The notes under the pieces were generated by a model. It did no database searches. It saw nothing but the letters and a program-made list of their open reading frames with translations, and was not told where the DNA came from. A stretch of 64,000 nt of DNA from Enterobacter sp. JUb54 (lineage in GTDB: Bacteria; Pseudomonadota; Gammaproteobacteria; Enterobacterales; Enterobacteriaceae): NCBI RefSeq assembly GCF_014298075.1, contig NZ_CP060418.1, positions 3,410,001 through 3,474,000 of the forward strand, in the 5' to 3' direction. This document shows, piece by piece, positions 1 through 64,000 of this stretch; the stretch's first letter is position 1; every line of letters starts with the position of its first letter. The translations under genes and the position numbers were made by a program.

Positions 1-573
1 GAAATCCAGATTGCCATCATCCAGCAAGCGATACAGCGACGAAAAACCAAAGACAGTCGCGCCTTCATCCAGTACCGTCGCCAGTTGATCCTCCAGCAAA
101 CAGCGGGACAATTCTGAACGGTTACTATCGGTGGTAATTAGCTTTTCCAGTTGATGGCTGAAGGTTTGCGGATACCAGATAGCATCCGGCGCTGCCACGT
201 CTTTCGTGCTGTTAATCAGGGTATCGAGCATACTGTTGTGAATAATCAACAGCGCTGTTTGGGCAAAAACGCCGCTGCGCCCTGCAACTTCATCGCGCAA
301 ATGAGAAATGTAGTTTTCTGTGAATGCTGGAGCCTCGGCACCGTGCAGTACAGGAATAAGCTGAACACCATTGCAGGGAAGGCAATCAATATATTGCCCT
401 GGCACAATTTCCAACTGATTGCCGTCCGCCAGAGAGACGAATGCTTCCCAGAGTTTTAGGGCATTATCGGGATCGGGAGATTTGAACTGGTAGCGCTCGC
501 CGGGCTGAATGATGCCACCTACCCATTCAATAAAGGTTTCGGCCAGATAGGTTTCATACTGTTTTACGGACAT
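1..573 (-). CDS. dptH: DptH, phosphorothioation-dependent restriction protein (5' part only)
   Basis: Open reading frame running off the left edge; 191 codons are visible from an ATG at 573 (MSVKQYETYLAETFIEWVGG). In dpt/dnd clusters the gene after dptF and dptG is dptH, a large ATPase-like component needed for restriction of DNA lacking phosphorothioate marks. The identification rests mainly on order and direction: it starts inside the last codons of dptG (20-bp overlap, 554-573), which implies translational coupling. The ATPase motifs would lie further along, outside the window, so intactness cannot be judged. No shift or stop is seen in the visible part. Confidence 0.75.
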   Translation of the reverse strand, partial: MSVKQYETYLAETFIEWVGGIIQPGERYQFKSPDPDNALKLWEAFVSLADGNQLEIVPGQYIDCLPCNGVQLIPVLHGAEAPAFTENYISHLRDEVAGRSGVFAQTALLIIHNSMLDTLINSTKDVAAPDAIWYPQTFSHQLEKLITTDSNRSELSRCLLEDQLATVLDEGATVFGFSSLYRLLDDGNLDF

Positions 574-1879
574 ACACGGCGTCTCCACTATCACTCATTC
601 GCTCTACATTTCCCATGCGTTCATAAAACGCCACCAGCGTTTGCGCCGACTGGTTGTCCAGATAAAAACCGCGCTGTTCAAAACCACGCAGCAGTTCGTG
701 CAGGCGGAGTTTGTCATTTTTGCCCACAGTGAGATTGGTCAGCAACAGAAGACGATCCTGATTCAGCACCAGCACTTTCCCTGCCCGACCACGCACCTGA
801 ATGAAGTCAGTGCAAATCTGGTTTTCCAGCTCATTAACGTATTTACGATTTACCGTCGCGCGGTCAGTTTTTTTACCCTGGAACTGCTCTACGGCAACGG
901 ATAAGAGCTGTTTGAAGGCATTTTCCAGGTTTGTTGCGCGTTCACGAGCTGGAAGATCTCGTTCTTCCTTACTAATAAATTTTTGTATGTAATCATTAAG
1001 CTCATCTAACACTTGATTTGGGGTGCCCGAATAACTCAAACAATCCTGATATACCTGCCAGAGAGGGCGTTTTTTCGCCCCTTTTACCTGCAACACCTCC
1101 AGCGCGGAAAGTATCGGGAACAGTTTTTCGCTCTGGCTGGCGAACAGCTTATAGCCATAACGTTTCACCTTTTCCCGTTCAGAGCTGGCTTTTTCGCTAT
1201 CAAGAATAAAAAACAGCGATTTGCTTTGTGGTTCACCGTCCTGCCAGTTGTCCAGATTGAGCGCCAGTTGAGCGCACCAGCTAAAGGCGTACAAACGTAG
1301 GGTGTTGGTCAATTCTTGTAAAAGGTATTGTGGGTGCTCCGCCAAAAACGCCAGATCGGACTGAAAACACGTGACCATATACGGAAGATAGGGTTGCTCT
1401 TCGGCAAAAGGTCCTTTCCCCAGCAATTTTATTTTTTCATTGAGCTTATTCAGCATTTGCTGCTCAATGAAGTTCAGTCTGTCCTGTATGGGGTAACGAA
1501 GGCTGAAATCGCCCATCAAATTGGCAAATAGCGTGCCAAGTCGTTTATCTGCCGTTGAACCGGCACTTATTTTTTCACCATTAAACTGGGCGTGGAACAG
1601 TAAAAAAAGTGGGGAGACACGGAAAATATCCTGACTGGAAAAATACATCCGTTCCAGCACGGACCAGAATGCAGGCTCATCAAGCAGCTCCTGCAGATGT
1701 GTTTTACAATCTTCACGGAATTGTTCGGGATCGTAAGCTTCGATTTTGCGTTTCAGGGCGTAGCTAAGGACCAGACCGGTGACGAATTGCCAGCTAATAT
1801 CGTTATTTTTATTGCGCACAGGCAGGTAACTATCCAGTTGATTGTTACCCACTTTTAACTCGTTTGCGATAGGGTACAT
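554..1879 (-). CDS. dptG: DptG, phosphorothioation-dependent restriction protein
   Basis: 441-residue protein recognised as DptG, one of three proteins (DptF, DptG, DptH) that attack DNA lacking phosphorothioate modification in Dnd systems of Salmonella and E. coli. I see no catalytic motif or membrane segment; it is a soluble, helix-rich protein and the family has no well-defined biochemical role. The ATG at 1879 follows a good GGAGG ribosome site eight bases upstream, placed at the end of dptF. Only four bases separate it from dptF, and dptH begins before its stop, so the three form one leftward operon. Length and start look complete. Confidence 0.83.
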   Translation of the reverse strand: MYPIANELKVGNNQLDSYLPVRNKNNDISWQFVTGLVLSYALKRKIEAYDPEQFREDCKTHLQELLDEPAFWSVLERMYFSSQDIFRVSPLFLLFHAQFNGEKISAGSTADKRLGTLFANLMGDFSLRYPIQDRLNFIEQQMLNKLNEKIKLLGKGPFAEEQPYLPYMVTCFQSDLAFLAEHPQYLLQELTNTLRLYAFSWCAQLALNLDNWQDGEPQSKSLFFILDSEKASSEREKVKRYGYKLFASQSEKLFPILSALEVLQVKGAKKRPLWQVYQDCLSYSGTPNQVLDELNDYIQKFISKEERDLPARERATNLENAFKQLLSVAVEQFQGKKTDRATVNRKYVNELENQICTDFIQVRGRAGKVLVLNQDRLLLLTNLTVGKNDKLRLHELLRGFEQRGFYLDNQSAQTLVAFYERMGNVERMSDSGDAVYVRKTV

Positions 1880-1883
1880 TCTG

Positions 1884-3533
1884 CTAACCCTCCATACCGC
1901 TAATAGTGATCATATCGTCATCCGCCTTTGCACGATAAACCCGTTGTCTGCCATCATAAAATTTGATTTCGCTGCTGGATTTAGCCTGCTCCGCGATCAA
2001 CTCAACAATTTCATCCAGTAACACGATGGCATTTTTATCGTATTTATTCGGACGATAGCCATTATTCAACTTGTCCAGTAATTCGAACAAATTAAGCCCG
2101 ATATGGATATGCGGCAGTGGATTTCGCCCCACCTTTAAATAGACATCGAAGCCAGTTGGATGAGCCGTATGTTTATTACGGATAGCATCCCAATCAGGCT
2201 TCACCTCTACCGGTGCGGTTATTTTCACCCCACCAAACTCACCCAAAAAGAACTCTTCTTTTTGCATACTTAATTCAGGTGCTTTGCGGTTAGCATAGCG
2301 CTGGATACCCGCGATAAGCTCAAAAGCATAGAAGCGATTCAGTGATCTTTTTTGCTCCGGATCTGCTGTGTAATTTCTATGCAAATGCCAGATTTCTGAG
2401 TAACGTTCAAACAACGATTCGTTAAAGAACGCGGAAAATCTCCGATGATAATCATTACCCAACGACTCGTGCTGCAACAGCCAGAAAAGCCGGATCAAGG
2501 AGGTTGCGTCACCGGGCTTAACGCTCTGGCGCTCAAACTTAATGTGCAACGGCTCAAGTGCGGCTAAAAAATCATCGAGATCAGCGTCAACCAGTCCCAG
2601 TTCATAGCGCAAAACAAACTGATCAAGTTCATAGGTGTGCAATCTGGCGGGATCAAAATCGGAAACTTTTTTAATCAGATCATTTTCTGCACCGATGAAG
2701 AGATTATCAAATAAGTAGCCAGGCCCCATCAACAGATGATGCAGAAAGTCCAACAGCGTTCGGGTCGTGACAAACTGGTCTTTAATCAACCGCGCTTTAA
2801 AGAGCTGCGTAATTAATACATTCTGCACGCCAGGCATGCAAAGCAATTTAAAGTTTGCGACCTCTTTTAGATCTGGATTAATTAACTCATCGCGCCGAAA
2901 GATAAACTGAAATAAATTGTTATCATCGTCTCGAGTTAAGTTATCTAATAAGGCTTTAATAAATGATGAATAGTTTTTATTTTCGTTAAACTGGAATTTA
3001 GGATAGTGTTCAAAATCAAAAAAAGAACAATTCTCGTTACGATAAGGACGGCTTGCATCCTGATGCCCTGATAAAAATGAGTCAATTGCAGACCGGATCA
3101 CCTTATGGCATTCAGCACCTTCTCGGGCAAAGTTGGCAAGCATTCCGGTGTTGATGCCAATGAGCAATGGAGATGACTGCTGATGATGATTAGCAAATAA
3201 CTCATTCAAAGCATCAATAGCTGATTGTCGAGGGGCAAAACTATGAGTGGCATCCAGATGGAAAATAAATCGCCGCTGATAACGCGGATCTGACTGACAG
3301 CGGGTTAAAATTTCGGACTTTCCATCCCCGCTACTGCCGCACAAAAAAATGATTTCACCGGGTTTAGCAACATCCAGATAGCGTTGTAATTCGGTTTCAA
3401 TTTCTTGTTTAACAAAGAGTTGTTCCTTTAACTGATCGAACTCATCCTTCTGACGGTGTGTCACGGTGGTGACGGAAAACGAAGATGACTTCGCAAGTAC
3501 ACCCAACGCTTTACGTAATGTGATTGCGCTCAT
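1884..3533 (-). CDS. dptF: DptF, phosphorothioation-dependent restriction ATPase
   Basis: About 549 residues. A P-loop GSSGDGKS lies near residues 66-73 (FLCGSSGDGKSEIL), marking a nucleoside triphosphatase; the rest matches DptF, the first protein of the DptFGH restriction complex that acts with DndBCDE modification enzymes. I chose the ATG at 3533 (MSAITLRKALG), preceded by AGAGAACATGAAGTT. An in-frame GTG at 3563 would add ten residues and has no ribosome site. It is the first gene of the operon and lies directly inward of the island integrase. The modification genes dndBCDE are not in the window, so whether this host is marked cannot be told. Confidence 0.85.
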   Translation of the reverse strand: MSAITLRKALGVLAKSSSFSVTTVTHRQKDEFDQLKEQLFVKQEIETELQRYLDVAKPGEIIFLCGSSGDGKSEILTRCQSDPRYQRRFIFHLDATHSFAPRQSAIDALNELFANHHQQSSPLLIGINTGMLANFAREGAECHKVIRSAIDSFLSGHQDASRPYRNENCSFFDFEHYPKFQFNENKNYSSFIKALLDNLTRDDDNNLFQFIFRRDELINPDLKEVANFKLLCMPGVQNVLITQLFKARLIKDQFVTTRTLLDFLHHLLMGPGYLFDNLFIGAENDLIKKVSDFDPARLHTYELDQFVLRYELGLVDADLDDFLAALEPLHIKFERQSVKPGDATSLIRLFWLLQHESLGNDYHRRFSAFFNESLFERYSEIWHLHRNYTADPEQKRSLNRFYAFELIAGIQRYANRKAPELSMQKEEFFLGEFGGVKITAPVEVKPDWDAIRNKHTAHPTGFDVYLKVGRNPLPHIHIGLNLFELLDKLNNGYRPNKYDKNAIVLLDEIVELIAEQAKSSSEIKFYDGRQRVYRAKADDDMITISGMEG

Positions 3534-3692
3534 AACTTCATGTTCTCTAAAGTAGGAATACACCTATTCTATAAAAGCTACCCACTGATATCTATAGGCT
3601 CTTTGACACATTCATTACGAGCAATTTCAAAATTGTGTATTTTCCTTTCCGTCCATGAAACACATCCAGAGATGGCGGGTCAAGTCCATACA

Positions 3693-3722
3693 TCAACCAG
3701 CTTCACTTTGGAAGCTGGTTGA
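3693..3722. terminator. 12-bp perfect hairpin between dptF and the integrase
   Basis: Inverted repeat with 12-bp arms (TCAACCAGCTTC / GAAGCTGGTTGA) and a 6-base loop, about 30 bp beyond the integrase stop. It lacks a clear run of T on either strand, so it may be a weak or factor-assisted terminator, or a boundary that shields dptF from integrase transcription. The rest of 3534-3750 shows no gene; dptF transcription must start here. Confidence 0.5.
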
Positions 3723-3750
3723 TTGATTGTATATTAATTAAACATATACA

Positions 3751-5016
3751 CTAAATATTACCACGATTGACTTTTGCATAGTCAAACGGCGTAATCCCAC
3801 TCTCCCGATTCCCATCCAGAAAGTCAGCCCACCATTGCAGCATCAGTTTGCGTTCATCCAGATGCTCTGCTTTATGAATATAAGCCGCACGTACTAAGTT
3901 ACGCTCCATATGGCTCATCTGACGCTCTACCGCATCCCTCGACCACAACCCTGATTCAATCAACGAACTACAGGCCATTGTTCTGAAACCATGCCCACAA
4001 ACCTCCACCTTAGTGTCATATCCCATGACGCGCAGTGCCTTGTTCACCGTGTTTTCACTCATGGGCTTATGAGGGTTATGATCGCCAACGAAAACAAAGT
4101 CACGATCACCACTGATCTTGTGGACCTGTTGAAGGATTACTAATGCCTGACGAGACAGAGGAACTAAATGAGGTGTGCGCATTTTAGAACCTCGTTGCGA
4201 ATGCTTAACACCTTCTATAGCTTCTCGTTCTGCCGGGATTGTCCACATTGCCCTTTCAAAATCGATCTCGGGCCAACGAGCAAAGCGCAACTCACTGGAA
4301 CGAATAAAGATTAATAACGTGAGCTCAACAGCCAGACGGGTTAAAGGTCGTCCGGAGTAGCTATCAATTCGCTGGAGTAGTTCAGGTAAGCGTTTCAGTT
4401 CAAGTGCTGGTCGATGGACACGATTACTTGAAGCAACTGCCCCAGCCATCTCCTGAGCAGGATTGTAATCGATCAAACCGCTTTGCACTGCATAACGCAT
4501 AATCGCATTGGTACGCTGCTGAAGACGCGAAGCCACTTCAAGACGCCCTGTAGCCTCAACTACTTTGATAGGGACAAGGAGATCGCGCGTACTAAAACTA
4601 TCAATACTCCGCTTCCCAATTGCTGGGAACAAATTATCTTCCAAGCTCTTCAGCACCCGTCGGCTATGTTCTTCTGTCCATTTTTTATTTGCTGCGTGCC
4701 ACTCTCTGGCAACTGACTCAAAGGTAATAGCCTCTTTCGTCTGCTCTTCTTTCACTGCACGTTTGTGTTCACGGGGATCGATGCCTGCAGCAACAAGCTT
4801 TCTGGCCTCTTCCCTTTTTTGACGAGCATCTGCCAGTGACGTTTCAGGATAAACCCCAAATGCCATCAGGTGCTGCTTACCACCAAAGCGAAAGCGGAAC
4901 CGCCAGTATTTTGAGCCGTTAGGGTGAATGAGCAAAAACATGCCATCCCCATCGACAAGGGTATACTCCTTTTCCTGTGGTTTTGCTGAGCGCACTTTGA
5001 TATCTGTCAGAGCCAT
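3751..5016 (-). CDS. P4-like tyrosine integrase of a leuX genomic island
   Basis: 421 residues, the usual size for P4-type integrases that insert islands at tRNA genes. The N-terminal DUF4102/arm-binding domain (MALTDIKVRSAKPQEK) is followed by a core-binding region near 100-190 and the catalytic domain. Visible active-site residues are Arg239 (IRSSELR), His342 and Arg345 (HGFR), His369 (MSHME) and Tyr379 (RAAYIHK). The ATG at 5016 has an AAGGAG site seven bases upstream. It reads in the same direction as leuX, about 200 bp from the tRNA 3' end, as in many leuX islands. The full catalytic set suggests the island could still excise. Confidence 0.93.
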   Translation of the reverse strand: MALTDIKVRSAKPQEKEYTLVDGDGMFLLIHPNGSKYWRFRFRFGGKQHLMAFGVYPETSLADARQKREEARKLVAAGIDPREHKRAVKEEQTKEAITFESVAREWHAANKKWTEEHSRRVLKSLEDNLFPAIGKRSIDSFSTRDLLVPIKVVEATGRLEVASRLQQRTNAIMRYAVQSGLIDYNPAQEMAGAVASSNRVHRPALELKRLPELLQRIDSYSGRPLTRLAVELTLLIFIRSSELRFARWPEIDFERAMWTIPAEREAIEGVKHSQRGSKMRTPHLVPLSRQALVILQQVHKISGDRDFVFVGDHNPHKPMSENTVNKALRVMGYDTKVEVCGHGFRTMACSSLIESGLWSRDAVERQMSHMERNLVRAAYIHKAEHLDERKLMLQWWADFLDGNRESGITPFDYAKVNRGNI

Positions 5017-5041
5017 AAAAGCTCTCCTTCCATGTGCCGAA

Positions 5042-5140
5042 GTGAGTATACAACCATTATCGAACCAACAAATATACTCGGTTCTATACTCACAAGCGAC
5101 TTGATGTGGGTTGACTCAGATTGACTTAGGTTGAGTGAAA
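5042..5140. repeat. Inverted repeat and four 10-bp iterons between integrase and leuX
   Basis: Two kinds of repeat lie just upstream of the integrase. GTGAGTATA (5042-5050) and TATACTCAC (5085-5093) form a perfect 9-bp inverted pair, with a further TATACTC at 5073-5079. Next come four TTGA-led repeats in exact 10-bp register at 5101, 5111, 5121 and 5131 (TTGATGTGGG, TTGACTCAGA, TTGACTTAGG, TTGAGTGAAA). The position between int and the attachment site suits integrase arm-type sites, excisionase sites or an autoregulated int promoter. The repeats are seen; the role is inferred. Confidence 0.55.
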
Positions 5141-5178
5141 AAGCGAGGAAAGCCTTGCGGATACTGGATTTCTGGCAC

Positions 5179-5202
5179 AAAAAAAGACGTCCGTTGACGT
5201 CT
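5179..5202 (-). terminator. Rho-independent terminator of leuX
   Basis: On the minus strand AGACGT, loop, ACGTCT is followed by seven T, starting about 14 bases after the tRNA 3' end. A textbook intrinsic terminator that should separate leuX from the integrase gene. Confidence 0.85.
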
Positions 5203-5215
5203 ATTGATGTTCCGA

Positions 5216-5237
5216 TGGTGCCGAAGGCCGGACTCGA
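5216..5237 (-). other. Probable attachment-site core in the leuX 3' end
   Basis: P4-type islands at leuX normally recombine within the last ~20 bases of the tRNA, from the T-loop through CCA. The integrase lies immediately beyond this segment. The partner repeat at the far island end would be left of position 1, so the exact core cannot be read here. Confidence 0.5.
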
Positions 5238-5300
5238 ACCGGCACGTATTTCTACGGTTGATTTTGAATCAACTGCGTCTACCGATTTCGCCACTTCGGC
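5216..5300 (-). tRNA. leuX: tRNA-Leu (CAA anticodon)
   Basis: 85-nt leucine tRNA including an encoded CCA end. The acceptor stem GCCGAAG pairs with CTTCGGC, the anticodon loop reads TTCAAAA (anticodon CAA), and there is a long variable arm and a GGTTCGAGTCC T-loop. It reads UUG leucine codons. This gene is a well-known integration hot spot; here the 3' end faces the integrase and dpt genes, so the island rebuilt an intact tRNA. Confidence 0.97.
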
Positions 5301-5326
5301 ACTGAAGGGATACGGAAACGTTGTGG

Positions 5327-5354
5327 ATTATACCTGTCGATGGCCGCCATGCAA
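5327..5354 (-). promoter_or_regulatory. leuX promoter
   Basis: On the minus strand TTGCAT (-35), a 16-bp spacer and a perfect TATAAT (-10), ending 27 bp before the tRNA 5' end. The remaining DNA up to ahr (5355-5560) shows no convincing gene. Confidence 0.75.
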
Positions 5355-5560
5355 GCGCCAGCGTATGCCAGCCTCGCTAAGTGTTGAAAAAAACAGCGTT
5401 TAGTCCCTCAACTCTCCGTTGCTGCTCCCCGCAACGCCTCAGCGCCGCCATTTCCCTCACGCCTCCTTCTGCCAAGCGCCTACCCGCCCGATGCTCTACA
5501 CTTTCTGTTTATCTGAGCCTGGCCAGACAACGCACACTACGCCAAACCAAGGAAACCGTC

Positions 5561-6580
5561 ATGAGCACCATTAAAAGCTACGCCGCCAAAGAAGCGGGCG
5601 CCGACCTGTCGCCATGGGAATACGACGCGGGCGAACTGCTGCCCCAGGACGTCGAAGTGCAGGTTGAATACTGCGGGATCTGCCACTCTGACCTGTCGAT
5701 GATCGACAACGAATGGGGCATGTCGAGCTATCCGCTGGTTGCCGGCCACGAAGTGATCGGCCACGTCTCGGCGCTGGGCAGCTCAGCGCAGAATAAAGGA
5801 CTGAAGATCGGCCAGAAGGTGGGGATCGGCTGGACCGCCCGCAGCTGCGGGCACTGCGACGCCTGTATCAGCGGCAACCAGATCAACTGCCTGGAAGGCT
5901 CGGTACCGACCATCATCAACCGTGGCGGCTTCGCCGATAAACTGCGCGCCGACTGGCAATGGGTGATCCCCCTGCCGGAAAGCATCGACATCGAAACCGC
6001 AGGCCCTATGCTCTGCGGCGGCATCACCGTCTTTAAACCCCTGCTGATGCACCACGTCACCGCCACCAGCCGCGTCGGCGTCATTGGTATCGGCGGCCTG
6101 GGCCACATCGCCATCAAACTGCTGCACGCCATGGGTGCGGAAGTTACTGCCTTTAGCTCGAATCCGGCGAAAGAGCAGGAAGTGCTGGCAATGGGTGCCG
6201 ATCGTGTGGTCAACAGCCGCGATCCGCAAGCCTTAAAAGCGCTGGCCGGTCAGTTTGACCTGATCATCAACACCGTCGCGGTGGACCTCGAATGGCAGCC
6301 GTACTTTGAAGCGCTGGCCTACGGCGGCAACTTCCACACCGTCGGCGCGGTGATGAAACCCCTGCAGGTCCCGGCCTTTACCCTGATTGGCGGCGACCGC
6401 AGCATCTCCGGCTCGGCCACCGGCAACCCGTCTGAACTGCGCAAGCTGATGAAATTTGCCGGGCGCAGTAAAGTTGCCCCGACCACCGAACTGTTCCCGA
6501 TGTCGCAGATCAACGATGCCCTGAAGCACGTGCGCGATGGCAAAGCCCGCTATCGCGTGGTGCTGAAAGCCGACTTCTAA
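5561..6580 (+). CDS. ahr: NADPH-dependent aldehyde reductase Ahr (YjgB)
   Basis: 339 residues, a zinc-dependent medium-chain alcohol dehydrogenase close to E. coli Ahr (340 aa), which reduces a broad range of aldehydes with NADPH in the cytoplasm. Visible features are the catalytic-zinc motif CGICHSD (Cys38), GHEVIG, a structural-zinc Cys cluster ([15 protein letters not shown]) and the Rossmann loop GIGGLGHI. The frame is open back to 5381 but the MSTIKSYA start at 5561 matches the family. Ahr next to leuX is the E. coli arrangement. A strong terminator follows, so it is probably a single-gene unit. Confidence 0.93.
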
Positions 6581-6595
6581 GCACGACGCTCCCCC

Positions 6596-6622
6596 GCCGG
6601 GCGCCCTTGCGCCCGGCATTTT
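6596..6622 (+). terminator. ahr terminator
   Basis: GCCGGGCGC, loop CCTT, GCGCCCGGC, then ATTTTGC: a 9-bp GC stem with a short T run, 15 bases after the ahr stop. Confidence 0.85.
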
Positions 6623-6639
6623 GCTACCACTTCATCAAA

Positions 6640-6671
6640 CCGTCATCTCCCCGCCATCCCTTTGCAGTCAT
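6640..6671 (+). promoter_or_regulatory. Possible Pho box upstream of the gpdQ operon
   Basis: CCGTCAT (6640), four bases, CCGCCAT (6651) resembles the PhoB pattern of two CTGTCAT repeats 11 bp apart, with mismatches; another CAGTCAT lies at 6665, out of register. PhoB control would fit an operon that releases phosphate esters, as for ugp in E. coli. Weak match, inference only. Confidence 0.3.
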
Positions 6672-6723
6672 TCGTTCCCACAATCCGGGCTTCCACAAAC
6701 GCCTGAACGAGACGTCTGCCACC

Positions 6724-7596
6724 ATGAGAAAAACCTGGCTCCCCTGGCTGATACTGTCGCCTTCTCTGCTGTTTTTACTGCTGTTTACCTGGTTCCCGCT
6801 CGGCCGTTCGGTATACGACAGCCTGTTCGACACCCGCATGGCCAGCGACGGCGCGCCCTTTGTCGGGCTGGATAACTTCGCCCGCCTGTTTGCCGATAAC
6901 GTCTTCTGGCAATCGCTGCTCAATAACCTGCTCTACATCCTGCTGACGGTGATCCCCGGCGTCACCCTGGCCCTGCTGCTGGCGGTGGCCCTCAGCGAAA
7001 ACCACCGCGTGAACCGCTGGCTGCGCACCGCCTTCTTCTTCCCGATGATCATTCCGATGGTCAGCGCCGCCGCGCTGTGGCTGTTTATCTTTATGCCCGG
7101 TCTCGGCCTGCTGGACCACTATCTGGCAAAGCTCTTCGGCCCGATGAATACCAACTGGCTGGGGCACAGCAACAGCGCGCTGCTGGCGCTGGCGCTGATT
7201 GGCGTGTGGAAGTTCGCCGGCTACTACATGCTGTTTTTCCTCGCCGGGTTGCAGAGTATCCCGGCCTCCACTCGCGAAGCGGCGATAATGGAAGGAGCCA
7301 CCCGCAGCCAGGTGTTCTTTAAGGTCACCCTGCCGCTGCTGCGCCCGACCCTCAGCTTCGTCATCACCACCGCGCTTATCTACTCCATCACCCAGATTGA
7401 CCACGTGGCGGTGATGACCCGCGGCGGGCCGGACAACGCCACCACCGTGCTGCTCTACTACATCCAGAATCTGGCGTGGGATACCCACGACCTCGGCAAA
7501 GCCTCTGCCGCCACCTTCCTGACGCTGGCCGGGCTGTTCGCCTTCTCGCTGATCAACCTGAAACTGCTGGAGAAAGGAGCGCACTATGAGCGCTGA
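6724..7596 (+). CDS. ABC transporter permease (UgpA/MalF type) of the gpdQ operon
   Basis: 290 residues with a hydrophobic N-terminus (LILSPSLLFLLLF) and six predicted membrane spans; binding-protein-dependent permease family. The cytoplasmic loop that docks on the ATPase reads EAAIMEGATRSQVFFKVTLP. The ATG at 6724 is chosen because the membrane segment begins at once after it; the frame extends back to 6607 without a ribosome site. First gene of a five-gene operon, overlapping the next by 11 bp. With gpdQ inside the operon the likely cargo is a glycerophosphodiester or related phosphoester. The substrate is inferred from context. Confidence 0.85.
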   Translation: MRKTWLPWLILSPSLLFLLLFTWFPLGRSVYDSLFDTRMASDGAPFVGLDNFARLFADNVFWQSLLNNLLYILLTVIPGVTLALLLAVALSENHRVNRWLRTAFFFPMIIPMVSAAALWLFIFMPGLGLLDHYLAKLFGPMNTNWLGHSNSALLALALIGVWKFAGYYMLFFLAGLQSIPASTREAAIMEGATRSQVFFKVTLPLLRPTLSFVITTALIYSITQIDHVAVMTRGGPDNATTVLLYYIQNLAWDTHDLGKASAATFLTLAGLFAFSLINLKLLEKGAHYER

Positions 7597-8473
7597 AGCC
7601 TCACCGCCGCTGCTGCGAGAGCGGCAGCGATCCCACCCGCTGTGGCTGCGCCTGCGTCGTTCACAGTCGTTTACCCTCAGCGTGCTGATGGCCTGCCTGG
7701 CGCTGCTGTGGGTCAGCCCGCTGCTGTGGATGCTGGCGACCGCCTTCAGCGCCACCACCTTCGGCGAAGACATGGCCTCGCTGCTGCCGCGCCCGCCGCT
7801 GACCCTCGATAACTTCCGCGACGCCTGGGCCAGCGCCGACTGGCTGAGCCTGTACGCTAACACCCTGATCTTCACCTTCGGCACCTTCATCGTGCAACTG
7901 TTCACCATCACCACCGCCGGGTACGTCTTCGCCTGCCACGAGTTCCGCGGCAAACAGACGCTGTTCCTGCTGTTTTTGGTGCAGCTGATGATCATGCCGG
8001 TGGTGATGATGGTGCCGAACATGCTGACCCTGAAAACCTTCGGCCTGCTCAACACCCTCACCGGGGTGATGATGCCCTACTTCACCTCGGCGTTCGGCGT
8101 GTTCCTGATGCGCCAGGCGTTCCTCGCCATCCCCAAAGAGCTGGAAGAAGCTGCCCTGATGGAGGGCTGTCGTTGGTGGCAGGTGCTGTTCCGCGTGCTG
8201 CTGCCGATGTCCTGGCCGTCGGTGCTGGCCTTCGCCACCGTCAGCATTACCTACCACTGGAACGAGTATCTGTGGCCGCTGATGATGCTCAACGATCCCG
8301 ATAAACAGGTGCTCACCGTGGGGCTAGTCTCCTTCGCCATGGGCGCCGAATCCGGCGGCCAGTGGGGCACCATCGGCGCCGGTACCTTGATGGTCTGTCT
8401 GCCGCTGATGCTGGCGTTCATCCTTTTCCAGAAACAGTTCCTGCGAAGCTTCGGCTTCTCCGGGATCAAATAA
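7586..8473 (+). CDS. ABC transporter permease (UgpE/MalG type) of the gpdQ operon
   Basis: 295 residues, the second membrane subunit, with six predicted spans. The conserved EAA loop is present as [21 protein letters not shown]. Its N-terminus carries a charged tail of about 30 residues before the first span. The start lies inside the end of the upstream permease gene (11-bp overlap), so the two are coupled and should form a heterodimer in the inner membrane. The gpdQ start follows ten bases after the stop, behind a GGAGT site. Confidence 0.86.
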
Positions 8474-8483
8474 GGAGTTATCT

Positions 8484-9308
8484 ATGCTGTTAGCGCAAAT
8501 CTCGGATACCCACTTTCGCAGCCACGGTCAAAAACTGTATGGTTTTATCGATGTGAATGCCGCCAACGCCGACGTGGTCTCCCAGCTGAACGCCCTGCCC
8601 GAGCGCCCGGACGCGGTAGTGATCAGTGGTGATATCGTCAACTGCGGCCGCCCGCAGGAGTACGAGGCGGCCCGCCAGATCCTCGGCGGCCTGAACTATC
8701 CGCTGTACCTGATCCCCGGCAACCACGACGACAAAGCGCTGTTTCTGGAATACCTGCAGCCGCTGTGCCCGCAGCTCGGCAACGATGCGCAGAACATGCA
8801 TTACGCGGTGGACGATTTTGCCACCCGCCTGCTGTTTATCGACTCCAGCCGCGCCGGCACCTCCAAAGGCTGGCTGACCGACGAAACCATCAAATGGCTG
8901 GAAGCCCAGCTGTTCGACGGCGGCGACAAACCGGCCACCGTCTTTATGCACCACCCGCCGCTGCCGCTGGGCAATGCACAGATGGATCCCATCGCCTGTG
9001 AAAACGGCTACCGCCTGCTGGGGCTGGTTGAGCGCTTCCCTTCGCTGACGCGCATCTTCTGCGGCCATAACCACAGCCTGACCCTGACCCAGTACCGCCA
9101 GGCGATCATCTCCACCATTCCCGGCACCGTCCATCAGGTGCCCTATTTTCATGAAGACAGCCGCCCGTACTACGACCTGTCGCCAGCCTCGTGCCTGATG
9201 CACCGCCAGGTCGGCGAGCGGTGGGTCAGCTACCAGCACCCGCTGACCCACCACGCCGGGCCGTGGCTGTATGACGAAAACATTAGCTGCCCAACGGAAG
9301 AGCGTTAA
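8484..9308 (+). CDS. gpdQ: Glycerophosphodiesterase GpdQ (binuclear metallohydrolase)
   Basis: 274 residues, the same length as Enterobacter aerogenes GpdQ, which hydrolyses glycerophosphoethanolamine-type diesters and, promiscuously, phosphotriesters and phosphonate monoesters. All metal ligands known for that enzyme are in register: Asp8 and His10 (ISDTH), Asp50 (SGD), Asn80 (PGNHD), His156 (FMHHPP), His195 and His197 (CGHNH). No signal peptide, so it acts in the cytoplasm. It is embedded between transporter genes: permeases before, ATPase and binding protein after. This implies intact diesters are imported and then cut to an alcohol and glycerol-3-phosphate. Confidence 0.95.
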
Positions 9309-9313
9309 TCCTC

Positions 9314-10375
9314 ATGCTTAGTTTGCAAAACATCAGTAAGCTCTTTGACGGCAAACCGGCGCTCGATGCCCTCTCCCTCGACATTCACGACGGCGAGTTT
9401 GTGGTACTGGTCGGCCCCTCCGGCTGCGGCAAAAGCACGCTGCTGCGGCTGCTGGCCGGGCTGGAGCCGGTGAGCGAAGGCGAGATCTGGCTGCACAATG
9501 AAAACATCACCGCCCTGTCGCCGCGCGAGCGTAACTTCGCGATGATCTTCCAGAACTACGCGCTGTTTCCGCATCTGTCGGTGCAGGACAACATCACCTT
9601 CGGCATGAAGGTGCGTAAGGAAGACAAGGCCAGCTGGCAGCCGCGGGTCGACCACGTGGCGCAGATGCTGCAGCTGGAAAACCTGCTGGACCGCAAACCG
9701 GCGAAGCTCTCCGGCGGCCAGCGTCAGCGGGTGGCGATGGCCCGCGCCATCGTGCGCAATCCGCGTCTGTTTCTGATGGACGAGCCGCTCTCCAACCTCG
9801 ACGCGCGGCTGCGCAGCGAGGTGCGCGACAGCATTATGGATCTCCACCAGCAGCTGAAAACCAGCACCGTCTACGTGACCCACGACCAGACCGAAGCGAT
9901 GTCGATGGCCGACCGTATCGTGGTGATGAACGGCGGTCAGGTGCAGCAGGTTGGGCCGCCGGAGCACCTCTATGCCCATCCGGCGAACCTGTTTGTCGCC
10001 GGTTTTATCGGCTCGCCGGCGATGAATCTGCTGTCGCTGCCCTGCGCCGACGGCCAGGTTCAGCTCGGCGAACTGCGCCATCCGCTGCCGCCAGACTGGC
10101 GCGGTGAATCCCGCGTCTGGCTGGGCATTCGTCCGGAACATATCAGCGATCGCGTGGAGGAAGGCCACCTGCGCCTGCCCGCCAGCGTGCTGCAACGAGA
10201 ACTGATGGGCGCCGATTATCTGCTCCACGTCAGCACCCCTATCGGCACCCTGCGCTTTAGTCGCCGCCACCGTGGCACGGTGCCGGAGAAAGGCGACACG
10301 CTGACCCTCGGCTTCGCGCCTGCCGATATTCATCTCTTTCATGCTGATCAGCAGCACAACTTAATGAGCCTGTGA
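9314..10375 (+). CDS. ABC transporter ATPase (UgpC/MalK type) of the gpdQ operon
   Basis: 353 residues. Walker A GPSGCGKS (34-41), Q-loop FQNYALFPH near 79, signature LSGGQ (132-136) and Walker B FLMDE (153-157) are intact; the last ~110 residues form the TOBE/regulatory domain typical of sugar and glycerol-phosphate importers. It begins five bases after gpdQ. Within the UgpC-like group the cargo cannot be told from sequence alone; the operon points to glycerophosphodiesters. Confidence 0.9.
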   Translation: MLSLQNISKLFDGKPALDALSLDIHDGEFVVLVGPSGCGKSTLLRLLAGLEPVSEGEIWLHNENITALSPRERNFAMIFQNYALFPHLSVQDNITFGMKVRKEDKASWQPRVDHVAQMLQLENLLDRKPAKLSGGQRQRVAMARAIVRNPRLFLMDEPLSNLDARLRSEVRDSIMDLHQQLKTSTVYVTHDQTEAMSMADRIVVMNGGQVQQVGPPEHLYAHPANLFVAGFIGSPAMNLLSLPCADGQVQLGELRHPLPPDWRGESRVWLGIRPEHISDRVEEGHLRLPASVLQRELMGADYLLHVSTPIGTLRFSRRHRGTVPEKGDTLTLGFAPADIHLFHADQQHNLMSL

Positions 10376-10403
10376 ATCAGGCGTTTACTCCAGGAGATTG
10401 ACC

Positions 10404-11708
10404 ATGCTTAAAACCCTGACGGCGGTCGGGCTTTCACTCGCCCTCTGCGGCAGCGCGCTGGCGAAAGAGAAGATCGATTTCATGTTCCCGGCGCCGGTCG
10501 ACGGCAAGCTGACCATGGAGATGACCCGGGTTATCAAAGCCTTTAACGACGCGCAGCAGGATGTCGAAGTGCGCGGGATCTTCACCGGTAACTACGACAC
10601 CACCAAGATCAAGGCCGAGTCGGCGCAGAAGGCCGGGCAGCCGCCGGCGCTGGTGATCATGTCCGCCAACTTCACCACCGATCTGGCGCTGAAGGAGGAG
10701 ATCCTGCCGATGGACGAGCTGTTTAAATATGGCGACCAGAAGGCAGGCGATTTCCTGGTGCAGGATTTCTGGCCGGCGATGCACAAGAACGCCCAGGTGA
10801 TGGGCACCACCTATGCGATCCCGTTCCATAACTCGACGCCGATCCTCTATTACAACAAGACGCTGTTCGATCAGGCCGGGATCAAACAACCGCCGCAGAC
10901 CTGGGCCGAGCTGCTGACGGCTGCCAAAAAGCTGACCGACGAGAGCAAAGGCCAGTGGGGGATCATGCTGCCGTCGACCAACGACGACTACGGCGGCTGG
11001 ATTTTCTCGGCGCTGGTGCGGGCCAACGGCGGTAAATATTTCAACGAAGATTACCCCGGCGAGGTGTACTACAACGCGCCAACCACCATCGGGGCGCTGC
11101 GCTTCTGGCAGGACCTGATCTACAAAGACAAAGTGATGCCCTCCGGCGTGCTGAATTCAAAGCAGATCAGCGCCAGCTTCTTCTCCGGCAAAGTGGGCAT
11201 GGCGATGCTGAGCACCGGCGCGCTGGGCTTTATGCGCGAAAACAGCAAGGATTTTGAGCTGGGCGTGGCGATGCTGCCGGCAAAAGAGCAGCGGGCGGTG
11301 CCGATCGGCGGCGCCAGCCTGGTGAGCTTTAAAGGCATTTCCGAGGAGCAGAAGAAAGCGGCATATCAGTTCTTAACCTATCTGGTCAGCCCGCAGGTGA
11401 ACGGCGCCTGGAGCTGCTTTACCGGCTATTTCTCGCCGCGAAAAGCCGCCTACGATACCCCGGAAATGAAAGCCTATCTGCAGCAGGACCCGCGCGCGAC
11501 GATTGCGCTGGAGCAGCTGAAGTACGCCCATCCATGGTATTCCACCTGGGAGACCGTCGCCGTGCGTAAAGCCATGGAAAACCAACTGGCCGCAGTGGTC
11601 AACGATGCCAAAGTGACCCCGGAAGCCGCGGTACAGGCTGCCCAGAAAGAGGCCGATGCGCTGATGAAGCCCTACGTCGATAAAACCGCCCTGGCGCAGC
11701 AGCAGTAA
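10404..11708 (+). CDS. Periplasmic substrate-binding protein (UgpB-like) of the gpdQ operon
   Basis: 434 residues beginning with a secretion signal: MLK, a hydrophobic stretch (TAVGLSLALCGSALA) and cleavage likely after ALA at residue 20. The remainder is a family 1 extracellular binding protein like UgpB. The ATG at 10404 has an AGGAG site seven bases upstream; an in-frame TTG at 10398 is less likely. It is the last gene of the operon and, unusually for such transporters, the binding protein comes last. It should capture the phosphodiester in the periplasm and deliver it to the two permeases. Confidence 0.88.
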   Translation: MLKTLTAVGLSLALCGSALAKEKIDFMFPAPVDGKLTMEMTRVIKAFNDAQQDVEVRGIFTGNYDTTKIKAESAQKAGQPPALVIMSANFTTDLALKEEILPMDELFKYGDQKAGDFLVQDFWPAMHKNAQVMGTTYAIPFHNSTPILYYNKTLFDQAGIKQPPQTWAELLTAAKKLTDESKGQWGIMLPSTNDDYGGWIFSALVRANGGKYFNEDYPGEVYYNAPTTIGALRFWQDLIYKDKVMPSGVLNSKQISASFFSGKVGMAMLSTGALGFMRENSKDFELGVAMLPAKEQRAVPIGGASLVSFKGISEEQKKAAYQFLTYLVSPQVNGAWSCFTGYFSPRKAAYDTPEMKAYLQQDPRATIALEQLKYAHPWYSTWETVAVRKAMENQLAAVVNDAKVTPEAAVQAAQKEADALMKPYVDKTALAQQQ

Positions 11709-11720
11709 CCCTTGCCCTTC

Positions 11721-12384
11721 CCGGTGGCGCTGCGCTGACCGGGCTACCGGATCACCACTGCCTGAAGTTAGTAGCCCGGACAGGCGCCACGCGCCGCCTC
11801 CGGGATGACGCACTCCCCGGTGGCGCTGCGCTGACCGGGCTACCGGCTCACCACCGTCTGAGATTTAGTAGCCCGGACAGGCGCCACCCGCTGCCTCCGG
11901 GATGACGCACTCCCCGGTGGCGCTGCGCTGACCGGGCTACCGGCTCACCACCGTCTGAGATTTAGTAGCCCGGACAGGCGCCACCCGCTGCCTCCGGGAT
12001 GACGCACTCCCCGGTGGCGCTACGCTGACCGGGCTACCGGCTCACCACCGTCTGAGATTTAGTAGCCCGGACAGGCGCCACCCGCTGCCTCCGGGATGAC
12101 GCACTCCCCGGTGGCGCTGCGCTGACCGGGCTACCGACTCACCACCGCCTGAAGTTAGTAGCCCGGACAGGCGCCACCCGCCGCCTCCGGGATGACGCAC
12201 TCCCCGGTGGCGCTGCGCTGACCGGGCTACCAGCTCACCACCGTCTGAAGTTAGTAGCCCGGACAGGCGCCACGCGCCGCCTCCAGGATGGCGCACTCCC
12301 CGGTGGCGCTGCGCTGACCGGGCTACCAGCTCACCACCGTCTGAGGTTAGTAGCCCGGACAGGCGCTACGCGCCGCCTCCGGGA
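11721..12384. repeat. Tandem REP/BIME array, seven units of 96-97 bp
   Basis: Seven head-to-tail copies begin at about 11721, 11817, 11914, 12011, 12108, 12204 and 12300. Each unit holds a pair of opposed REP palindromes: CCGGTGGCGCTGCGCTGACC with GGGCTAC, then GTAGCCCGGACAGGCG with CGCCTCCGGG. Copies differ at a few bases. They lie between the gpdQ operon and xynR and fill most of the 773-bp gap. REP arrays can stabilise or terminate mRNA and bind gyrase or IHF. The short open frames inside are by-products of the repeat. Confidence 0.92.
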
Positions 12385-12481
12385 CAAAACGATCCCCCGA
12401 AACTACCGCCAGCCGTTTGATTTTTCAGCGTAAAAAGGGTACGTTTTCCACCTTCCCCCCTAGCGTGAGCGGTCGTGCATT

Positions 12482-13240
12482 ATGCCTATTATTCAGTCTG
12501 TTGAACGTGCCTTGACGATCCTCGACCTGTTTAACGAGCAGGCCACGGAGCTCAAGATCACCGACATCAGCAAACAGATGGGCCTCAGCAAAAGCACCCT
12601 GCATTCGCTGCTCAAAACGCTGCAGCTGCACGGCTATATCGACCAGAACCCGGAAAACGGCAAATACCGCCTGGGCATGAAGCTGGTCGAACGCGGTAAT
12701 TTTGTGGTGGGGACCATCGATATTCGTCAGAAGGCCAAAAGCTGGCTGACCGAACTGTCGCAGCACACCGGGCAGACTACCCACCTCGGTATCCTTGACG
12801 GTCGCGAAGGGGTCTATATCGAAAAAATCGAAGGCAAACTCGCCGCCATCGCCTACTCGCGCATCGGCCGACGTTTGCCGATCCACGCCACGGCGATCGG
12901 CAAGGTGCTGATCGCCTGGCTCAGCGAAGCAGAGCGCCAGCCCCTGCTGGAAGGCTATCAGTACACGGCCTTCACTCCCGCAACCCTCACCACCCGCGAG
13001 GCCCTGCTGGCGGCGCTGGCGCAAACCCGCGCCAACGGCTATGCCCTCGATAGCGAAGAGAACGAACAGGGCGTGCGCTGCGTGGCGGTACCGGTATGGA
13101 ACCATGAATCGCGCGTTATTGCCGCCCTGAGCCTGTCAACGCTCACCTCCCGCGTCGATGACGAGGAGCTCGCTCGCTTTCGTACCCTGCTGGAAACCGC
13201 CGGGCACCAGCTATCGGTCGCGCTGGGCTACCCGGCCTGA
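12482..13240 (+). CDS. xynR: IclR-family regulator, XynR (YagI) type
   Basis: 252 residues, the exact length of E. coli YagI/XynR, a xylonate-responsive regulator of the yagEFGH genes. An N-terminal winged helix-turn-helix (residues ~5-60, ITDISKQMGLSKSTLHSLLKTL) is followed by the IclR effector domain (~70-250). It converges on the glycosidase gene with only four bases between stops and lies at the far end of the module it probably controls. A candidate operator is the palindrome at 19532-19548. Function is by similarity and context. Confidence 0.82.
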   Translation: MPIIQSVERALTILDLFNEQATELKITDISKQMGLSKSTLHSLLKTLQLHGYIDQNPENGKYRLGMKLVERGNFVVGTIDIRQKAKSWLTELSQHTGQTTHLGILDGREGVYIEKIEGKLAAIAYSRIGRRLPIHATAIGKVLIAWLSEAERQPLLEGYQYTAFTPATLTTREALLAALAQTRANGYALDSEENEQGVRCVAVPVWNHESRVIAALSLSTLTSRVDDEELARFRTLLETAGHQLSVALGYPA

Positions 13241-13244
13241 AGCG

Positions 13245-14864
13245 TTATCCGGCAACCGGCTCATAGCTGAAGTAGTCGAAATCGGCGTAGCACCCGTCTC
13301 CGCTGATATCCTCGCAGTGCAGGCCAACGAAGGCACCGGTAAAGAATCCGCGCCCGCCGATATAATCATCCGACAGCTTCCAGGCGGCATAGTCAACCGG
13401 CACGGTGTGCCACACCTCACCGTCAAACGAATAACGGTAGCGATACACCAGTCCTTCGACCTCCACCCGCAGCCAGATGCTTTGCGCCGTTTCCGGCACC
13501 GCAATCGGCTGCTCGTGCAGCGGCCATGACGGCACGTTGTGGTCCAGCTGCAGCACTTTTATCGTCCGCCCCCGTCCCTCTTCGAAATCCACAAAGCAGT
13601 AGCTCCAGTTTTTGCTGTTGTAATAGCAGGTCAGGCCGGCGCTCTGCTGGAAGTTCTCCGGGGAAAATTCCATGCGCGTTTCGGCGCGGAAGGCCGGGTG
13701 CTGCCAGCGCCGGGCCACCGTCGACTGGGTAAAGGTGGAGTTAAGCGAATCGTTGCCATACAGCCGCAAAAAGCCCGAACGCGCGCTGAGCGAACCTAAG
13801 GTGTCATCAAACGGGATACGCAGGGTCTGCAGGTGCGGATCGAGGGTCGGGCCGCTGAAGTCATCCCGCCAGTTCTCGCTGGCGACGGCGCAGCTTTCGG
13901 ACATCCTTGGCCCCGGCACGGTCAGTTGCGCATGTTTGCCCCCTTCCACCGACGGCCAGCCGTCGTGCCAGGCGATACGCGCGATCCCCGTTTCACGCCC
14001 GAGCGAACAGTAGCCACGCCCGCCGGAAGCCAGCAGCGGCACGCCGGGCAAACGCTGCGGACGGCTGGTGAGATAGGCCATATACCATTCGCCAGTGTGG
14101 GTCTCCAGCAGCGAACCGTGGCCGCTTTTCTGCAACGGGTTTTCCGGCAGATGCCAGCTGGTCATCATCGTGCCGTCCGGGTGCAGCTCATACGGGCCGT
14201 CGATGTTTTTAGCCCGCAGCACCACCACCGCATGCTCGTAGCTGGTGCCGCCCTCGGCGACCAGCAGATAGTACCAGCCGTCTTTCTGGTACAGATGGGC
14301 CCCTTCGGTGTAGCGCAGCGCCGTACCGGTAAACAGGGTTTTCCGTGTTTTCGACAACGTCTGGCTCTGCGGGAAGAACTCCTGCATCACGATGGTACAG
14401 TGCGGATCGCTGTGATGACGCGGCCCCCACGGGCGATAGATATAGTATTTTCGCCCGTCGGTATCGTGGAACAGCGACGGGTCGAAACCGCCGTTGCCCA
14501 TGGCGACAGGCTCGCTCCACGGCCCTTCAATGGACGGAGCGGTGACCAGATAGTTACGGCCATTTTTCCACGGTGAATCCACGATTTTGACATCGGTATA
14601 CAGCAGCCAGAATTGCCCGTCGGCGTAGCTCAGACACGGCGCCCAGATGCCGCCGGAGTCCGGATTACCCTTCATGTCCAGCTGCGACACGCGATCCAAC
14701 GGGGTGCTGACCAGCGACCAGTGTTTCAAATCTCGCGAATGATAAATGCGCACCCCCGGAAACCACTCGAAGGTAGAGGTGGCGATGTAGTAATCCTCAC
14801 CCTGGCGACACATCGACGGGTCCGGGTTAAACCCGGTCAGAATCGGATTGGTAATCGTGTACAT
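13245..14864 (-). CDS. yagH: Glycoside hydrolase family 43, beta-xylosidase (YagH type)
   Basis: 539 residues, near the 536 of E. coli YagH (XynB-like). GH43 five-bladed propeller at the N-terminus, starting YTITNPILTGFNPDPSMCR with the catalytic-base Asp of the FNPDPS motif; further acids lie in the GGFDPSLF and YTEGAHLY segments. The C-terminal ~200 residues form the usual beta-sandwich. No signal peptide, so it cleaves imported xylosides or arabinosides in the cytoplasm. A strong AGGAGG site precedes the ATG. Twelve bases separate it from the upstream transporter gene. Confidence 0.9.
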   Translation of the reverse strand: MYTITNPILTGFNPDPSMCRQGEDYYIATSTFEWFPGVRIYHSRDLKHWSLVSTPLDRVSQLDMKGNPDSGGIWAPCLSYADGQFWLLYTDVKIVDSPWKNGRNYLVTAPSIEGPWSEPVAMGNGGFDPSLFHDTDGRKYYIYRPWGPRHHSDPHCTIVMQEFFPQSQTLSKTRKTLFTGTALRYTEGAHLYQKDGWYYLLVAEGGTSYEHAVVVLRAKNIDGPYELHPDGTMMTSWHLPENPLQKSGHGSLLETHTGEWYMAYLTSRPQRLPGVPLLASGGRGYCSLGRETGIARIAWHDGWPSVEGGKHAQLTVPGPRMSESCAVASENWRDDFSGPTLDPHLQTLRIPFDDTLGSLSARSGFLRLYGNDSLNSTFTQSTVARRWQHPAFRAETRMEFSPENFQQSAGLTCYYNSKNWSYCFVDFEEGRGRTIKVLQLDHNVPSWPLHEQPIAVPETAQSIWLRVEVEGLVYRYRYSFDGEVWHTVPVDYAAWKLSDDYIGGRGFFTGAFVGLHCEDISGDGCYADFDYFSYEPVAG

Positions 14865-14876
14865 AGTACCTCCTTC

Positions 14877-16259
14877 TTAAGAATTGGATGTCGCGGCGGC
14901 GCTGGCAGGAATACCCTCTTCCTGCACCGAGCGATGCTTACGTAACTGCTGGCTGATGGCCTCCACGCGGGCATCGGTCAGCTTGTAGAGTGACAGCATG
15001 ATGAACATGCCGACGTAGAGCACCACCGGCACCACGCAGAACAGAATTTTGATGGTGGAAAGCACCTCCACCGGCTGCACGCTGTTGCTGGCGGAGTAGT
15101 TGACGAAGGCCAGGATCCAGCCCACCACCGCGCCGCCGATCGCCAGGCCAATCTTCAGGCTGAACAGGTAGGTCGAGAACACCAGCCCGTCGAGGCGTCG
15201 CCCGCTGCGGCTCTCTTCGTAATCCACCACATCGGAGGCCATCAGCCACTGCAGCGGCGTGGTGGTGTTAAAGACAAACAGGAACACAATGTTGAGGGCG
15301 AAAATCAGCGCAATATGTTCGGCCGGCACCACGAAAATCAGCAGGCTGATCAGCGAGTAAATCACGATAATCGCTTTAAACGCCTTTACCCGGTCGAAGC
15401 GGCCTAACAGGCGCGACGAGGCCAGCGAGCCGAACATGGTGGCAATGCTGCCGTACAGCAGAAACTGCATCGCCAGTTCCGGATGGTCCATCACATACTT
15501 GACGAAATAGAGCGTCGCCCCGCCGCGAACCACGTTGGAACAGGTCGCCATCATTTTGAAGGCACACATAATGCGCCACTGGGTATTGCCGAACAGCAAC
15601 CGGAGATCTTTCGCCACCGACGAACCAGGCTGCACCTCGAAGGTATAGCGCTCTTTAGTGGTAAAGAAGCACACGTACAGCAGCACCACGCCGGTCAGCC
15701 CCAGCACGCACATCGCGCCAAAGTAGCCCAGTTGCTCGTCCCCTTTGCCGATGATGCCCACCAGCGGCAGCGCAATCCCGCTAATCGCCAGCGAGCCCGC
15801 CGCGGCGAGGAAGAAGCGCCACGACTGCAAGGCATGACGTTCTTTGGGGTCGGCGGTAATCACTCCCGGCATCGCGCAATACGGTACGTTGACGAAGGTG
15901 TATACCAGCGTCAGCAGAATGTAGGTCACGCAGGCATAGATAATCTTGCCCTGGGCGGAAAAGTCCGGCGTGTAGAAGGTCAGCATGCAGACGATGCCAA
16001 ACGGGATCGCCCCCCACAGCAGGAACGGGCGAAACTGACCGTGGCGGGTACGGGTGCGGTCCACCAGCAGGCCCATCAGCGGATCGGTCACGGCATCCAG
16101 CACCCGGGAAACCAAAAACAGCGTGCCCATAATGCCCGCGGAGAGGCCAAACACATCGGTATAGAAATAGGCCAGCAGGAACATCGTGGCCTGCCAGACA
16201 AAGCCGCAGGCGGTATCGCCCAGGCCGTAGCCGATTTTATCTTTCATGGTTAATTGCAT
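14877..16259 (-). CDS. yagG: GPH-family sugar/xyloside transporter (YagG type)
   Basis: 460 residues, the length of E. coli YagG, with about twelve membrane spans; member of the glycoside-pentoside-hexuronide:cation symporter family (MKDKIGYGLGDTACGFVW start, typical DxxTDPxMG segment ALDAVTDPLMG). The ATG at 16259 (MQLTMKDKIG) has a GGGGATAAAT site; the open frame runs back to 16334 but without support. It probably imports xylosides or xylo-oligosaccharides for the neighbouring glycosidase. Separated by 357 bp from the upstream dehydratase, so it may have its own promoter. Confidence 0.9.
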   Translation of the reverse strand: MQLTMKDKIGYGLGDTACGFVWQATMFLLAYFYTDVFGLSAGIMGTLFLVSRVLDAVTDPLMGLLVDRTRTRHGQFRPFLLWGAIPFGIVCMLTFYTPDFSAQGKIIYACVTYILLTLVYTFVNVPYCAMPGVITADPKERHALQSWRFFLAAAGSLAISGIALPLVGIIGKGDEQLGYFGAMCVLGLTGVVLLYVCFFTTKERYTFEVQPGSSVAKDLRLLFGNTQWRIMCAFKMMATCSNVVRGGATLYFVKYVMDHPELAMQFLLYGSIATMFGSLASSRLLGRFDRVKAFKAIIVIYSLISLLIFVVPAEHIALIFALNIVFLFVFNTTTPLQWLMASDVVDYEESRSGRRLDGLVFSTYLFSLKIGLAIGGAVVGWILAFVNYSASNSVQPVEVLSTIKILFCVVPVVLYVGMFIMLSLYKLTDARVEAISQQLRKHRSVQEEGIPASAAATSNS

Positions 16260-16616
16260 ATTTATCCCCAACCCTAAAGAGTGGAATAGAGCAAACGTCA
16301 GAGTCCTGAAACAGGAATAAAATTCTGTTGCCACATCAGGAATTCACCCATCATTCGTGTGCTTATGGTTCACGTTTTCGTGTTAACAGAGTGTAAGAAG
16401 ATGCGCATTTTTCCGGCAATGACCATTTTTAATTTATGAATTATGTTTTTTGGTTTTTGTGATTGCCATCGTTATAAAATGGCGGCTGGATAAAATAGTT
16501 AAGCTTTTATTTTTAACAAGTTATGAAATAACTAAAAGCCATAAAAATATTTATTTCAGGCAGCACAAAGCCGCCCGCGGAATATTTCCGCAGACGACTA
16601 ATGGGCGATATTTTAT
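16260..16616. other. AT-rich spacer between the dehydratase and transporter genes
   Basis: No gene seen. The DNA is far richer in A and T than its surroundings (16371-16560), as expected of a promoter region for the yagG-yagH pair. A palindrome GCGGAA-ATA-TTCCGC lies near 16577-16591, just after the dehydratase stop, without a following T run. Confidence 0.5.
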
Positions 16617-18584
16617 TTAAATGCCGAGGGCTTTTTTCCCGGCGTTAATCACCTCGATAATTTTATCGGTATCATATATGCAGCCTTTCCAGGTACCGCC
16701 GCTGACCGACTGTAACGCCGCCCATAAACGGGTATCGTCCGGTAAAAAATCGTGGGCATGCAGTTCGGGATGCGCAGCGCGGGCCGCCAGTTCCAGCGCC
16801 CCTTCTTGCGGCGTCAGCCGCTTCTGCGCGGTGCCGATAAAGTTCACGCTGCCGGTTAACGCCAGCCTGTCCACCGCAATCTCAATCACATCGTTATCGC
16901 GCAGCTTGCCAATAGGCCCGCCCGCCAGCGCTTCCGGGGCGACGTGACCAAAGCAGGCGCCGGTCGACACCCCGGAAAAACGGGCATCGGTAATCAACGA
17001 CACCGTTTTTCCCCACGACACATGCTTCAGCGCCGAGGTGAGCTGGTAGGTCTCTTCCATGCCGGTGCCGGACGGGCCGCCGCCGATCACCACCATGATA
17101 TCGCCCTGTTCGATCTCGCCGTTTTTAATCGCCTTGATCGCCCGCGCTTCCGACACAAACACCCGCGCCCGCCCGGTATGACGATAAACACCATCTTCGC
17201 CCACCACCGACGGGTCAATGGCCGTGGCTTTGATCACCGACCCTTCCGGCGCAATATTGCCGACCGGGAAAGCCACCGTGGAGGTCAGCCCCCGGGCCTG
17301 CGCGCGGGCCGGCGGGAGGATCACATCATCCGGGTCGACGCCATCCTGCTCGCGCAGGCACTGGCGGAATTTCTCACGCCGCTCGGAGGTCTGCCACCAG
17401 TCGAGGTTTTCCCCGACCGTCTGCCCGGTGACCGTCATCGCATCGAGATGCAGCAGCCCCAGATCGCGCAGATGCAGCATCACTTCCGGCACTCCACCGG
17501 CGAGGAAAGCGCGCACCGTCGGGTGGTAGTCCGGGCCGTTCGGCAGCACGCTGACCAGCCGTGGGGCTTTCCGGTTGATGCGCGTCCAGTGCTCCACGTC
17601 CGGGATGGTGCAGCCCGCCGCGTGGGCGATGGCGGGAATATGCAGCAGCAGGTTGGTGGAGCCGCCAAACGCCGCGTGGATAACCATCGCGTTTTCAATC
17701 GCTTTGTCGGTCAGAATATCGCGGGTGGTGATGCCGCGGTTATCCAGTTCGCTCACCGCTCTGGCGGACTGGCGGGAGATTTCCAGCCACACGTCCTGCC
17801 CCGACGGCGCCAGCGCCGAGTGCGGCAGCGCCAGCCCGAGGGCTTCCGCCACCACCTGCGAGGTGCCCGCCGTCCCTAAGAACTGGCAACCGCCTCCCGG
17901 CGAGGCGCAGGCCCGACAGCCCAACTCGGCAGCCTCCTGCAGCGACAGTTCGTGGTTGGCGTAGCGTGCGCCAATGGTTTGTACTTTCCCGGCATCTTCC
18001 CCGAAGGTTGGCGGCAGCGTCGCGCCGCCGGGAACCAGAATGGTCGGCAAATCGTGCATCGCCGCCAGGGCAATCATCGTCGCCGGCAGGCCTTTGTCGC
18101 AGGTTGCCACGCCGATCACCGCCCGGCGCGTTGGCAACGAGCGGATCAGGCGGCGGAACACAATGGCCGCGTCGTTGCGGTACGGCAGCGAGTCGAACAT
18201 GCCATGGGTGCCCTGGGAGCGGCCATCGCAGGGGTCGCTGACGAAGGCGGCGAACGGGATGCCACCGTTGCGGGTGATCTCTTTTGCCGCCGCCTGCATT
18301 TGCAGGCCAATCTCCCAGTGCCCGGTGTGGTAACCCAGCGCCACCGGGCGCCCGTCACCGGCGCGGATACCGCCCTGAGTGCCGATGATCAGCACCTCTT
18401 TGCCGGTAAGCTTGTTAGCGTCCCAGCCCATCCCGGCATTTTGCGTCATGCCGAACAGATTACCGCTCGGCGACTCCATCAGCATTTGCGGAGTCAGCGG
18501 CAGCGCCCCCTGTGGACCGGCGGCATGGGTGATAACCGCGTAAAAAGCATCGTCCTGCGCCGTGAATATCGTCTCAATCGCCAT
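16617..18584 (-). CDS. yagF: D-xylonate dehydratase (YagF/YjhG, IlvD/Edd family)
   Basis: 655 residues, the length of E. coli YagF, which dehydrates D-xylonate to 2-keto-3-deoxy-xylonate. IlvD/Edd family with conserved iron-sulfur cysteines: [24 protein letters not shown] and the CASPGGGC region (around residues 130-230), plus the C-terminal [15 protein letters not shown] motif. It starts 14 bases after the aldolase stop and acts in the step before it. All expected motifs are present, so it looks functional. Confidence 0.92.
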
Positions 18585-18598
18585 CTTATTTTTCCGGT

Positions 18599-19507
18599 TC
18601 AGCAGAGTCTGAGCTGTTGCAGCAAGGTTTTAAGCTGCCTTTTTTTGGTGTCGTCCAGCGCCGAGGCCGGCGGCAGCACATGCGTCGAGATCGGCCGGCC
18701 GCACAGCACCACCGCCTCTTTAATCACATTCACGAACGGCGTATCCAGCTGGTACATCTGGGGGATCTGCAGCAGCGTCTGATGATACTGAGCCGCCTGC
18801 GCCAGGTCGCCGTCGCGGAACGCCTGCAGCAGCTTCACCGACACCTGCGGGGCAAAGTTGCCGCTGGCGGAGATAGCGCCGTCCCCGCCAAGCAGCAGGG
18901 TGTTGAACAGGTGATCGTCGTAGCCGCACAGCACCGAGAAGTGCGGATGCGCGGCTTTCACCGTCTGGATCATGCTGCGCAGATGCGCCACGGAGTCGAT
19001 GGTGTCTTTGATGCCGACAATATTGCGCCGCGAGTCCGCGAGGGTTTTGACCAGCGCCGGCGTCAGATCCTGGCCGCTCAATGCCGGGAAGTTATAGAGG
19101 ATCACCGGCAGGGTGACGCTGTCGGCCACCTGCTGGAAGTAGTGGATCAGGTTCTGCTCAGAGACTTTCCAGTAGTAGGGGTTGATCACCACGATGCCGT
19201 CGGCGCCCGCCTGCTGCGCGTGCTGGCTGAGCTCAATCGTCTCCCGGGCGTTGGTGCCGCCGGTTCCAATCAGTACCGGCACCCGGCGATCCACGTGGCC
19301 GATAGCAAATGCCGCGATGGCTTTACGCTCTTCGGCGTTGAGCTGCGAGAACTCCCCGCCGCTGCCGAGAAAGAACAGGCCATCCACGCCGGCGGAGATC
19401 ATATCGTCGATCAGCGCGGCGGTGCCCTGGGGATCGAACTGGCCGTCGGCGCTAAAAATGGTGGAGACAGGGGGAATGATCCCCGAGAACTGCGCGGTTT
19501 GCTGCAT
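18599..19507 (-). CDS. yagE: 2-keto-3-deoxy-sugar-acid aldolase (YagE type)
   Basis: 302 residues, very similar to E. coli YagE, a class I aldolase of the dihydrodipicolinate-synthase family that splits 2-keto-3-deoxy acids (for xylonate: pyruvate plus glycolaldehyde). Schiff-base Lys167 (GIKDT), Tyr138 (LYNFP) and the GSGGEF pyruvate loop are in place. The ATG at 19507 follows AAGGAG. It is the first gene of the leftward module and its promoter carries a palindrome (19532-19548) likely bound by the IclR regulator. Confidence 0.93.
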
Positions 19508-19531
19508 GAGATCTCCTTGCTAAATTATTTT

Positions 19532-19548
19532 GTTCTACATTATAGAAC
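19532..19548. promoter_or_regulatory. Palindromic operator overlapping the yagE promoter
   Basis: Perfect 6-bp inverted repeat GTTCTA-N5-TAGAAC, 24 bp upstream of the aldolase start. The minus strand reads TATAAT across 19539-19544, so the palindrome covers a perfect -10 box. A partial second copy (GTTCTTCTATA) follows at 19552. Size and symmetry suit an IclR-family regulator; XynR binding is inferred. Confidence 0.55.
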
Positions 19549-19682
19549 ATCGTTCTTCTATATAAGATTCATACTATGCCGCCGACAAAGGGAAGGTAAA
19601 TGGGCTGAAAGCCGGAAGTGTGCATTTTTCAAGCTGGATCACAGAATGCTGCAACGTAGATGATTTATAGCCATCAGAAACG

Positions 19683-20118
19683 CCCCGGAGGCGGCGCGTA
19701 GCGCCTGTCCGGGCTACAGGCCCCAACGGCGGTGAGCCAGTAGCCCGGTCAGCGCAGCGCCACCGGGGGAAATCGGCTCGGTCTGATTCGCGGGTTCCGT
19801 GGTTAGCCCCGGAGGCGGCGCGTGGCGCCTGTCCGGGCTACAAGCCCCCAGACGGTGGTGAGCCAGTAGCCCGGTCAGCGCAACGCCACCGGGGAGTGCG
19901 TCATCCCGGAGGCGGTGCGTAGCGCCTGTCCGGGCTACAGGTCCCAGACGGCGGTGAGCCAGTAGCCCGGTCAGCGCAGCGCCACCGGGGGAAAACCGGC
20001 TCGGTCTGATTCGCGGGTTCCGTGGTAAGCCCCGGAGGCGGCGCGTAGCGCCTGTCCGGGCTACAGGGCCCCAGACGGCGGTGAGCTGGTAGCCCGGTCA
20101 GCGCAGCGCCACCGGGGG
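19683..20118. repeat. Second REP array, four units with a shared spacer
   Basis: Four copies begin near 19683, 19806, 19904 and 20029 (intervals about 124, 98, 125 bp). Each pairs CCGGAGGCGGCGCGTAGCGC with CTGTCCGGGCTAC and the opposed TAGCCCGGTCAGCGCAGCGC with CACCGGGG. A ~34-base spacer (GGCTCGGTCTGATTCGCGGG core) follows three of the four units, so the copied unit is larger than a simple REP pair. It lies between the ends of the xylonate and inositol modules; no gene is seen. Confidence 0.9.
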
Positions 20119-20168
20119 AAATCGGCTCGGTCTGATTCGCGGGTATTGTGGTGATAAGCGTGAAGGGG

Positions 20169-20200
20169 AAAAAAAGCAGGCCACAGCGGGGTGTGGCCTG
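20169..20200 (-). terminator. Terminator after iolE
   Basis: Minus strand: CAGGCCACA, loop, TGTGGCCTG, C, seven T. Strong intrinsic terminator 16 bases beyond the iolE stop. Confidence 0.9.
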
Positions 20201-20215
20201 AAAATGGATCAACGA

Positions 20216-21115
20216 TTAGATTCCTGCGGTTTCACGAATGTACTGTCGTGCCTTCAGCGCATATTCGAACGGGTTCGCCAGCGCCGGGTCCTGCTCGGCT
20301 TCCACCACCATCCAGCCGCGGTAGCCAAAATCATCCAGCAGTTTAAATACCGGACGGAAGTCGATCACCCCGTCGCCGGGCACGGTGAAGGTGCCTTTTT
20401 TCACCCCATCAAGGAATGACAGCCCTTCACGACGCACCTGCTCAATCACCGCCGGGCGTACATCTTTCAGGTGCACGTGGTTGATGCGCGGCAGGTATTT
20501 CTCGAGGATCGCCAGCATCGGCGCTTCGCCACCTTCGGAATACCAGGCATGACCGGTGTCGTACAGCAGGAACACCTTGTCATCCACCAGCGACATAAAC
20601 TTGTCGATCTCTTCCGTGGTCTGAATACCGGTTCCCATATGGTGGTGCAGACAGACCTGCATTCCCTTCTCAGCGGCCAGACGCCCCAGGGTGTTGTAGC
20701 CCTCGGCAACCCGCTGCCACTCTTCTTCGCTGAAGCAAGGTTTAACCTCTCCCAGAATCGGCTTTTCCAGCCCCTGAATACTGCCGCTTTGCTCGGAGCA
20801 GCCAATCACCTTCGCCCCCATCGCATGAAGGAAGTTCATGTGATTCACAAACTCGTCGATGGTCTTTTCCCGCTGCCCGTTGGCAAAAAAGGTGCTGAAC
20901 CAGGCATTGCAGATCTGGATACCGCGCAGATCGAGCATCGGCTTCAGAACCGCCGGATCGCGCGGATATTTGCTGCCCACTTCACTTCCGCTAAACCCGG
21001 CCAGCGCCATTTCACTGACCGTCTGCTGGAAGGTATTTTCGCTGCCCAGCTCGGGCATATCGTCGTTAGTCCAGCCAATCGGGGCAATCGCCAGTTTCAC
21101 ATTATCTTTGTTCAT
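20216..21115 (-). CDS. iolE: Myo-inosose-2 dehydratase IolE
   Basis: 299 residues, TIM-barrel protein that removes water from scyllo-inosose (2-keto-myo-inositol) in the second step of inositol breakdown. The N-terminus [15 protein letters not shown] and the metal-binding stretches LHHHMGT, YDTGHAW, HVHLKDV and EAEQDP are typical. Two ATGs lie six bases apart; the second (21115) is correctly spaced from AGGAG, the first is only one base away. Last gene of a leftward iolD-iolG-iolH-iolE operon with short gaps. Confidence 0.93.
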
Positions 21116-21138
21116 TTCCATGCTCCTGCTGCCGCGTC

Positions 21139-22023
21139 TTAACGACGCAGCAATTCACGTTCGATGAGTTCACGGGTTTCCACCGCCTGGTATTTCATCT
21201 TCTCCGGGTAGCCAAACAGCGACGCGGCAACAATCGGCGGGCCGCCGACTTTGAAGGTCTGTTCAGCAAAGTTCATCTCGCGCAGGGTGCGGAACAGCGC
21301 GTCAAAATCAACGTCGCCTTCGCCCACGCCAACATGTTGATGAACCGCAGCATCCACGCCCGGTGGATTGACGATATAGCGGCAGTGCCGGGTATGATTT
21401 CGGGTGTCAGCAATCAGCACGTGGGAGAGATCGTTGCCGGCATAACGCAACATTTTCTCCACCTCCCCTTTCCCTTTGTCATAAAAGAAAGTGTGCGGAA
21501 CGCTGTAAACGTACTTCACATTCTCGCTGCGGAACGATTTCACAATATCGACGGTTTCATTGTGCTCTTCACAGAAGTCCCACGGATGGGCCTGGATCTC
21601 CAGCCGGATACCTTCGCGTTCAATCACAGGCAGCAGCTCATCCATCGAGCGATAGAACATCTCTTCACAGATTTCCGGCTGATTCGGATCGCCGGAAAAT
21701 TCGGTGTTGATCACCTGCACGCCCATTTCCACCGCCACTTCGATCAACCGTTTCCAGTTTTTTACCGCCGCCTGACGGCGCTGTTCGTCCGGACCGGACC
21801 AGCGGTAAACGCAGATAAACGAGGAGATCTCCACGCCGTTGTCGCGCAGCGCCTGCTTATATTCGGCGATGGTTTCGCGGCTGGCACGCGGGTGCTTGTA
21901 GAACGGGTTAATCTGCGGATGGGGCGACTGCTCAATGTACTGATAGCCCCACTCCGCGACCTGCTGGACCATACGGGTAATCCCGAGATCCCGAATCACA
22001 TCAACGTCGAAAGCAATTTTCAT
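21139..22023 (-). CDS. iolH: Sugar-phosphate isomerase/epimerase family protein (IolH-like)
   Basis: 294 residues, AP-endonuclease-2-like TIM barrel ([14 protein letters not shown] start; metal-type residues in [17 protein letters not shown] and [10 protein letters not shown]). Such proteins occur in many inositol clusters under the names IolH or IolI and are thought to isomerise or epimerise pathway intermediates; the precise reaction is not settled. It lies between iolG and iolE with short gaps and shares their promoter. The IolH name is by general resemblance and position. Confidence 0.65.
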
Positions 22024-22065
22024 CGTCGTTACCTGTTCAAAGACGTTCCGAAAACGAGAAAGCGA

Positions 22066-23079
22066 TTAGCGCTGGTAGAACGCCGGGCACTCAGGCAACG
22101 CGACCGCTACCGGCCCGCTGTTCTCCTGGGCCTGCATGCAGGCATCGGCCGCCACCGAGGCCGCATAGCCGTCCCACGCCGAAGGCCCCTGCAGCTGACC
22201 GGCCTTCACGTCATTGATAAAGGCCTGCAGTTCCACGTCGTAGGCTTTAATAAAGCGGTCTTTCCAGTCGACGAGAATGGCGGTCGACAGGTTGGCGCTC
22301 TTACGCATCTGTACCGCTGACGGCTCCGGCAGACGGGCAATACCCGTTTCACCAACCACTTCACACTGGATGTCGTAGCCGTACTGGCAGTTCACAAACA
22401 CTTCAACATCGATCAGGGTGCCTTTGCGCGTTTCGAACGAGACAATCTGCGGGTCTCTCAGACGCGGGTGGGTATGGGACGTGGAGCGCGGGAAGCGCAC
22501 CTGTACCGACAGATAGTCGTCATCCAGCAGCCAGCGCAGCACGTCCAGCTCGTGGATCAGGGTGTTGGTGATCGCCATATCGGTGGTGTAATTCTCGCCC
22601 ACCGACTGGTTACGGTGCGCGCAGCGCAGCATCAGCGGTGCGCCGATATCGCCATCATCAATGACTTTTTTCAGCGCCAGATAGCCTTCATCATAAGGAC
22701 GCATAAAGCCCACCTGCACCAGGCGGCGGCCCGCTTTCATTTCAGCGTCAACGATGCGGCGGCAGCCTTCCGCGCTCATCGCCAGCGGCTTCTCACAGAA
22801 GACCGGTTTGCCGGCGGCGATCGCCGCGAGGGTATACTCTTCGTGCGTCGGGTCCCAGGAGGTCACCAGGATCGCATCGACATCGCTGGCGTTAATCACG
22901 TCATGACCGTCGGTGTAGATCTCCACCTGTACTCCCGGCAACGCCACTGCCGCACGCGCGCTTTCTGCATTAATGTCCGACACCGCCACCACGGTGGCAC
23001 CCTGTAAGACCTGGGTGCAACGACGGATATGTTCTTTACCGATGGCGCCAGCGCCGATGACACCTAATTTGAGTGACAT
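22066..23079 (-). CDS. iolG: Myo-inositol 2-dehydrogenase IolG
   Basis: 337 residues, NAD-dependent Gfo/Idh/MocA oxidoreductase that oxidises myo-inositol to scyllo-inosose, the first step of the pathway. The Rossmann motif [12 protein letters not shown] (residues 6-17) and the catalytic EKP signature at 96-98 are present, along with the [10 protein letters not shown] helix that carries the active-site Asp/His pair. Second gene of the leftward operon, 47 bp after iolD. Confidence 0.94.
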
Positions 23080-23126
23080 AGTGGTTTTCTCCGTGATTCT
23101 GTAGGGTTCAAGGTAAGCGTTATAGG

Positions 23127-25067
23127 TTAGTAATCTCGCGCCTCGGCGCGTTTTTCATTAATCATTTCAGCCACTTTGCGAATACGTTCGGACAATGCCG
23201 TCTGGGCGATACCGACGTTCCACCAGCTGCCGTACGAGTGCACCATGGTTTTCGGCAGCACTTTAATATCAATCAGGGTACTGACCGTTTCGCGGCGCGC
23301 GGCATCCAGCGCGTGGCGCAGTTCATCCAGCGTGGTGACGCGCCAGGTTTTGCAGCCGTAGCCTGCCGCGATGGTGGCGAAATCGATCGGGATCAGCCCG
23401 CCCTGTAGCTGCCCGGTCTGCGCCGAGCGATAGCGGAATTCGGTGCCGAAGCTGCCCATACCGTGGCCAATCTGCAGGTTATTGATGCAGCCGTTGGCCA
23501 TGTTATCGAGCAGCACCACGTTGATCTTCGCCCCTTCCTGTAAGGAGGTGACCAGCTCGGAGTGCAGCATCATGAAAGAGCCGTCGCCGACCAGCGAGTA
23601 CACTTCCGTTTGCGGCTGCGCCAGCTTGACGCCGAGCGCGGCGTTCACCTCATAACCCATACACGAATAGCCGTACTCCACGTGATAGGTGTTGGTGGCC
23701 CGGTTGCGCCACACTCGTTGTAAATCGCCGGGCAGGCTGCCCGCCGCCGCCACAATCACGGCCTCTGCCGGCAGCGTCTCATTGAGCACTCCCAGCACGC
23801 TGCTCTGGGTCAGCGTGGAATCGGTAATCTGGCGAAATTCGCGATAGACCGCCTCGCGATCGAGACGATCGTCGACTTCCGGCACAAACCCACTCTCCTG
23901 CCACTGCGCCTGATAAACGCGCTGCGTCTCTTTCAACTGGCTGCTCTGAACGCTGGCGATCTGCGCGCCCCATCCGGCCTGCCAGTCGGCGTCAGCCAGC
24001 GCATCGTCCAGCGCGGTGAGCGCTTCACGGGCATCGGCCAGCAGCGGAATACCGTCGAGCTTCCAGGCATCGAAGTTGCTGACGTTGACGTTCAGATAAC
24101 GCACGTTGGGGTGCTGGAAAAGCCATTTTGAAGAGGTGGTGAAATCACTAAAGCGGGTGCCGATGCCGATGACTAAATCGGCCTCTTTCGCCAGCAGGTT
24201 GGCGGCCAGGCAGCCGGTCTCCCCGACGCCGCCGACGTTCAGCGGATGGGATGACACCACCGTGCCTTTTCCGGCCTGGGTTTCGGCAAACGGAATCTGG
24301 TAATGCTCGGCAAAGCGGGACAGCGCGTCACCGGCACCAGCGTATTTCACCCCGCCGCCGCAGATAATCAGCGGCTTGCGGCTGGCTTTGATGGCGGCGA
24401 TGGCGTCCGCCAGATGCGCCGCGCTAACCGGGCGACGATCGAGTCGGTGCACGCGCCGCGCGAAGAAGGTTTCCGGGTAATCCCAGGCTTCGCCCTGGAC
24501 GTCCTGCGGCAGGCACAGCGTCACCGCGCCGGTTTCCGCCGGGTCGGTGAGGACGCGCATGGCGTTAATGCAGGCGCTCATCAGCTGTTCCGGGCGCGTA
24601 ATGCGGTCCCAGTATTTGCTGACCGCCCGGAAGGCGTCATTGGTGCTGATGCTCAGGTCGTAGCTCTGCTCAACCTGTTGCAGAACCGGGTCCGGCTGGC
24701 GGGTGGCAAAGACGTCGCCGGGCAGCAGCAGCAGCGGGATCCGGTTGGCGGTTGCCGTCGCGGCGGCGGTAAGCATATTCGCCGCACCGGGGCCAACGGA
24801 CGCGGTACAGGCGATAATCTGGCGACGCAGAGACTGGCGGGCAAAACCGGTGGCGGCATGCGCCATGCCCTGTTCGTTACGCCCCTGGAAAACCCGCATC
24901 TCACCGCTGTCTTGTTCCAGTGCCTGGCCTAACCCCAGCACATTGCCGTGACCAAAGATGGCAAAAATCCCTTTAACAAATTTATGCTCTACGCCATCCA
25001 CTTCCAGATACTGGTTATCAAGGAACTTCACCAGCGCCTGCGCCATTGTCAGCCTCAGTTTGCCCAT
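23127..25067 (-). CDS. iolD: 3D-(3,5/4)-trihydroxycyclohexane-1,2-dione hydrolase IolD
   Basis: 646 residues, thiamine-diphosphate enzyme that opens the ring of the IolE product to 5-deoxy-glucuronate. Acetolactate-synthase-like layout: PYR domain (residues ~10-200, with the [12 protein letters not shown] loop), central domain, and PP domain with [12 protein letters not shown] leading to the Asn of LLDNMANG. The ATG at 25067 lies nine bases after AAGGA; a TTG three codons earlier is less likely. First gene of the iolDGHE operon, reading away from iolC. Confidence 0.93.
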
Positions 25068-25594
25068 CTTGCACAATCCTTATTGTTCAGCTTTTGTCTG
25101 TGGGTTCGCCGCGTTTCCCGCGCCGCACGGTTTGCACGGTTGTTGGGAGATCGTTAACGTCCACTGGAATACTTTTGGATTATAGGCAAACATTTTTTTC
25201 ATTAAATAGGAATACAGAAAAAACATTTCATTTTGCGAGAGGGATCAAACTCTCTCTGCGTTTCAGCCGTTTCACCGGCCGTCGCTCCCCCTTCAGCGGC
25301 CTTGCCAGGCGGCCTGCCACGCCAATATCCTGTTAAAAATCAGACATAAAGCGTTCTCTCATCAGACCACCCACCTGCTGACGCCGTGACCACCGGCGAT
25401 CCGTTGCTGAACGCGGGCTGGCGCGGCAGAGTGGTAGATCCTTCACACTTTTGGTTTTTTAATTTCGAACAAGTTTGCAAATGAAATATTTATTTCTCAA
25501 ACTAAGAACAACCGTTCACCCTCAGGCTGTTTGTGGAGACCTTGTCGGTATCCGACCCCTCCGTACAGCAGATATGCAAAAGGAAATCCTAGCT
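25068..25594. promoter_or_regulatory. Divergent iolD / iolC promoter region with IolR-like sites
   Basis: No gene is seen in this 527-bp gap. The element TGAAATATTTATTTCT at 25482-25497 is a near-perfect copy of the motif TGAAAT-N4-ATTTCA found elsewhere in the cluster; an ATTTCA half-site lies at 25225-25230 on the iolD side. These are probably IolR operators controlling both operons. Confidence 0.55.
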
Positions 25595-27508
25595 ATGAAT
25601 GCAGCAGTAAAGCGGCTCGACGTCATCTGTATTGGCCGGGTGGCTGTCGACCTCTATGCCCAGCAGATTGGTGCAAGGCTAGAAGATGTTGCCAGTTTCT
25701 CTAAATATCTGGGCGGGTCTTCCGGTAATGTCGCCTATGGCACCGCCATTCAGGGGTTAAAATCCGCCATGCTGGCGCGCGTAGGTGATGAGCACAATGG
25801 TCGTTTTTTGCGTGAAACGCTCAGCCGGGCCGGGGTTGATACCGAATACCTGATCACCGATAAACAGCGCCTTACCGCGCTGGTAATGCTGGGAATTAAA
25901 GACCAGGAGACCTTCCCGCTCATTTTTTACCGTGATAATTGCGCCGACATGGCGCTGGCGCCTGAGGATATTCATGAGGAGTACATTGCCTCTTCCCGCG
26001 CGCTGGCGGTGACCGGCACCCATCTTTCGCACGCCAATACCCGTGCCGCCGTGCTGAAAGCGCTGGAATACGCCCGTCGCCACGGTCTGCGCACCGCGCT
26101 GGATATCGATTACCGCCCGGTGCTGTGGGGGCTGACCTCGCTGGGGGACGGTGAAACGCGTTTCATTGAATCCGATCCGGTCACCAGTCAGCTGCAGGAA
26201 GTGCTACATCTGTTCGATTTAGTGGTCGGTACAGAAGAAGAGTTTCATATTGCCGGGGGCAGTACCGATACCCTGACGGCGCTGAAAAACGTCCGCCACG
26301 CCACCAACGCCACCCTGGTGTGCAAACGCGGTCCGATGGGCTGCGTGGTGCTGGAAGGCGATATTCCCGATAGCTGGGACAGCGTGCCGCTCCAGCAGGG
26401 CGTGCGGGTTGAGGTGCTCAACGTGCTGGGCGCCGGGGATGCATTTATGTCCGGTCTGCTGCGCGGCTGGCTGAATGATGAAGGCTGGGAGCAGGCCTGC
26501 CGCTATGCAAACGCCTGCGGTGCGCTGGTGGTTTCACGCCACGGTTGCGCGCCGGCGATGCCGACTAAAGTCGAGCTGGATGACTATCTGCAACGCGCGG
26601 AATCGGTGCCGCGTCCGGACACCGATGCACGTCTGAACCACCTGCACCGGGTTACCAGCCGCCGTCAGGCGTGGCCGGAACTGTGTATTTTTGCCTTTGA
26701 TCATCGCAAGCAGCTGGCGGATCTGGCCCGGGAAACCGGACGAGATGAGTCCTGTATTTCCCCGCTCAAACTCCTGCTGTTATCCGCCGCCGAAGCCGCG
26801 GCGCAGGAAGCCGGGCTTGACCAGCGCAGCGGGATCCTCGCTGACGGCACCTACGGTCAGCGGGCGCTGAACGCCATTACCGGTAAAGGGTGGTGGATTG
26901 GCCGTCCTATCGAACTGCCGGGATCTCGCCCGCTGCGCCTTGAACACGGCAGCATCGGGTCTCAGCTGATCGACTGGCCGCTGGAACAGGTGGTGAAATG
27001 CCTGGTGTTCTATCACCCGGCGGACCCGGCCTCGCTGCGGGCGGAACAGGATGCGCTGCTGCTGGAAGTCTGGCAGGCCTGCAACAAGTCCGGGCATGAA
27101 CTGCTGCTGGAAGTGATCCTCCCGGAAAACGGCCCGGAAAAAGACGAGCGTCATTACTACACCATGCTGGAACATTTTTATCAGCTCGGCATTCAGCCGG
27201 ACTGGTGGAAGCTGCCGCCGCTTTCCAGCGCCTGCTGGGAGCAGATCAGCGCGCTGATCGCCCGGGAAGACAGCTGGTGTCGTGGGATCCTGCTGCTCGG
27301 CCTGGATGCGCCACCGGACCGCCTGCGCGCCGGTTTTGCCGAGGCTGCCAGCCATCCGATCATCAAAGGGTTTGCCGTCGGCCGCACCATCTTTGGTCAG
27401 CCTTCGCGCCGCTGGATGCAGGGTGAGCTGAGCGATGAGGCGCTGATCGACGAAGTGAAACGTAACTATCTGACGCTTATCGGCTACTGGCGCGAAGCCC
27501 GCGGCTAA
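25595..27508 (+). CDS. iolC: IolC: 5-dehydro-2-deoxygluconokinase fused to a DUF2090 aldolase-like domain
   Basis: 637 residues, two fused parts. Residues ~1-325 are a PfkB-family kinase with GGSSGNVAYG near the N-terminus and the catalytic signature NVLGAGDAFMSG; it phosphorylates 2-deoxy-5-keto-gluconate. Residues ~345-637 are a DUF2090 domain (ELCIFAFDHRKQLADL start) related to class I aldolases, proposed to split the phosphorylated product. The fusion is known in enterobacterial iol clusters and explains the absence of a separate iolJ here. I chose the ATG at 25595 (MNAAVKRLD) behind AGGA; an ATG at 25574 lacks a ribosome site. Confidence 0.92.
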   Translation: MNAAVKRLDVICIGRVAVDLYAQQIGARLEDVASFSKYLGGSSGNVAYGTAIQGLKSAMLARVGDEHNGRFLRETLSRAGVDTEYLITDKQRLTALVMLGIKDQETFPLIFYRDNCADMALAPEDIHEEYIASSRALAVTGTHLSHANTRAAVLKALEYARRHGLRTALDIDYRPVLWGLTSLGDGETRFIESDPVTSQLQEVLHLFDLVVGTEEEFHIAGGSTDTLTALKNVRHATNATLVCKRGPMGCVVLEGDIPDSWDSVPLQQGVRVEVLNVLGAGDAFMSGLLRGWLNDEGWEQACRYANACGALVVSRHGCAPAMPTKVELDDYLQRAESVPRPDTDARLNHLHRVTSRRQAWPELCIFAFDHRKQLADLARETGRDESCISPLKLLLLSAAEAAAQEAGLDQRSGILADGTYGQRALNAITGKGWWIGRPIELPGSRPLRLEHGSIGSQLIDWPLEQVVKCLVFYHPADPASLRAEQDALLLEVWQACNKSGHELLLEVILPENGPEKDERHYYTMLEHFYQLGIQPDWWKLPPLSSACWEQISALIAREDSWCRGILLLGLDAPPDRLRAGFAEAASHPIIKGFAVGRTIFGQPSRRWMQGELSDEALIDEVKRNYLTLIGYWREARG

Positions 27509-27522
27509 CGCTGATCCCACCG

Positions 27523-27548
27523 GCCCGCCCACTTCGGGCGGGCTTTTT
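27523..27548 (+). terminator. iolC terminator
   Basis: GCCCGCC, short loop, GGCGGGC, TTTTT, 14 bases after the stop of iolC. Confidence 0.9.
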
Positions 27549-27560
27549 GCTGTTTGTTCG

Positions 27561-27581
27561 TGAAATGAATCGCGTATTTCA
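27561..27581. promoter_or_regulatory. Putative IolR site upstream of iolR
   Basis: TGAAAT and ATTTCA arms separated by nine bases; the same half-sites appear with a 4-base spacer at two other iol promoters. Lies 76 bp before the iolR start, suggesting autoregulation. Confidence 0.5.
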
Positions 27582-27656
27582 TCGCAATAAATGAAAAATT
27601 CGCTTCATTTGGTACACTGGAAGTTATATTCCTTTCATTTTATCAGAGCGCAATCT

Positions 27657-28517
27657 ATGGCCAATAATCCGACCCAACTGACCATCCTGCAGGATGAAAT
27701 TCGGCGTCGCTACGATACCTTAAGCAAACGCTTAAAGCAGGTGGCACGCTATATTCTGGATAACAGCAATAGCGTCGCGTTCGATACCGTCGCGTCCATT
27801 GCTCAGCAGGCGGATGTCCCGCCGTCAACGTTGATCCGTTTCGCTAATGCGTTCGGCTTCAGCGGCTTTAACGAAATGAAGCAGATGTTCCGCCAGCATC
27901 TGATGGAAGAGACCGCCAACTATACCGAGCGCGCTCGCCTGTTCCGTCAGACCACCAACGATGAAACCTCCCCGCCGGAAACGCCGACGGAAATCCTCAA
28001 TATGTTTACCATGGTGAACACCCAGGCGCTGCAGCAGCTGGCGATGCAGACCTCCGGGGACGATCTTGAGCGGGCGGTGGCCCTGCTGGCGGAAGCCGAG
28101 AACATTTATGTGATTGGCCTGCGCCGCTCCTTTAGCGTCGCTTCCTATCTGACCTATGCGCTGCGCCACCTTGATCGTAAGGCCTTCCTGATCGACGGCC
28201 TTGGCGGGATGTTCACCGAACAGCTGAGCCTGGTGGGACCGAAGGACGTTGTGATTGCCGTCAGCTTCTCGCCGTATGCCCGCGAAGTGGTTGAGCTGGT
28301 GGAGCTGGGCGCCCAGCGTAAAGCCCGGCAAATCGCCATTACCGACAGCCAGGTCAGCCCGCTCGCGGCCTTCAGCGATGTCTGTTTCGTGGTGCGTGAA
28401 GCGCAGGTGGACGGTTTCCGCTCGCAGGTCGCTTCCCTGTGCCTGGCTCAGACCCTCGCCGTGTCGCTGGCGCTGAACAGCAGCAAAGAGCCTCAGGCTC
28501 AGCAGAACCTCGCCTGA
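27657..28517 (+). CDS. iolR: RpiR-family regulator IolR
   Basis: 286 residues. N-terminal RpiR helix-turn-helix (LPSTLIRFANAFGF-like segment PPSTLIRFANAFGFSGFNEMKQ near residues 50-75) and C-terminal SIS sugar-phosphate-binding domain (~125-260, IYVIGLRRSFSVASYL). In Salmonella an RpiR-type IolR represses the inositol genes until a pathway intermediate binds. The frame is open 22 codons further upstream, but the ATG at 27657 (MANNPTQL) gives the family length. It sits centrally among the iol units, between iolC and iolB. Confidence 0.88.
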   Translation: MANNPTQLTILQDEIRRRYDTLSKRLKQVARYILDNSNSVAFDTVASIAQQADVPPSTLIRFANAFGFSGFNEMKQMFRQHLMEETANYTERARLFRQTTNDETSPPETPTEILNMFTMVNTQALQQLAMQTSGDDLERAVALLAEAENIYVIGLRRSFSVASYLTYALRHLDRKAFLIDGLGGMFTEQLSLVGPKDVVIAVSFSPYAREVVELVELGAQRKARQIAITDSQVSPLAAFSDVCFVVREAQVDGFRSQVASLCLAQTLAVSLALNSSKEPQAQQNLA

Positions 28518-28523
28518 CCTGCC

Positions 28524-28560
28524 CTCCCGGATGGCGGCGCACGCGCCTTATCCGGGCTAC
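28524..28560. repeat. Single REP palindrome
   Basis: CCCGGATGGCGGCGC followed by GCGCC and TCCGGGCTAC, an imperfect REP hairpin just after the iolR stop. Confidence 0.75.
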
Positions 28561-28582
28561 AGCACATCCGGTTGCCCCAGAC

Positions 28583-28618
28583 AAAAAAGGCCGCTAAACC
28601 AGGTTTAGCGGCCTTTTT
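28583..28618. terminator. Bidirectional terminator between iolR and iolB
   Basis: Six A, GGCCGCTAAACC, AGG-type loop, GGTTTAGCGGCC, five T. Works on both strands and separates the convergent iolR and iolA-iolB transcripts. Confidence 0.93.
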
Positions 28619-28644
28619 ACATCCATGTTTACTTCTATGTTGCG

Positions 28645-29454
28645 TCAGTCGTGGCGGGGATAATCGGGACTGTTAATCCACGCGTGATCCTCTTCCCAGG
28701 TGAACAGCCATTTGCGTTCCGGCCCGGCCATGACGTTGAGGTAATAGCTGTCATACCCGGCAATCGCGGCGACCGGATGATAGCCGCGCGGTACCATCAC
28801 CACATCGTGGTTAGACGGCGCCATGCAGGCGTCCAGGCTACGATCGTCGGTATACACCCGCTGGAATGCAAACCCCTGCGGCGGATCGAAACGGTGGTAA
28901 TAGGTCTCTTCCAGCTGCGTCTCTTTGCCCGGCTGCGCGGTATCGTGCTTATGGGACGGCCACGAACTGGTGGCCCCCTCGTCGGTGTAGACTTCCACCA
29001 CCAGCAGGCAATCGGCCTGCGCATTATCCGGCAGGATATTGTGCACGCGGCGCTGGTTGCGGCCTTTACCACGATGCTCGACGCCGACATCCTGCGGGAG
29101 AATCACCCGCGCCGGCAGCGTCCCTTTACCCGGGGCGCTGCAGACCGCCAGCTCGAGATCGGAGTCTGCCGTCACCTCTACCTTGTCCTGCGGCGGCACA
29201 TACACCGACCACGGCGGCGTGCGCTCAAACGGCGACATTCGCTGTCCCAGGTTGGGGAAATCGGCCTTCGTCGTTTTGACCGAGGCCAGCCCGGCCACCA
29301 GCACCAGGCACAGCTCGCGATCGCCGCTCTCCAGCTGGATGGTTTCCCCTTTTTTCAGCATCCACACATCGAACCCGATATAGCGCCAACCGGCGCTTTG
29401 CGGCGTAATGTGCTGGATCTGCCCCTCTTTGCGTGATTTAGCCAGTAACGACAT
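28645..29454 (-). CDS. iolB: 5-deoxy-glucuronate isomerase IolB
   Basis: 269 residues, cupin-fold isomerase converting 5-deoxy-glucuronate to 2-deoxy-5-keto-gluconate, the substrate of IolC. Family-typical stretches are the SWPSHKHDT metal site (His residues), LEETYYHRFDPPQGFAFQRVY and DVVMVPRGYHPV in the second cupin half. Eighteen bases downstream of iolA, so the two are one leftward operon. Confidence 0.94.
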   Translation of the reverse strand: MSLLAKSRKEGQIQHITPQSAGWRYIGFDVWMLKKGETIQLESGDRELCLVLVAGLASVKTTKADFPNLGQRMSPFERTPPWSVYVPPQDKVEVTADSDLELAVCSAPGKGTLPARVILPQDVGVEHRGKGRNQRRVHNILPDNAQADCLLVVEVYTDEGATSSWPSHKHDTAQPGKETQLEETYYHRFDPPQGFAFQRVYTDDRSLDACMAPSNHDVVMVPRGYHPVAAIAGYDSYYLNVMAGPERKWLFTWEEDHAWINSPDYPRHD

Positions 29455-29472
29455 GGCGCTCTCCTTCGCCGA

Positions 29473-30978
29473 TTAGCCTAACGTCGGCATGCTGAATTCA
29501 GATACGGTCTGCTGCCCTTCCGGCCAACGCACGGTGGCAGTTTTCATACGGGTGTAGAAGCGCACGCCGTCAGGCCCGTGGACGTTCAGGGCGCCAAACA
29601 CCGAGCGTTTCCAGCCGCCAAAGCTGTGGAACGCCATCGGTACCGGCACCGGCACGTTGACGCCGACCATCCCGGCCTGCACATCATGCACGAATTCCCG
29701 CGCGGTGTGGCCGTTGCTGGTGAAAACGGCGCTGCCGTTGCCAAATTCGTGGCTGTTCACCAGCGCCAGCGCGCTGTGGTAGTCCGCGACCCGGACTATG
29801 CCCAACACCGGCCCGAAAATCTCTTCGCGCCAGATGGTCATTTCCGGCGTGACGTTATCGAACAGCGTCCCGCCGACATAGTAACCGTCTTCATGACCGG
29901 CCACCCGCAGCTTACGCCCGTCGACCACCAGTTTAGCCCCTTCACTGGCGCCTTTATCGATATAGCCCAGCACTTTTTTCTGATGGGTGTCGGAAACCAC
30001 CGGCCCCATTTCATTCTCGTCTTTACCGCGCAGGCAGCCCGGCCCGACCTTCAGCGCTTCCACCAGCGGTTTCAGGCGCGCAATCAGTTTGTCTGCCGTT
30101 TCATCGCCCACCGCGACGACAACCGGCAGCGCCATGCAGCGCTCGCCCGCAGAGCCAAACGCGCCGCCCATGATAGCGTTGACCGTGGCATCCAGGTCCG
30201 CATCCGGCATCACGATGGCGTGGTTTTTCGCCGCGCCAAACGCCTGCACCCGCTTGCCGTGCGCGCTGGCGGTTTTATAGATATATTCGGCCACGCCGGA
30301 AGAGCCAACGAAGCTCACCGCCGCAATGCGCGGATCGGTATACAGCTGTTCGGCGTCATCGTTGCTGCAGTGCACCACGTTAAAGACGCCGTCCGGCAGA
30401 CCGGCCTCTTTCAGCAGTTCCGCCATGCGTACCGCTGCGGTTGGCGCCAGCGCCGGTGGCTTCAATACGAAGCTGTTGCCGCAGGCCAGCGCCAGCGGGA
30501 ACATCCACATCGGCACCATCGCCGGGAAGTTAAATGGCGTAATGCCCGCCACCACGCCCAGCGGCTGCATCAGCGAATAGCTGTCGACCCCGGTGCCAAC
30601 GTCCGAGGAGTACTCGCCCTTAATCAGATGCGGGATCCCGCAGGCAAATTCGACCACTTCCAGGCCGCGCGTCAGTTCACCCAGCGCGTCCGACCACACT
30701 TTACCGTGCTCGCTGACGATGATCCCCGCCAGCTCTTCCGCATGTTGTTCCAGCAGCATTTTAAAGTTGAACAAAACCCGGGCGCGGCGCAGCGGCGTGG
30801 TGCGCGACCAGCTTTCAAACGCCTCACGGGCCACCTGAATGGCGTCAGAAACTTCCTGCGCGGTCGACAGCGTGACTTCGCGAACCACTTTCCCCGTCGC
30901 CGGATCGTAAACCGGCATCGTTTCATTGCTGCTGCTGGTGACGGTTTTCCCGCCAATAAAGTTTCCTGTGATCGTCAT
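29473..30978 (-). CDS. iolA: Malonate/methylmalonate-semialdehyde dehydrogenase IolA (MmsA)
   Basis: 501 residues, CoA-acylating aldehyde dehydrogenase that turns malonate semialdehyde into acetyl-CoA and CO2 at the end of inositol breakdown. The NAD-binding SFVGSSGVAEYIY segment and the catalytic cysteine in FGSAGERCMALPV are present, and the family's GVNVPVPVPMAFHSFGG motif lies near the C-terminus. The ATG at 30978 follows GAGGCGAGA. First gene of the iolA-iolB unit, divergent from the iolI-like gene. Confidence 0.94.
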   Translation of the reverse strand: MTITGNFIGGKTVTSSSNETMPVYDPATGKVVREVTLSTAQEVSDAIQVAREAFESWSRTTPLRRARVLFNFKMLLEQHAEELAGIIVSEHGKVWSDALGELTRGLEVVEFACGIPHLIKGEYSSDVGTGVDSYSLMQPLGVVAGITPFNFPAMVPMWMFPLALACGNSFVLKPPALAPTAAVRMAELLKEAGLPDGVFNVVHCSNDDAEQLYTDPRIAAVSFVGSSGVAEYIYKTASAHGKRVQAFGAAKNHAIVMPDADLDATVNAIMGGAFGSAGERCMALPVVVAVGDETADKLIARLKPLVEALKVGPGCLRGKDENEMGPVVSDTHQKKVLGYIDKGASEGAKLVVDGRKLRVAGHEDGYYVGGTLFDNVTPEMTIWREEIFGPVLGIVRVADYHSALALVNSHEFGNGSAVFTSNGHTAREFVHDVQAGMVGVNVPVPVPMAFHSFGGWKRSVFGALNVHGPDGVRFYTRMKTATVRWPEGQQTVSEFSMPTLG

Positions 30979-31329
30979 GTTCTCGCCTCATGGTGTTGGT
31001 AGGCCAACGTTGCGGCCCGTCTCCGATTTTGCAGTGATATAACCGTAGTAAAATGAAATGTATATTTCAATGATGATGTGAAATGAAATTCTATTTTGGT
31101 GATGACTGTCGCATTTCCCATCCTCAGGGCTTCAGTTTTCAGCGGAAAGCGCGATCGATGCGATTCAGGCGGCGCGCCAGCTGTGCCGGAGGGCCGGCGG
31201 AGGCTGAAAGCACGATTAATTGCGAAGCAGCTCAAAGAATCACCATTTCAGTTATTGATAATTTTGAAATAAATGTTTTGACTTAGAGGCAATCGAACGA
31301 ACCCACCCTACCGTTTCCAGGAGAGCCAC
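30979..31329. promoter_or_regulatory. Divergent iolA / iolI-like promoter region with IolR-like palindrome
   Basis: 351 bp without a gene. TGAAATGTATATTTCA at 31054-31069 is a perfect 6+6 palindrome; further TGAAAT half-sites lie at 31079, 31084 and 31265, and ATTTCA at 31245. Their density at this divergent promoter suggests repressor binding. Confidence 0.6.
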
Positions 31330-32151
31330 ATGGCTATCGCACTGCAGCGTTTTTGTCTGAATCGTAAGATCGCCCCTTCCCTGAGCATCGAGGCGTTTTT
31401 CCGTCTGGTGAACAGCCTTGGACTGAATAAGGTCGAGCTACGCAATGATTTGCCCTCAGGCCGCGTGACCGACGATCTGAGCCATCAGCAGGTGCGCGAG
31501 CTGGCCGAGCGTTACCATATTGAGATCCTGACCATCAACGCCGTTTATCCTTTCAACTGCTGCACGGAACAGGTGCGCAACCTCACCGAATCCTTGCTGC
31601 AAGAGGCCCGCGCCATCGGCGCAAAATCGCTGGTGCTGTGTCCGCTGAATGATGGCCGCGAGGTGTCCGCCAGCGAGACGCTGAACGCGCTGCACCAGCT
31701 GTCCCCCCTGTTTGCTTTTTACGGTGTGCAGGGGCTGGTGGAGCCTCTGGGCTTCCCGCAAAGCTCGCTGCGTTCCGCCGCCCAGGCACAGGCGCTGATC
31801 CGCGACGCGCAGGTGCCGTTTAAGCTGCTGATCGATACCTTCCATCACCATCTTTACCCGCAGGCGGAGGCTGAGTTTGCCCAACTGGATGTCGCGGAAA
31901 TTGGCCTGGTGCACCTTTCCGGCGTGGAGGACTCTCGCCCGCGGGAGAACCTTACCGACGATCAGCGGATCATGCTGACGACCCACGACAAGCTGCAGAC
32001 CTGCGAGCAAATCAAGCAGCTGGAAGCGCGCGGCTACCAGGGCGTGTACGCGTTCGAGCCTTTTGCGCCGGAGCTGGCCTCGTGGAACGACGCGGATATC
32101 CGCCGCGAAACGGATCGCAGCATCGCCCTGATCCAACAGCACTGCGGCTGA
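31330..32151 (+). CDS. TIM-barrel isomerase, IolI-like
   Basis: 273 residues, AP-endonuclease-2/sugar isomerase family (ELRNDLPSG, EPLGFP, DTFHHHLYP and AFEPFAP carry likely metal ligands). Similar proteins called IolI convert between keto-inositols (2KMI and 1KDCI). It is transcribed alone, away from iolA, from a promoter region with IolR-type sites, which ties it to inositol use. A good GGAG ribosome site precedes the ATG. The reaction is inferred from family and position. Confidence 0.7.
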   Translation: MAIALQRFCLNRKIAPSLSIEAFFRLVNSLGLNKVELRNDLPSGRVTDDLSHQQVRELAERYHIEILTINAVYPFNCCTEQVRNLTESLLQEARAIGAKSLVLCPLNDGREVSASETLNALHQLSPLFAFYGVQGLVEPLGFPQSSLRSAAQAQALIRDAQVPFKLLIDTFHHHLYPQAEAEFAQLDVAEIGLVHLSGVEDSRPRENLTDDQRIMLTTHDKLQTCEQIKQLEARGYQGVYAFEPFAPELASWNDADIRRETDRSIALIQQHCG

Positions 32152-32248
32152 GGAAAAGCGCGGCGTATTCTGTCAGAGGGGAGATTTCTCACGTCGGTTT
32201 GCGGCCAGGTTGCCTATAATCGACGCAGGATAAATGGAGGAATCGAAC

Positions 32249-33751
32249 ATGAGCTCACCCCTGCTGATTGCCCGCACCCGGGAAACCCAGCTGCATCTGT
32301 TACCAGGAATGGCCAACCGTCACGGCCTGATTACCGGCGCCACCGGCACCGGTAAAACCGTCACGTTGCAAAAGCTGGCGGAATCCTTCTCAGAGATTGG
32401 CGTCCCGGTCTTTATGGCCGATGTTAAAGGCGACCTGACCGGGATTGCCGAAGCCGGCCAGGCGTCGGAGAAGCTGCAGGCGCGGCTGGAGAAAATCGGC
32501 GTCAGCGACTGGCAGCCGCACGCCAACCCGGTGGTGGTATGGGATATTTTCGGCGAGAAAGGCCACCCGGTACGGGCCACGGTGTCGGATCTCGGGCCGC
32601 TGCTGCTGGCGCGCCTGCTGAACCTCAACGAAGTCCAGTCCGGGGTGCTGAATATCATCTTCCGCATCGCCGACGATCGCGGCCTGTTGCTGCTCGATTT
32701 CAAAGATTTACGCGCCATTACCCAGTATATCGGCGATAACGCCAAAGCTTTTCAGAACCAGTACGGCAACATCAGCAGCGCCTCGGTCGGCGCCATTCAG
32801 CGCGGCCTGCTGACCCTGGAACAGCAGGGGGCGGAACACTTTTTCGGTGAGCCAATGCTCGATATCCAGGACTGGATGCGCCTCGATGAAAATGGCAAAG
32901 GGGTGATAAATATCCTCAGCGCCGAGAAGCTGTATCAGATGCCTAAGCTCTACGCCGCCAGCCTGCTGTGGATGCTCTCTGAACTCTACGAGCGTCTGCC
33001 GGAAGCCGGCGATCTCGATAAGCCCAAACTGGTCTTTTTCTTCGATGAAGCGCATCTGCTGTTTAACGATGCCCCGCAGGTGCTGCTGGATAAAATCGAA
33101 CAGGTGATCCGCCTGATTCGCTCCAAAGCCGTGGGGGTCTACTTCGTCTCGCAGAACCCGTCAGATATTCCCGACGCGGTCCTGGGTCAGCTGGGTAACC
33201 GCGTTCAGCACGCCCTGCGCGCCTTTACGCCGAAAGATCAGAAAGCGGTGAAAACCGCGGCGCAGACCATGCGCGCCAACCCGGCCTTCAGCACCGAGCA
33301 GGCGATTCAGGAGTTGGGCACCGGCGAAGCGCTGATCTCCTTCCTCGATGAGAAAGGCAGCCCGTCGGTGGTCGAACGCGCCATGGTTATCGCCCCGTGC
33401 TCACGAATGGGGCCGGTGACCGACGACGAGCGCAACGGCCTGATTAACCACTCCGCGCTGTACGGTAAATACGAAGAAGAGATCGACCGTGAATCGGCGT
33501 TTGAAATGCTGCAAAAAGGGGTTCAGGCCACCGTGGATCAACAGGCGGCGCCCCCGGCCAAAGGCCAGACGGCCAGCGATGACGACGGTCTGCTCGGCGG
33601 GCTGAAAGATATTCTGTTCGGCACCACCGGGCCACGAGGCGGCAAGCGGGACGGCATCGTGCAGACCGCGGCGAAAAGCGCGGTGCGGCAGGTAACCAAT
33701 CAGATTGTCAGAGGTATGCTGGGAAGTTTACTGGGCGGGCGAAAACGGTAG
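32249..33751 (+). CDS. yjgR: YjgR, DUF853 P-loop ATPase
   Basis: 500 residues, the length of E. coli YjgR, a HerA/FtsK-like ATPase of unknown role. Walker A GATGTGKT at residues 30-37, Walker [13 protein letters not shown] near 260, and a Gly-rich C-terminus ([18 protein letters not shown]). The ATG at 32249 lies eight bases after GGAGG; the earlier ATG at 32234 overlaps that ribosome site and is rejected. First conserved core gene after the inositol block, convergent with lptG. Confidence 0.93.
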
Positions 33752-33790
33752 TATCGCCCCCCGCGCGATGACCGCGCGGGGGACGTCGTG

Positions 33791-34873
33791 CTAGCTCTTT
33801 TTCATCATCAGCCAGAGGCTGATCAGGAAGAAGCTGGCGCTTGGCAGCAGCGCACCGATAATCGGCGGGATGCCGTAAACCAGCGTCAGTGGGCCAAAAA
33901 TCTGGTCCAGCACGTAGAAGATAAAGCCAAAGCTGATCCCGGTGACCACCCTCACCCCCATCGCCACGCTACGCAGCGGGCCGAAGATAAACGACAGGGC
34001 CATCAGCATCATCACCGCTACCGACAGCGGCTGGAAGATTTTGCTCCACATATTGAGCTGATAACGCCCCGGGTCCTGGCCGCTGGATTTCAGATAGGTC
34101 ACGTAGTTGTGCAGGCCGCTGATCGACAGCGCATCCGGATCCAGTGCCACCACGCCCAGCTTGTCGGGCGTCAGCTTGGTTTTCCAGGTTCCGCTAACCA
34201 TCTGCGATCCGGTTATCTGTTTCGGGTCGGTGAGGTTTGACTCATCGACCTGCGACAGGCGCCAGACTTTATTGTCGTTATCGAATTTCGCCGAGGCCGC
34301 ATAGCGGACGGTCTGCAAACGACGCTGATCGTTAAACGCGTAAATACTCACGCCGCCCAGCTCATCGTTGCCTTTCACCCGCTCAATATAAACGAAGTTA
34401 TGACCGTCTTTCGCCCACAGCCCCTGCTGGGTGGACAGCAACGACCCACCGTACATCTGCTGCGCACGGTAGTTACGCGCCATCTGTTCGCCCTGCGGCG
34501 CGACCCATTCACCGATCGCCATCGTCAGCAATACCAGCGGAATTGCGGTTTTCATCACCGCCAGCGCCACCTGTAAACGGGTGAAACCGGAGGCCTGCAT
34601 CACCACCAGTTCGCTACGCTGTGCCAGCATCCCGAGCCCCAACAGTGCGCCAAGCAGCGCCGCCATCGGGAAGAAAATCTGCACGTCTTTCGGTACGCTA
34701 AGAATGGTATACAGCCCGGCACCGAGCGCGTCATAGCTGCCCTGGCCGGCCTTTTTCAGCTGATCGACAAATTTGATAATGCCCGACAGCGACACCAGCA
34801 TGAACAGCGTCATCATGATGGTGTTGAAAATCGTCCTACCGATATAACGGTCGAGTACGCCAAACGCCTGCAT
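33791..34873 (-). CDS. lptG: LPS export permease LptG
   Basis: 360 residues, as in E. coli. Forms with LptF the inner-membrane part of the LptB2FG ABC transporter, which extracts lipopolysaccharide and passes it to LptC. Three membrane spans flank each side of a periplasmic beta-jellyroll domain (~residues 130-265); the cytoplasmic coupling region near QRSELVVMQASGFT is clear. It begins with TGATG, sharing one base with the lptF stop, so an upstream GTG three bases earlier is discounted. Confidence 0.95.
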   Translation of the reverse strand: MQAFGVLDRYIGRTIFNTIMMTLFMLVSLSGIIKFVDQLKKAGQGSYDALGAGLYTILSVPKDVQIFFPMAALLGALLGLGMLAQRSELVVMQASGFTRLQVALAVMKTAIPLVLLTMAIGEWVAPQGEQMARNYRAQQMYGGSLLSTQQGLWAKDGHNFVYIERVKGNDELGGVSIYAFNDQRRLQTVRYAASAKFDNDNKVWRLSQVDESNLTDPKQITGSQMVSGTWKTKLTPDKLGVVALDPDALSISGLHNYVTYLKSSGQDPGRYQLNMWSKIFQPLSVAVMMLMALSFIFGPLRSVAMGVRVVTGISFGFIFYVLDQIFGPLTLVYGIPPIIGALLPSASFFLISLWLMMKKS

Positions 34874-35970
34874 CACGCCGCTCCTTTGTTAAAACGGGCA
34901 CGGAAGCGGCGCATCGGCACCGTATCCCACAGGTTCAGCAGCACGGCCAGCGCGAAATAGAGCAGGTTGATACCCCACATCCAGATCATCGGGTCGATTT
35001 TACCTTTACCGCCGTTGGACTTAATCGAGGTTTGCAGCAGGAAGAAGACCAGGTACAGCAGCATCGCCGGCAGCATTGACAGCACCCGTCCCTGACGTGG
35101 ATTCACCACGCTCAGCGGGACCACCATCAGCGCCATAATGAACACCGTCGCCACCAGCGTGAAGCGCCAGTGCAGCTCCGCGCGGGCGCGGTCAGTATCG
35201 GTTTTCCACAGCGTCAGCATGTCCATCTGTTCAGTATCGCTGGGGTCCGAGGAGACCGCCTGATGGCCGATAATTGCCTGGTAATTTTTAAAGTCGGTAA
35301 TGCGGAAGTCACGCAGCATCGCCGTGCCTTCAAAGCGGGTACCCTGATTCATGGTCACCACCTGCGAACCGTCTTTCTTCTGCGACAGTTCGCCGGTGTC
35401 CGCCACGACGACGGAAGGACGCGCATTGCCTTTCGGCTTCAGCTGCGCAAGGAATACATCCTGGAAGCGATTGCCGTTCACACTTTCAATAAACAGCACG
35501 GCGCTGCCATCGCTGGCCTGCTGGAACTGGCCCTGGGCCAGCGCGGCCATGCCGGGGTTGGCTTTGGCTTCTGCCAGTACTTCATCCTGATGGCGGGACG
35601 ACCAGGGGCCGGCCCACATCACGTTGACGGCCGCCACGGCACCGGTAAACAGCGCGAGGATCATCGCCGCTTTGACCAGCACGGCCTTGCTCAGGCCGCA
35701 GGCGTGCATCACCGTGATTTCACTTTCGGTATACAGTTTGCCCAGCGTCATTAGCAGCCCGAGGAACAGACTCAGGGGCAGAATAAGCTGCGCCATTTCC
35801 GGTACGCCCAGCCCTAACAGGGAGAGCACCAGATTTGTCGGGATGTCGCCATCTACCGCCGCGCCGAGGATCCTGACCAGTTTCTGGCAAAAGAAAATGA
35901 GTAGCAGGATGAACAGGATCGCCAACTGGCTTTTCAGCGTCTCACGAACCAGATATCTTATGATTATCAC
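34873..35970 (-). CDS. lptF: LPS export permease LptF
   Basis: 365 residues (366 in E. coli). Starts MIIIRYLVRETLKSQ, with six spans in two groups around a periplasmic domain and the coupling segment YTESEITVMHACGLS. Essential partner of LptG. Transcribed divergently from pepA; the 268-bp gap (35971-36238) must hold both promoters. Confidence 0.95.
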   Translation of the reverse strand: MIIIRYLVRETLKSQLAILFILLLIFFCQKLVRILGAAVDGDIPTNLVLSLLGLGVPEMAQLILPLSLFLGLLMTLGKLYTESEITVMHACGLSKAVLVKAAMILALFTGAVAAVNVMWAGPWSSRHQDEVLAEAKANPGMAALAQGQFQQASDGSAVLFIESVNGNRFQDVFLAQLKPKGNARPSVVVADTGELSQKKDGSQVVTMNQGTRFEGTAMLRDFRITDFKNYQAIIGHQAVSSDPSDTEQMDMLTLWKTDTDRARAELHWRFTLVATVFIMALMVVPLSVVNPRQGRVLSMLPAMLLYLVFFLLQTSIKSNGGKGKIDPMIWMWGINLLYFALAVLLNLWDTVPMRRFRARFNKGAA

Positions 35971-36235
35971 TATAAATACGCCCGTAAAAACCCGTCTTAT
36001 TGCAGGAAAATTGCTTGTTTCATGGCTTAAACGTCATTTATTCTCTTTGGTCTTCGAAATCATCGCTAAGATTAAATGACTCATTGGTTCCGCGTATCAG
36101 GTTTTTTTTCTGACGAACCAAAGCCGTAATAACGTTAAGATTAACACGAAGTCACCGCAACAGCGGACATGAGTTACGAAAGCTTTCAATTCTATCCGTA
36201 GCCACCGTCGTTGTCTTTAAGATTCAGGAGCGTAG

Positions 36236-37750
<1,515 letters not shown>

Positions 37751-37805
37751 AATCAAGCGTACCCGGCAGGCCTTGCTTGCCGGGTTCAGTGCCCCCATTA
37801 CATTC

Positions 37806-37932
37806 TATACCCTCTGGATTTCGGGTTACGTCACGGCGGCAACCGCACGAATCCCCAGGAGCATAGATAACGGGGTGACTGGGATGAGCGAGGGCAGCCA
37901 ACAACGAGGCCGCCAGAAAGACAATGGGTATA
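37806..37932. repeat. ERIC element abutting the holC start
   Basis: 127 bp, exactly the classic ERIC length, bounded by TATACCC (37806) and GGGTATA (37932) as inverted ends. The centre reads AATCCCCAGGAGC, then GGGGTGACTGGGATGAGCG and GCAGCCAAC, which match the conserved ERIC core. Its end lies four bases before the holC ATG, so ERIC sequence forms the holC leader and its weak ribosome site. Confidence 0.88.
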
Positions 37933-37936
37933 GATT

Positions 37937-38380
37937 ATGAAGAATGCAACGTTCTATCTGCTCGACAATGATACGCAACAGGATGGCTTAAGCGCCGTTG
38001 AACAACTGGTGTGTGACGTTGCCGCAGAACGTTGGCGCAGCGGCAAACGTGTGCTGATTGCCTGCGAAGATGAGCAGCAGGCCATTCGCCTCGATGAAGC
38101 GCTGTGGGCGCGTCCCCCGGAAAGCTTCGTCCCGCATAATCTGGCGGGAGAAGGCCCCAGAGGCGGCGCACCGGTGGAAATTGCCTGGCCGCAAAAGCGC
38201 AACAGCAGCCCGCGGGATATTCTGATCAGTCTGCGGGTTAATTTTGCAGATTTTGCCACCGCTTTCACAGAAGTGGTAGACTTTGTCCCTTACGAAGATT
38301 CTCTGAAACAACTGGCGCGCGAACGCTACAAAGCGTACCGCATGGCTGGTTTCAACCTGAATACGGCAACCTGGAAATAA
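37937..38380 (+). CDS. holC: DNA polymerase III chi subunit HolC
   Basis: 147 residues, as in E. coli. Chi links the clamp-loader (through psi) to single-stranded-DNA-binding protein. Starts [15 protein letters not shown] and contains the conserved [19 protein letters not shown] region. The gene overlaps valS by one base (TAATG), so the two are co-translated. No strong ribosome site precedes it; the leader comes from an ERIC element. Confidence 0.96.
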
Positions 38381-41235
38381 TGGAAAAGACATACAACCCA
38401 CAAGATATCGAACAGCCGCTTTACGAGCACTGGGAAAAGCAGGGCTATTTCAAACCGAATGGTAATGAAAGCCAGGAAAGCTTCTGCATCATGATCCCGC
38501 CGCCGAACGTCACCGGCAGTTTGCATATGGGTCATGCTTTCCAGCAAACCATCATGGATACCATGATTCGCTACCAGCGCATGCAGGGTAAAAATACCCT
38601 GTGGCAGGCAGGTACCGACCACGCGGGTATCGCTACCCAGATGGTGGTGGAGCGTAAGATTGCTGCTGAAGAAGGTAAAACCCGCCACGATTACGGTCGC
38701 GATGCCTTTATCGATAAAATCTGGCAGTGGAAAGCCGAATCCGGCGGCACCATTACCCGTCAGATGCGCCGCCTTGGCAACTCCGTGGACTGGGAGCGCG
38801 AGCGCTTCACCATGGACGAAGGCCTCTCCAATGCGGTGAAAGAAGTCTTTGTGCGCCTGTACAAAGAAGACCTGATTTACCGCGGCAAGCGCCTGGTCAA
38901 CTGGGACCCGAAACTGCGCACCGCGATTTCCGACCTCGAAGTGGAAAACCGTGAGTCCAAAGGCTCAATGTGGCACATCCGCTACCCGCTGGCCGACGGC
39001 GCGAAAACCGCAGACGGTAAAGATTACCTGGTGGTGGCGACCACCCGTCCGGAAACCCTGCTGGGTGATACCGGCGTGGCCGTTAACCCGGAAGACCCGC
39101 GTTACAAAGACCTGATTGGCAAATTCATCGTGCTGCCGCTGGTTGACCGCCGCATTCCGATCGTCGGCGACGAACACGCCGATATGGAAAAAGGCACCGG
39201 CTGCGTAAAAATCACCCCGGCGCATGACTTTAACGACTACGAAGTCGGTCGTCGTCATCAGCTTCCGATGATCAACATTCTGACCTTTGACGGCGATATC
39301 CGTGAAAGCGCGGAAGTGTATGACACCAAAGGCGAAGAGTCCGACGTTTACTCGAACGCCATCCCGGCGGAGTTCCAGAAAATGGAACGCTTTGCCGCGC
39401 GTAAAGCCGTTGTTGCCGCTATCGACGCGCTGGGCCTGCTGGAAGAGATTAAACCGCACGACCTGACCGTACCGTACGGCGACCGTGGCGGCGTGGTTAT
39501 CGAACCGATGCTCACCGACCAGTGGTACGTGCGTGCCGACGTGCTGGCTAAACCGGCCGTGGAAGCGGTTGAGAACGGCGACATCCAGTTCGTGCCGAAG
39601 CAGTACGAAAACATGTACTTCTCCTGGATGCGCGATATTCAGGACTGGTGTATCTCCCGTCAGCTGTGGTGGGGTCACCGCATCCCGGCGTGGTATGACA
39701 ACGAAGGCAACGTCTACGTGGGCCGCACCGAAGACGAAGTGCGTCAGGAAAACAACCTGTCCGCTGACGTCGCGCTGCGCCAGGACGAAGACGTGCTCGA
39801 CACCTGGTTCTCCTCCGCGCTGTGGACGTTCTCAACCCTCGGCTGGCCGGAAAACACCGATGCTCTGCGTCAGTTCCACCCGACCAGCGTGATGGTCTCT
39901 GGCTTTGACATCATCTTCTTCTGGATTGCCCGCATGATCATGATGACCATGCACTTCATCAAAGATGAAAACGGCAAGCCGCAGGTTCCGTTCCATACCG
40001 TCTACATGACCGGTCTGATTCGTGACGACGAAGGCCAGAAGATGTCCAAATCCAAGGGCAACGTCATTGACCCGCTGGATATGGTCGACGGTATCTCCCT
40101 GCCGGATCTGCTGGAAAAACGTACCGGCAACATGATGCAGCCGCAGCTGGCAGAGAAAATCGCCAAACGCACTGAGAAACAGTTCCCGAACGGCATCGAG
40201 CCGCACGGCACCGACGCCCTGCGCTTCACCCTGGCGGCGCTGGCCTCTACCGGCCGTGACATCAACTGGGACATGAAACGCCTGGAAGGTTACCGCAACT
40301 TCTGTAACAAGCTGTGGAACGCCAGCCGCTTCGTGCTGATGAACACCGAAGATCAGGATTGCGGCTTTAACGGCGGCGACATGGTGCTGTCTCTGGCCGA
40401 TCGCTGGATCCTTGCGGAATTCAACCAGACCATCAAGAACTACCGCGAGGCGCTGGACAGCTACCGCTTCGATATCGCCGCGGGCATTCTGTATGAATTC
40501 ACCTGGAACCAGTTCTGTGACTGGTACCTGGAGCTGACCAAGCCGGTTATGACCGGTGGTTCAGACGCTGAACTGCGCGGCACCCGCAACACGCTGGTGA
40601 CCGTGCTGGAAGGACTGCTGCGCCTGGCGCACCCGATCATTCCGTTCATCACCGAAACCATCTGGCAGCGCGTGAAGGTCATTTGCGGCGTGACCGCCGA
40701 CACCATCATGCTGCAGCCGTTCCCGCAGTACGATGCGTCTCAGGTCGATGAAGCGGCGCTGGCCGATACCGAATGGCTGAAGCAGGCGATCGTCGCCGTG
40801 CGTAATATCCGTGCGGAAATGAACATCGCTCCGGGTAAACCGCTGGAACTGCTGCTGCGCGGCTGTAGCGCTGACGCTCAGCGTCGCGTGACTGACAACC
40901 AGAGCTTCCTGCAGTCGATGGCGCGTCTGGAAAGCATCACCGTGCTGTCTGCCGATGATAAAGGTCCGGTTTCGGTCACTAAGATTATCGACGGCGCCGA
41001 GCTGCTGATCCCGATGGCGGGTCTCATCAACAAAGAAGATGAGCTGGCGCGTCTGGCGAAGGAAGTGGCGAAAATCGAAGGTGAAATCAGCCGCATCGAA
41101 AGCAAGCTCTCCAACGAAGGTTTCGTAGCCCGTGCCCCGGAAGCGGTTATCGCCAAAGAGCGCGAGAAACTGGAAGGCTACGCGGAAGCGAAAAGCAAAC
41201 TGATTGAACAGCAGGCGGTCATCGCCGCGCTGTAA
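38380..41235 (+). CDS. valS: Valyl-tRNA synthetase ValS
   Basis: 951 residues, as in E. coli. Class I synthetase with the HIGH-like motif LHMGH (in [13 protein letters not shown] near residue 50), an inserted editing domain (~200-330), KMSKS near residue 554, the anticodon domain and a C-terminal coiled coil ([20 protein letters not shown]). Charges tRNA-Val and hydrolyses mischarged threonine. Followed by a strong terminator. Confidence 0.98.
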
Positions 41236-41241
41236 TCCATC

Positions 41242-41276
41242 CGCCCCTTGCGCAATCCGGCAAGGGGCGTTTTTTT
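41242..41276 (+). terminator. valS terminator
   Basis: CGCCCCTTGC, 8-base loop, GCAAGGGGCG, seven T. Confidence 0.95.
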
Positions 41277-41358
41277 ATCCGCGTTCCCCGCTTGCACTTT
41301 CCCCGTACAGGGTGTTATTAACAACACCATCCGCTATTTTTTTGCTATGAGTCATCGT

Positions 41359-41862
41359 ATGAATACGATCGCGACCACCACATTGTCGCTGCGCCGCATC
41401 ACCGCTGAAGATAATGCCGCTATTGCTCAGGTTATCCGCCAGGTTTCTGCGGAGTATGGGCTGACGGCAGATAAAGGCTATACGGTAGCCGATCCGAATC
41501 TGGATGAGCTGTTTGAGCTTTACAGCCAGCCGGGATCGGCCTATTGGGTGGTTGAACAGGATGGCCGGGTGGTTGGCGGTGGCGGCGTAGCGCCGCTGGC
41601 CCATAGTGAAGCGGATATCTGCGAGCTGCAGAAAATGTATTTCATGACCTCCGCCCGTGGCCAGGGGCTGGCAAAGAAACTGGCGCTGCTGGCGCTGGAA
41701 CACGCCCGCGAGCAGGGTTTCAAACGCTGCTATCTGGAAACCACCGCCTTTTTGAAAGAAGCCGTCGGGTTGTATGAACACCTCGGCTTCCTGCATATCG
41801 ACGCGCCGCTGGGCCGTACCGGCCATGTGGACTGCGAAGTCCGGATGCTCAAAGCGCTGTAG
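41359..41862 (+). CDS. yjgM: GNAT acetyltransferase YjgM
   Basis: 167 residues from the ATG at 41359 ([15 protein letters not shown]), the same length as E. coli YjgM; ATGs at 41347 and an earlier open stretch are less likely. GNAT fold with the acetyl-CoA loop region [16 protein letters not shown] (RGQGLA) and a conserved [18 protein letters not shown] segment. The acceptor is not established from sequence. Lies alone between valS and a REP array. Confidence 0.88.
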
Positions 41863-41882
41863 CTTCTCAGCGCCGTGATCCT

Positions 41883-42129
41883 CCCCGGTGGCGCTTCGCT
41901 GACCGGGCTACAGGTGCGTGCAATTTGGTAACCCGGACTGGTACCGAGCGCCGCCTCCAGCATTTCCCCGGTGGTGCTTCGCTGACCGGGCTACAGGTTC
42001 GTGCGATTTGGTAACCCGGACTGATGCCGAGCTCCGCCTCCGGCATCTCCCCGGTGGCGCTTCGCTGACCGGGCTACAGGTGCGTGCGGTTTGGTAGCCC
42101 GGACAGGTGCGGAGCACCGCCTCCGGGAT
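41883..42129. repeat. REP array of three 83-bp units
   Basis: Units start near 41883, 41966 and 42049, exactly 83 bp apart: CCCCGGTGGCGCTTCGCTGA with CCGGGCTACAGG, a GTGCG-containing spacer, then an opposed REP ending CGCCTCC. It occupies the gap between the convergent yjgM and miaE genes. Confidence 0.9.
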
Positions 42130-42138
42130 TATCCTCTC

Positions 42139-42903
42139 TCAAACGTTAACCGGGACGCCGCTGTGGAAACGCAACTCGGCTTCTGGCGCGAGAATAAGCG
42201 CCGCCTCAGCTTCGCCAAGCTGGCGGATCCGCTCGCTGATATCCTCATCGGCAATCTGCTGCGCTAGATCCAGGTAATCCTGATAATGCCGCGCTTCGGA
42301 GCGCAGCAGCGACAGATAGAACTTCTGCAGATCGTCATTCAGCCACGGCGCCAGTGCCGCAAAGCGCTCACAGGAGCGCGCCTCGATATAGGCTCCGCAA
42401 ATCAGCTTATCGATAAGCATCACCGGTTCGTGGGAACGCACCTCCCTGCGTAATCCGCGCGCGTAGTTACTGGCGGTCATTTTGACGTAGGGGATATCGT
42501 GGGCCAGCATCATCTCCCGCACCTGCCAGAAGTGATGCAGCTCCTCTTTAATCAGCAGCACCATACTGTCCACCAGCTGACGCCCCCAGGGGTCGTCGGT
42601 CTGCGGCATCGTGCTTTTGTTGATCTGTTTATGCAGCGCAGCGAAATCCGGCTCGGGCCCCCAGCGGTAGGTAAAGTCTTCATACGGCTTCAGGCAGGCC
42701 AGCAGTTCGTCGGCCCCGCTTTTATCGGCGACATATTTGCGCACCAGCAGCAGCGCGTTCTGCGCCGCTTTAAGCTCGCAGACCATGTGGTCGGTCAGCA
42801 GCAGCGGCAGATTTTCCGGCTTACGGGCTTCATCAATCCATGCCTGCGGCGTCGGGCAGTGGAGAAAATTGAGTACAGGGGCGAGTATTTGCGGGTAGTC
42901 CAT
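42139..42903 (-). CDS. miaE: tRNA 2-methylthio-N6-isopentenyl-A37 hydroxylase MiaE
   Basis: 254 residues. Non-haem di-iron monooxygenase that hydroxylates the isopentenyl group of ms2i6A37 in tRNAs reading U-initial codons; present in Salmonella and Klebsiella, absent from E. coli K-12. Di-iron ligands lie in KEELHHFWQ, IEARSCERF and RSEARHYQDY, the ferritin-like E..ExxH pattern. Separated from rraB by a bidirectional terminator, so it has its own promoter in 42904-42985. Confidence 0.92.
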   Translation of the reverse strand: MDYPQILAPVLNFLHCPTPQAWIDEARKPENLPLLLTDHMVCELKAAQNALLLVRKYVADKSGADELLACLKPYEDFTYRWGPEPDFAALHKQINKSTMPQTDDPWGRQLVDSMVLLIKEELHHFWQVREMMLAHDIPYVKMTASNYARGLRREVRSHEPVMLIDKLICGAYIEARSCERFAALAPWLNDDLQKFYLSLLRSEARHYQDYLDLAQQIADEDISERIRQLGEAEAALILAPEAELRFHSGVPVNV

Positions 42904-42985
42904 TAAAGTTCCTTGCTATACGCCAACGGTCATCGGTCGTCACCGTATCCAACAATGCACAGGATCGATCAGGTGCATTAAGGCG

Positions 42986-43023
42986 AAAAACCCCGACGGC
43001 ATAGTCGCTATGTCGCCGGGGTT
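42986..43023. terminator. Bidirectional hairpin terminator after rraB
   Basis: CCCCGACGGCATAG and CTATGTCGCCGGGG arms with A5 on one side and a T run on the other; ends rraB transcription before miaE. Confidence 0.85.
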
Positions 43024-43073
43024 TCTGAGTATCGCCAACAGAGAAGTGCCTGAAGGATGACGTGCAGGCTTGC

Positions 43074-43499
43074 TTAGTGACGAACGCCGTCGTCGTCTTC
43101 ATCGACGAGATCTTCGTCGTCTTCTTCGTCACCGTCTTCGCCGTTAGGGTCTTCGTAGTAGGTTCCCCAACCGTCATATTCAACGCCGAATTTCTCTGCC
43201 AGGTTCAGCAGCTGCTCCACCTGGGCATCAATCAGTTCTACTTTTAAGGCACTTTCGCTCAGGATATCGCAGCAGATAACCACTTCGCCTTCTTCGACTT
43301 CCAGCTCTTCCGGCTCGGTCACTTCGTAGCCCATTTTGAAAGCTTCTACTGCCACTTTCTCCAGAGTTTCAAAGTCGTCGGCGGAGAGATGATGCTCGAT
43401 GGTGTACAGCGCATCAGGGTCGCTGCCGTCTTCGAGCAGTTCTTCAATAATCAGACGCGTTTCTTCGCGCTGTTCTTCCAGTAGTTCCGGGTTTGCCAT
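43074..43499 (-). CDS. rraB: Ribonuclease E inhibitor RraB
   Basis: 141 residues (138 in E. coli). Binds the C-terminal scaffold of RNase E and lowers its activity. The ATG at 43499 ([15 protein letters not shown]) starts the family's N-terminus; the open frame beyond has no support. The C-terminal ~25 residues are almost all Asp and Glu ([17 protein letters not shown]), normal for this protein. Divergent from argI. Confidence 0.95.
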
Positions 43500-43596
43500 G
43501 GCTTGTTCCTCATAATGTGCGACAGATACTTCTATTGTCACATACCGCCGTGATTGCCTCCACCTTTGTGCAAAAGATTTGTGAAACGGGGTTGCA

Positions 43597-43635
43597 AATG
43601 AATATTCATACATATAAATTGAATTTTAATTCAAT
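43597..43635 (+). promoter_or_regulatory. Paired ARG boxes (ArgR operator) of argI
   Basis: Two 18-bp boxes three bases apart: TGAAT-ATTC-ATACA (core 43599-43612) and a perfect TGAAT-TTTA-ATTCA (core 43620-43633). This spacing is the classic ArgR hexamer site; arginine would repress argI. Confidence 0.93.
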
Positions 43636-43661
43636 AAGTGGCTTAAGCCAGCGAGGGAACC

Positions 43662-44666
43662 ATGTCCGCGTTTTATCACAAACATTTTCTAAAGTTGCTC
43701 GATTTTACCCCTGCAGAAATCACTGCCCTACTGGCGCTGGCCGCCAGACTGAAAACCGATAAAAAAAACGGCATTGAAATCCAACACCTTGCTGGAAAAA
43801 ACATCGCGCTCATCTTCGAAAAAGACTCTACCCGTACACGATGCTCTTTCGAAGTTGCCGCATTTGACCAGGGCGCCCGCGTGACCTATCTCGGGCCAAG
43901 CGGCAGCCAGATTGGCCATAAAGAATCGATTAAAGATACGGCTCGCGTGCTGGGACGGATGTATGACGGTATTCAGTATCGCGGTCATGGTCAGGAGATC
44001 GTCGAGACGCTAGCCAGCTATGCCGGCGTCCCGGTGTGGAATGGCCTGACTAACGAGTTCCACCCAACCCAGCTGCTGGCCGATTTGCTGACCATGCAGG
44101 AGCATCTTCCGGGCAAAGCCTTTAACGAAATGACGCTGGTGTATGCCGGTGATGCCCGCAACAACATGGGGAACTCCATGCTTGAAGCCGCCGCGCTGAC
44201 CGGGTTGGATCTGCGCCTGGTGGCCCCGGCGGACTGCTGGCCGGAAGAGAATCTGGTGGCAGAGTGCACGGCGCTGGCGCAGAAGCACGGCGGTAACATC
44301 ACCCTGACCGAAGATATCGCCGCTGGCGTGAAGGGCGCGGACTTTATTTATACCGACGTCTGGGTTTCTATGGGTGAAGCCAAAGAGAAGTGGGCGGAGC
44401 GCATCGCGCTGCTGCGTGCCTATCAGGTGAATAGCGAAATGATGGCACTGACCGGTAACCCGCAGGTTAAGTTCCTGCATTGTCTGCCGGCATTCCATGA
44501 CGATCAAACCACCCTGGGCCAACAAATGGCCGAAGAGTACGGCCTGCACGGCGGCATGGAAGTGACCGACGAGGTCTTTGAATCGCCCGCCAGTATCGTC
44601 TTCGATCAGGCGGAAAACCGCATGCACACCATTAAAGCGGTGATGGTGGCAACGCTGAGTAAATAA
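43662..44666 (+). CDS. argI: Ornithine carbamoyltransferase ArgI
   Basis: 334 residues, as in E. coli. Makes citrulline from ornithine and carbamoyl phosphate in arginine synthesis. Carbamoyl-phosphate motif STRTR ([13 protein letters not shown]), HPTQLLADL and the ornithine-binding [10 protein letters not shown] with its catalytic Cys are present. A GAGGGAACC site precedes the ATG. Single gene with an ArgR operator in front and a REP hairpin behind. Confidence 0.97.
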
Positions 44667-44676
44667 CGAAACATAT

Positions 44677-44707
44677 CCCCGGATGGCGGCGCGAAGCGCC
44701 ACCGGGG
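44677..44707. repeat. REP hairpin between argI and tabA
   Basis: CCCCGGATGGCGGCGC, GAA, GCGCCACCGGGG: a nearly perfect single REP palindrome between convergent genes. Confidence 0.88.
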
Positions 44708-44725
44708 AGATCCCGGACTGCGCCG

Positions 44726-45247
<522 letters not shown>

Positions 45248-45319
45248 TTATTTTTTATGGTTTTTTGCGCTGGCGCAGGCTTCCTGAGGCAATCGTTTTC
45301 TTGTTTGTGGACTAATCAC

Positions 45320-45347
45320 TTGATCCGAAATTTGAGCTGCATATAAT
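45320..45347 (+). promoter_or_regulatory. pyrL-pyrBI promoter
   Basis: TTGATC, 16-bp spacer, perfect TATAAT, 26 bp before the pyrL start. Confidence 0.75.
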
Positions 45348-45372
45348 GTCGGTCGATTTGCCGGGAGGAAGC

Positions 45373-45477
45373 ATGGTCTACTGCGTACGACATTCTGTCT
45401 TACCGCGTCTGTACACAGGCGCTGGCGTAGCGTTTTTCTTTCCGTTGCTCAATGAATTCTCGAAGCCCCTTATTTAA
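45373..45477 (+). CDS. pyrL: pyrBI operon leader peptide PyrL
   Basis: 34-codon open frame starting MVYCVRHSVLPRL behind GGGAGGAAG. The first part closely follows E. coli PyrL (44 aa). It runs through a U-rich pause stretch (GTTTTTCTTTCC, coding FFF) into the attenuator hairpin. When UTP is scarce polymerase pauses and the translating ribosome prevents the terminator forming. It is shorter than the E. coli peptide and stops inside the terminator loop. Confidence 0.9.
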   Translation: MVYCVRHSVLPRLYTGAGVAFFFPLLNEFSKPLI

Positions 45478-45491
45478 GGGGCTTTTTTTTT
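45462..45491 (+). terminator. pyrBI attenuator
   Basis: AAGCCCCTTA, loop, TAAGGGGCTT, run of T. Overlaps the last codons of pyrL and ends 22 bases before pyrB: the UTP-sensitive attenuator. Confidence 0.93.
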
Positions 45492-45513
45492 GCCCAGGCG
45501 TCAGGAGATAAAC

Positions 45514-46449
45514 ATGGCTAACCCGCTATATCAAAAACATATCATTTCCATAAACGATCTCAGCCGAGAAGACCTCGAACTGGTGCTGGCGACCGCTGCA
45601 AAACTCAAAGCAAACCCACAGCCGGAACTGCTGAAGCATAAGGTTATCGCCAGCTGCTTCTTTGAAGCCTCCACCCGTACCCGCCTGTCGTTTGAAACCT
45701 CGATGCACCGCCTGGGCGCCAGCGTGGTAGGGTTCTCTGACAGCAGCAACACCTCGCTGGGCAAAAAAGGGGAAACCCTGGCCGACACCATTTCGGTCAT
45801 CAGCACCTATGTCGACGCCATCGTGATGCGACATCCGCAGGAAGGGGCCTCACGGCTGGCGACCGAGTTTTCCGGCGGCATTCCGGTCCTCAACGCCGGC
45901 GATGGCGCCAACCAGCACCCGACGCAAACCCTGCTCGATCTGTTCACCATTCAGGAAACCCAGGGCCGCCTGGAAAATCTCAACGTCGCGATGGTCGGCG
46001 ACCTCAAATATGGCCGCACCGTCCACTCCCTGACCCAGGCGCTGGCGAAGTTTAACGGCAACCGCTTCTACTTTATCGCTCCGGATGCGTTAGCCATGCC
46101 GCAGTACATCCTCGATATGCTGGATGAGAAAGGGATTGCCTGGAGCGTGCATAGCGCCATTGATGAAGTAATGGAGGACGTGGATATTCTCTACATGACC
46201 CGCGTACAGAAAGAGCGTCTCGACCCGTCCGAATACGCCAACGTGAAGGCGCAGTTTGTCCTGCGCGCCGCCGACCTCGAAGGCGCCCGCGATAATATGA
46301 AAGTGCTGCACCCGCTGCCGCGCATTGATGAAATCACCACCGATGTTGATAAAACGCCGCACGCCTGGTACTTCCAGCAGGCCGGGAATGGCATCTTCGC
46401 CCGCCAGGCATTACTGGCACTGGTACTCAATAGCGAGCTGGCTCTGTAA
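45514..46449 (+). CDS. pyrB: Aspartate carbamoyltransferase catalytic chain PyrB
   Basis: 311 residues, as in E. coli, from the ATG at 45514 (MANPLYQKH) behind AGGAG. First committed step of pyrimidine synthesis. STRTRLSFE (carbamoyl phosphate), the [10 protein letters not shown] motif and the late LHPLPRIDE motif are intact. Followed after 12 bp by pyrI, with which it forms the c6r6 holoenzyme. Confidence 0.97.
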
Positions 46450-46461
46450 GGGGAAACGACC

Positions 46462-46923
46462 ATGACACACGATAATAAACTGCAAGTAGAAGCCATCAAA
46501 CGTGGCACCGTTATCGACCACATCCCTGCGCAGGTTGGTTTTAAGCTGCTGACGCTGTTTAAGCTGACCGAAACGGATCAGCGCATCACCATCGGCCTGA
46601 ATCTGCCGTCAGGCGAAATGGGCCGCAAAGACCTGGTGAAAATCGAGAATACCTTCCTGACCGAAGAACAGGTAAACCAGCTGGCGCTGTATGCCCCGCA
46701 TGCCACGGTTAACCGTATCGATGATTATGAAGTGGTAGGCAAATTACGCCCTAACCTGCCGGACCGGATTAACAACGTGCTGGTCTGCCCGAACAGCAAC
46801 TGCATCAGCCACGCCGAGCCGGTTTCCTCGAGCTTCGCGGTCAAAAAACGTGAAAATGATATCGCGCTGAAGTGCAAATATTGTGAAAAAGAGTTTTCAC
46901 ATTATGTGGTTCTGGCCAACTAA
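46462..46923 (+). CDS. pyrI: Aspartate carbamoyltransferase regulatory chain PyrI
   Basis: 153 residues, as in E. coli. N-terminal nucleotide-binding domain (CTP, UTP, ATP) and C-terminal zinc domain with four Cys in CPNSNC and CKYC. Preceded by AAGGGGAAACG. Last gene of the pyrBI operon. Confidence 0.97.
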
Positions 46924-46929
46924 TTGAGG

Positions 46930-47064
46930 TTGGTATTGGCTACCCGGCTCCCTATAATGGCCGGGTTCCATACGCGCAATGCTGCAAGCTGCGTCTTTGC
47001 CGGCAGCACGGACCATTCGCCCCCTGCCGCGACGAGGCAACTCGCAGGATGAAGGGTATATAAT
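46930..47064 (+). promoter_or_regulatory. ridA promoter region
   Basis: Two candidates: TTGGTA, 17 bp, TATAAT (46930-46958), and a second TATAAT at 47059-47064 with a weak -35, 21 bp before the ridA start. Confidence 0.5.
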
Positions 47065-47084
47065 GCTGTTATTAAGGAGAACTC

Positions 47085-47471
47085 ATGTCTAAAACTATCG
47101 CGACGGAAAATGCACCAGCAGCAATCGGCCCATACGTTCAGGGTGTTGATCTGGGGAGCATGATCATCACTTCCGGCCAGATCCCCGTCGACCCGAAAAC
47201 CGGTAGCGTGCCGGAAGATATCGCCGCTCAGGCGCGTCAGTCTCTGGACAACGTGAAGGCTATCGTTGAAGCCGCGGGCCTGAAAGTGGGCGATATTGTG
47301 AAAACTACCGTCTTCGTTAAAGATCTGAACGACTTTGCCACCGTGAATGCTGCGTATGAAGCGTTCTTCACCGAACACCAGGCCACCTTCCCGGCCCGTT
47401 CATGCGTTGAAGTTGCTCGTCTGCCGAAAGACGTGAAAATCGAGATCGAAGCGATCGCTATTCGCCGCTAA
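47085..47471 (+). CDS. ridA: 2-iminobutanoate/2-iminopropanoate deaminase RidA
   Basis: 128 residues, as in E. coli (YjgF). Trimeric enzyme that hydrolyses reactive enamine/imine intermediates made by threonine dehydratase and other PLP enzymes. The catalytic Arg lies in FPARSCVEVARLP, and GPYVQGVDLGSMIITSGQIP is the family N-terminus. AAGGAG precedes the ATG. A GCCGGATA/TATCCGGC hairpin follows at 47483-47509. Confidence 0.96.
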   Translation: MSKTIATENAPAAIGPYVQGVDLGSMIITSGQIPVDPKTGSVPEDIAAQARQSLDNVKAIVEAAGLKVGDIVKTTVFVKDLNDFATVNAAYEAFFTEHQATFPARSCVEVARLPKDVKIEIEAIAIRR

Positions 47472-47556
47472 TCTCTGCATCACAGCCGGATAGTCTGCTG
47501 GCTTATCCGGCCTGCATTGTTTGCTCAGGCCGGATACATTCACCCCTTCTCACGCA

Positions 47557-48843
47557 TTACATCACGCCAAACAGTTTCGGCAGGAACAGCGAGATCGCCG
47601 GAACATAGGTCACCAGCAGCAGCACCAGGAACAGCACCGCATAAAACGGCAGCATCGCCTTCACCACCTGCTCTATCTTCTGCTTACTCACCGCACTGGC
47701 CACAAACAGCACCGAACCGACCGGCGGCGTGATCAGGCCAATCCCAAGGTTGACCAGCATGATCATCCCGAAGTGGACCGGGTCGATACCCAGCGCATTG
47801 GTCACCGGCAGCAGCACCGGCGTCAGGATCAGAATCAGCGGAGCCATGTCCATCAGCGTACCGACCAGCAGCAGCATAATGTTAATGCACATCAGAATGA
47901 CGTACTTGTTATCCGAGATGCTGGTAAAGGCTTCGGTGATGCGCATCGGCAGCTGCATGTAAGTCATGATGGCGCCAAAGGCGGCGGCAAAACCGATCAG
48001 GATCATCACGATCGTGACGGTCTTCACCGTGCGATACATCAGCTTTGGCAGCTCGGACCATTTGTAGTCACGGTATATAAACATGGTGACAAAGAAGGCC
48101 CACAGGCAGGCAATCGCCGCCGATTCCGTGGCGGTGAAAATACCGGAGAGGATCCCGCCCATGATGATCACTACCGTCATCAGGCCCCATAGCGTATCGA
48201 CAAAGATCGTCAACGCCTGGCGAAACGGCACCCGCTCGCCTTTCGGGTAGCCGCGCTTGTGGGCAAAGCCGACGCACATCACCATCAGGGCAAAACTGAG
48301 CAACAGTCCCGGCAGGATCCCGGCGATAAACAGTGCGGCAATCGACACCGTCCCCCCGGTAGCCAGCGAGTAAATCACCGAGTTATGGCTCGGCGGCGTC
48401 AGGATCGCCTGGACCGAACCGCTGGCGGTCACCGCCGCCGCAAAGTCGCGCGGGTAGCCTTTTTTATCCATCTCCGGGATCATCACCGAACCGATAGAGG
48501 CGGTATCCGCCACCGATGACCCGGAAATCGCGCCAAAAAAGGTCGAGGCAACAATATTCACCAGCGACAGGCCGCCGCGAATAAACCCGACAAAAATGTA
48601 GGCAAAGTTCACCAGCCGCCGCGCAATCCCCCCTTCGGCCATGATCGCCCCGGCGAGGATAAAGAACGGGATCGCCAGCAGCGAGAACTTGTTCACGCCG
48701 TTGGTCAGCTGGATCATCACCGCCTCCAGCGGGATATCAATATACCAGGCGCCAACGATCGCGCTGATCCCCACGGCGTACGCTACCGGCACCCCAATCG
48801 CCAGCATGATCGCCAGCGTAAAAACGAGAATAAAGGCATCCAT
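47557..48843 (-). CDS. TRAP transporter large permease (DctM family)
   Basis: 428 residues, about twelve hydrophobic segments; the ion-coupled subunit of a tripartite ATP-independent periplasmic transporter. Typical stretches are FFILAGAIMAEGGIARRL, FFGAISGSSVADTASIG and PPVGSVLFVASA. The ATG follows AGAGGAA at good spacing. Third gene of a leftward dctP-dctQ-dctM-like unit. No enzyme or regulator gene lies beside it, so the substrate is unknown; related systems carry sugar acids or other carboxylates. Confidence 0.9.
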   Translation of the reverse strand: MDAFILVFTLAIMLAIGVPVAYAVGISAIVGAWYIDIPLEAVMIQLTNGVNKFSLLAIPFFILAGAIMAEGGIARRLVNFAYIFVGFIRGGLSLVNIVASTFFGAISGSSVADTASIGSVMIPEMDKKGYPRDFAAAVTASGSVQAILTPPSHNSVIYSLATGGTVSIAALFIAGILPGLLLSFALMVMCVGFAHKRGYPKGERVPFRQALTIFVDTLWGLMTVVIIMGGILSGIFTATESAAIACLWAFFVTMFIYRDYKWSELPKLMYRTVKTVTIVMILIGFAAAFGAIMTYMQLPMRITEAFTSISDNKYVILMCINIMLLLVGTLMDMAPLILILTPVLLPVTNALGIDPVHFGMIMLVNLGIGLITPPVGSVLFVASAVSKQKIEQVVKAMLPFYAVLFLVLLLVTYVPAISLFLPKLFGVM

Positions 48844-48873
48844 CTGTATTCCTCTATGCAGTCGGATCGACGA

Positions 48874-49383
48874 TCAACTGGTTGAACCCAGCATGACGAT
48901 GGGACGTTGATACTGGTCGCCGCGGCAGATCTTTTCGATGATGAACAGCAGCGTGATCGCCGAGCCAATCGGGAGCGGCAGGTAGTTTTCTCCGGCGGTG
49001 AGCAGCGGGAATTCCGCGACCGGTTGTTCCCACAGTTCGATACACAGTGAGGAGCCGTACCAGAGGATGAAAATACAGATGGCCATCAGGATAAGATCGG
49101 CCACGACAGAGCAGAAACGACGGGCGCTATCGCCCAGGCGGTCGGTCACCATGCTGACGGCGATATGTGAACCGGCGCGGTAGCTCACAGCCGCACCGAT
49201 AAAGGTGAACGTCACCATGCACAATATGGCTATCGGTTCAGGCCATGACAGCGCGCTGTTCATCACGTAGCGCGCAAATATGCCAACCGGGATCACCGCC
49301 ACCATCACCAGCAGCGCCAGCCCGGCAATCCACATAGAAATTCGATAAAGTATGTCCATTACCGATGAATAATATTCACCCAT
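48874..49383 (-). CDS. TRAP transporter small permease (DctQ family)
   Basis: 169 residues from the ATG at 49383 (MGEYYSSVMDILYRISMW); the ATG two codons earlier is too close to the GAGG site. Four membrane spans with the usual PEPIAILCMVTFTFIGAAVSYR region. It pairs with the large permease downstream (30-bp gap) in the inner membrane. Confidence 0.87.
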   Translation of the reverse strand: MGEYYSSVMDILYRISMWIAGLALLVMVAVIPVGIFARYVMNSALSWPEPIAILCMVTFTFIGAAVSYRAGSHIAVSMVTDRLGDSARRFCSVVADLILMAICIFILWYGSSLCIELWEQPVAEFPLLTAGENYLPLPIGSAITLLFIIEKICRGDQYQRPIVMLGSTS

Positions 49384-49445
49384 CACCATTACCTCGACTT
49401 AATAATCAGTTCAGGGCGGATGGAATAATCCATCCGCCTGATTAA

Positions 49446-50423
49446 TTACTGCACATCCTGAATTTGCTTGATCAAATCCTGATGGTCTTTACCGTATTTA
49501 TCCCGCACTGATTGTGTTGCTTTATAGAAATAGTCGGTGTCAATGTCATAAAACTTAACGCCCTGCTGTTTCATGGTTTCCAGCGATTTGGTGTTATAGG
49601 CTTCCCACAGCTTGCGTTGCTCGGCCTGGGCTTCTTTCGCCAGTTTGATAATTAATTCCTGATCCTCTTTCTTCAGCTTGTCCCACTTTGGTTTAGAGAA
49701 CAGAAAAAGCTCAGGAATAATGAAATGCTTACTCCAGGTATAATTCTTGGCTACCGGCAGGTAGTTATGCGCCACAAAGGTTGGCGGGTTATTTTCCGTG
49801 CCGTCAATCACCCCGGTTTGCATGCCGCTGAAGACCTCGCTGGTCCCCATCGCCACCGCGTTGGCCCCCATCGCTTTTAAGGTATCCAGCGCCACCGGGC
49901 TGGTCTGTACGCGGATTTTCATCCCTTTTAAATCTTCCGGTTTGGCGACCGGATCTTTGGTAATCAGGTTGCGCGTCCCGGCGTCCATCCAGCCAAGGAA
50001 CACCAGCCGTGACTTGCTGTTCGCGGTCAGTCGGTCGCCAATTTCCTGGCCGATCATGCCGTCCAGCACGTGGTGCATATGGTCTTCATCGCGGAAGACA
50101 TACGGCAAGGTGAAGACGTTGATTTCCGGTAAAATCGCCGCTACTGGCGCCATCGACACGCGAATAATATCGATCGCGCCGAGCTGCGCCTGCTCAATCA
50201 TCTGCTTTTCATCGCCCAGTACGCCGCCGGGGAACGTTTTAATATCCAGCCGTCCGTCGGTGGCGGCACTGAGTTTTTCCCCCATGTGTTTTACCGCCAC
50301 GACGTTAGGATAATCAGCAGGATGAACGTCGGCCGCACGCAGCGTTTGTGCCGCGGTTATCTGCGAGGTCAGCAGGAGTCCACACCCCACGCCCAGACTT
50401 AAAAGAGTTTTTCTCAGTTTCAT
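49446..50423 (-). CDS. TRAP transporter substrate-binding protein (DctP family)
   Basis: 325 residues with a signal peptide (MKLRKTLLSLGVGCGLLLTS, cleavage probably after ITAAQ/A around residue 25). The conserved carboxylate-binding Arg is likely in KGMKIRVQTSP; GTRNLITK and NNPPTFVAHNYL are also typical. First gene of the unit, with AGAAGG before the ATG. DctP proteins of this kind often bind uronates or other sugar acids; the ligand here cannot be named. Confidence 0.88.
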   Translation of the reverse strand: MKLRKTLLSLGVGCGLLLTSQITAAQTLRAADVHPADYPNVVAVKHMGEKLSAATDGRLDIKTFPGGVLGDEKQMIEQAQLGAIDIIRVSMAPVAAILPEINVFTLPYVFRDEDHMHHVLDGMIGQEIGDRLTANSKSRLVFLGWMDAGTRNLITKDPVAKPEDLKGMKIRVQTSPVALDTLKAMGANAVAMGTSEVFSGMQTGVIDGTENNPPTFVAHNYLPVAKNYTWSKHFIIPELFLFSKPKWDKLKKEDQELIIKLAKEAQAEQRKLWEAYNTKSLETMKQQGVKFYDIDTDYFYKATQSVRDKYGKDHQDLIKQIQDVQ

Positions 50424-50783
50424 TTACCTTCTCCAGAGATATATAAACGCTAATAGCAAACGGTTTACAGGAACAATGACGGTCTGAATGAAAAGCAGCA
50501 GGAAGAATCTTGTTATTGGTGATGCCAGGGCAGGTTAGCCCCTGTAACAAATTATTACGATGATTATGTTCACAAAAGAAGGAATAACCGTGAGATTTTC
50601 AGCACGCTGTTTCATTTTTGCAACGAAGGTCATTTTACGGAAAAAATAATGTCTGAAAGAGAACAATAGTTGTGATCTCTCACACCTTTATCATTTCAAA
50701 AAAAATAAAACACAACGCGTTGCGGAGATTATTTTTGCAGGAGCGAAAAGAGAAATGGCTGCCGCAGCAGCCATTATTTGAGA
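50424..50783. other. Spacer between the TRAP operon and mgtA
   Basis: 360 bp, AT-rich in part, no convincing gene. It must carry the TRAP promoter (leftward) and the mgtA 3' end. An inverted repeat CAGGG-N8-CCCTG lies near 50526-50544, a possible operator. Confidence 0.4.
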
Positions 50784-53492
50784 TTATTGCCAGCCGTAGC
50801 GTCGGCTATAGAAACCTTTCACCATCTGGGTCAACGTCATATAGCCAACCAGAATAGCAATCAGCCACGGGAAGTAGCTCAGCGGCAGCGCCTGCAGCTG
50901 TAAATAGCCCGCCAGCGGTGAGAACGGCAGCGCGATGCCCACCACCATCACTACCAGGGTCATGGCAAACAGCGGCCACGCGGCGCGGCTCTGGATAAAC
51001 GGGATTCGCCGCGTACGGATCATATGCACAATCAGCGTTTGCGACAGCAGCCCTTCAATAAACCAGCCGGACTGGAACAGCGTCTGCGCTTCCGGCACGT
51101 TGGCGTGGAACACCCACCACATCAGGCAGAAGGTCAGAATATCGAAAATCGAGCTGATCGGGCCGAAGAAGACCATGAAGCGCCCCAGTTCCGCAGGGTT
51201 CCAGCGCTGCGGCTTGCGGATCTGCTCATCATCGACGTTATCAAACGGGATCGCCACCTGGGATACATCGTACAGCAGGTTCTGGATCAGTAAGTGCAGC
51301 GGCAGCATCGGCAGGAACGGCAGAAAGGCGCTCGCCACCAGCACGCTGAAGACGTTACCGAAGTTCGAACTGGCGGTCATTTTGATGTATTTCAGCATGT
51401 TGGCGAAAGTACGGCGGCCTTCGATCACCCCCTCTTCCAATACCATCAGGCTTTTTTCCAGCAGAATAATATCCGCCGCTTCCCGGGCAATATCCACCGC
51501 GCCATCCACGGAGATGCCGATATCCGCCGCGCGCAGCGCCGGAGCATCGTTGATGCCATCGCCCATAAAGCCGACCACATGCCCTTCGCGCTTCAACAGC
51601 GTCACGATGCGCTCTTTATGCAATGGCGCAAGACGGGCGAACAGCGTGGTGCGTTTTGCCAGTTGGGCCAGCTCGTCATCGCTCAGCGCTTCAATCTGGC
51701 TGCCGATGACCACTTCGCCGGGGTCCAGCCCCACTTCATGGCACACTTTCGCCGCGACCAGTTCGCTATCCCCGGTGAGGATTTTGACGGTAATCCCGCT
51801 GGCCTTCAGCGCTTTCAGAGCCGGCGCGGTGGTCTCTTTCGGCGGATCGAGGAAGGCGATGTAGCCTTCGAGAATCAGGTCAGACTCATCGGCCCGCTGG
51901 TAGTCGCCTTCGCGGGCCGGCAGATAGCGGGTCGCTACCGCCACCACTCGCAGCCCCTGGCGGTTGAGCGTATCGGTCACGCGTTTGATGCGGCGCAGCA
52001 TGGTGTCGTCCAGCGGCACGATATCGCCGTTGTAGCGCACCTGGGTCGACACATTAAGGATCTCCTGCAGCGCGCCTTTGCAAATCAGCTGATGTACCCC
52101 TTCCTGCTCACTCACGACCACCGACATGCGGCGACGCTCAAAGTCGAACGGGATCTCATCCACTTTCTGCCAGCGTTCGGAAAGCTGACGCGCCGCGTCG
52201 AGTTCAACCCCTTCCAGCACCGCCGTATCGAGCAGATTTTTCAACCCGGTCTGATAGTGGCTATTCAGCCAGGCGCTGTGCAGTACCCGCTCGCTGACTT
52301 TGCCGGAGACGTCGGTGTGGTTCTCCAGCACGATTTTGTCCTGCGTCAGGGTGCCGGTTTTATCGGTACACAGGATGTCCATCGCGCCGAAATTCTGGAT
52401 AGCATCGAGGTGCTTGACGATGACTTTCTGTTTCGAGAGCTTCACCGCCCCGCGCGCCAGGGTCGAGGTGACAATCATCGGCAGCATTTCCGGCGTCAGG
52501 CCGACCGCCACCGACAGCGCAAACAGCGCAGCTTCCCACCAGTCGCCCTTGGTAAAGCCGTTAATCAGCAACACCACCGGCGCCATCACCAGCATAAAGC
52601 GGATCAGCAGCATGCTGACGCGGCTGATGCCTTTCTGGAAGGCATTCGGCTCGCTCTCCTGCTCGCTGACCCGTCCGGCCAGCTGACCAAACCAGGTGTT
52701 GCCGCCGGTCGCAAAGACGATCGCCTGCGCCGTGCCGCTCACCACGTTGGTGCCCATAAAGCACAGGGTGTCGCACTCCAGCGGGTTGCTTTGCTGTGGG
52801 TCGCGGCTGTGCACCACTTTTTCGACCGGCAGCGATTCACCGGTCAGCGAGGCCTGGGCGACGAACAGATCCCGCGCCTGGAGGATACGCAGGTCCGCGG
52901 GGATCATATCTCCCGCCGACAGCTTGACGATATCGCCCGGCACCAGCTGGTCGATAGGCAGCTCGCACCAGCGGCTTTCCCCCTGCTCGTTGACCACCCG
53001 CAGCACCGTCGCGGTATTGCTGACCATCGCCTTGAGGGCATCCGCCGCTTTAGTCGAGCGGGCTTCCTGAACAAAGTTGAGTAACGTGGAGATCCCCACC
53101 ATCAGCGCAATCACGCCGGCGGCAAACAGATCTTCCGTTGCATAAGAGACGATCCCCAACACGGTGAGCAGCAGGTTGAAGGGGTTGCGATAGCAGGTCC
53201 ACAGATGCACCCACCATGGCGACGGCTTCTGCGCCGGGATCTGGTTGTCGCCGAAGCGAGCTATTTTCTCTGCAACTTCGCTAGCGTTCAGCCCTTCCGG
53301 GTGGCTGTCGAAGGCGCGCCAGAGTTCATTGTCGTCCATCGCCGCCACGTTCAGGCAGTGCTTGCCTAGCGAGTCAGGAATCGGCGTACTGGCCAGATGG
53401 CGAGCGTCCGGTAACGGGTCACGCTGAACCAGTCGGCGTGGCAAATGGCGGCTGAGCTGAGTAAACAGCTGCCGGGTCATATTTTTCAACAT
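50784..53492 (-). CDS. mgtA: Magnesium-importing P-type ATPase MgtA
   Basis: 902 residues (898 in E. coli). P3B ATPase bringing Mg2+ into the cytoplasm when it is scarce. Phosphorylation motif DKTGTLT near residue 380, TGES actuator loop (ASLTGESLPVEK), hinge MGDGINDAPALRAADIG and ten membrane spans are all present. Starts [20 protein letters not shown] behind GGAGGG. Preceded by a ~270-base leader with mgtL and a PhoP box. Confidence 0.96.
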   Translation of the reverse strand: MLKNMTRQLFTQLSRHLPRRLVQRDPLPDARHLASTPIPDSLGKHCLNVAAMDDNELWRAFDSHPEGLNASEVAEKIARFGDNQIPAQKPSPWWVHLWTCYRNPFNLLLTVLGIVSYATEDLFAAGVIALMVGISTLLNFVQEARSTKAADALKAMVSNTATVLRVVNEQGESRWCELPIDQLVPGDIVKLSAGDMIPADLRILQARDLFVAQASLTGESLPVEKVVHSRDPQQSNPLECDTLCFMGTNVVSGTAQAIVFATGGNTWFGQLAGRVSEQESEPNAFQKGISRVSMLLIRFMLVMAPVVLLINGFTKGDWWEAALFALSVAVGLTPEMLPMIVTSTLARGAVKLSKQKVIVKHLDAIQNFGAMDILCTDKTGTLTQDKIVLENHTDVSGKVSERVLHSAWLNSHYQTGLKNLLDTAVLEGVELDAARQLSERWQKVDEIPFDFERRRMSVVVSEQEGVHQLICKGALQEILNVSTQVRYNGDIVPLDDTMLRRIKRVTDTLNRQGLRVVAVATRYLPAREGDYQRADESDLILEGYIAFLDPPKETTAPALKALKASGITVKILTGDSELVAAKVCHEVGLDPGEVVIGSQIEALSDDELAQLAKRTTLFARLAPLHKERIVTLLKREGHVVGFMGDGINDAPALRAADIGISVDGAVDIAREAADIILLEKSLMVLEEGVIEGRRTFANMLKYIKMTASSNFGNVFSVLVASAFLPFLPMLPLHLLIQNLLYDVSQVAIPFDNVDDEQIRKPQRWNPAELGRFMVFFGPISSIFDILTFCLMWWVFHANVPEAQTLFQSGWFIEGLLSQTLIVHMIRTRRIPFIQSRAAWPLFAMTLVVMVVGIALPFSPLAGYLQLQALPLSYFPWLIAILVGYMTLTQMVKGFYSRRYGWQ

Positions 53493-53766
53493 AAACAGTC
53501 CCTCCGCGCTCGCACAAGCGAACGCAGCACAACTGACAGGCGCAACAAAACGCTACCTGTCAGGTATTATTTTTTTATGGCAGGGACATCAAGGACGTCA
53601 CTGCTTTACGCTTCCGGTAAAGCAGTGCTAAGCAGGCTTACCGGAAAAGAGAGTTACTCCATCGAGGATGAGGAGTGGGATCGGGGTCCATAAAATCTCC
53701 GGTAAGTGAGGAAAAACGGCGCAGACTATAGCGCAACCAGCGGGCAAGTTGAACCCGCTGTCGCCA
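53493..53766 (-). promoter_or_regulatory. mgtA 5' leader (Mg2+-responsive)
   Basis: About 270 bases from the probable start site to mgtA, containing the mgtL leader peptide and several inverted repeats. In Salmonella and E. coli this leader stops transcription at high Mg2+ and reads through at low Mg2+ or low proline. Presence of mgtL and position support the same here; the stem-loops were not folded. Confidence 0.7.
53638..53691 (-). CDS. mgtL: mgtA leader peptide MgtL
   Basis: 17 codons, MDPDPTPHPRWSNSLFR, with GGAG five bases before the ATG. Same length and the same M-x-PDPTP start as E. coli MgtL. Its Pro and Asp codons make ribosome stalling sensitive to Mg2+ and proline, which sets the fold of the leader and expression of mgtA. 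Confidence 0.9.
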   Translation of the reverse strand: MDPDPTPHPRWSNSLFR

Positions 53767-53784
53767 ATAATAACCCCGCGGAAC

Positions 53785-53801
53785 TAAACCAGACGTAAAC
53801 C
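53785..53801 (-). promoter_or_regulatory. PhoP box of mgtA
   Basis: On the minus strand GGTTTA, five bases, GGTTTA: the direct hexamer repeat bound by PhoP. A TATTAT -10 lies 12 bases downstream (53767-53772), the arrangement of PhoP-activated promoters. Confidence 0.85.
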
Positions 53802-53871
53802 AGACTTTGCTCATTGCGGTTTGGTTGAGTAGCATTAGGCTCACTAAATCGGATGACCACGAGAACCCTGC

Positions 53872-54819
53872 ATGCAAAACCGGCTGACCATTAAAGATAT
53901 CGCGCGCTTAAGCGGCGTCGGGAAATCGACGGTATCCCGAGTGCTCAACAATGAAAGCGGCGTAAACGAACGCACCCGTGAACGGGTCGAAGCGGTGATG
54001 CTGCAGCACGGTTTCTCGCCTTCCCGTTCCGCCCGGGCGATGCGTGGTCAAAGCGACAAAGTGGTGGCCATTATCGTCACCCGTCTTGATTCGCTGTCGG
54101 AAAACCTGGCCGTACAGACCATGCTGCCGGCCTTCTACGAGCAGGGTTTCGATCCGATTATGATGGAAAGCCAGTTTTCTCCGGCGCTGGTCGGGGAGCA
54201 TCTGAGGATCCTCGCCCGCCGCAATATCGATGGCGTGGTGCTGTTTGGTTTTACCGGCATCACCGAAGAGATGCTGACGCCCTGGCGCGAATCGATGGTG
54301 CTGCTGGCGCGCGACGCGCCGGGTTTCGCCTCGGTCTGCTACGACGATAACGGCGCGGTCAACCTGCTGATGCAGCGCCTGTACGACAGCGGGCATCGCC
54401 ACATCAGTTTTCTCGGGGTGCCCCATAGTGACGTCACCACCGGGCAGCGCCGCCATCAGGCTTATCTCGATTTCTGCGCGCAGCACCAGCTCACCCCGTC
54501 CGCCGCCCTGCCGGGCCTGGCGATGAAACAGGGCTACGACAATGTCTCCAGCGTGCTGACGCCGGAGACCAGCGCGCTGCTGTGCGCCACCGACACCCTC
54601 GCCCTTGGCGCCAGTAAGTATTTACAGGAGCAGCAGATTGCCCACCTGCAGGTTGCCAGCGTCGGCAGCACGCCGCTGATGAAGTTTCTTCACCCGGAGA
54701 TTGTCACCGTCAACCCAGGCTACGCCGAAGCCGGGCGCCAGGCTGCCCAGCAGTTGATCGCGCAGATCGCCGGCCAGACAGAACCCCGCCAGATCGTGAT
54801 TCCCGCCGCGCTTATTTAA
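53872..54819 (+). CDS. treR: Trehalose operon repressor TreR
   Basis: 315 residues, as in E. coli. LacI-family: helix-turn-helix TIKDIARLSGVGKSTVSRVL at residues 5-25, then a periplasmic-binding-protein-like domain that binds trehalose-6-phosphate (inducer). Located just ahead of treB and divergent from mgtA. Confidence 0.95.
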   Translation: MQNRLTIKDIARLSGVGKSTVSRVLNNESGVNERTRERVEAVMLQHGFSPSRSARAMRGQSDKVVAIIVTRLDSLSENLAVQTMLPAFYEQGFDPIMMESQFSPALVGEHLRILARRNIDGVVLFGFTGITEEMLTPWRESMVLLARDAPGFASVCYDDNGAVNLLMQRLYDSGHRHISFLGVPHSDVTTGQRRHQAYLDFCAQHQLTPSAALPGLAMKQGYDNVSSVLTPETSALLCATDTLALGASKYLQEQQIAHLQVASVGSTPLMKFLHPEIVTVNPGYAEAGRQAAQQLIAQIAGQTEPRQIVIPAALI

Positions 54820-54857
54820 GCCCTGAGGATGGATTTATGTGATCCTTGCTGCGTTTC

Positions 54858-54869
54858 GGGAACGTTCCC
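54858..54869. promoter_or_regulatory. TreR operator
   Basis: Perfect palindrome GGGAACGTTCCC, 80 bp before treB, with the central CG typical of LacI-family sites. Confidence 0.82.
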
Positions 54870-54948
54870 ATTTTGAAATTCCCACGGACCCGTTAGGATT
54901 CGTCTCAGGTCATTACGCAATCTCTTCCCTCTGTTTTGAGGCCTCATA

Positions 54949-56367
54949 ATGAGTAAAGTAAATCAGCAGGACATCGATAAATTGATCGAACTGGTGGGCG
55001 GGCGCGATAACATTGCTACCGTCAGCCACTGCATTACCCGTCTGCGCTTTGTGCTGAACAATCCGGCCATTGCCAAACCCAAAGAGATCGAACAGCTGCG
55101 CATGGTGAAGGGCTGCTTCACCAACGCCGGGCAGTTCCAGGTGGTGATTGGCACGGAAGTGGACGATTACTACAAGGCGCTGCTGGCGACCACCGGCCAG
55201 GCATCTGCTGATAAAGAGCAGGCTAAACAGGCTGCGCGACAAAATATGAAGTGGCACGAGCAGCTGATCTCGCATTTTGCCGAGATCTTCTTCCCGCTGC
55301 TGCCGGCGCTGATCAGCGGCGGCCTGATCCTCGGCTTCCGTAACGTGATCGGCGATCTGCCGATGAGCAACGGGCAGACGCTGGCGCAAATGCACCCGTC
55401 GCTGCAAACCATTTATGACTTCCTGTGGCTGATTGGCGAAGCCATCTTCTTCTACCTGCCGGTCGGTATCTGCTGGTCAGCGGTGAAGAAAATGGGCGGA
55501 ACGCCGATCCTCGGCATCGTGCTCGGCGTAACCCTTGTTTCTCCGCAGTTGATGAACGCCTATATGCTGGGTCAGCAGGTGCCGGAAGTGTGGAACTTCG
55601 GTCTGTTTACCATTGCGAAAGTCGGCTACCAGGCGCAGGTTATCCCGGCGCTGCTGGCTGGCCTGGCGCTGGGCTTCATCGAAACTCGCCTCAAACGTAT
55701 CGTCCCTGACTACCTCTATCTGGTGGTGGTGCCGGTATGTTCGCTGATTCTGGCGGTCTTCCTTGCCCATGCCTTTATCGGCCCGTTTGGCCGCATGATC
55801 GGCGACGGCGTGGCCTTCGCGGTGCGTCACCTGATGACCGGCAGCTTTGCGCCGATTGGCGCCGCCCTGTTCGGCTTCCTGTATGCCCCGCTGGTGATTA
55901 CCGGGGTCCATCAGACGACGCTGGCTATCGATATGCAGATGATTCAGAGCATGGGCGGCACCCCGGTGTGGCCGTTGATTGCCCTGTCTAACATCGCCCA
56001 GGCATCGGCGGTCGTCGGCATTATCATCGCCAGCCGCAAACAGAACGAGCGTGAAATTTCGGTGCCGGCCGCTATCTCGGCCTACCTTGGGGTCACGGAA
56101 CCGGCCATGTACGGGATCAACCTGAAATACCGCTTCCCGATGCTCTGCGCGATGATCGGCTCCGGCCTTGCCGGGCTGCTGTGTGGCCTGAACGGCGTGA
56201 TGGCGAACGGTATCGGCGTCGGCGGGCTGCCGGGGATCCTCTCCATCCAGCCAACTTACTGGCAGGTCTTCGGGTTAGCGATGGTCATCGCGGTGGTGGT
56301 GCCGATTACGCTCACCACGATCGTGTACCAGCGTAAATTCCGTCAGGGCACCTTACAGATTGTCTGA
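54949..56367 (+). CDS. treB: Trehalose PTS permease IIBC TreB
   Basis: 472 residues. EIIB domain at the N-terminus with phosphorylated Cys28 (VSHCITRLRF) and an EIIC membrane domain (~100-460, about ten spans). Imports trehalose as trehalose-6-phosphate. It has no IIA domain; the glucose IIA serves in E. coli. Followed after 51 bp by treC. Confidence 0.95.
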   Translation: MSKVNQQDIDKLIELVGGRDNIATVSHCITRLRFVLNNPAIAKPKEIEQLRMVKGCFTNAGQFQVVIGTEVDDYYKALLATTGQASADKEQAKQAARQNMKWHEQLISHFAEIFFPLLPALISGGLILGFRNVIGDLPMSNGQTLAQMHPSLQTIYDFLWLIGEAIFFYLPVGICWSAVKKMGGTPILGIVLGVTLVSPQLMNAYMLGQQVPEVWNFGLFTIAKVGYQAQVIPALLAGLALGFIETRLKRIVPDYLYLVVVPVCSLILAVFLAHAFIGPFGRMIGDGVAFAVRHLMTGSFAPIGAALFGFLYAPLVITGVHQTTLAIDMQMIQSMGGTPVWPLIALSNIAQASAVVGIIIASRKQNEREISVPAAISAYLGVTEPAMYGINLKYRFPMLCAMIGSGLAGLLCGLNGVMANGIGVGGLPGILSIQPTYWQVFGLAMVIAVVVPITLTTIVYQRKFRQGTLQIV

Positions 56368-56418
56368 TTTTATCTTTCGGGGCGCGCTAGCGCCCCTTCG
56401 TTGTAGCAGGAAAGCGAT

Positions 56419-58074
56419 ATGAATACCCTTCCCCACTGGTGGCAAAACGGCGTTATTTACCAAATTTATCCGAAGAGTTTCCAGGACACGACCGGCAGCG
56501 GCACCGGCGATCTGCGCGGGGTCACCTCGCGCCTCGACTATCTGCAAACCCTCGGCGTGGACGCTATCTGGCTGACGCCATTCTACGTCTCACCGCAGGT
56601 GGATAACGGCTACGATGTCGCGAACTATACCGCCATCGATCCCACCTACGGCACCCTGGATGATTTCGACGAACTGGTGGCCGAGGCCAAAGCGCGCGGG
56701 ATCCGCATCGTGCTGGATATGGTCCTCAACCATACCTCAACCGCACACGCCTGGTTTCGCGAGTCGTTAAACAAAGAGAGCCCCTACCGCCAGTTTTACA
56801 TCTGGCGCGATGGCGAGCCCACCGCCCCACCGAACAACTGGCGTTCGAAATTTGGCGGCAACGCCTGGCAGTGGCACGCCGAGAGCGGGCAGTACTATCT
56901 GCATCTGTTCGCCACGGAGCAGGCCGATCTCAACTGGGAAAACCCGGCGGTACGGGAAGAGCTCAAAAAGGTGTGCGAATTCTGGGCCGACCGCGGCGTC
57001 GACGGCCTGCGCCTTGATGTGGTTAACCTGATTTCAAAAGATCAGACCTTCCCGACGGATGACCAGGGCGACGGACGCCGTTTTTATACCGACGGCCCAC
57101 GGGTTCATGAGTTCCTGCAGGAGATGAGCCGCGATGTCTTCACCCCGCGTCAGTTGATGACGGTGGGCGAGATGTCCTCCACTTCGCTGGAACATTGCCA
57201 GCAGTATGCGGCGCAGGACGGCCGCGAGCTGTCGATGACCTTTAACTTCCACCACCTGAAGGTCGATTATCCCGGCGGCGAAAAGTGGTCCCTGGCACGT
57301 CCTGACTACGTGGCACTCAAAGCGCTGTTCAGCCACTGGCAACAGGGGATGCACAACCGGGCATGGAATGCGCTGTTCTGGTGTAACCACGATCAGCCGC
57401 GCATCGTGTCGCGCTTCGGCGATGAAGGTGAATACCGGGTTCCGGCGGCGAAAATGCTGGCGATGGTACTACACGGCATGCAGGGCACCCCGTATATCTA
57501 TCAGGGTGAAGAGATTGGCATGACCAACCCCCACTTCTCGGACATCAACGCGTATCGCGACGTGGAAAGCCACAACATGTTTATTGAACGCTCGGCGCAG
57601 GGACAGGCGCCGGACGAGCTGCTGGCGATCCTCGCCAGTAAATCGCGCGATAACAGCCGCACGCCGATGCAGTGGGATCGCCGCGCCCAGGGCGGCTTTA
57701 CCACCGGCGAGCCGTGGATTTCCCTGTGCGATAACTATCAGACCATCAATGCCGAAGCGGCGCTGGCAGACCCGGACTCCGTGTTTTACACCTACCAGCA
57801 GCTGATTACGTTACGCAAGACCACGCCGGTGCTGATCTGGGGAGATTATCAGGATCTCCTGGCGGAACATCCTGCGCTGTGGTGCTATCGCCGCCAGTGG
57901 CAGGGCAAAACCCTGGTCGTCGCCGCCAACCTGAGTCGCGAATTCCAGAGCTGGCATCACCGCGAGATGGAGGGCGACTGGCAGGTGCTGATGAGCAACT
58001 ACCCGGAGGCAGCCAACCGCCCTGCAGCCATGACGCTACGTCCGTTTGAAGCCATCTGGTGGTTGCAGGAGTAA
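56419..58074 (+). CDS. treC: Trehalose-6-phosphate hydrolase TreC
   Basis: 551 residues, as in E. coli. GH13 enzyme cutting trehalose-6-phosphate to glucose and glucose-6-phosphate. GH13 motifs: DMVLNHTS, GLRLDVVNL (nucleophile Asp), TVGEMSS (acid Glu) and CNHDQPR. Starts MNTLPHWWQNGVIYQIYPKSF behind AGGAAAG. Second gene of treBC. Confidence 0.96.
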   Translation: MNTLPHWWQNGVIYQIYPKSFQDTTGSGTGDLRGVTSRLDYLQTLGVDAIWLTPFYVSPQVDNGYDVANYTAIDPTYGTLDDFDELVAEAKARGIRIVLDMVLNHTSTAHAWFRESLNKESPYRQFYIWRDGEPTAPPNNWRSKFGGNAWQWHAESGQYYLHLFATEQADLNWENPAVREELKKVCEFWADRGVDGLRLDVVNLISKDQTFPTDDQGDGRRFYTDGPRVHEFLQEMSRDVFTPRQLMTVGEMSSTSLEHCQQYAAQDGRELSMTFNFHHLKVDYPGGEKWSLARPDYVALKALFSHWQQGMHNRAWNALFWCNHDQPRIVSRFGDEGEYRVPAAKMLAMVLHGMQGTPYIYQGEEIGMTNPHFSDINAYRDVESHNMFIERSAQGQAPDELLAILASKSRDNSRTPMQWDRRAQGGFTTGEPWISLCDNYQTINAEAALADPDSVFYTYQQLITLRKTTPVLIWGDYQDLLAEHPALWCYRRQWQGKTLVVAANLSREFQSWHHREMEGDWQVLMSNYPEAANRPAAMTLRPFEAIWWLQE

Positions 58075-58078
58075 CCTT

Positions 58079-58140
58079 TCCCCGGCTTGCACTGCGCTCA
58101 ACCGGGCTACGGGGGCCGTTCCCGCAGCCCGGACAGGGGC
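58079..58140. repeat. Single degenerate REP pair after treC
   Basis: CCCCGGCTTGCACTGCGCTC with ACCGGGCTAC and an opposed GCAGCCCGGACAGGGGC: one REP pair in the treC-nrdD gap. Confidence 0.7.
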
Positions 58141-58150
58141 GAATCACATG

Positions 58151-58174
58151 ACGCTGGCCGGTGCCAGCGTTTTT
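58151..58174 (+). terminator. treC terminator
   Basis: ACGCTGGC, loop CGGT, GCCAGCGT, TTTT. Confidence 0.88.
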
Positions 58175-58296
58175 GCCTTCTTCCCGCCAATTTCCGCTTA
58201 TTTTTTAGTCAGATAAATTTACATTCCGCGCGGGTGCCCAGCCTGCGTACTCTCGTCTTTTTACTTTGTCCTGCATCAATAAAATAGCAAACATCT

Positions 58297-58310
58297 TTGA
58301 TGCAAATCAC
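58297..58310 (+). promoter_or_regulatory. FNR box upstream of nrdD
   Basis: TTGAT-GCAA-ATCAC, one mismatch from the FNR consensus TTGAT-N4-ATCAA. Anaerobic activation would suit the oxygen-sensitive reductase downstream. Confidence 0.78.
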
Positions 58311-58350
58311 TACATATAGAACTTAAAATGCGTGCCGGCCCTACATATGG
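58310..58350 (+). promoter_or_regulatory. Two NrdR-like boxes upstream of nrdD
   Basis: CTACATATAG (58310-58319) and CTACATATGG (58341-58350) lie exactly 31 bp apart, three helical turns. Paired boxes at this distance are the hallmark of NrdR sites at reductase promoters. Confidence 0.65.
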
Positions 58351-58515
58351 TATCAATCGTCTATTATGTCACCATAGCCCATCGAACTCTGGCGGTGATG
58401 GGATGTGGATAAAAAGGGCCGGAACCGGAGCAACACGGCGGCAGGTATAGCCCCAGTGACTTCGGCAAACTTTCCGCCTCTGTGGATAACCTGTTCTATA
58501 AAGTATGGAGTGATC

Positions 58516-60654
58516 ATGACACCGCATGTGATGAAACGCGATGGCTGTAAAGTGCCGTTCAAGTCAGAGCGCATTAATGAAGCAATTCTGCGTGCAGCTA
58601 AAGCAGCGGGAGTCGATGACGCAGACTATTGCGCCACCGTCGCAGAAGTCGTTAGCCAGCAAATGCAGGGCCGCGCCCAGGTTGATATCAACGAGATCCA
58701 GACCGCCGTTGAGAACCAGCTGATGGCCGGTCCGTACAAGCAGCTGGCGCGCGCCTACATTGAATATCGCCATGACCGCGATAGCCAACGTGAAAAGCGC
58801 GGCCGTCTGAACCAGGAGATTCGTGGACTGGTTGAGCAGACCAACTCGGCGTTACTCAACGAAAACGCCAACAAAGACAGTAAAGTCATCCCGACCCAGC
58901 GCGACCTGCTGGCCGGTATCGTCGCCAAACATTACGCCCGTCAGCACCTGCTGCCGCACGACGTAGTCATGGCTCACGAGCGTGGCGTGATTCACTATCA
59001 CGATCTCGACTATTCGCCGTTCTTCCCGATGTTCAACTGTATGCTGATCGACCTGAAAGGCATGCTGACCCACGGCTTTAAGATGGGTAACGCCGAGATC
59101 GAACCGCCGAAGTCTATCTCTACCGCCACCGCCGTCACGGCGCAGATTATTGCCCAGGTCGCCAGCCATATTTATGGCGGCACCACCATTAACCGTATTG
59201 ATGAAGTGCTCGCGCCGTTCGTCGCCGAGAGCTTCAATAAGCATCGTAAAATTGCCGAAGAGTGGCAGATCCCGGATGCCGAAGGTTACGCCCATTCTCG
59301 CACCGAAAAAGAGTGTTACGACGCCTTCCAGTCGCTGGAATACGAAGTGAATACCCTGCATACCGCCAATGGGCAGACGCCGTTCGTCACCTTTGGCTTT
59401 GGTCTGGGCACCAGTTGGGAATCCCGCCTGATTCAGCAGTCGATTCTGCGTAATCGTATCGCCGGCCTCGGTAAAAACCGCAAAACGGCGGTGTTCCCGA
59501 AACTGGTCTTTGCGATTCGCGACGGCCTGAACCACAAGTTCGGCGATGCCAACTATGACATCAAGCAGCTGGCGCTGGAGTGCGCAAGCAAGCGCATGTA
59601 CCCGGATATCCTCAACTACGATCAGGTGGTGAAGGTAACCGGTTCGTTTAAAACCCCGATGGGCTGCCGCAGCTTCCTCGGCGTGTGGGAAAACGAAAAC
59701 GGCGAAGAAGTTCACGATGGGCGTAACAACATCGGGGTAATCAGCCTCAACCTGCCGCGCATTGCCCTGGAAGCCAAAGGCGATGAAGCAGCATTCTGGA
59801 CGCTGCTGGACGAGCGCCTGCAGCTGGCGCGTAAAGCGCTGATGACGCGTATTGCGCGCCTCGAAGGCGTCAAAGCGCGCGTAGCACCGATTCTGTATAT
59901 GGAAGGGGCCTGCGGCGTGCGCCTGAAGGCCGATGACGACGTCTCTGAAATCTTCAAAAACGGCCGCGCGTCGATCTCTCTGGGCTACATCGGCATTCAC
60001 GAAACCATTAACGCGCTGGCGGGCGACACCCACATGTACGACAGCGAAGCGCTGCGTGCCAAAGGCGTTGCCATCGTACAGCGTCTGCGTGATGCCGTGG
60101 ACCAATGGAAAGACGAAACCGGGTATGGTTTCAGCCTCTACAGCACGCCGAGCGAAAACCTCTGCGATCGCTTCTGTCGTCTGGATACCGCCGAATTTGG
60201 CGTGATCCCGGGCGTAACGGACAAAGGCTACTACACCAACAGCTTCCACCTCGACGTCGAGAAGAAGGTGAACCCGTACGATAAGATCGACTTCGAAGCG
60301 GCCTACCCGCCAATCGCCAACGGCGGCTTCATCTGCTACGGCGAGTACCCGAACATTCAGCACAACCTGAAAGCGCTGGAAGACGTGTGGGATTACAGCT
60401 ATCAACACGTGCCGTATTACGGCACCAACACGCCGATCGACGAATGCTACGAGTGCGGTTTTACCGGTGAGTTCGAATGTACCAGTAAAGGCTTTACCTG
60501 CCCGAAATGCGGCAACCACGACGCCGCCCGCGTGTCGGTAACCCGTCGCGTGTGCGGTTACCTCGGCAGCCCGGACGCCCGTCCGTTCAACGCCGGTAAG
60601 CAGGAAGAGGTGAAACGCCGCGTCAAACACCTCGGCAACGGTCAACTCGGCTAA
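58516..60654 (+). CDS. nrdD: Anaerobic ribonucleoside-triphosphate reductase NrdD
   Basis: 712 residues, as in E. coli, from the ATG at 58516 (MTPHVMKRDGCKVPF). Glycyl-radical enzyme making deoxynucleotides without oxygen. N-terminal ATP-cone (~3-92), zinc site with Cys pairs CYEC and CPKC near residues 640-665, and the radical-glycine motif RVCGYLGSPDARPFN near residue 680. Activated by NrdG downstream, from which two ERIC copies separate it. Confidence 0.97.
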   Translation: MTPHVMKRDGCKVPFKSERINEAILRAAKAAGVDDADYCATVAEVVSQQMQGRAQVDINEIQTAVENQLMAGPYKQLARAYIEYRHDRDSQREKRGRLNQEIRGLVEQTNSALLNENANKDSKVIPTQRDLLAGIVAKHYARQHLLPHDVVMAHERGVIHYHDLDYSPFFPMFNCMLIDLKGMLTHGFKMGNAEIEPPKSISTATAVTAQIIAQVASHIYGGTTINRIDEVLAPFVAESFNKHRKIAEEWQIPDAEGYAHSRTEKECYDAFQSLEYEVNTLHTANGQTPFVTFGFGLGTSWESRLIQQSILRNRIAGLGKNRKTAVFPKLVFAIRDGLNHKFGDANYDIKQLALECASKRMYPDILNYDQVVKVTGSFKTPMGCRSFLGVWENENGEEVHDGRNNIGVISLNLPRIALEAKGDEAAFWTLLDERLQLARKALMTRIARLEGVKARVAPILYMEGACGVRLKADDDVSEIFKNGRASISLGYIGIHETINALAGDTHMYDSEALRAKGVAIVQRLRDAVDQWKDETGYGFSLYSTPSENLCDRFCRLDTAEFGVIPGVTDKGYYTNSFHLDVEKKVNPYDKIDFEAAYPPIANGGFICYGEYPNIQHNLKALEDVWDYSYQHVPYYGTNTPIDECYECGFTGEFECTSKGFTCPKCGNHDAARVSVTRRVCGYLGSPDARPFNAGKQEEVKRRVKHLGNGQLG

Positions 60655-60666
60655 TCTCGCCACCGT

Positions 60667-60704
60667 CCCCCCGGATAGCGCCGCCAGCGGCCTGTCCGGG
60701 CTAC
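60667..60704. repeat. Single REP palindrome after nrdD
   Basis: CCCCGGATAGCGCC, then GGCCTGTCCGGGCTAC: one REP unit before the ERIC pair. Confidence 0.7.
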
Positions 60705-60733
60705 AACGCACCAGCACAGGTTTCCTCAAATCA

Positions 60734-60846
60734 GTTGGCGTTGTAGCAAGGCGGCAAACGAGTCAGTCCCGGGAGCTTACTGTAGTAAGTGACCCGGGCG
60801 AGCGAGCGCAGCCAACGCCGCTGCAGCGTCAAATGAGAAACGAACA
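60734..60846. repeat. ERIC-type element, copy 1
   Basis: Contains AGTCCCGGGAGCTTACTGTA followed by GTAAGTGACCCGGG and GAGCGCAGCCAACGC, matching the ERIC core (CCCAGGAGCTTAC, AAGTAAGTGACTGGGG, GCAGCCAACGC). First of two copies at a 135-bp period. Confidence 0.85.
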
Positions 60847-60867
60847 GGCCTACGTTTTTCGCAAAGC

Positions 60868-60979
60868 AATTGGCGTCAGAACAAGGCGGCAAACGAAAGA
60901 GTCCCGGGGAGCTTACTGTAGTAAGTGACCCGGGTGAGTGAGCGCAGCCAACGCAGTAATGGCGTTAATTGAGAAGCGA
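60868..60979. repeat. ERIC-type element, copy 2
   Basis: Direct repeat of copy 1, same orientation, with AAGGCGGCAAACGAAAGAG, GGAGCTTACTGTAGTAAGTG and CGCAGCCAACGCAG. It ends two bases before the nrdG ATG, so it supplies the nrdG ribosome-binding region. Confidence 0.85.
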
Positions 60980-60981
60980 AA

Positions 60982-61446
60982 ATGAATTATCACCAGTACT
61001 ACCCCGTAGATATCGTCAACGGGCCTGGAACACGCTGCACCCTGTTTGTCTCCGGCTGCGTCCATGAATGCCCCGGCTGCTACAACAAAAGCACCTGGCG
61101 GCTGAACTCCGGACAGCCTTTCACCCAGGAAATGGAAGACCGAATCATCGCCGACCTCAACGACACTCGTATCACCCGCCAGGGCCTGTCGCTCTCCGGC
61201 GGCGATCCGCTGCACCCGCAGAACGTGCCGCACATTCTGAAACTGGTGAAGCGCATTCACGCGGAGTGCAAAGGGAAAGATATCTGGATCTGGACCGGCT
61301 ACAAACTGGCGGAGCTGGACGACGCGCAGATGGCGGTAGTGGATTTAATTAACGTGCTGATCGACGGCAAGTTTGTGCAGGATTTAAAAGACCCGGCGCT
61401 GATCTGGCGCGGCAGCAGCAATCAGGTGGTTCACCACCTGCGCTGA
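60982..61446 (+). CDS. nrdG: Anaerobic reductase-activating protein NrdG
   Basis: 154 residues, as in E. coli. Radical-SAM enzyme that installs the glycyl radical on NrdD. The 4Fe-4S motif CVHECPGC (CxxxCxxC) is near residue 26 and the GGDPLHPQN SAM-binding segment near 75. Starts MNYHQYYPVDIVNG. Same operon as nrdD but with a 327-bp gap filled by one REP and two ERIC units; no good Shine-Dalgarno besides GAAGCGAAA. Confidence 0.96.
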   Translation: MNYHQYYPVDIVNGPGTRCTLFVSGCVHECPGCYNKSTWRLNSGQPFTQEMEDRIIADLNDTRITRQGLSLSGGDPLHPQNVPHILKLVKRIHAECKGKDIWIWTGYKLAELDDAQMAVVDLINVLIDGKFVQDLKDPALIWRGSSNQVVHHLR

Positions 61447-61447
61447 G

Positions 61448-63358
61448 TTAAAAGCGGCTGACGCACTCCATCGCCACCGTTTTAAACTCGTCAAAACTGC
61501 GGGTGGTGGCAAGACGGGCCATGGCGCGTTCGCGCAGGAAGGTCACGAAAATATCATAGATCGCCATCGCCTCTTCATACTCGCTCTTGCTGATCGCCAG
61601 CAAAAAGACGATATGCGCGGTTTCATCGCCCCAGGCGATGCCGTTCGGCGCAATCACGGTATAGACCACGGTTTTTTGCGCCAGCAGACCAAGGGCGTGA
61701 GGCAGCGCAATGCCGTCCCCCAGCATGGTGCTGACGATCGCTTCACGCTCCACCACCGAATCATGGAACCCGGCATCGACAAAACCTTCCTGCTGTAGCT
61801 GCTGGCACAGTTCGGCAAACAGCGTCTGCTGGTCGACAGGCGCGTCGATCACCCGAAAATGAGCCTCATCGAAATACTTATTCAGCACCCAGGGGCGAGT
61901 CCGGTCCACCAGCACCAGCTTGCCGATTTGGTCCAGTTGATAATCCGTCGGGAACGGCGCAATCGTCACTACCGGCTTATCTTTTTCGCCAATCCACACG
62001 GTAGAGACCACGAAATCTTCCGCGATGCTCTCCAGCTGCTCATATTCCCGCTGCGACAGCGTGGCGGCAATCTCAAGCTGCGGATACTTACGCTGCAAAA
62101 TCGCCTCGATCATCCGCACCATCGCATTGCTGGTATCACACACCAGCAGCACCCGCGGCTGGCGCTGATAACCGATGTTGTAATGACGCTCCAGCCCGAC
62201 GCCGACGTGCAGCACCAGGAAGCCAATTTCGTTTTCGCTAATGGTATAGGGGGTATATTTGCCCCAGCTGCTCACCGCCGCGAGGGTCATATCCCACGAC
62301 ATCGGATAGTGCTGCTTAATGTTATCGAGCAGCGGGTTGGGGATCATTATCTGGTAGCGCACCCGGGTGATCATGGTCTTAATGTGGGTCAGCAGGTCGG
62401 CATGCAGCTGGGCGTCGTCCAGCAGGTTGTAGTTATACTGGCTGTTGATGTAGTTCAGGATGTAGTTCACCAGCGCTTCGCCATCGTCGGCGCTGATGGT
62501 GCCCGGATCGACGTCCTGGACCTGACGGGCGGCGAGGTGGACGCACAGCCACTCTTCTTCCGCCAGCGAGAGGGTTTTCCCCGCCTGCTGCTGCAGGACC
62601 GCAGCCAGATCCCGTGCGGCATCCCGCACGTTCTGCGCCACGTCTTCGGCGCTAAACTCGGCCAACGGATAGCCCTGGCTCACGCGATGGACTACCACCG
62701 CGCTGTACAGCCGGATAAAGCGCTCCCCTTCATCGGTCAGACGAACATGGTGGCGGGTCAGGATCTCCTGCAACACGCCCCCCAGCTGTTCCTGGACATC
62801 CGAATTTAACGCCTCTTCCCCCATCAGCGGATTCAACCCGCCCTGCTGCACCTGCTGCCACAGCAGATCGGTCAGGCAGGCGCGAATCGACACTTCGCTG
62901 CCGAACAAGCGCATGCCGTGACGCGGGCGCGTCTCCAGGGCCAGCTGATAGCGCTGAAAACGCTCGCGCACCTCGACCATGTCGTTTTGCAGGGTCGCGC
63001 GACTGACGAACCACTCGTCCGCCAGGTCTTCAAGCTTGATAGAGAACGCCGAGGTCAAAAAGCGCACCAGCAGAAAGTTGATGCGATCCTGGGCGGTGCG
63101 CGGGATATGCTGCGGCTTTGGCGCGCTCGCCTCCAGGGTCTGGTAGCGCGACGGATCGTCGATTTTCAGTTGATAGCCGCTGCCGCGGGTCAAAATAAAT
63201 TGCGCGCCGTAATGCTCTAATAGCGCGTTCAGCGCGGTGATATCGGCGCGAACGGTACGGGTAGAAACCGACAGCCGCTGCGCCAGTTCATCCTGGGGCA
63301 GCGTTTCGTTTTGCAGCAAGGTAAACAGTTGCGCTAAACGTTGGTTGGGAAATCGCAT
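61448..63358 (-). CDS. PRD-domain transcriptional regulator with EIIB/EIIA domains (BglG/MtlR type)
   Basis: 636 residues. Layout: N-terminal HTH (residues ~5-60, QDELAQRLSVSTRTVRADI), Mga-like segment (~85-165), PRD1 with His224 and His274, PRD2 with His325 and His384, EIIB-like domain with Cys407 (LLVCDTS) and EIIA domain with His554 (ALPHAL). Such proteins activate sugar operons when the phosphotransferase system sets their phosphorylation. No PTS permease or sugar enzyme lies beside it, so its target is unknown; a lactonase-family gene lies 22 bp upstream on the same strand. Confidence 0.88.
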   Translation of the reverse strand: MRFPNQRLAQLFTLLQNETLPQDELAQRLSVSTRTVRADITALNALLEHYGAQFILTRGSGYQLKIDDPSRYQTLEASAPKPQHIPRTAQDRINFLLVRFLTSAFSIKLEDLADEWFVSRATLQNDMVEVRERFQRYQLALETRPRHGMRLFGSEVSIRACLTDLLWQQVQQGGLNPLMGEEALNSDVQEQLGGVLQEILTRHHVRLTDEGERFIRLYSAVVVHRVSQGYPLAEFSAEDVAQNVRDAARDLAAVLQQQAGKTLSLAEEEWLCVHLAARQVQDVDPGTISADDGEALVNYILNYINSQYNYNLLDDAQLHADLLTHIKTMITRVRYQIMIPNPLLDNIKQHYPMSWDMTLAAVSSWGKYTPYTISENEIGFLVLHVGVGLERHYNIGYQRQPRVLLVCDTSNAMVRMIEAILQRKYPQLEIAATLSQREYEQLESIAEDFVVSTVWIGEKDKPVVTIAPFPTDYQLDQIGKLVLVDRTRPWVLNKYFDEAHFRVIDAPVDQQTLFAELCQQLQQEGFVDAGFHDSVVEREAIVSTMLGDGIALPHALGLLAQKTVVYTVIAPNGIAWGDETAHIVFLLAISKSEYEEAMAIYDIFVTFLRERAMARLATTRSFDEFKTVAMECVSRF

Positions 63359-63380
63359 GTCAGTTCCTTCTCTTTACGGC

Positions 63381-64000
63381 TCACGGTTGAGCGGATATCA
63401 CCATCTGTGACGGGCTGCCTACCGGGGTGTATTCCGGGGCAAAAGTCAGTTTGCCGCTCCTGGCCGCAACGCTAAAACGGGTAATATTATCACTGCGTTG
63501 GTTCATGACGTACAGCCATTGCCCCTGATTATCCAGCGTCAACGTGCGGGGGTAGTCGCCACGGGTCCAGATATCTTCCTGATGGCTCAGGCTGCCGTCG
63601 GCCAGCACGCTAAAGTGGGCAATACTGTTATGCAGACGGTTGGCGACATACAGCTGCTTACCGTCAGGGCTGAGTACCAGGCCCGCGGCGAAACTGGTGC
63701 CTTTGTACTCCTTCGGCAGCGCGGAGATGGTTTTGCCCTCACGCAGCAGCCCGCTTTTCTTATCAAGATGATAGAAGGTCAGCGTCGAGGCTTCTTCGTT
63801 AATCAGCCACAGGCCGTCGCCCTTCGGTGTAAAGACAAAGTGACGTGGTCCGGCGCCTTCCGACGATGCGGCAATAAACGGCGGATCGTTCGGCGTCAGA
63901 GTGCCGCTGCGGTTATCCAGCCGGTACTGATAGATACGATCCAGCCCCAGATCGGTGGAAAACACATACTGCCCACTCGGATCGGCGGCGATCATATGAG
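63381..64000 (-). CDS. Lactonase (YbhE/Pgl-like) beta-propeller protein, 5' part missing
   Basis: At least 206 codons, continuing past the right edge; the ATG at 63995 is probably internal because the frame stays open to 64000. Repeated propeller signatures are ADPSGQYVFSTDLGLDRIYQY, LVLSPDGKQLYVANRLHNSIAHF and LTLDNQGQWLYVMNQRSDNI. The family includes 6-phosphogluconolactonase (Pgl) and uncharacterised lactonases; which substrate applies cannot be told. Likely cotranscribed with the PRD regulator downstream. Confidence 0.8.
   Translation of the reverse strand, partial: HMIAADPSGQYVFSTDLGLDRIYQYRLDNRSGTLTPNDPPFIAASSEGAGPRHFVFTPKGDGLWLINEEASTLTFYHLDKKSGLLREGKTISALPKEYKGTSFAAGLVLSPDGKQLYVANRLHNSIAHFSVLADGSLSHQEDIWTRGDYPRTLTLDNQGQWLYVMNQRSDNITRFSVAARSGKLTFAPEYTPVGSPSQMVISAQP

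Follow-up and report, generated by a model that had tools for sequence, protein, structure and literature searches.

The window analysed here is a stretch of 64,000 nucleotides from the genome of Enterobacter sp. JUb54 (G000), which consists of a single 5.30 Mb contig. Its positions 1-5300 hold leuX, a tyrosine integrase, dptF, dptG and the start of dptH, and because the genome is one contig, the side to the left of the window could be read as well. The island proceeds in the order gp2, alpA, 191-aa gene, dndBCDE, DGQHR protein 1, small gene, dptHGF, integrase and leuX. The features are given below from leuX leftwards, with those outside the window in the coordinates of locus L002.

5216-5300, minus strand: leuX, tRNA-Leu (anticodon CAA), intact, the integration target at the island's right end (ARAGORN; Rfam RF00005 at 5219-5300)
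3751-5016, minus strand: the island's tyrosine integrase, 421 aa, with three integrase domains above their Pfam cut-offs
1884-3563, minus strand: dptF (dndF), TIGR03238 426.9 bits, cut-off 50
554-1879, minus strand: dptG (dndG), TIGR03236 299.3 bits, cut-off 20
1-594, minus strand: 5' end of dptH (dndH); the whole gene runs left beyond the window to G000:C1:3405492
L002 14936-15460, minus strand: small gene, 174 aa
L002 13780-14985, minus strand: DGQHR protein 1, 476.6 bits, cut-off 450
L002 13375-13731, plus strand: dndE, 77.1 bits, cut-off 71.85
L002 11327-13378, plus strand: dndD, 502.2 bits, cut-off 245.85
L002 9745-11379, plus strand: dndC, 540.4 bits, cut-off 290.4
L002 8651-9748, plus strand: dndB, 466.0 bits, cut-off 328
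L002 7537-8112, plus strand: 191-aa gene
L002 7228-7434, plus strand: alpA
L002 6540-7127, plus strand: gp2
Ending at junction L002:6485 = G000:C1:3396485: truncated SBD-HNH gene

The integrase lies next to an intact tRNA target, as is characteristic of a leuX integrative island. Its Arm-DNA-bind_3, Phage_int_M and Phage_integrase domains each score above their own Pfam cut-offs, and inspection of the translation by eye reveals the R, HxxR, H and Y residues that we take to be the catalytic motif. A copy with 95% identity also adjoins leuX in the same-genus genome G001 (L097). The initial annotation had read this as the end of an island at an intact leuX, with an integrase next to it, and this proposal is borne out by ARAGORN and the Pfam domains. 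The island is presumably of the CP4 type.

The first cargo was expected to be a dptFGH operon running away from the tRNA, and this is what the profiles confirm. All three genes are transcribed leftwards, away from leuX, in one operon that constitutes the restriction module, with DptF, DptG and DptH scoring above the cut-offs of TIGR03238, TIGR03236 and TIGR03237. The portion of DptH within the window, cut by the edge, yields 146.3 bits and falls below the cut-off of 620.65, whereas the protein read whole (G000:C1:3405492-3410594, 1700 aa) reaches 1201.7 bits. Given these scores, chance is excluded as the source of the DptF, DptG, DptH and integrase assignments. PADLOC scored DptF as REase_II, and DndC plus DndE as MTase_II, above its own Dnd models; both calls were set aside in favour of the NCBIfam equivalogs.

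Within the window only dptFGH is seen, which would fit an orphan module lacking modification genes. This explanation has virtually no probability left, since intact dndB, dndC, dndD and dndE lie 6.3-11.4 kb beyond the window's left edge and face dptFGH in convergent orientation; all four are open frames, and their products exceed the NCBIfam equivalog cut-offs. The modification half had been noted as missing from view, and it is indeed located just outside; the initial annotation's concern that a lone restriction module would be toxic or inert does not arise here. No gene in the genome scores above the DndA cut-off, and the cysteine desulfurase is represented by an IscS gene elsewhere in the chromosome that passes the cut-offs of two IscS models. 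The Dnd system is therefore complete as judged by gene content, counting the chromosomal iscS. By analogy with characterised homologues, IscS would supply sulfur, DndC-DndD-DndE would modify host DNA with phosphorothioates, probably at GAAC/GTTC, DndB would restrain the operon, and DptFGH would nick and translocate on unmarked incoming DNA. A comparison of DGQHR protein 1 with solved structures gave no convincing match (best E 0.0026 over 65 residues).

The left end of the island is a junction inside a resident EcoWI-like SBD-HNH gene, which encodes a phosphorothioate-dependent endonuclease. Homology to the SBD-HNH genes of G153 and G295 (78-81%) stops, at position 193 of the 284-position profile, at the same base where homology to the element starts. 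The sulfur-binding domain of this neighbour is present (NF045808 positions 2-193, 279.6 bits) and whole, including the HKP and MPFW motifs of enterobacterial relatives. The HNH nuclease end (profile positions 194-284) is absent, the SBD-HNH profile giving one match in the whole genome, and the alignment reveals that the conserved HNH columns are not retained in the frame. Among the 33 lone sequences of that alignment, at least one is poorly aligned in the sulfur-binding portion and two in the HNH portion, which limits the best columns to 32 or 31 of 33; the dnd-linked set of 11 consists of 10 intact sequences plus L177, which has an internal deletion. Intact SBD-HNH genes reside 24-32 kb left of leuX in the same-genus genomes G001, G153, G295 and G303.

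An open frame of 428 codons continues from the remnant into gp2, which retains its own start codon. We rejected the idea that this frame is a purposeful reader-nickase. The fusion is best explained as a scar of the deletion, because gp2 is a separate annotated gene in E. coli ET490 (NZ_CP100947.1) with the same 56 bp upstream. Those 56 bp are all that the present genome keeps of a left arm that measures about 8 kb in relatives. The 8158 bp arm of ET490 aligns to G001 over 264-8151 at 89-93%, and to Enterobacter sp. Bisph1 over 1810-8158 at 95%, up to the end of the Bisph1 contig; it gave no alignment in L003 and L005.

No direct repeat of the tRNA 3' end was found at the far end of the island. 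When window 5001-5330 was compared with 60 kb of sequence to the left by exact words of at least 11 bases, no shared stretch exceeded 12 bp, and no 14-mers of the leuX end occur in those 60 kb. In whole-genome BLAST with window 5150-5300, the next best place is 70% identical over 81 bases (E 0.0013), and no second leuX copy was detected. When the leuX end and its flank were compared with 24 loci using words of at least 14, leuX itself was the sole match in this genome; repeats away from leuX exist in G295 (L099, 55 bp) and G001 (L092, 36 bp), with shorter ones in G153, G138 and G143 (L094, L155, L133). The initial annotation had treated the lack of either dnd genes or a second copy of the leuX 3' end to the left as grounds for giving up its reading. 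On the first count the reading holds, as dndBCDE are there and intact; on the second it does not, with 60 kb examined base by base and the genome at BLAST sensitivity. The repeat is apparently missing because the left arm of the island was deleted.

We infer that the left arm, its attachment repeat and the nuclease end of the SBD-HNH gene were lost in a single deletion or in successive ones. The island's own integrase would then be unable to excise it, and the neighbour, having lost its nuclease end, could no longer cut marked DNA. It might instead be argued that the element simply inserted into the SBD-HNH gene, given that one homology gives way to the other at one base, with just one nucleotide in common. 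However, the HNH end would then be expected elsewhere in the genome, where the profile finds only its one match, the element's own left arm is missing, and the site of the integrase is leuX rather than the SBD-HNH gene, all of which make insertion highly improbable. We consider it very probable, from the arrangement of the sequence, that an integrative island ends here at leuX, that it carries a complete Dnd system for phosphorothioate modification and restriction, and that its left arm has been deleted along with the HNH end of its neighbour.

This raises the question of whether the truncation was selected, as would be the case if a phosphorothioate writer and a matching phosphorothioate-dependent endonuclease were incompatible in one cell. 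Excerpts of two reports lend some weight to this proposal: dnd+ plasmids are blocked by EcoWI, which cuts GpsAAC/GpsTTC (PMC7461809), and one homologue each from E. coli and Morganella restricts transfer of a Salmonella dnd cluster (PMC6224610). Moreover, in the flanks read of 28 enterobacterial dnd loci, searched with a profile made from those family loci, 18 of 30, whose frame stays open in the stored orientation, a broken SBD-HNH gene is present in three and an intact one in none. Two 26-residue SBD matches near dndC in G002 and G255 (26.3 bits) were dropped as too short. Mutual exclusion was indeed what we suspected first, but it is contradicted by larger counts. Among 5426 E. coli genomes, evaluated by inclusion-exclusion, pieces of EcoWI-like genes occur in 117-118 of the 204 dndC carriers versus 38% of the others. 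In addition, an intact SBD-HNH gene lies near 10 of 80 named dnd loci, and Leminorella grimontii carries both dndBCDE and an intact copy. Same-genus G300 and G305 have broken copies but no dndC. In E. coli, 5' remnants are frequent: the 5' piece is matched in 4442 of 5426 genomes, but over 80% of its length in only 1720. At the family level, where the numbers are too small for a decision, SBD-HNH exceeds its cut-off in 2 of 19 dndC genomes (G000, truncated, and G143) versus 38 of 276 others. Selection for the truncation therefore seems unlikely to us. The E. coli counts put in doubt the view of the neighbour as a danger to marked DNA, and because of them and the 10 dnd loci with an intact gene nearby, the disarming of such a neighbour is not a rule.

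A more speculative proposal, to which we assign only a slim chance, is that writers and SBD-HNH nucleases are working partners, with the nuclease restrained in Dnd+ cells and released on phage disturbance. The released nuclease would then be a backup or suicide effector once a phage disturbs the mark. The two are found together in E. coli more often than expected, and in marine gammaproteobacteria, the nuclease gene is situated inside the dnd/dpt cluster. Under such a partnership, the partner in the present genome is now without its nuclease part, and the sulfur reader that is left, which is in frame with a Rep-like protein, may still be expressed.

Setting partnership aside for the deletion reading, the locus is a standard, ordinary Dnd island: the half that was out of view has been found, and the left end is defined at single-base precision. 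A single junction appears to capture both the loss of the far attachment site and the disarming of a neighbouring restriction gene. The side result is weightier: dndC-bearing E. coli show no depletion of the type of enzyme cutting GpsAAC/GpsTTC, a finding that is difficult to reconcile with the barrier in transformation assays.

A close counterpart is E. coli ET490, which carries gp2-alpA-hypothetical-dndBCDE-DGQHR1-hypothetical-dptHGF in identical order, with 93% DNA identity over the gp2-alpA stretch. The likeness is one of gene order and DNA identity. In contrast, ET490 retains the left arm that our genome lacks, and its integrase next to dptF is incomplete, whereas ours is whole and beside leuX. 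The remnant shares the entire sulfur-binding domain with the EcoWI-like endonucleases (NF045808) described in excerpts of PMC7461809, PMC9521924 and PMC6224610, but has lost the HNH end. IscS-DndBCDE with DndFGH/DptFGH is known from Salmonella enterica Cerro 87 and E. coli B7A, and, as far as excerpts of PMC11662687 and PMC7461809 describe them, these systems have the same writer genes, IscS in place of DndA, three restriction genes and a convergent arrangement; unlike them, the present locus carries DGQHR protein 1 and a small gene after dptH.

The genome of Enterobacter sp. JUb54 is one contig of 5,304,724 bases, of which the window spans 3410001-3474000, and the DNA left of the window could therefore be read. 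The initial annotation had placed at 1-5300 the leuX-side end of an island with an integrase and dptFGH, and had asked whether the modification half lies further left. The positions of leuX and the integrase and the NCBIfam scores bear out the first claim. DptF and DptG each exceed the cut-off of their NCBIfam equivalog models, and DptH, whose gene is interrupted by the window's left edge, has 1700 amino acids and scores 1201.7 bits (cut-off 620.65) once the whole gene is read from the genome, such that profile searches assign all three proteins as proposed. The modification genes were also located: dndB, dndC, dndD and dndE are present outside the window as intact open frames, all above curated cut-offs and convergent with the dptH-side genes, with dndE ending 6.3 kb and dndB starting 11.4 kb from the window's left edge. 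Among desulfurase matches in the genome, the top one (G000:C1:53739) is an IscS. Judged by gene content, the Dnd system is complete. In the translations of DndC, DndD, DptF and DptH we recognized by eye what we take to be ATP-binding motifs. The accompanying genes are as follows.

5216-5300, minus strand: leuX, tRNA gene
3751-5016: integrase, at the leuX side of the island end
Left of dptH: DGQHR protein 1 (TIGR04172, 476.6 bits; cut-off 450)
Left of dptH: small gene, 174 aa (AgrB-like match of 21.3 bits, below the Pfam cut-off of 23)
Left of dndB: a 191-aa gene (p191), alpA and gp2, with names as annotated for the corresponding stretch in E. coli ET490

DGQHR protein 1 and the 174-aa gene follow dptH as a pair (13780-15460 in L002, the stretch left of the window); this pair is also present in G108, and ET490 has a gene at the same place as the 174-aa gene. 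Automatic labels can mislead in such islands: the PADLOC REase_II model scores above the PADLOC Dnd models on DptF (window 1884-3563), as does MTase_II on DndC (L002 9745-11379) and DndE (13375-13731).

By analogy with homologues, IscS and DndCDE would mark host DNA, DndB would hold the operon in check (available text of PMC4507180), and DptFGH would nick and translocate on unmarked DNA (available text of PMC11662687). If the target is that of E. coli B7A and Salmonella Cerro 87, it would be GAAC/GTTC. DGQHR protein 1 additionally hits the Pfam DndB family (36.6 bits; cut-off 29.1), and our guess is that it may regulate the Dnd system and that the adjoining 174-aa gene may act with it.

The same gene order, gp2-alpA-hypothetical-dndBCDE-DGQHR1-hypothetical-dptHGF, is found in ET490, whose integrase is incomplete. 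Enterobacter sp. Bisph1 (G193) carries gp2-alpA-p191-dndBCDE, a DGQHR protein 39% identical and dptH; the contig with its dnd genes also includes a leuX end. G108 shares DGQHR protein 1 (86%) as well as the small gene (85%). At leuX, the same-genus genome G001 carries an integrase of 95% identity, and it also has gp2-alpA-p191, but no dndC match was found in it. The dndC of another same-genus genome, G302 (L150), scores 666.7 bits vs 540.7 for that of JUb54; the dndC of G081 scores similarly high and shares only 34% identity with the JUb54 gene. Elsewhere in the window, three tandem arrays (11720-12384, 19684-20144 and 41881-42126) consist of similar-looking G+C-rich units, 83 to 223 bp long, the first array repeating a 97-bp unit 6.9 times with 95% match, and Rfam models match Ysr276 RNA (36797-36991) and a magnesium riboswitch (53592-53706).

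A second leuX repeat, which the initial annotation had sought on the left, was not found, either in the 60 kb to the left or in a search of the whole genome. In ET490, an arm of about 8 kb left of gp2 holds CbtA/YeeU, RadC, antirestriction protein, DUF932 and GTPase genes. This arm (8158 bp) aligns in G001 over positions 264-8151 (89-93%) and in Bisph1 over 1810-8158 (95%), there reaching the contig's end; its last 56 bp are the sole part kept in JUb54. At G000:C1:3396485 the island gives way, with one base shared, to the 5' portion of an SBD-HNH gene, which when whole encodes an EcoWI-like phosphorothioate-dependent endonuclease with a sulfur-binding domain and an HNH nuclease end. The remnant covers positions 2-193 of the 284 in profile NF045808 and is 78-81% identical to G153 and G295, and the genome contains no second match to this profile. 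Same-genus G001, G153, G295 and G303 have intact genes in this orientation 24-32 kb to the left of leuX. From these sequence comparisons, namely the arm remnant, the junction without a second profile match and the intact genes of relatives, we conclude that the left arm with its attachment repeat was lost in a deletion, together with the HNH end of the resident SBD-HNH gene. The open frame of the truncated gene happens to continue into gp2 (428 codons). Next to this gene, left of the window (L002 4712-5715), are a SymE-like gene and an HNH gene, and similar genes lie left of leuX in same-genus relatives.

Conflict between dnd and SBD-HNH had been expected: in the available text of PMC7461809, EcoWI cleaves GpsAAC/GpsTTC DNA and acts as a barrier to dnd+ plasmids, and in that of PMC6224610, homologues restrict transfer of a dnd cluster. 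Across the 295 family genomes, dndC exceeds its cut-off in 19 and the SBD-HNH profile in 40, the latter comprising 2 of the 19 dndC genomes (JUb54, truncated; G143, intact) vs 38 of the 276 others. Two further genomes of the same genus have broken genes and no dndC: G300, where the gene is truncated, and G305, where a transposase-bearing insert splits it. G143 (Leminorella grimontii) has intact dndBCDE, dptF and dptH fragments fused as a scar in the stretch read (L133 1742-2239), and its SBD-HNH gene on a different contig from the dnd genes (L149 8514-9416).

Among the best 80 of 247 named dndC loci, 28 were counted as enterobacterial by their titles; in their flanks, read for up to 10 kb with several short, such that pieces may be missed, SBD-HNH pieces were found at three loci and an intact gene at none, which speaks for disarming as a rule.

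Salmonella diarizonae (L171): 35-residue tail
Photorhabdus khanii (L173): first third
P. tasmaniensis (L177): gene with internal loss

Against such a rule, the other 52 of these best 80 loci had the gene intact in 10 and broken in 5. The intact genes, near dndBCDE in Vibrio, Grimontia, Pseudoalteromonas and Alteromonas (L195, L196, L198, L199, L207, L214, L218, L220, L221 and L225), are all on the dptH strand, and for six of the 10 the edge of the top dptH alignment is within 250 bp. All 11 aligned dnd-linked sequences (these 10 and L177) conserve the His, Asn and Cys columns of HNH. In the sulfur pocket, Tyr is found in the dnd-linked sequences (10/10 with a residue there) vs Met in lone enterobacterial enzymes (31/33), and sulfur binding is not assured because the pocket His is replaced by Asn in 5 of the 11. 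The SBD-HNH protein of these loci may be a nuclease that reads phosphorothioate and is encoded within the dnd/dpt cluster.

Of 5426 E. coli genomes, 204 have dndC, 2102 the HNH piece of an EcoWI-like gene and 2188 either, which gives 118 with both; for the middle piece the counts are 2090, 2177 with either and 117 with both. The joined search lost two places for the HNH piece (2365 vs 2158 + 209) and none for the middle piece (2304 vs 2095 + 209). Pieces occur in 57-58% of dndC genomes vs 38.0% (1984/5222) of other E. coli (odds ratio 2.2), in genome counts that ignore clonal descent and with pieces that do not prove each copy intact. Strains W5-6, YJ4 and M505 are in both lists of best 60 matches (dndC; EcoWI-like), and W5-6 has a complete 290-aa frame. 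The 5' piece matches 4442 of the 5426 genomes, of which only 1720 match over 80% of its length, and remnants are therefore common with or without dnd.

Given coexistence in E. coli, dnd loci with intact genes and broken copies without dndC, we regard the disarming of SBD-HNH in JUb54 as most plausibly incidental; at most it was helpful. That the left-end junction falls in a gene for a phosphorothioate-dependent nuclease is a tidy event of this locus and no rule, and the island is an ordinary complete Dnd island, which answers the question raised by the initial annotation. A narrow search of partly available literature found no genome-level E. coli co-occurrence count, and we do not claim its absence in print. 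SBD-bearing HNH nucleases in Dnd loci are already published: the available text of PMC7461809 gives <3.6% as the share of predicted phosphorothioate-dependent enzymes that are located close to a dnd cluster, leaving ~65 cases unresolved, and that of PMC10853773 lists 698 taxa whose Dnd locus includes wHTH(SBD)-SAD-HNH, DndFGH being present in 197 of these.
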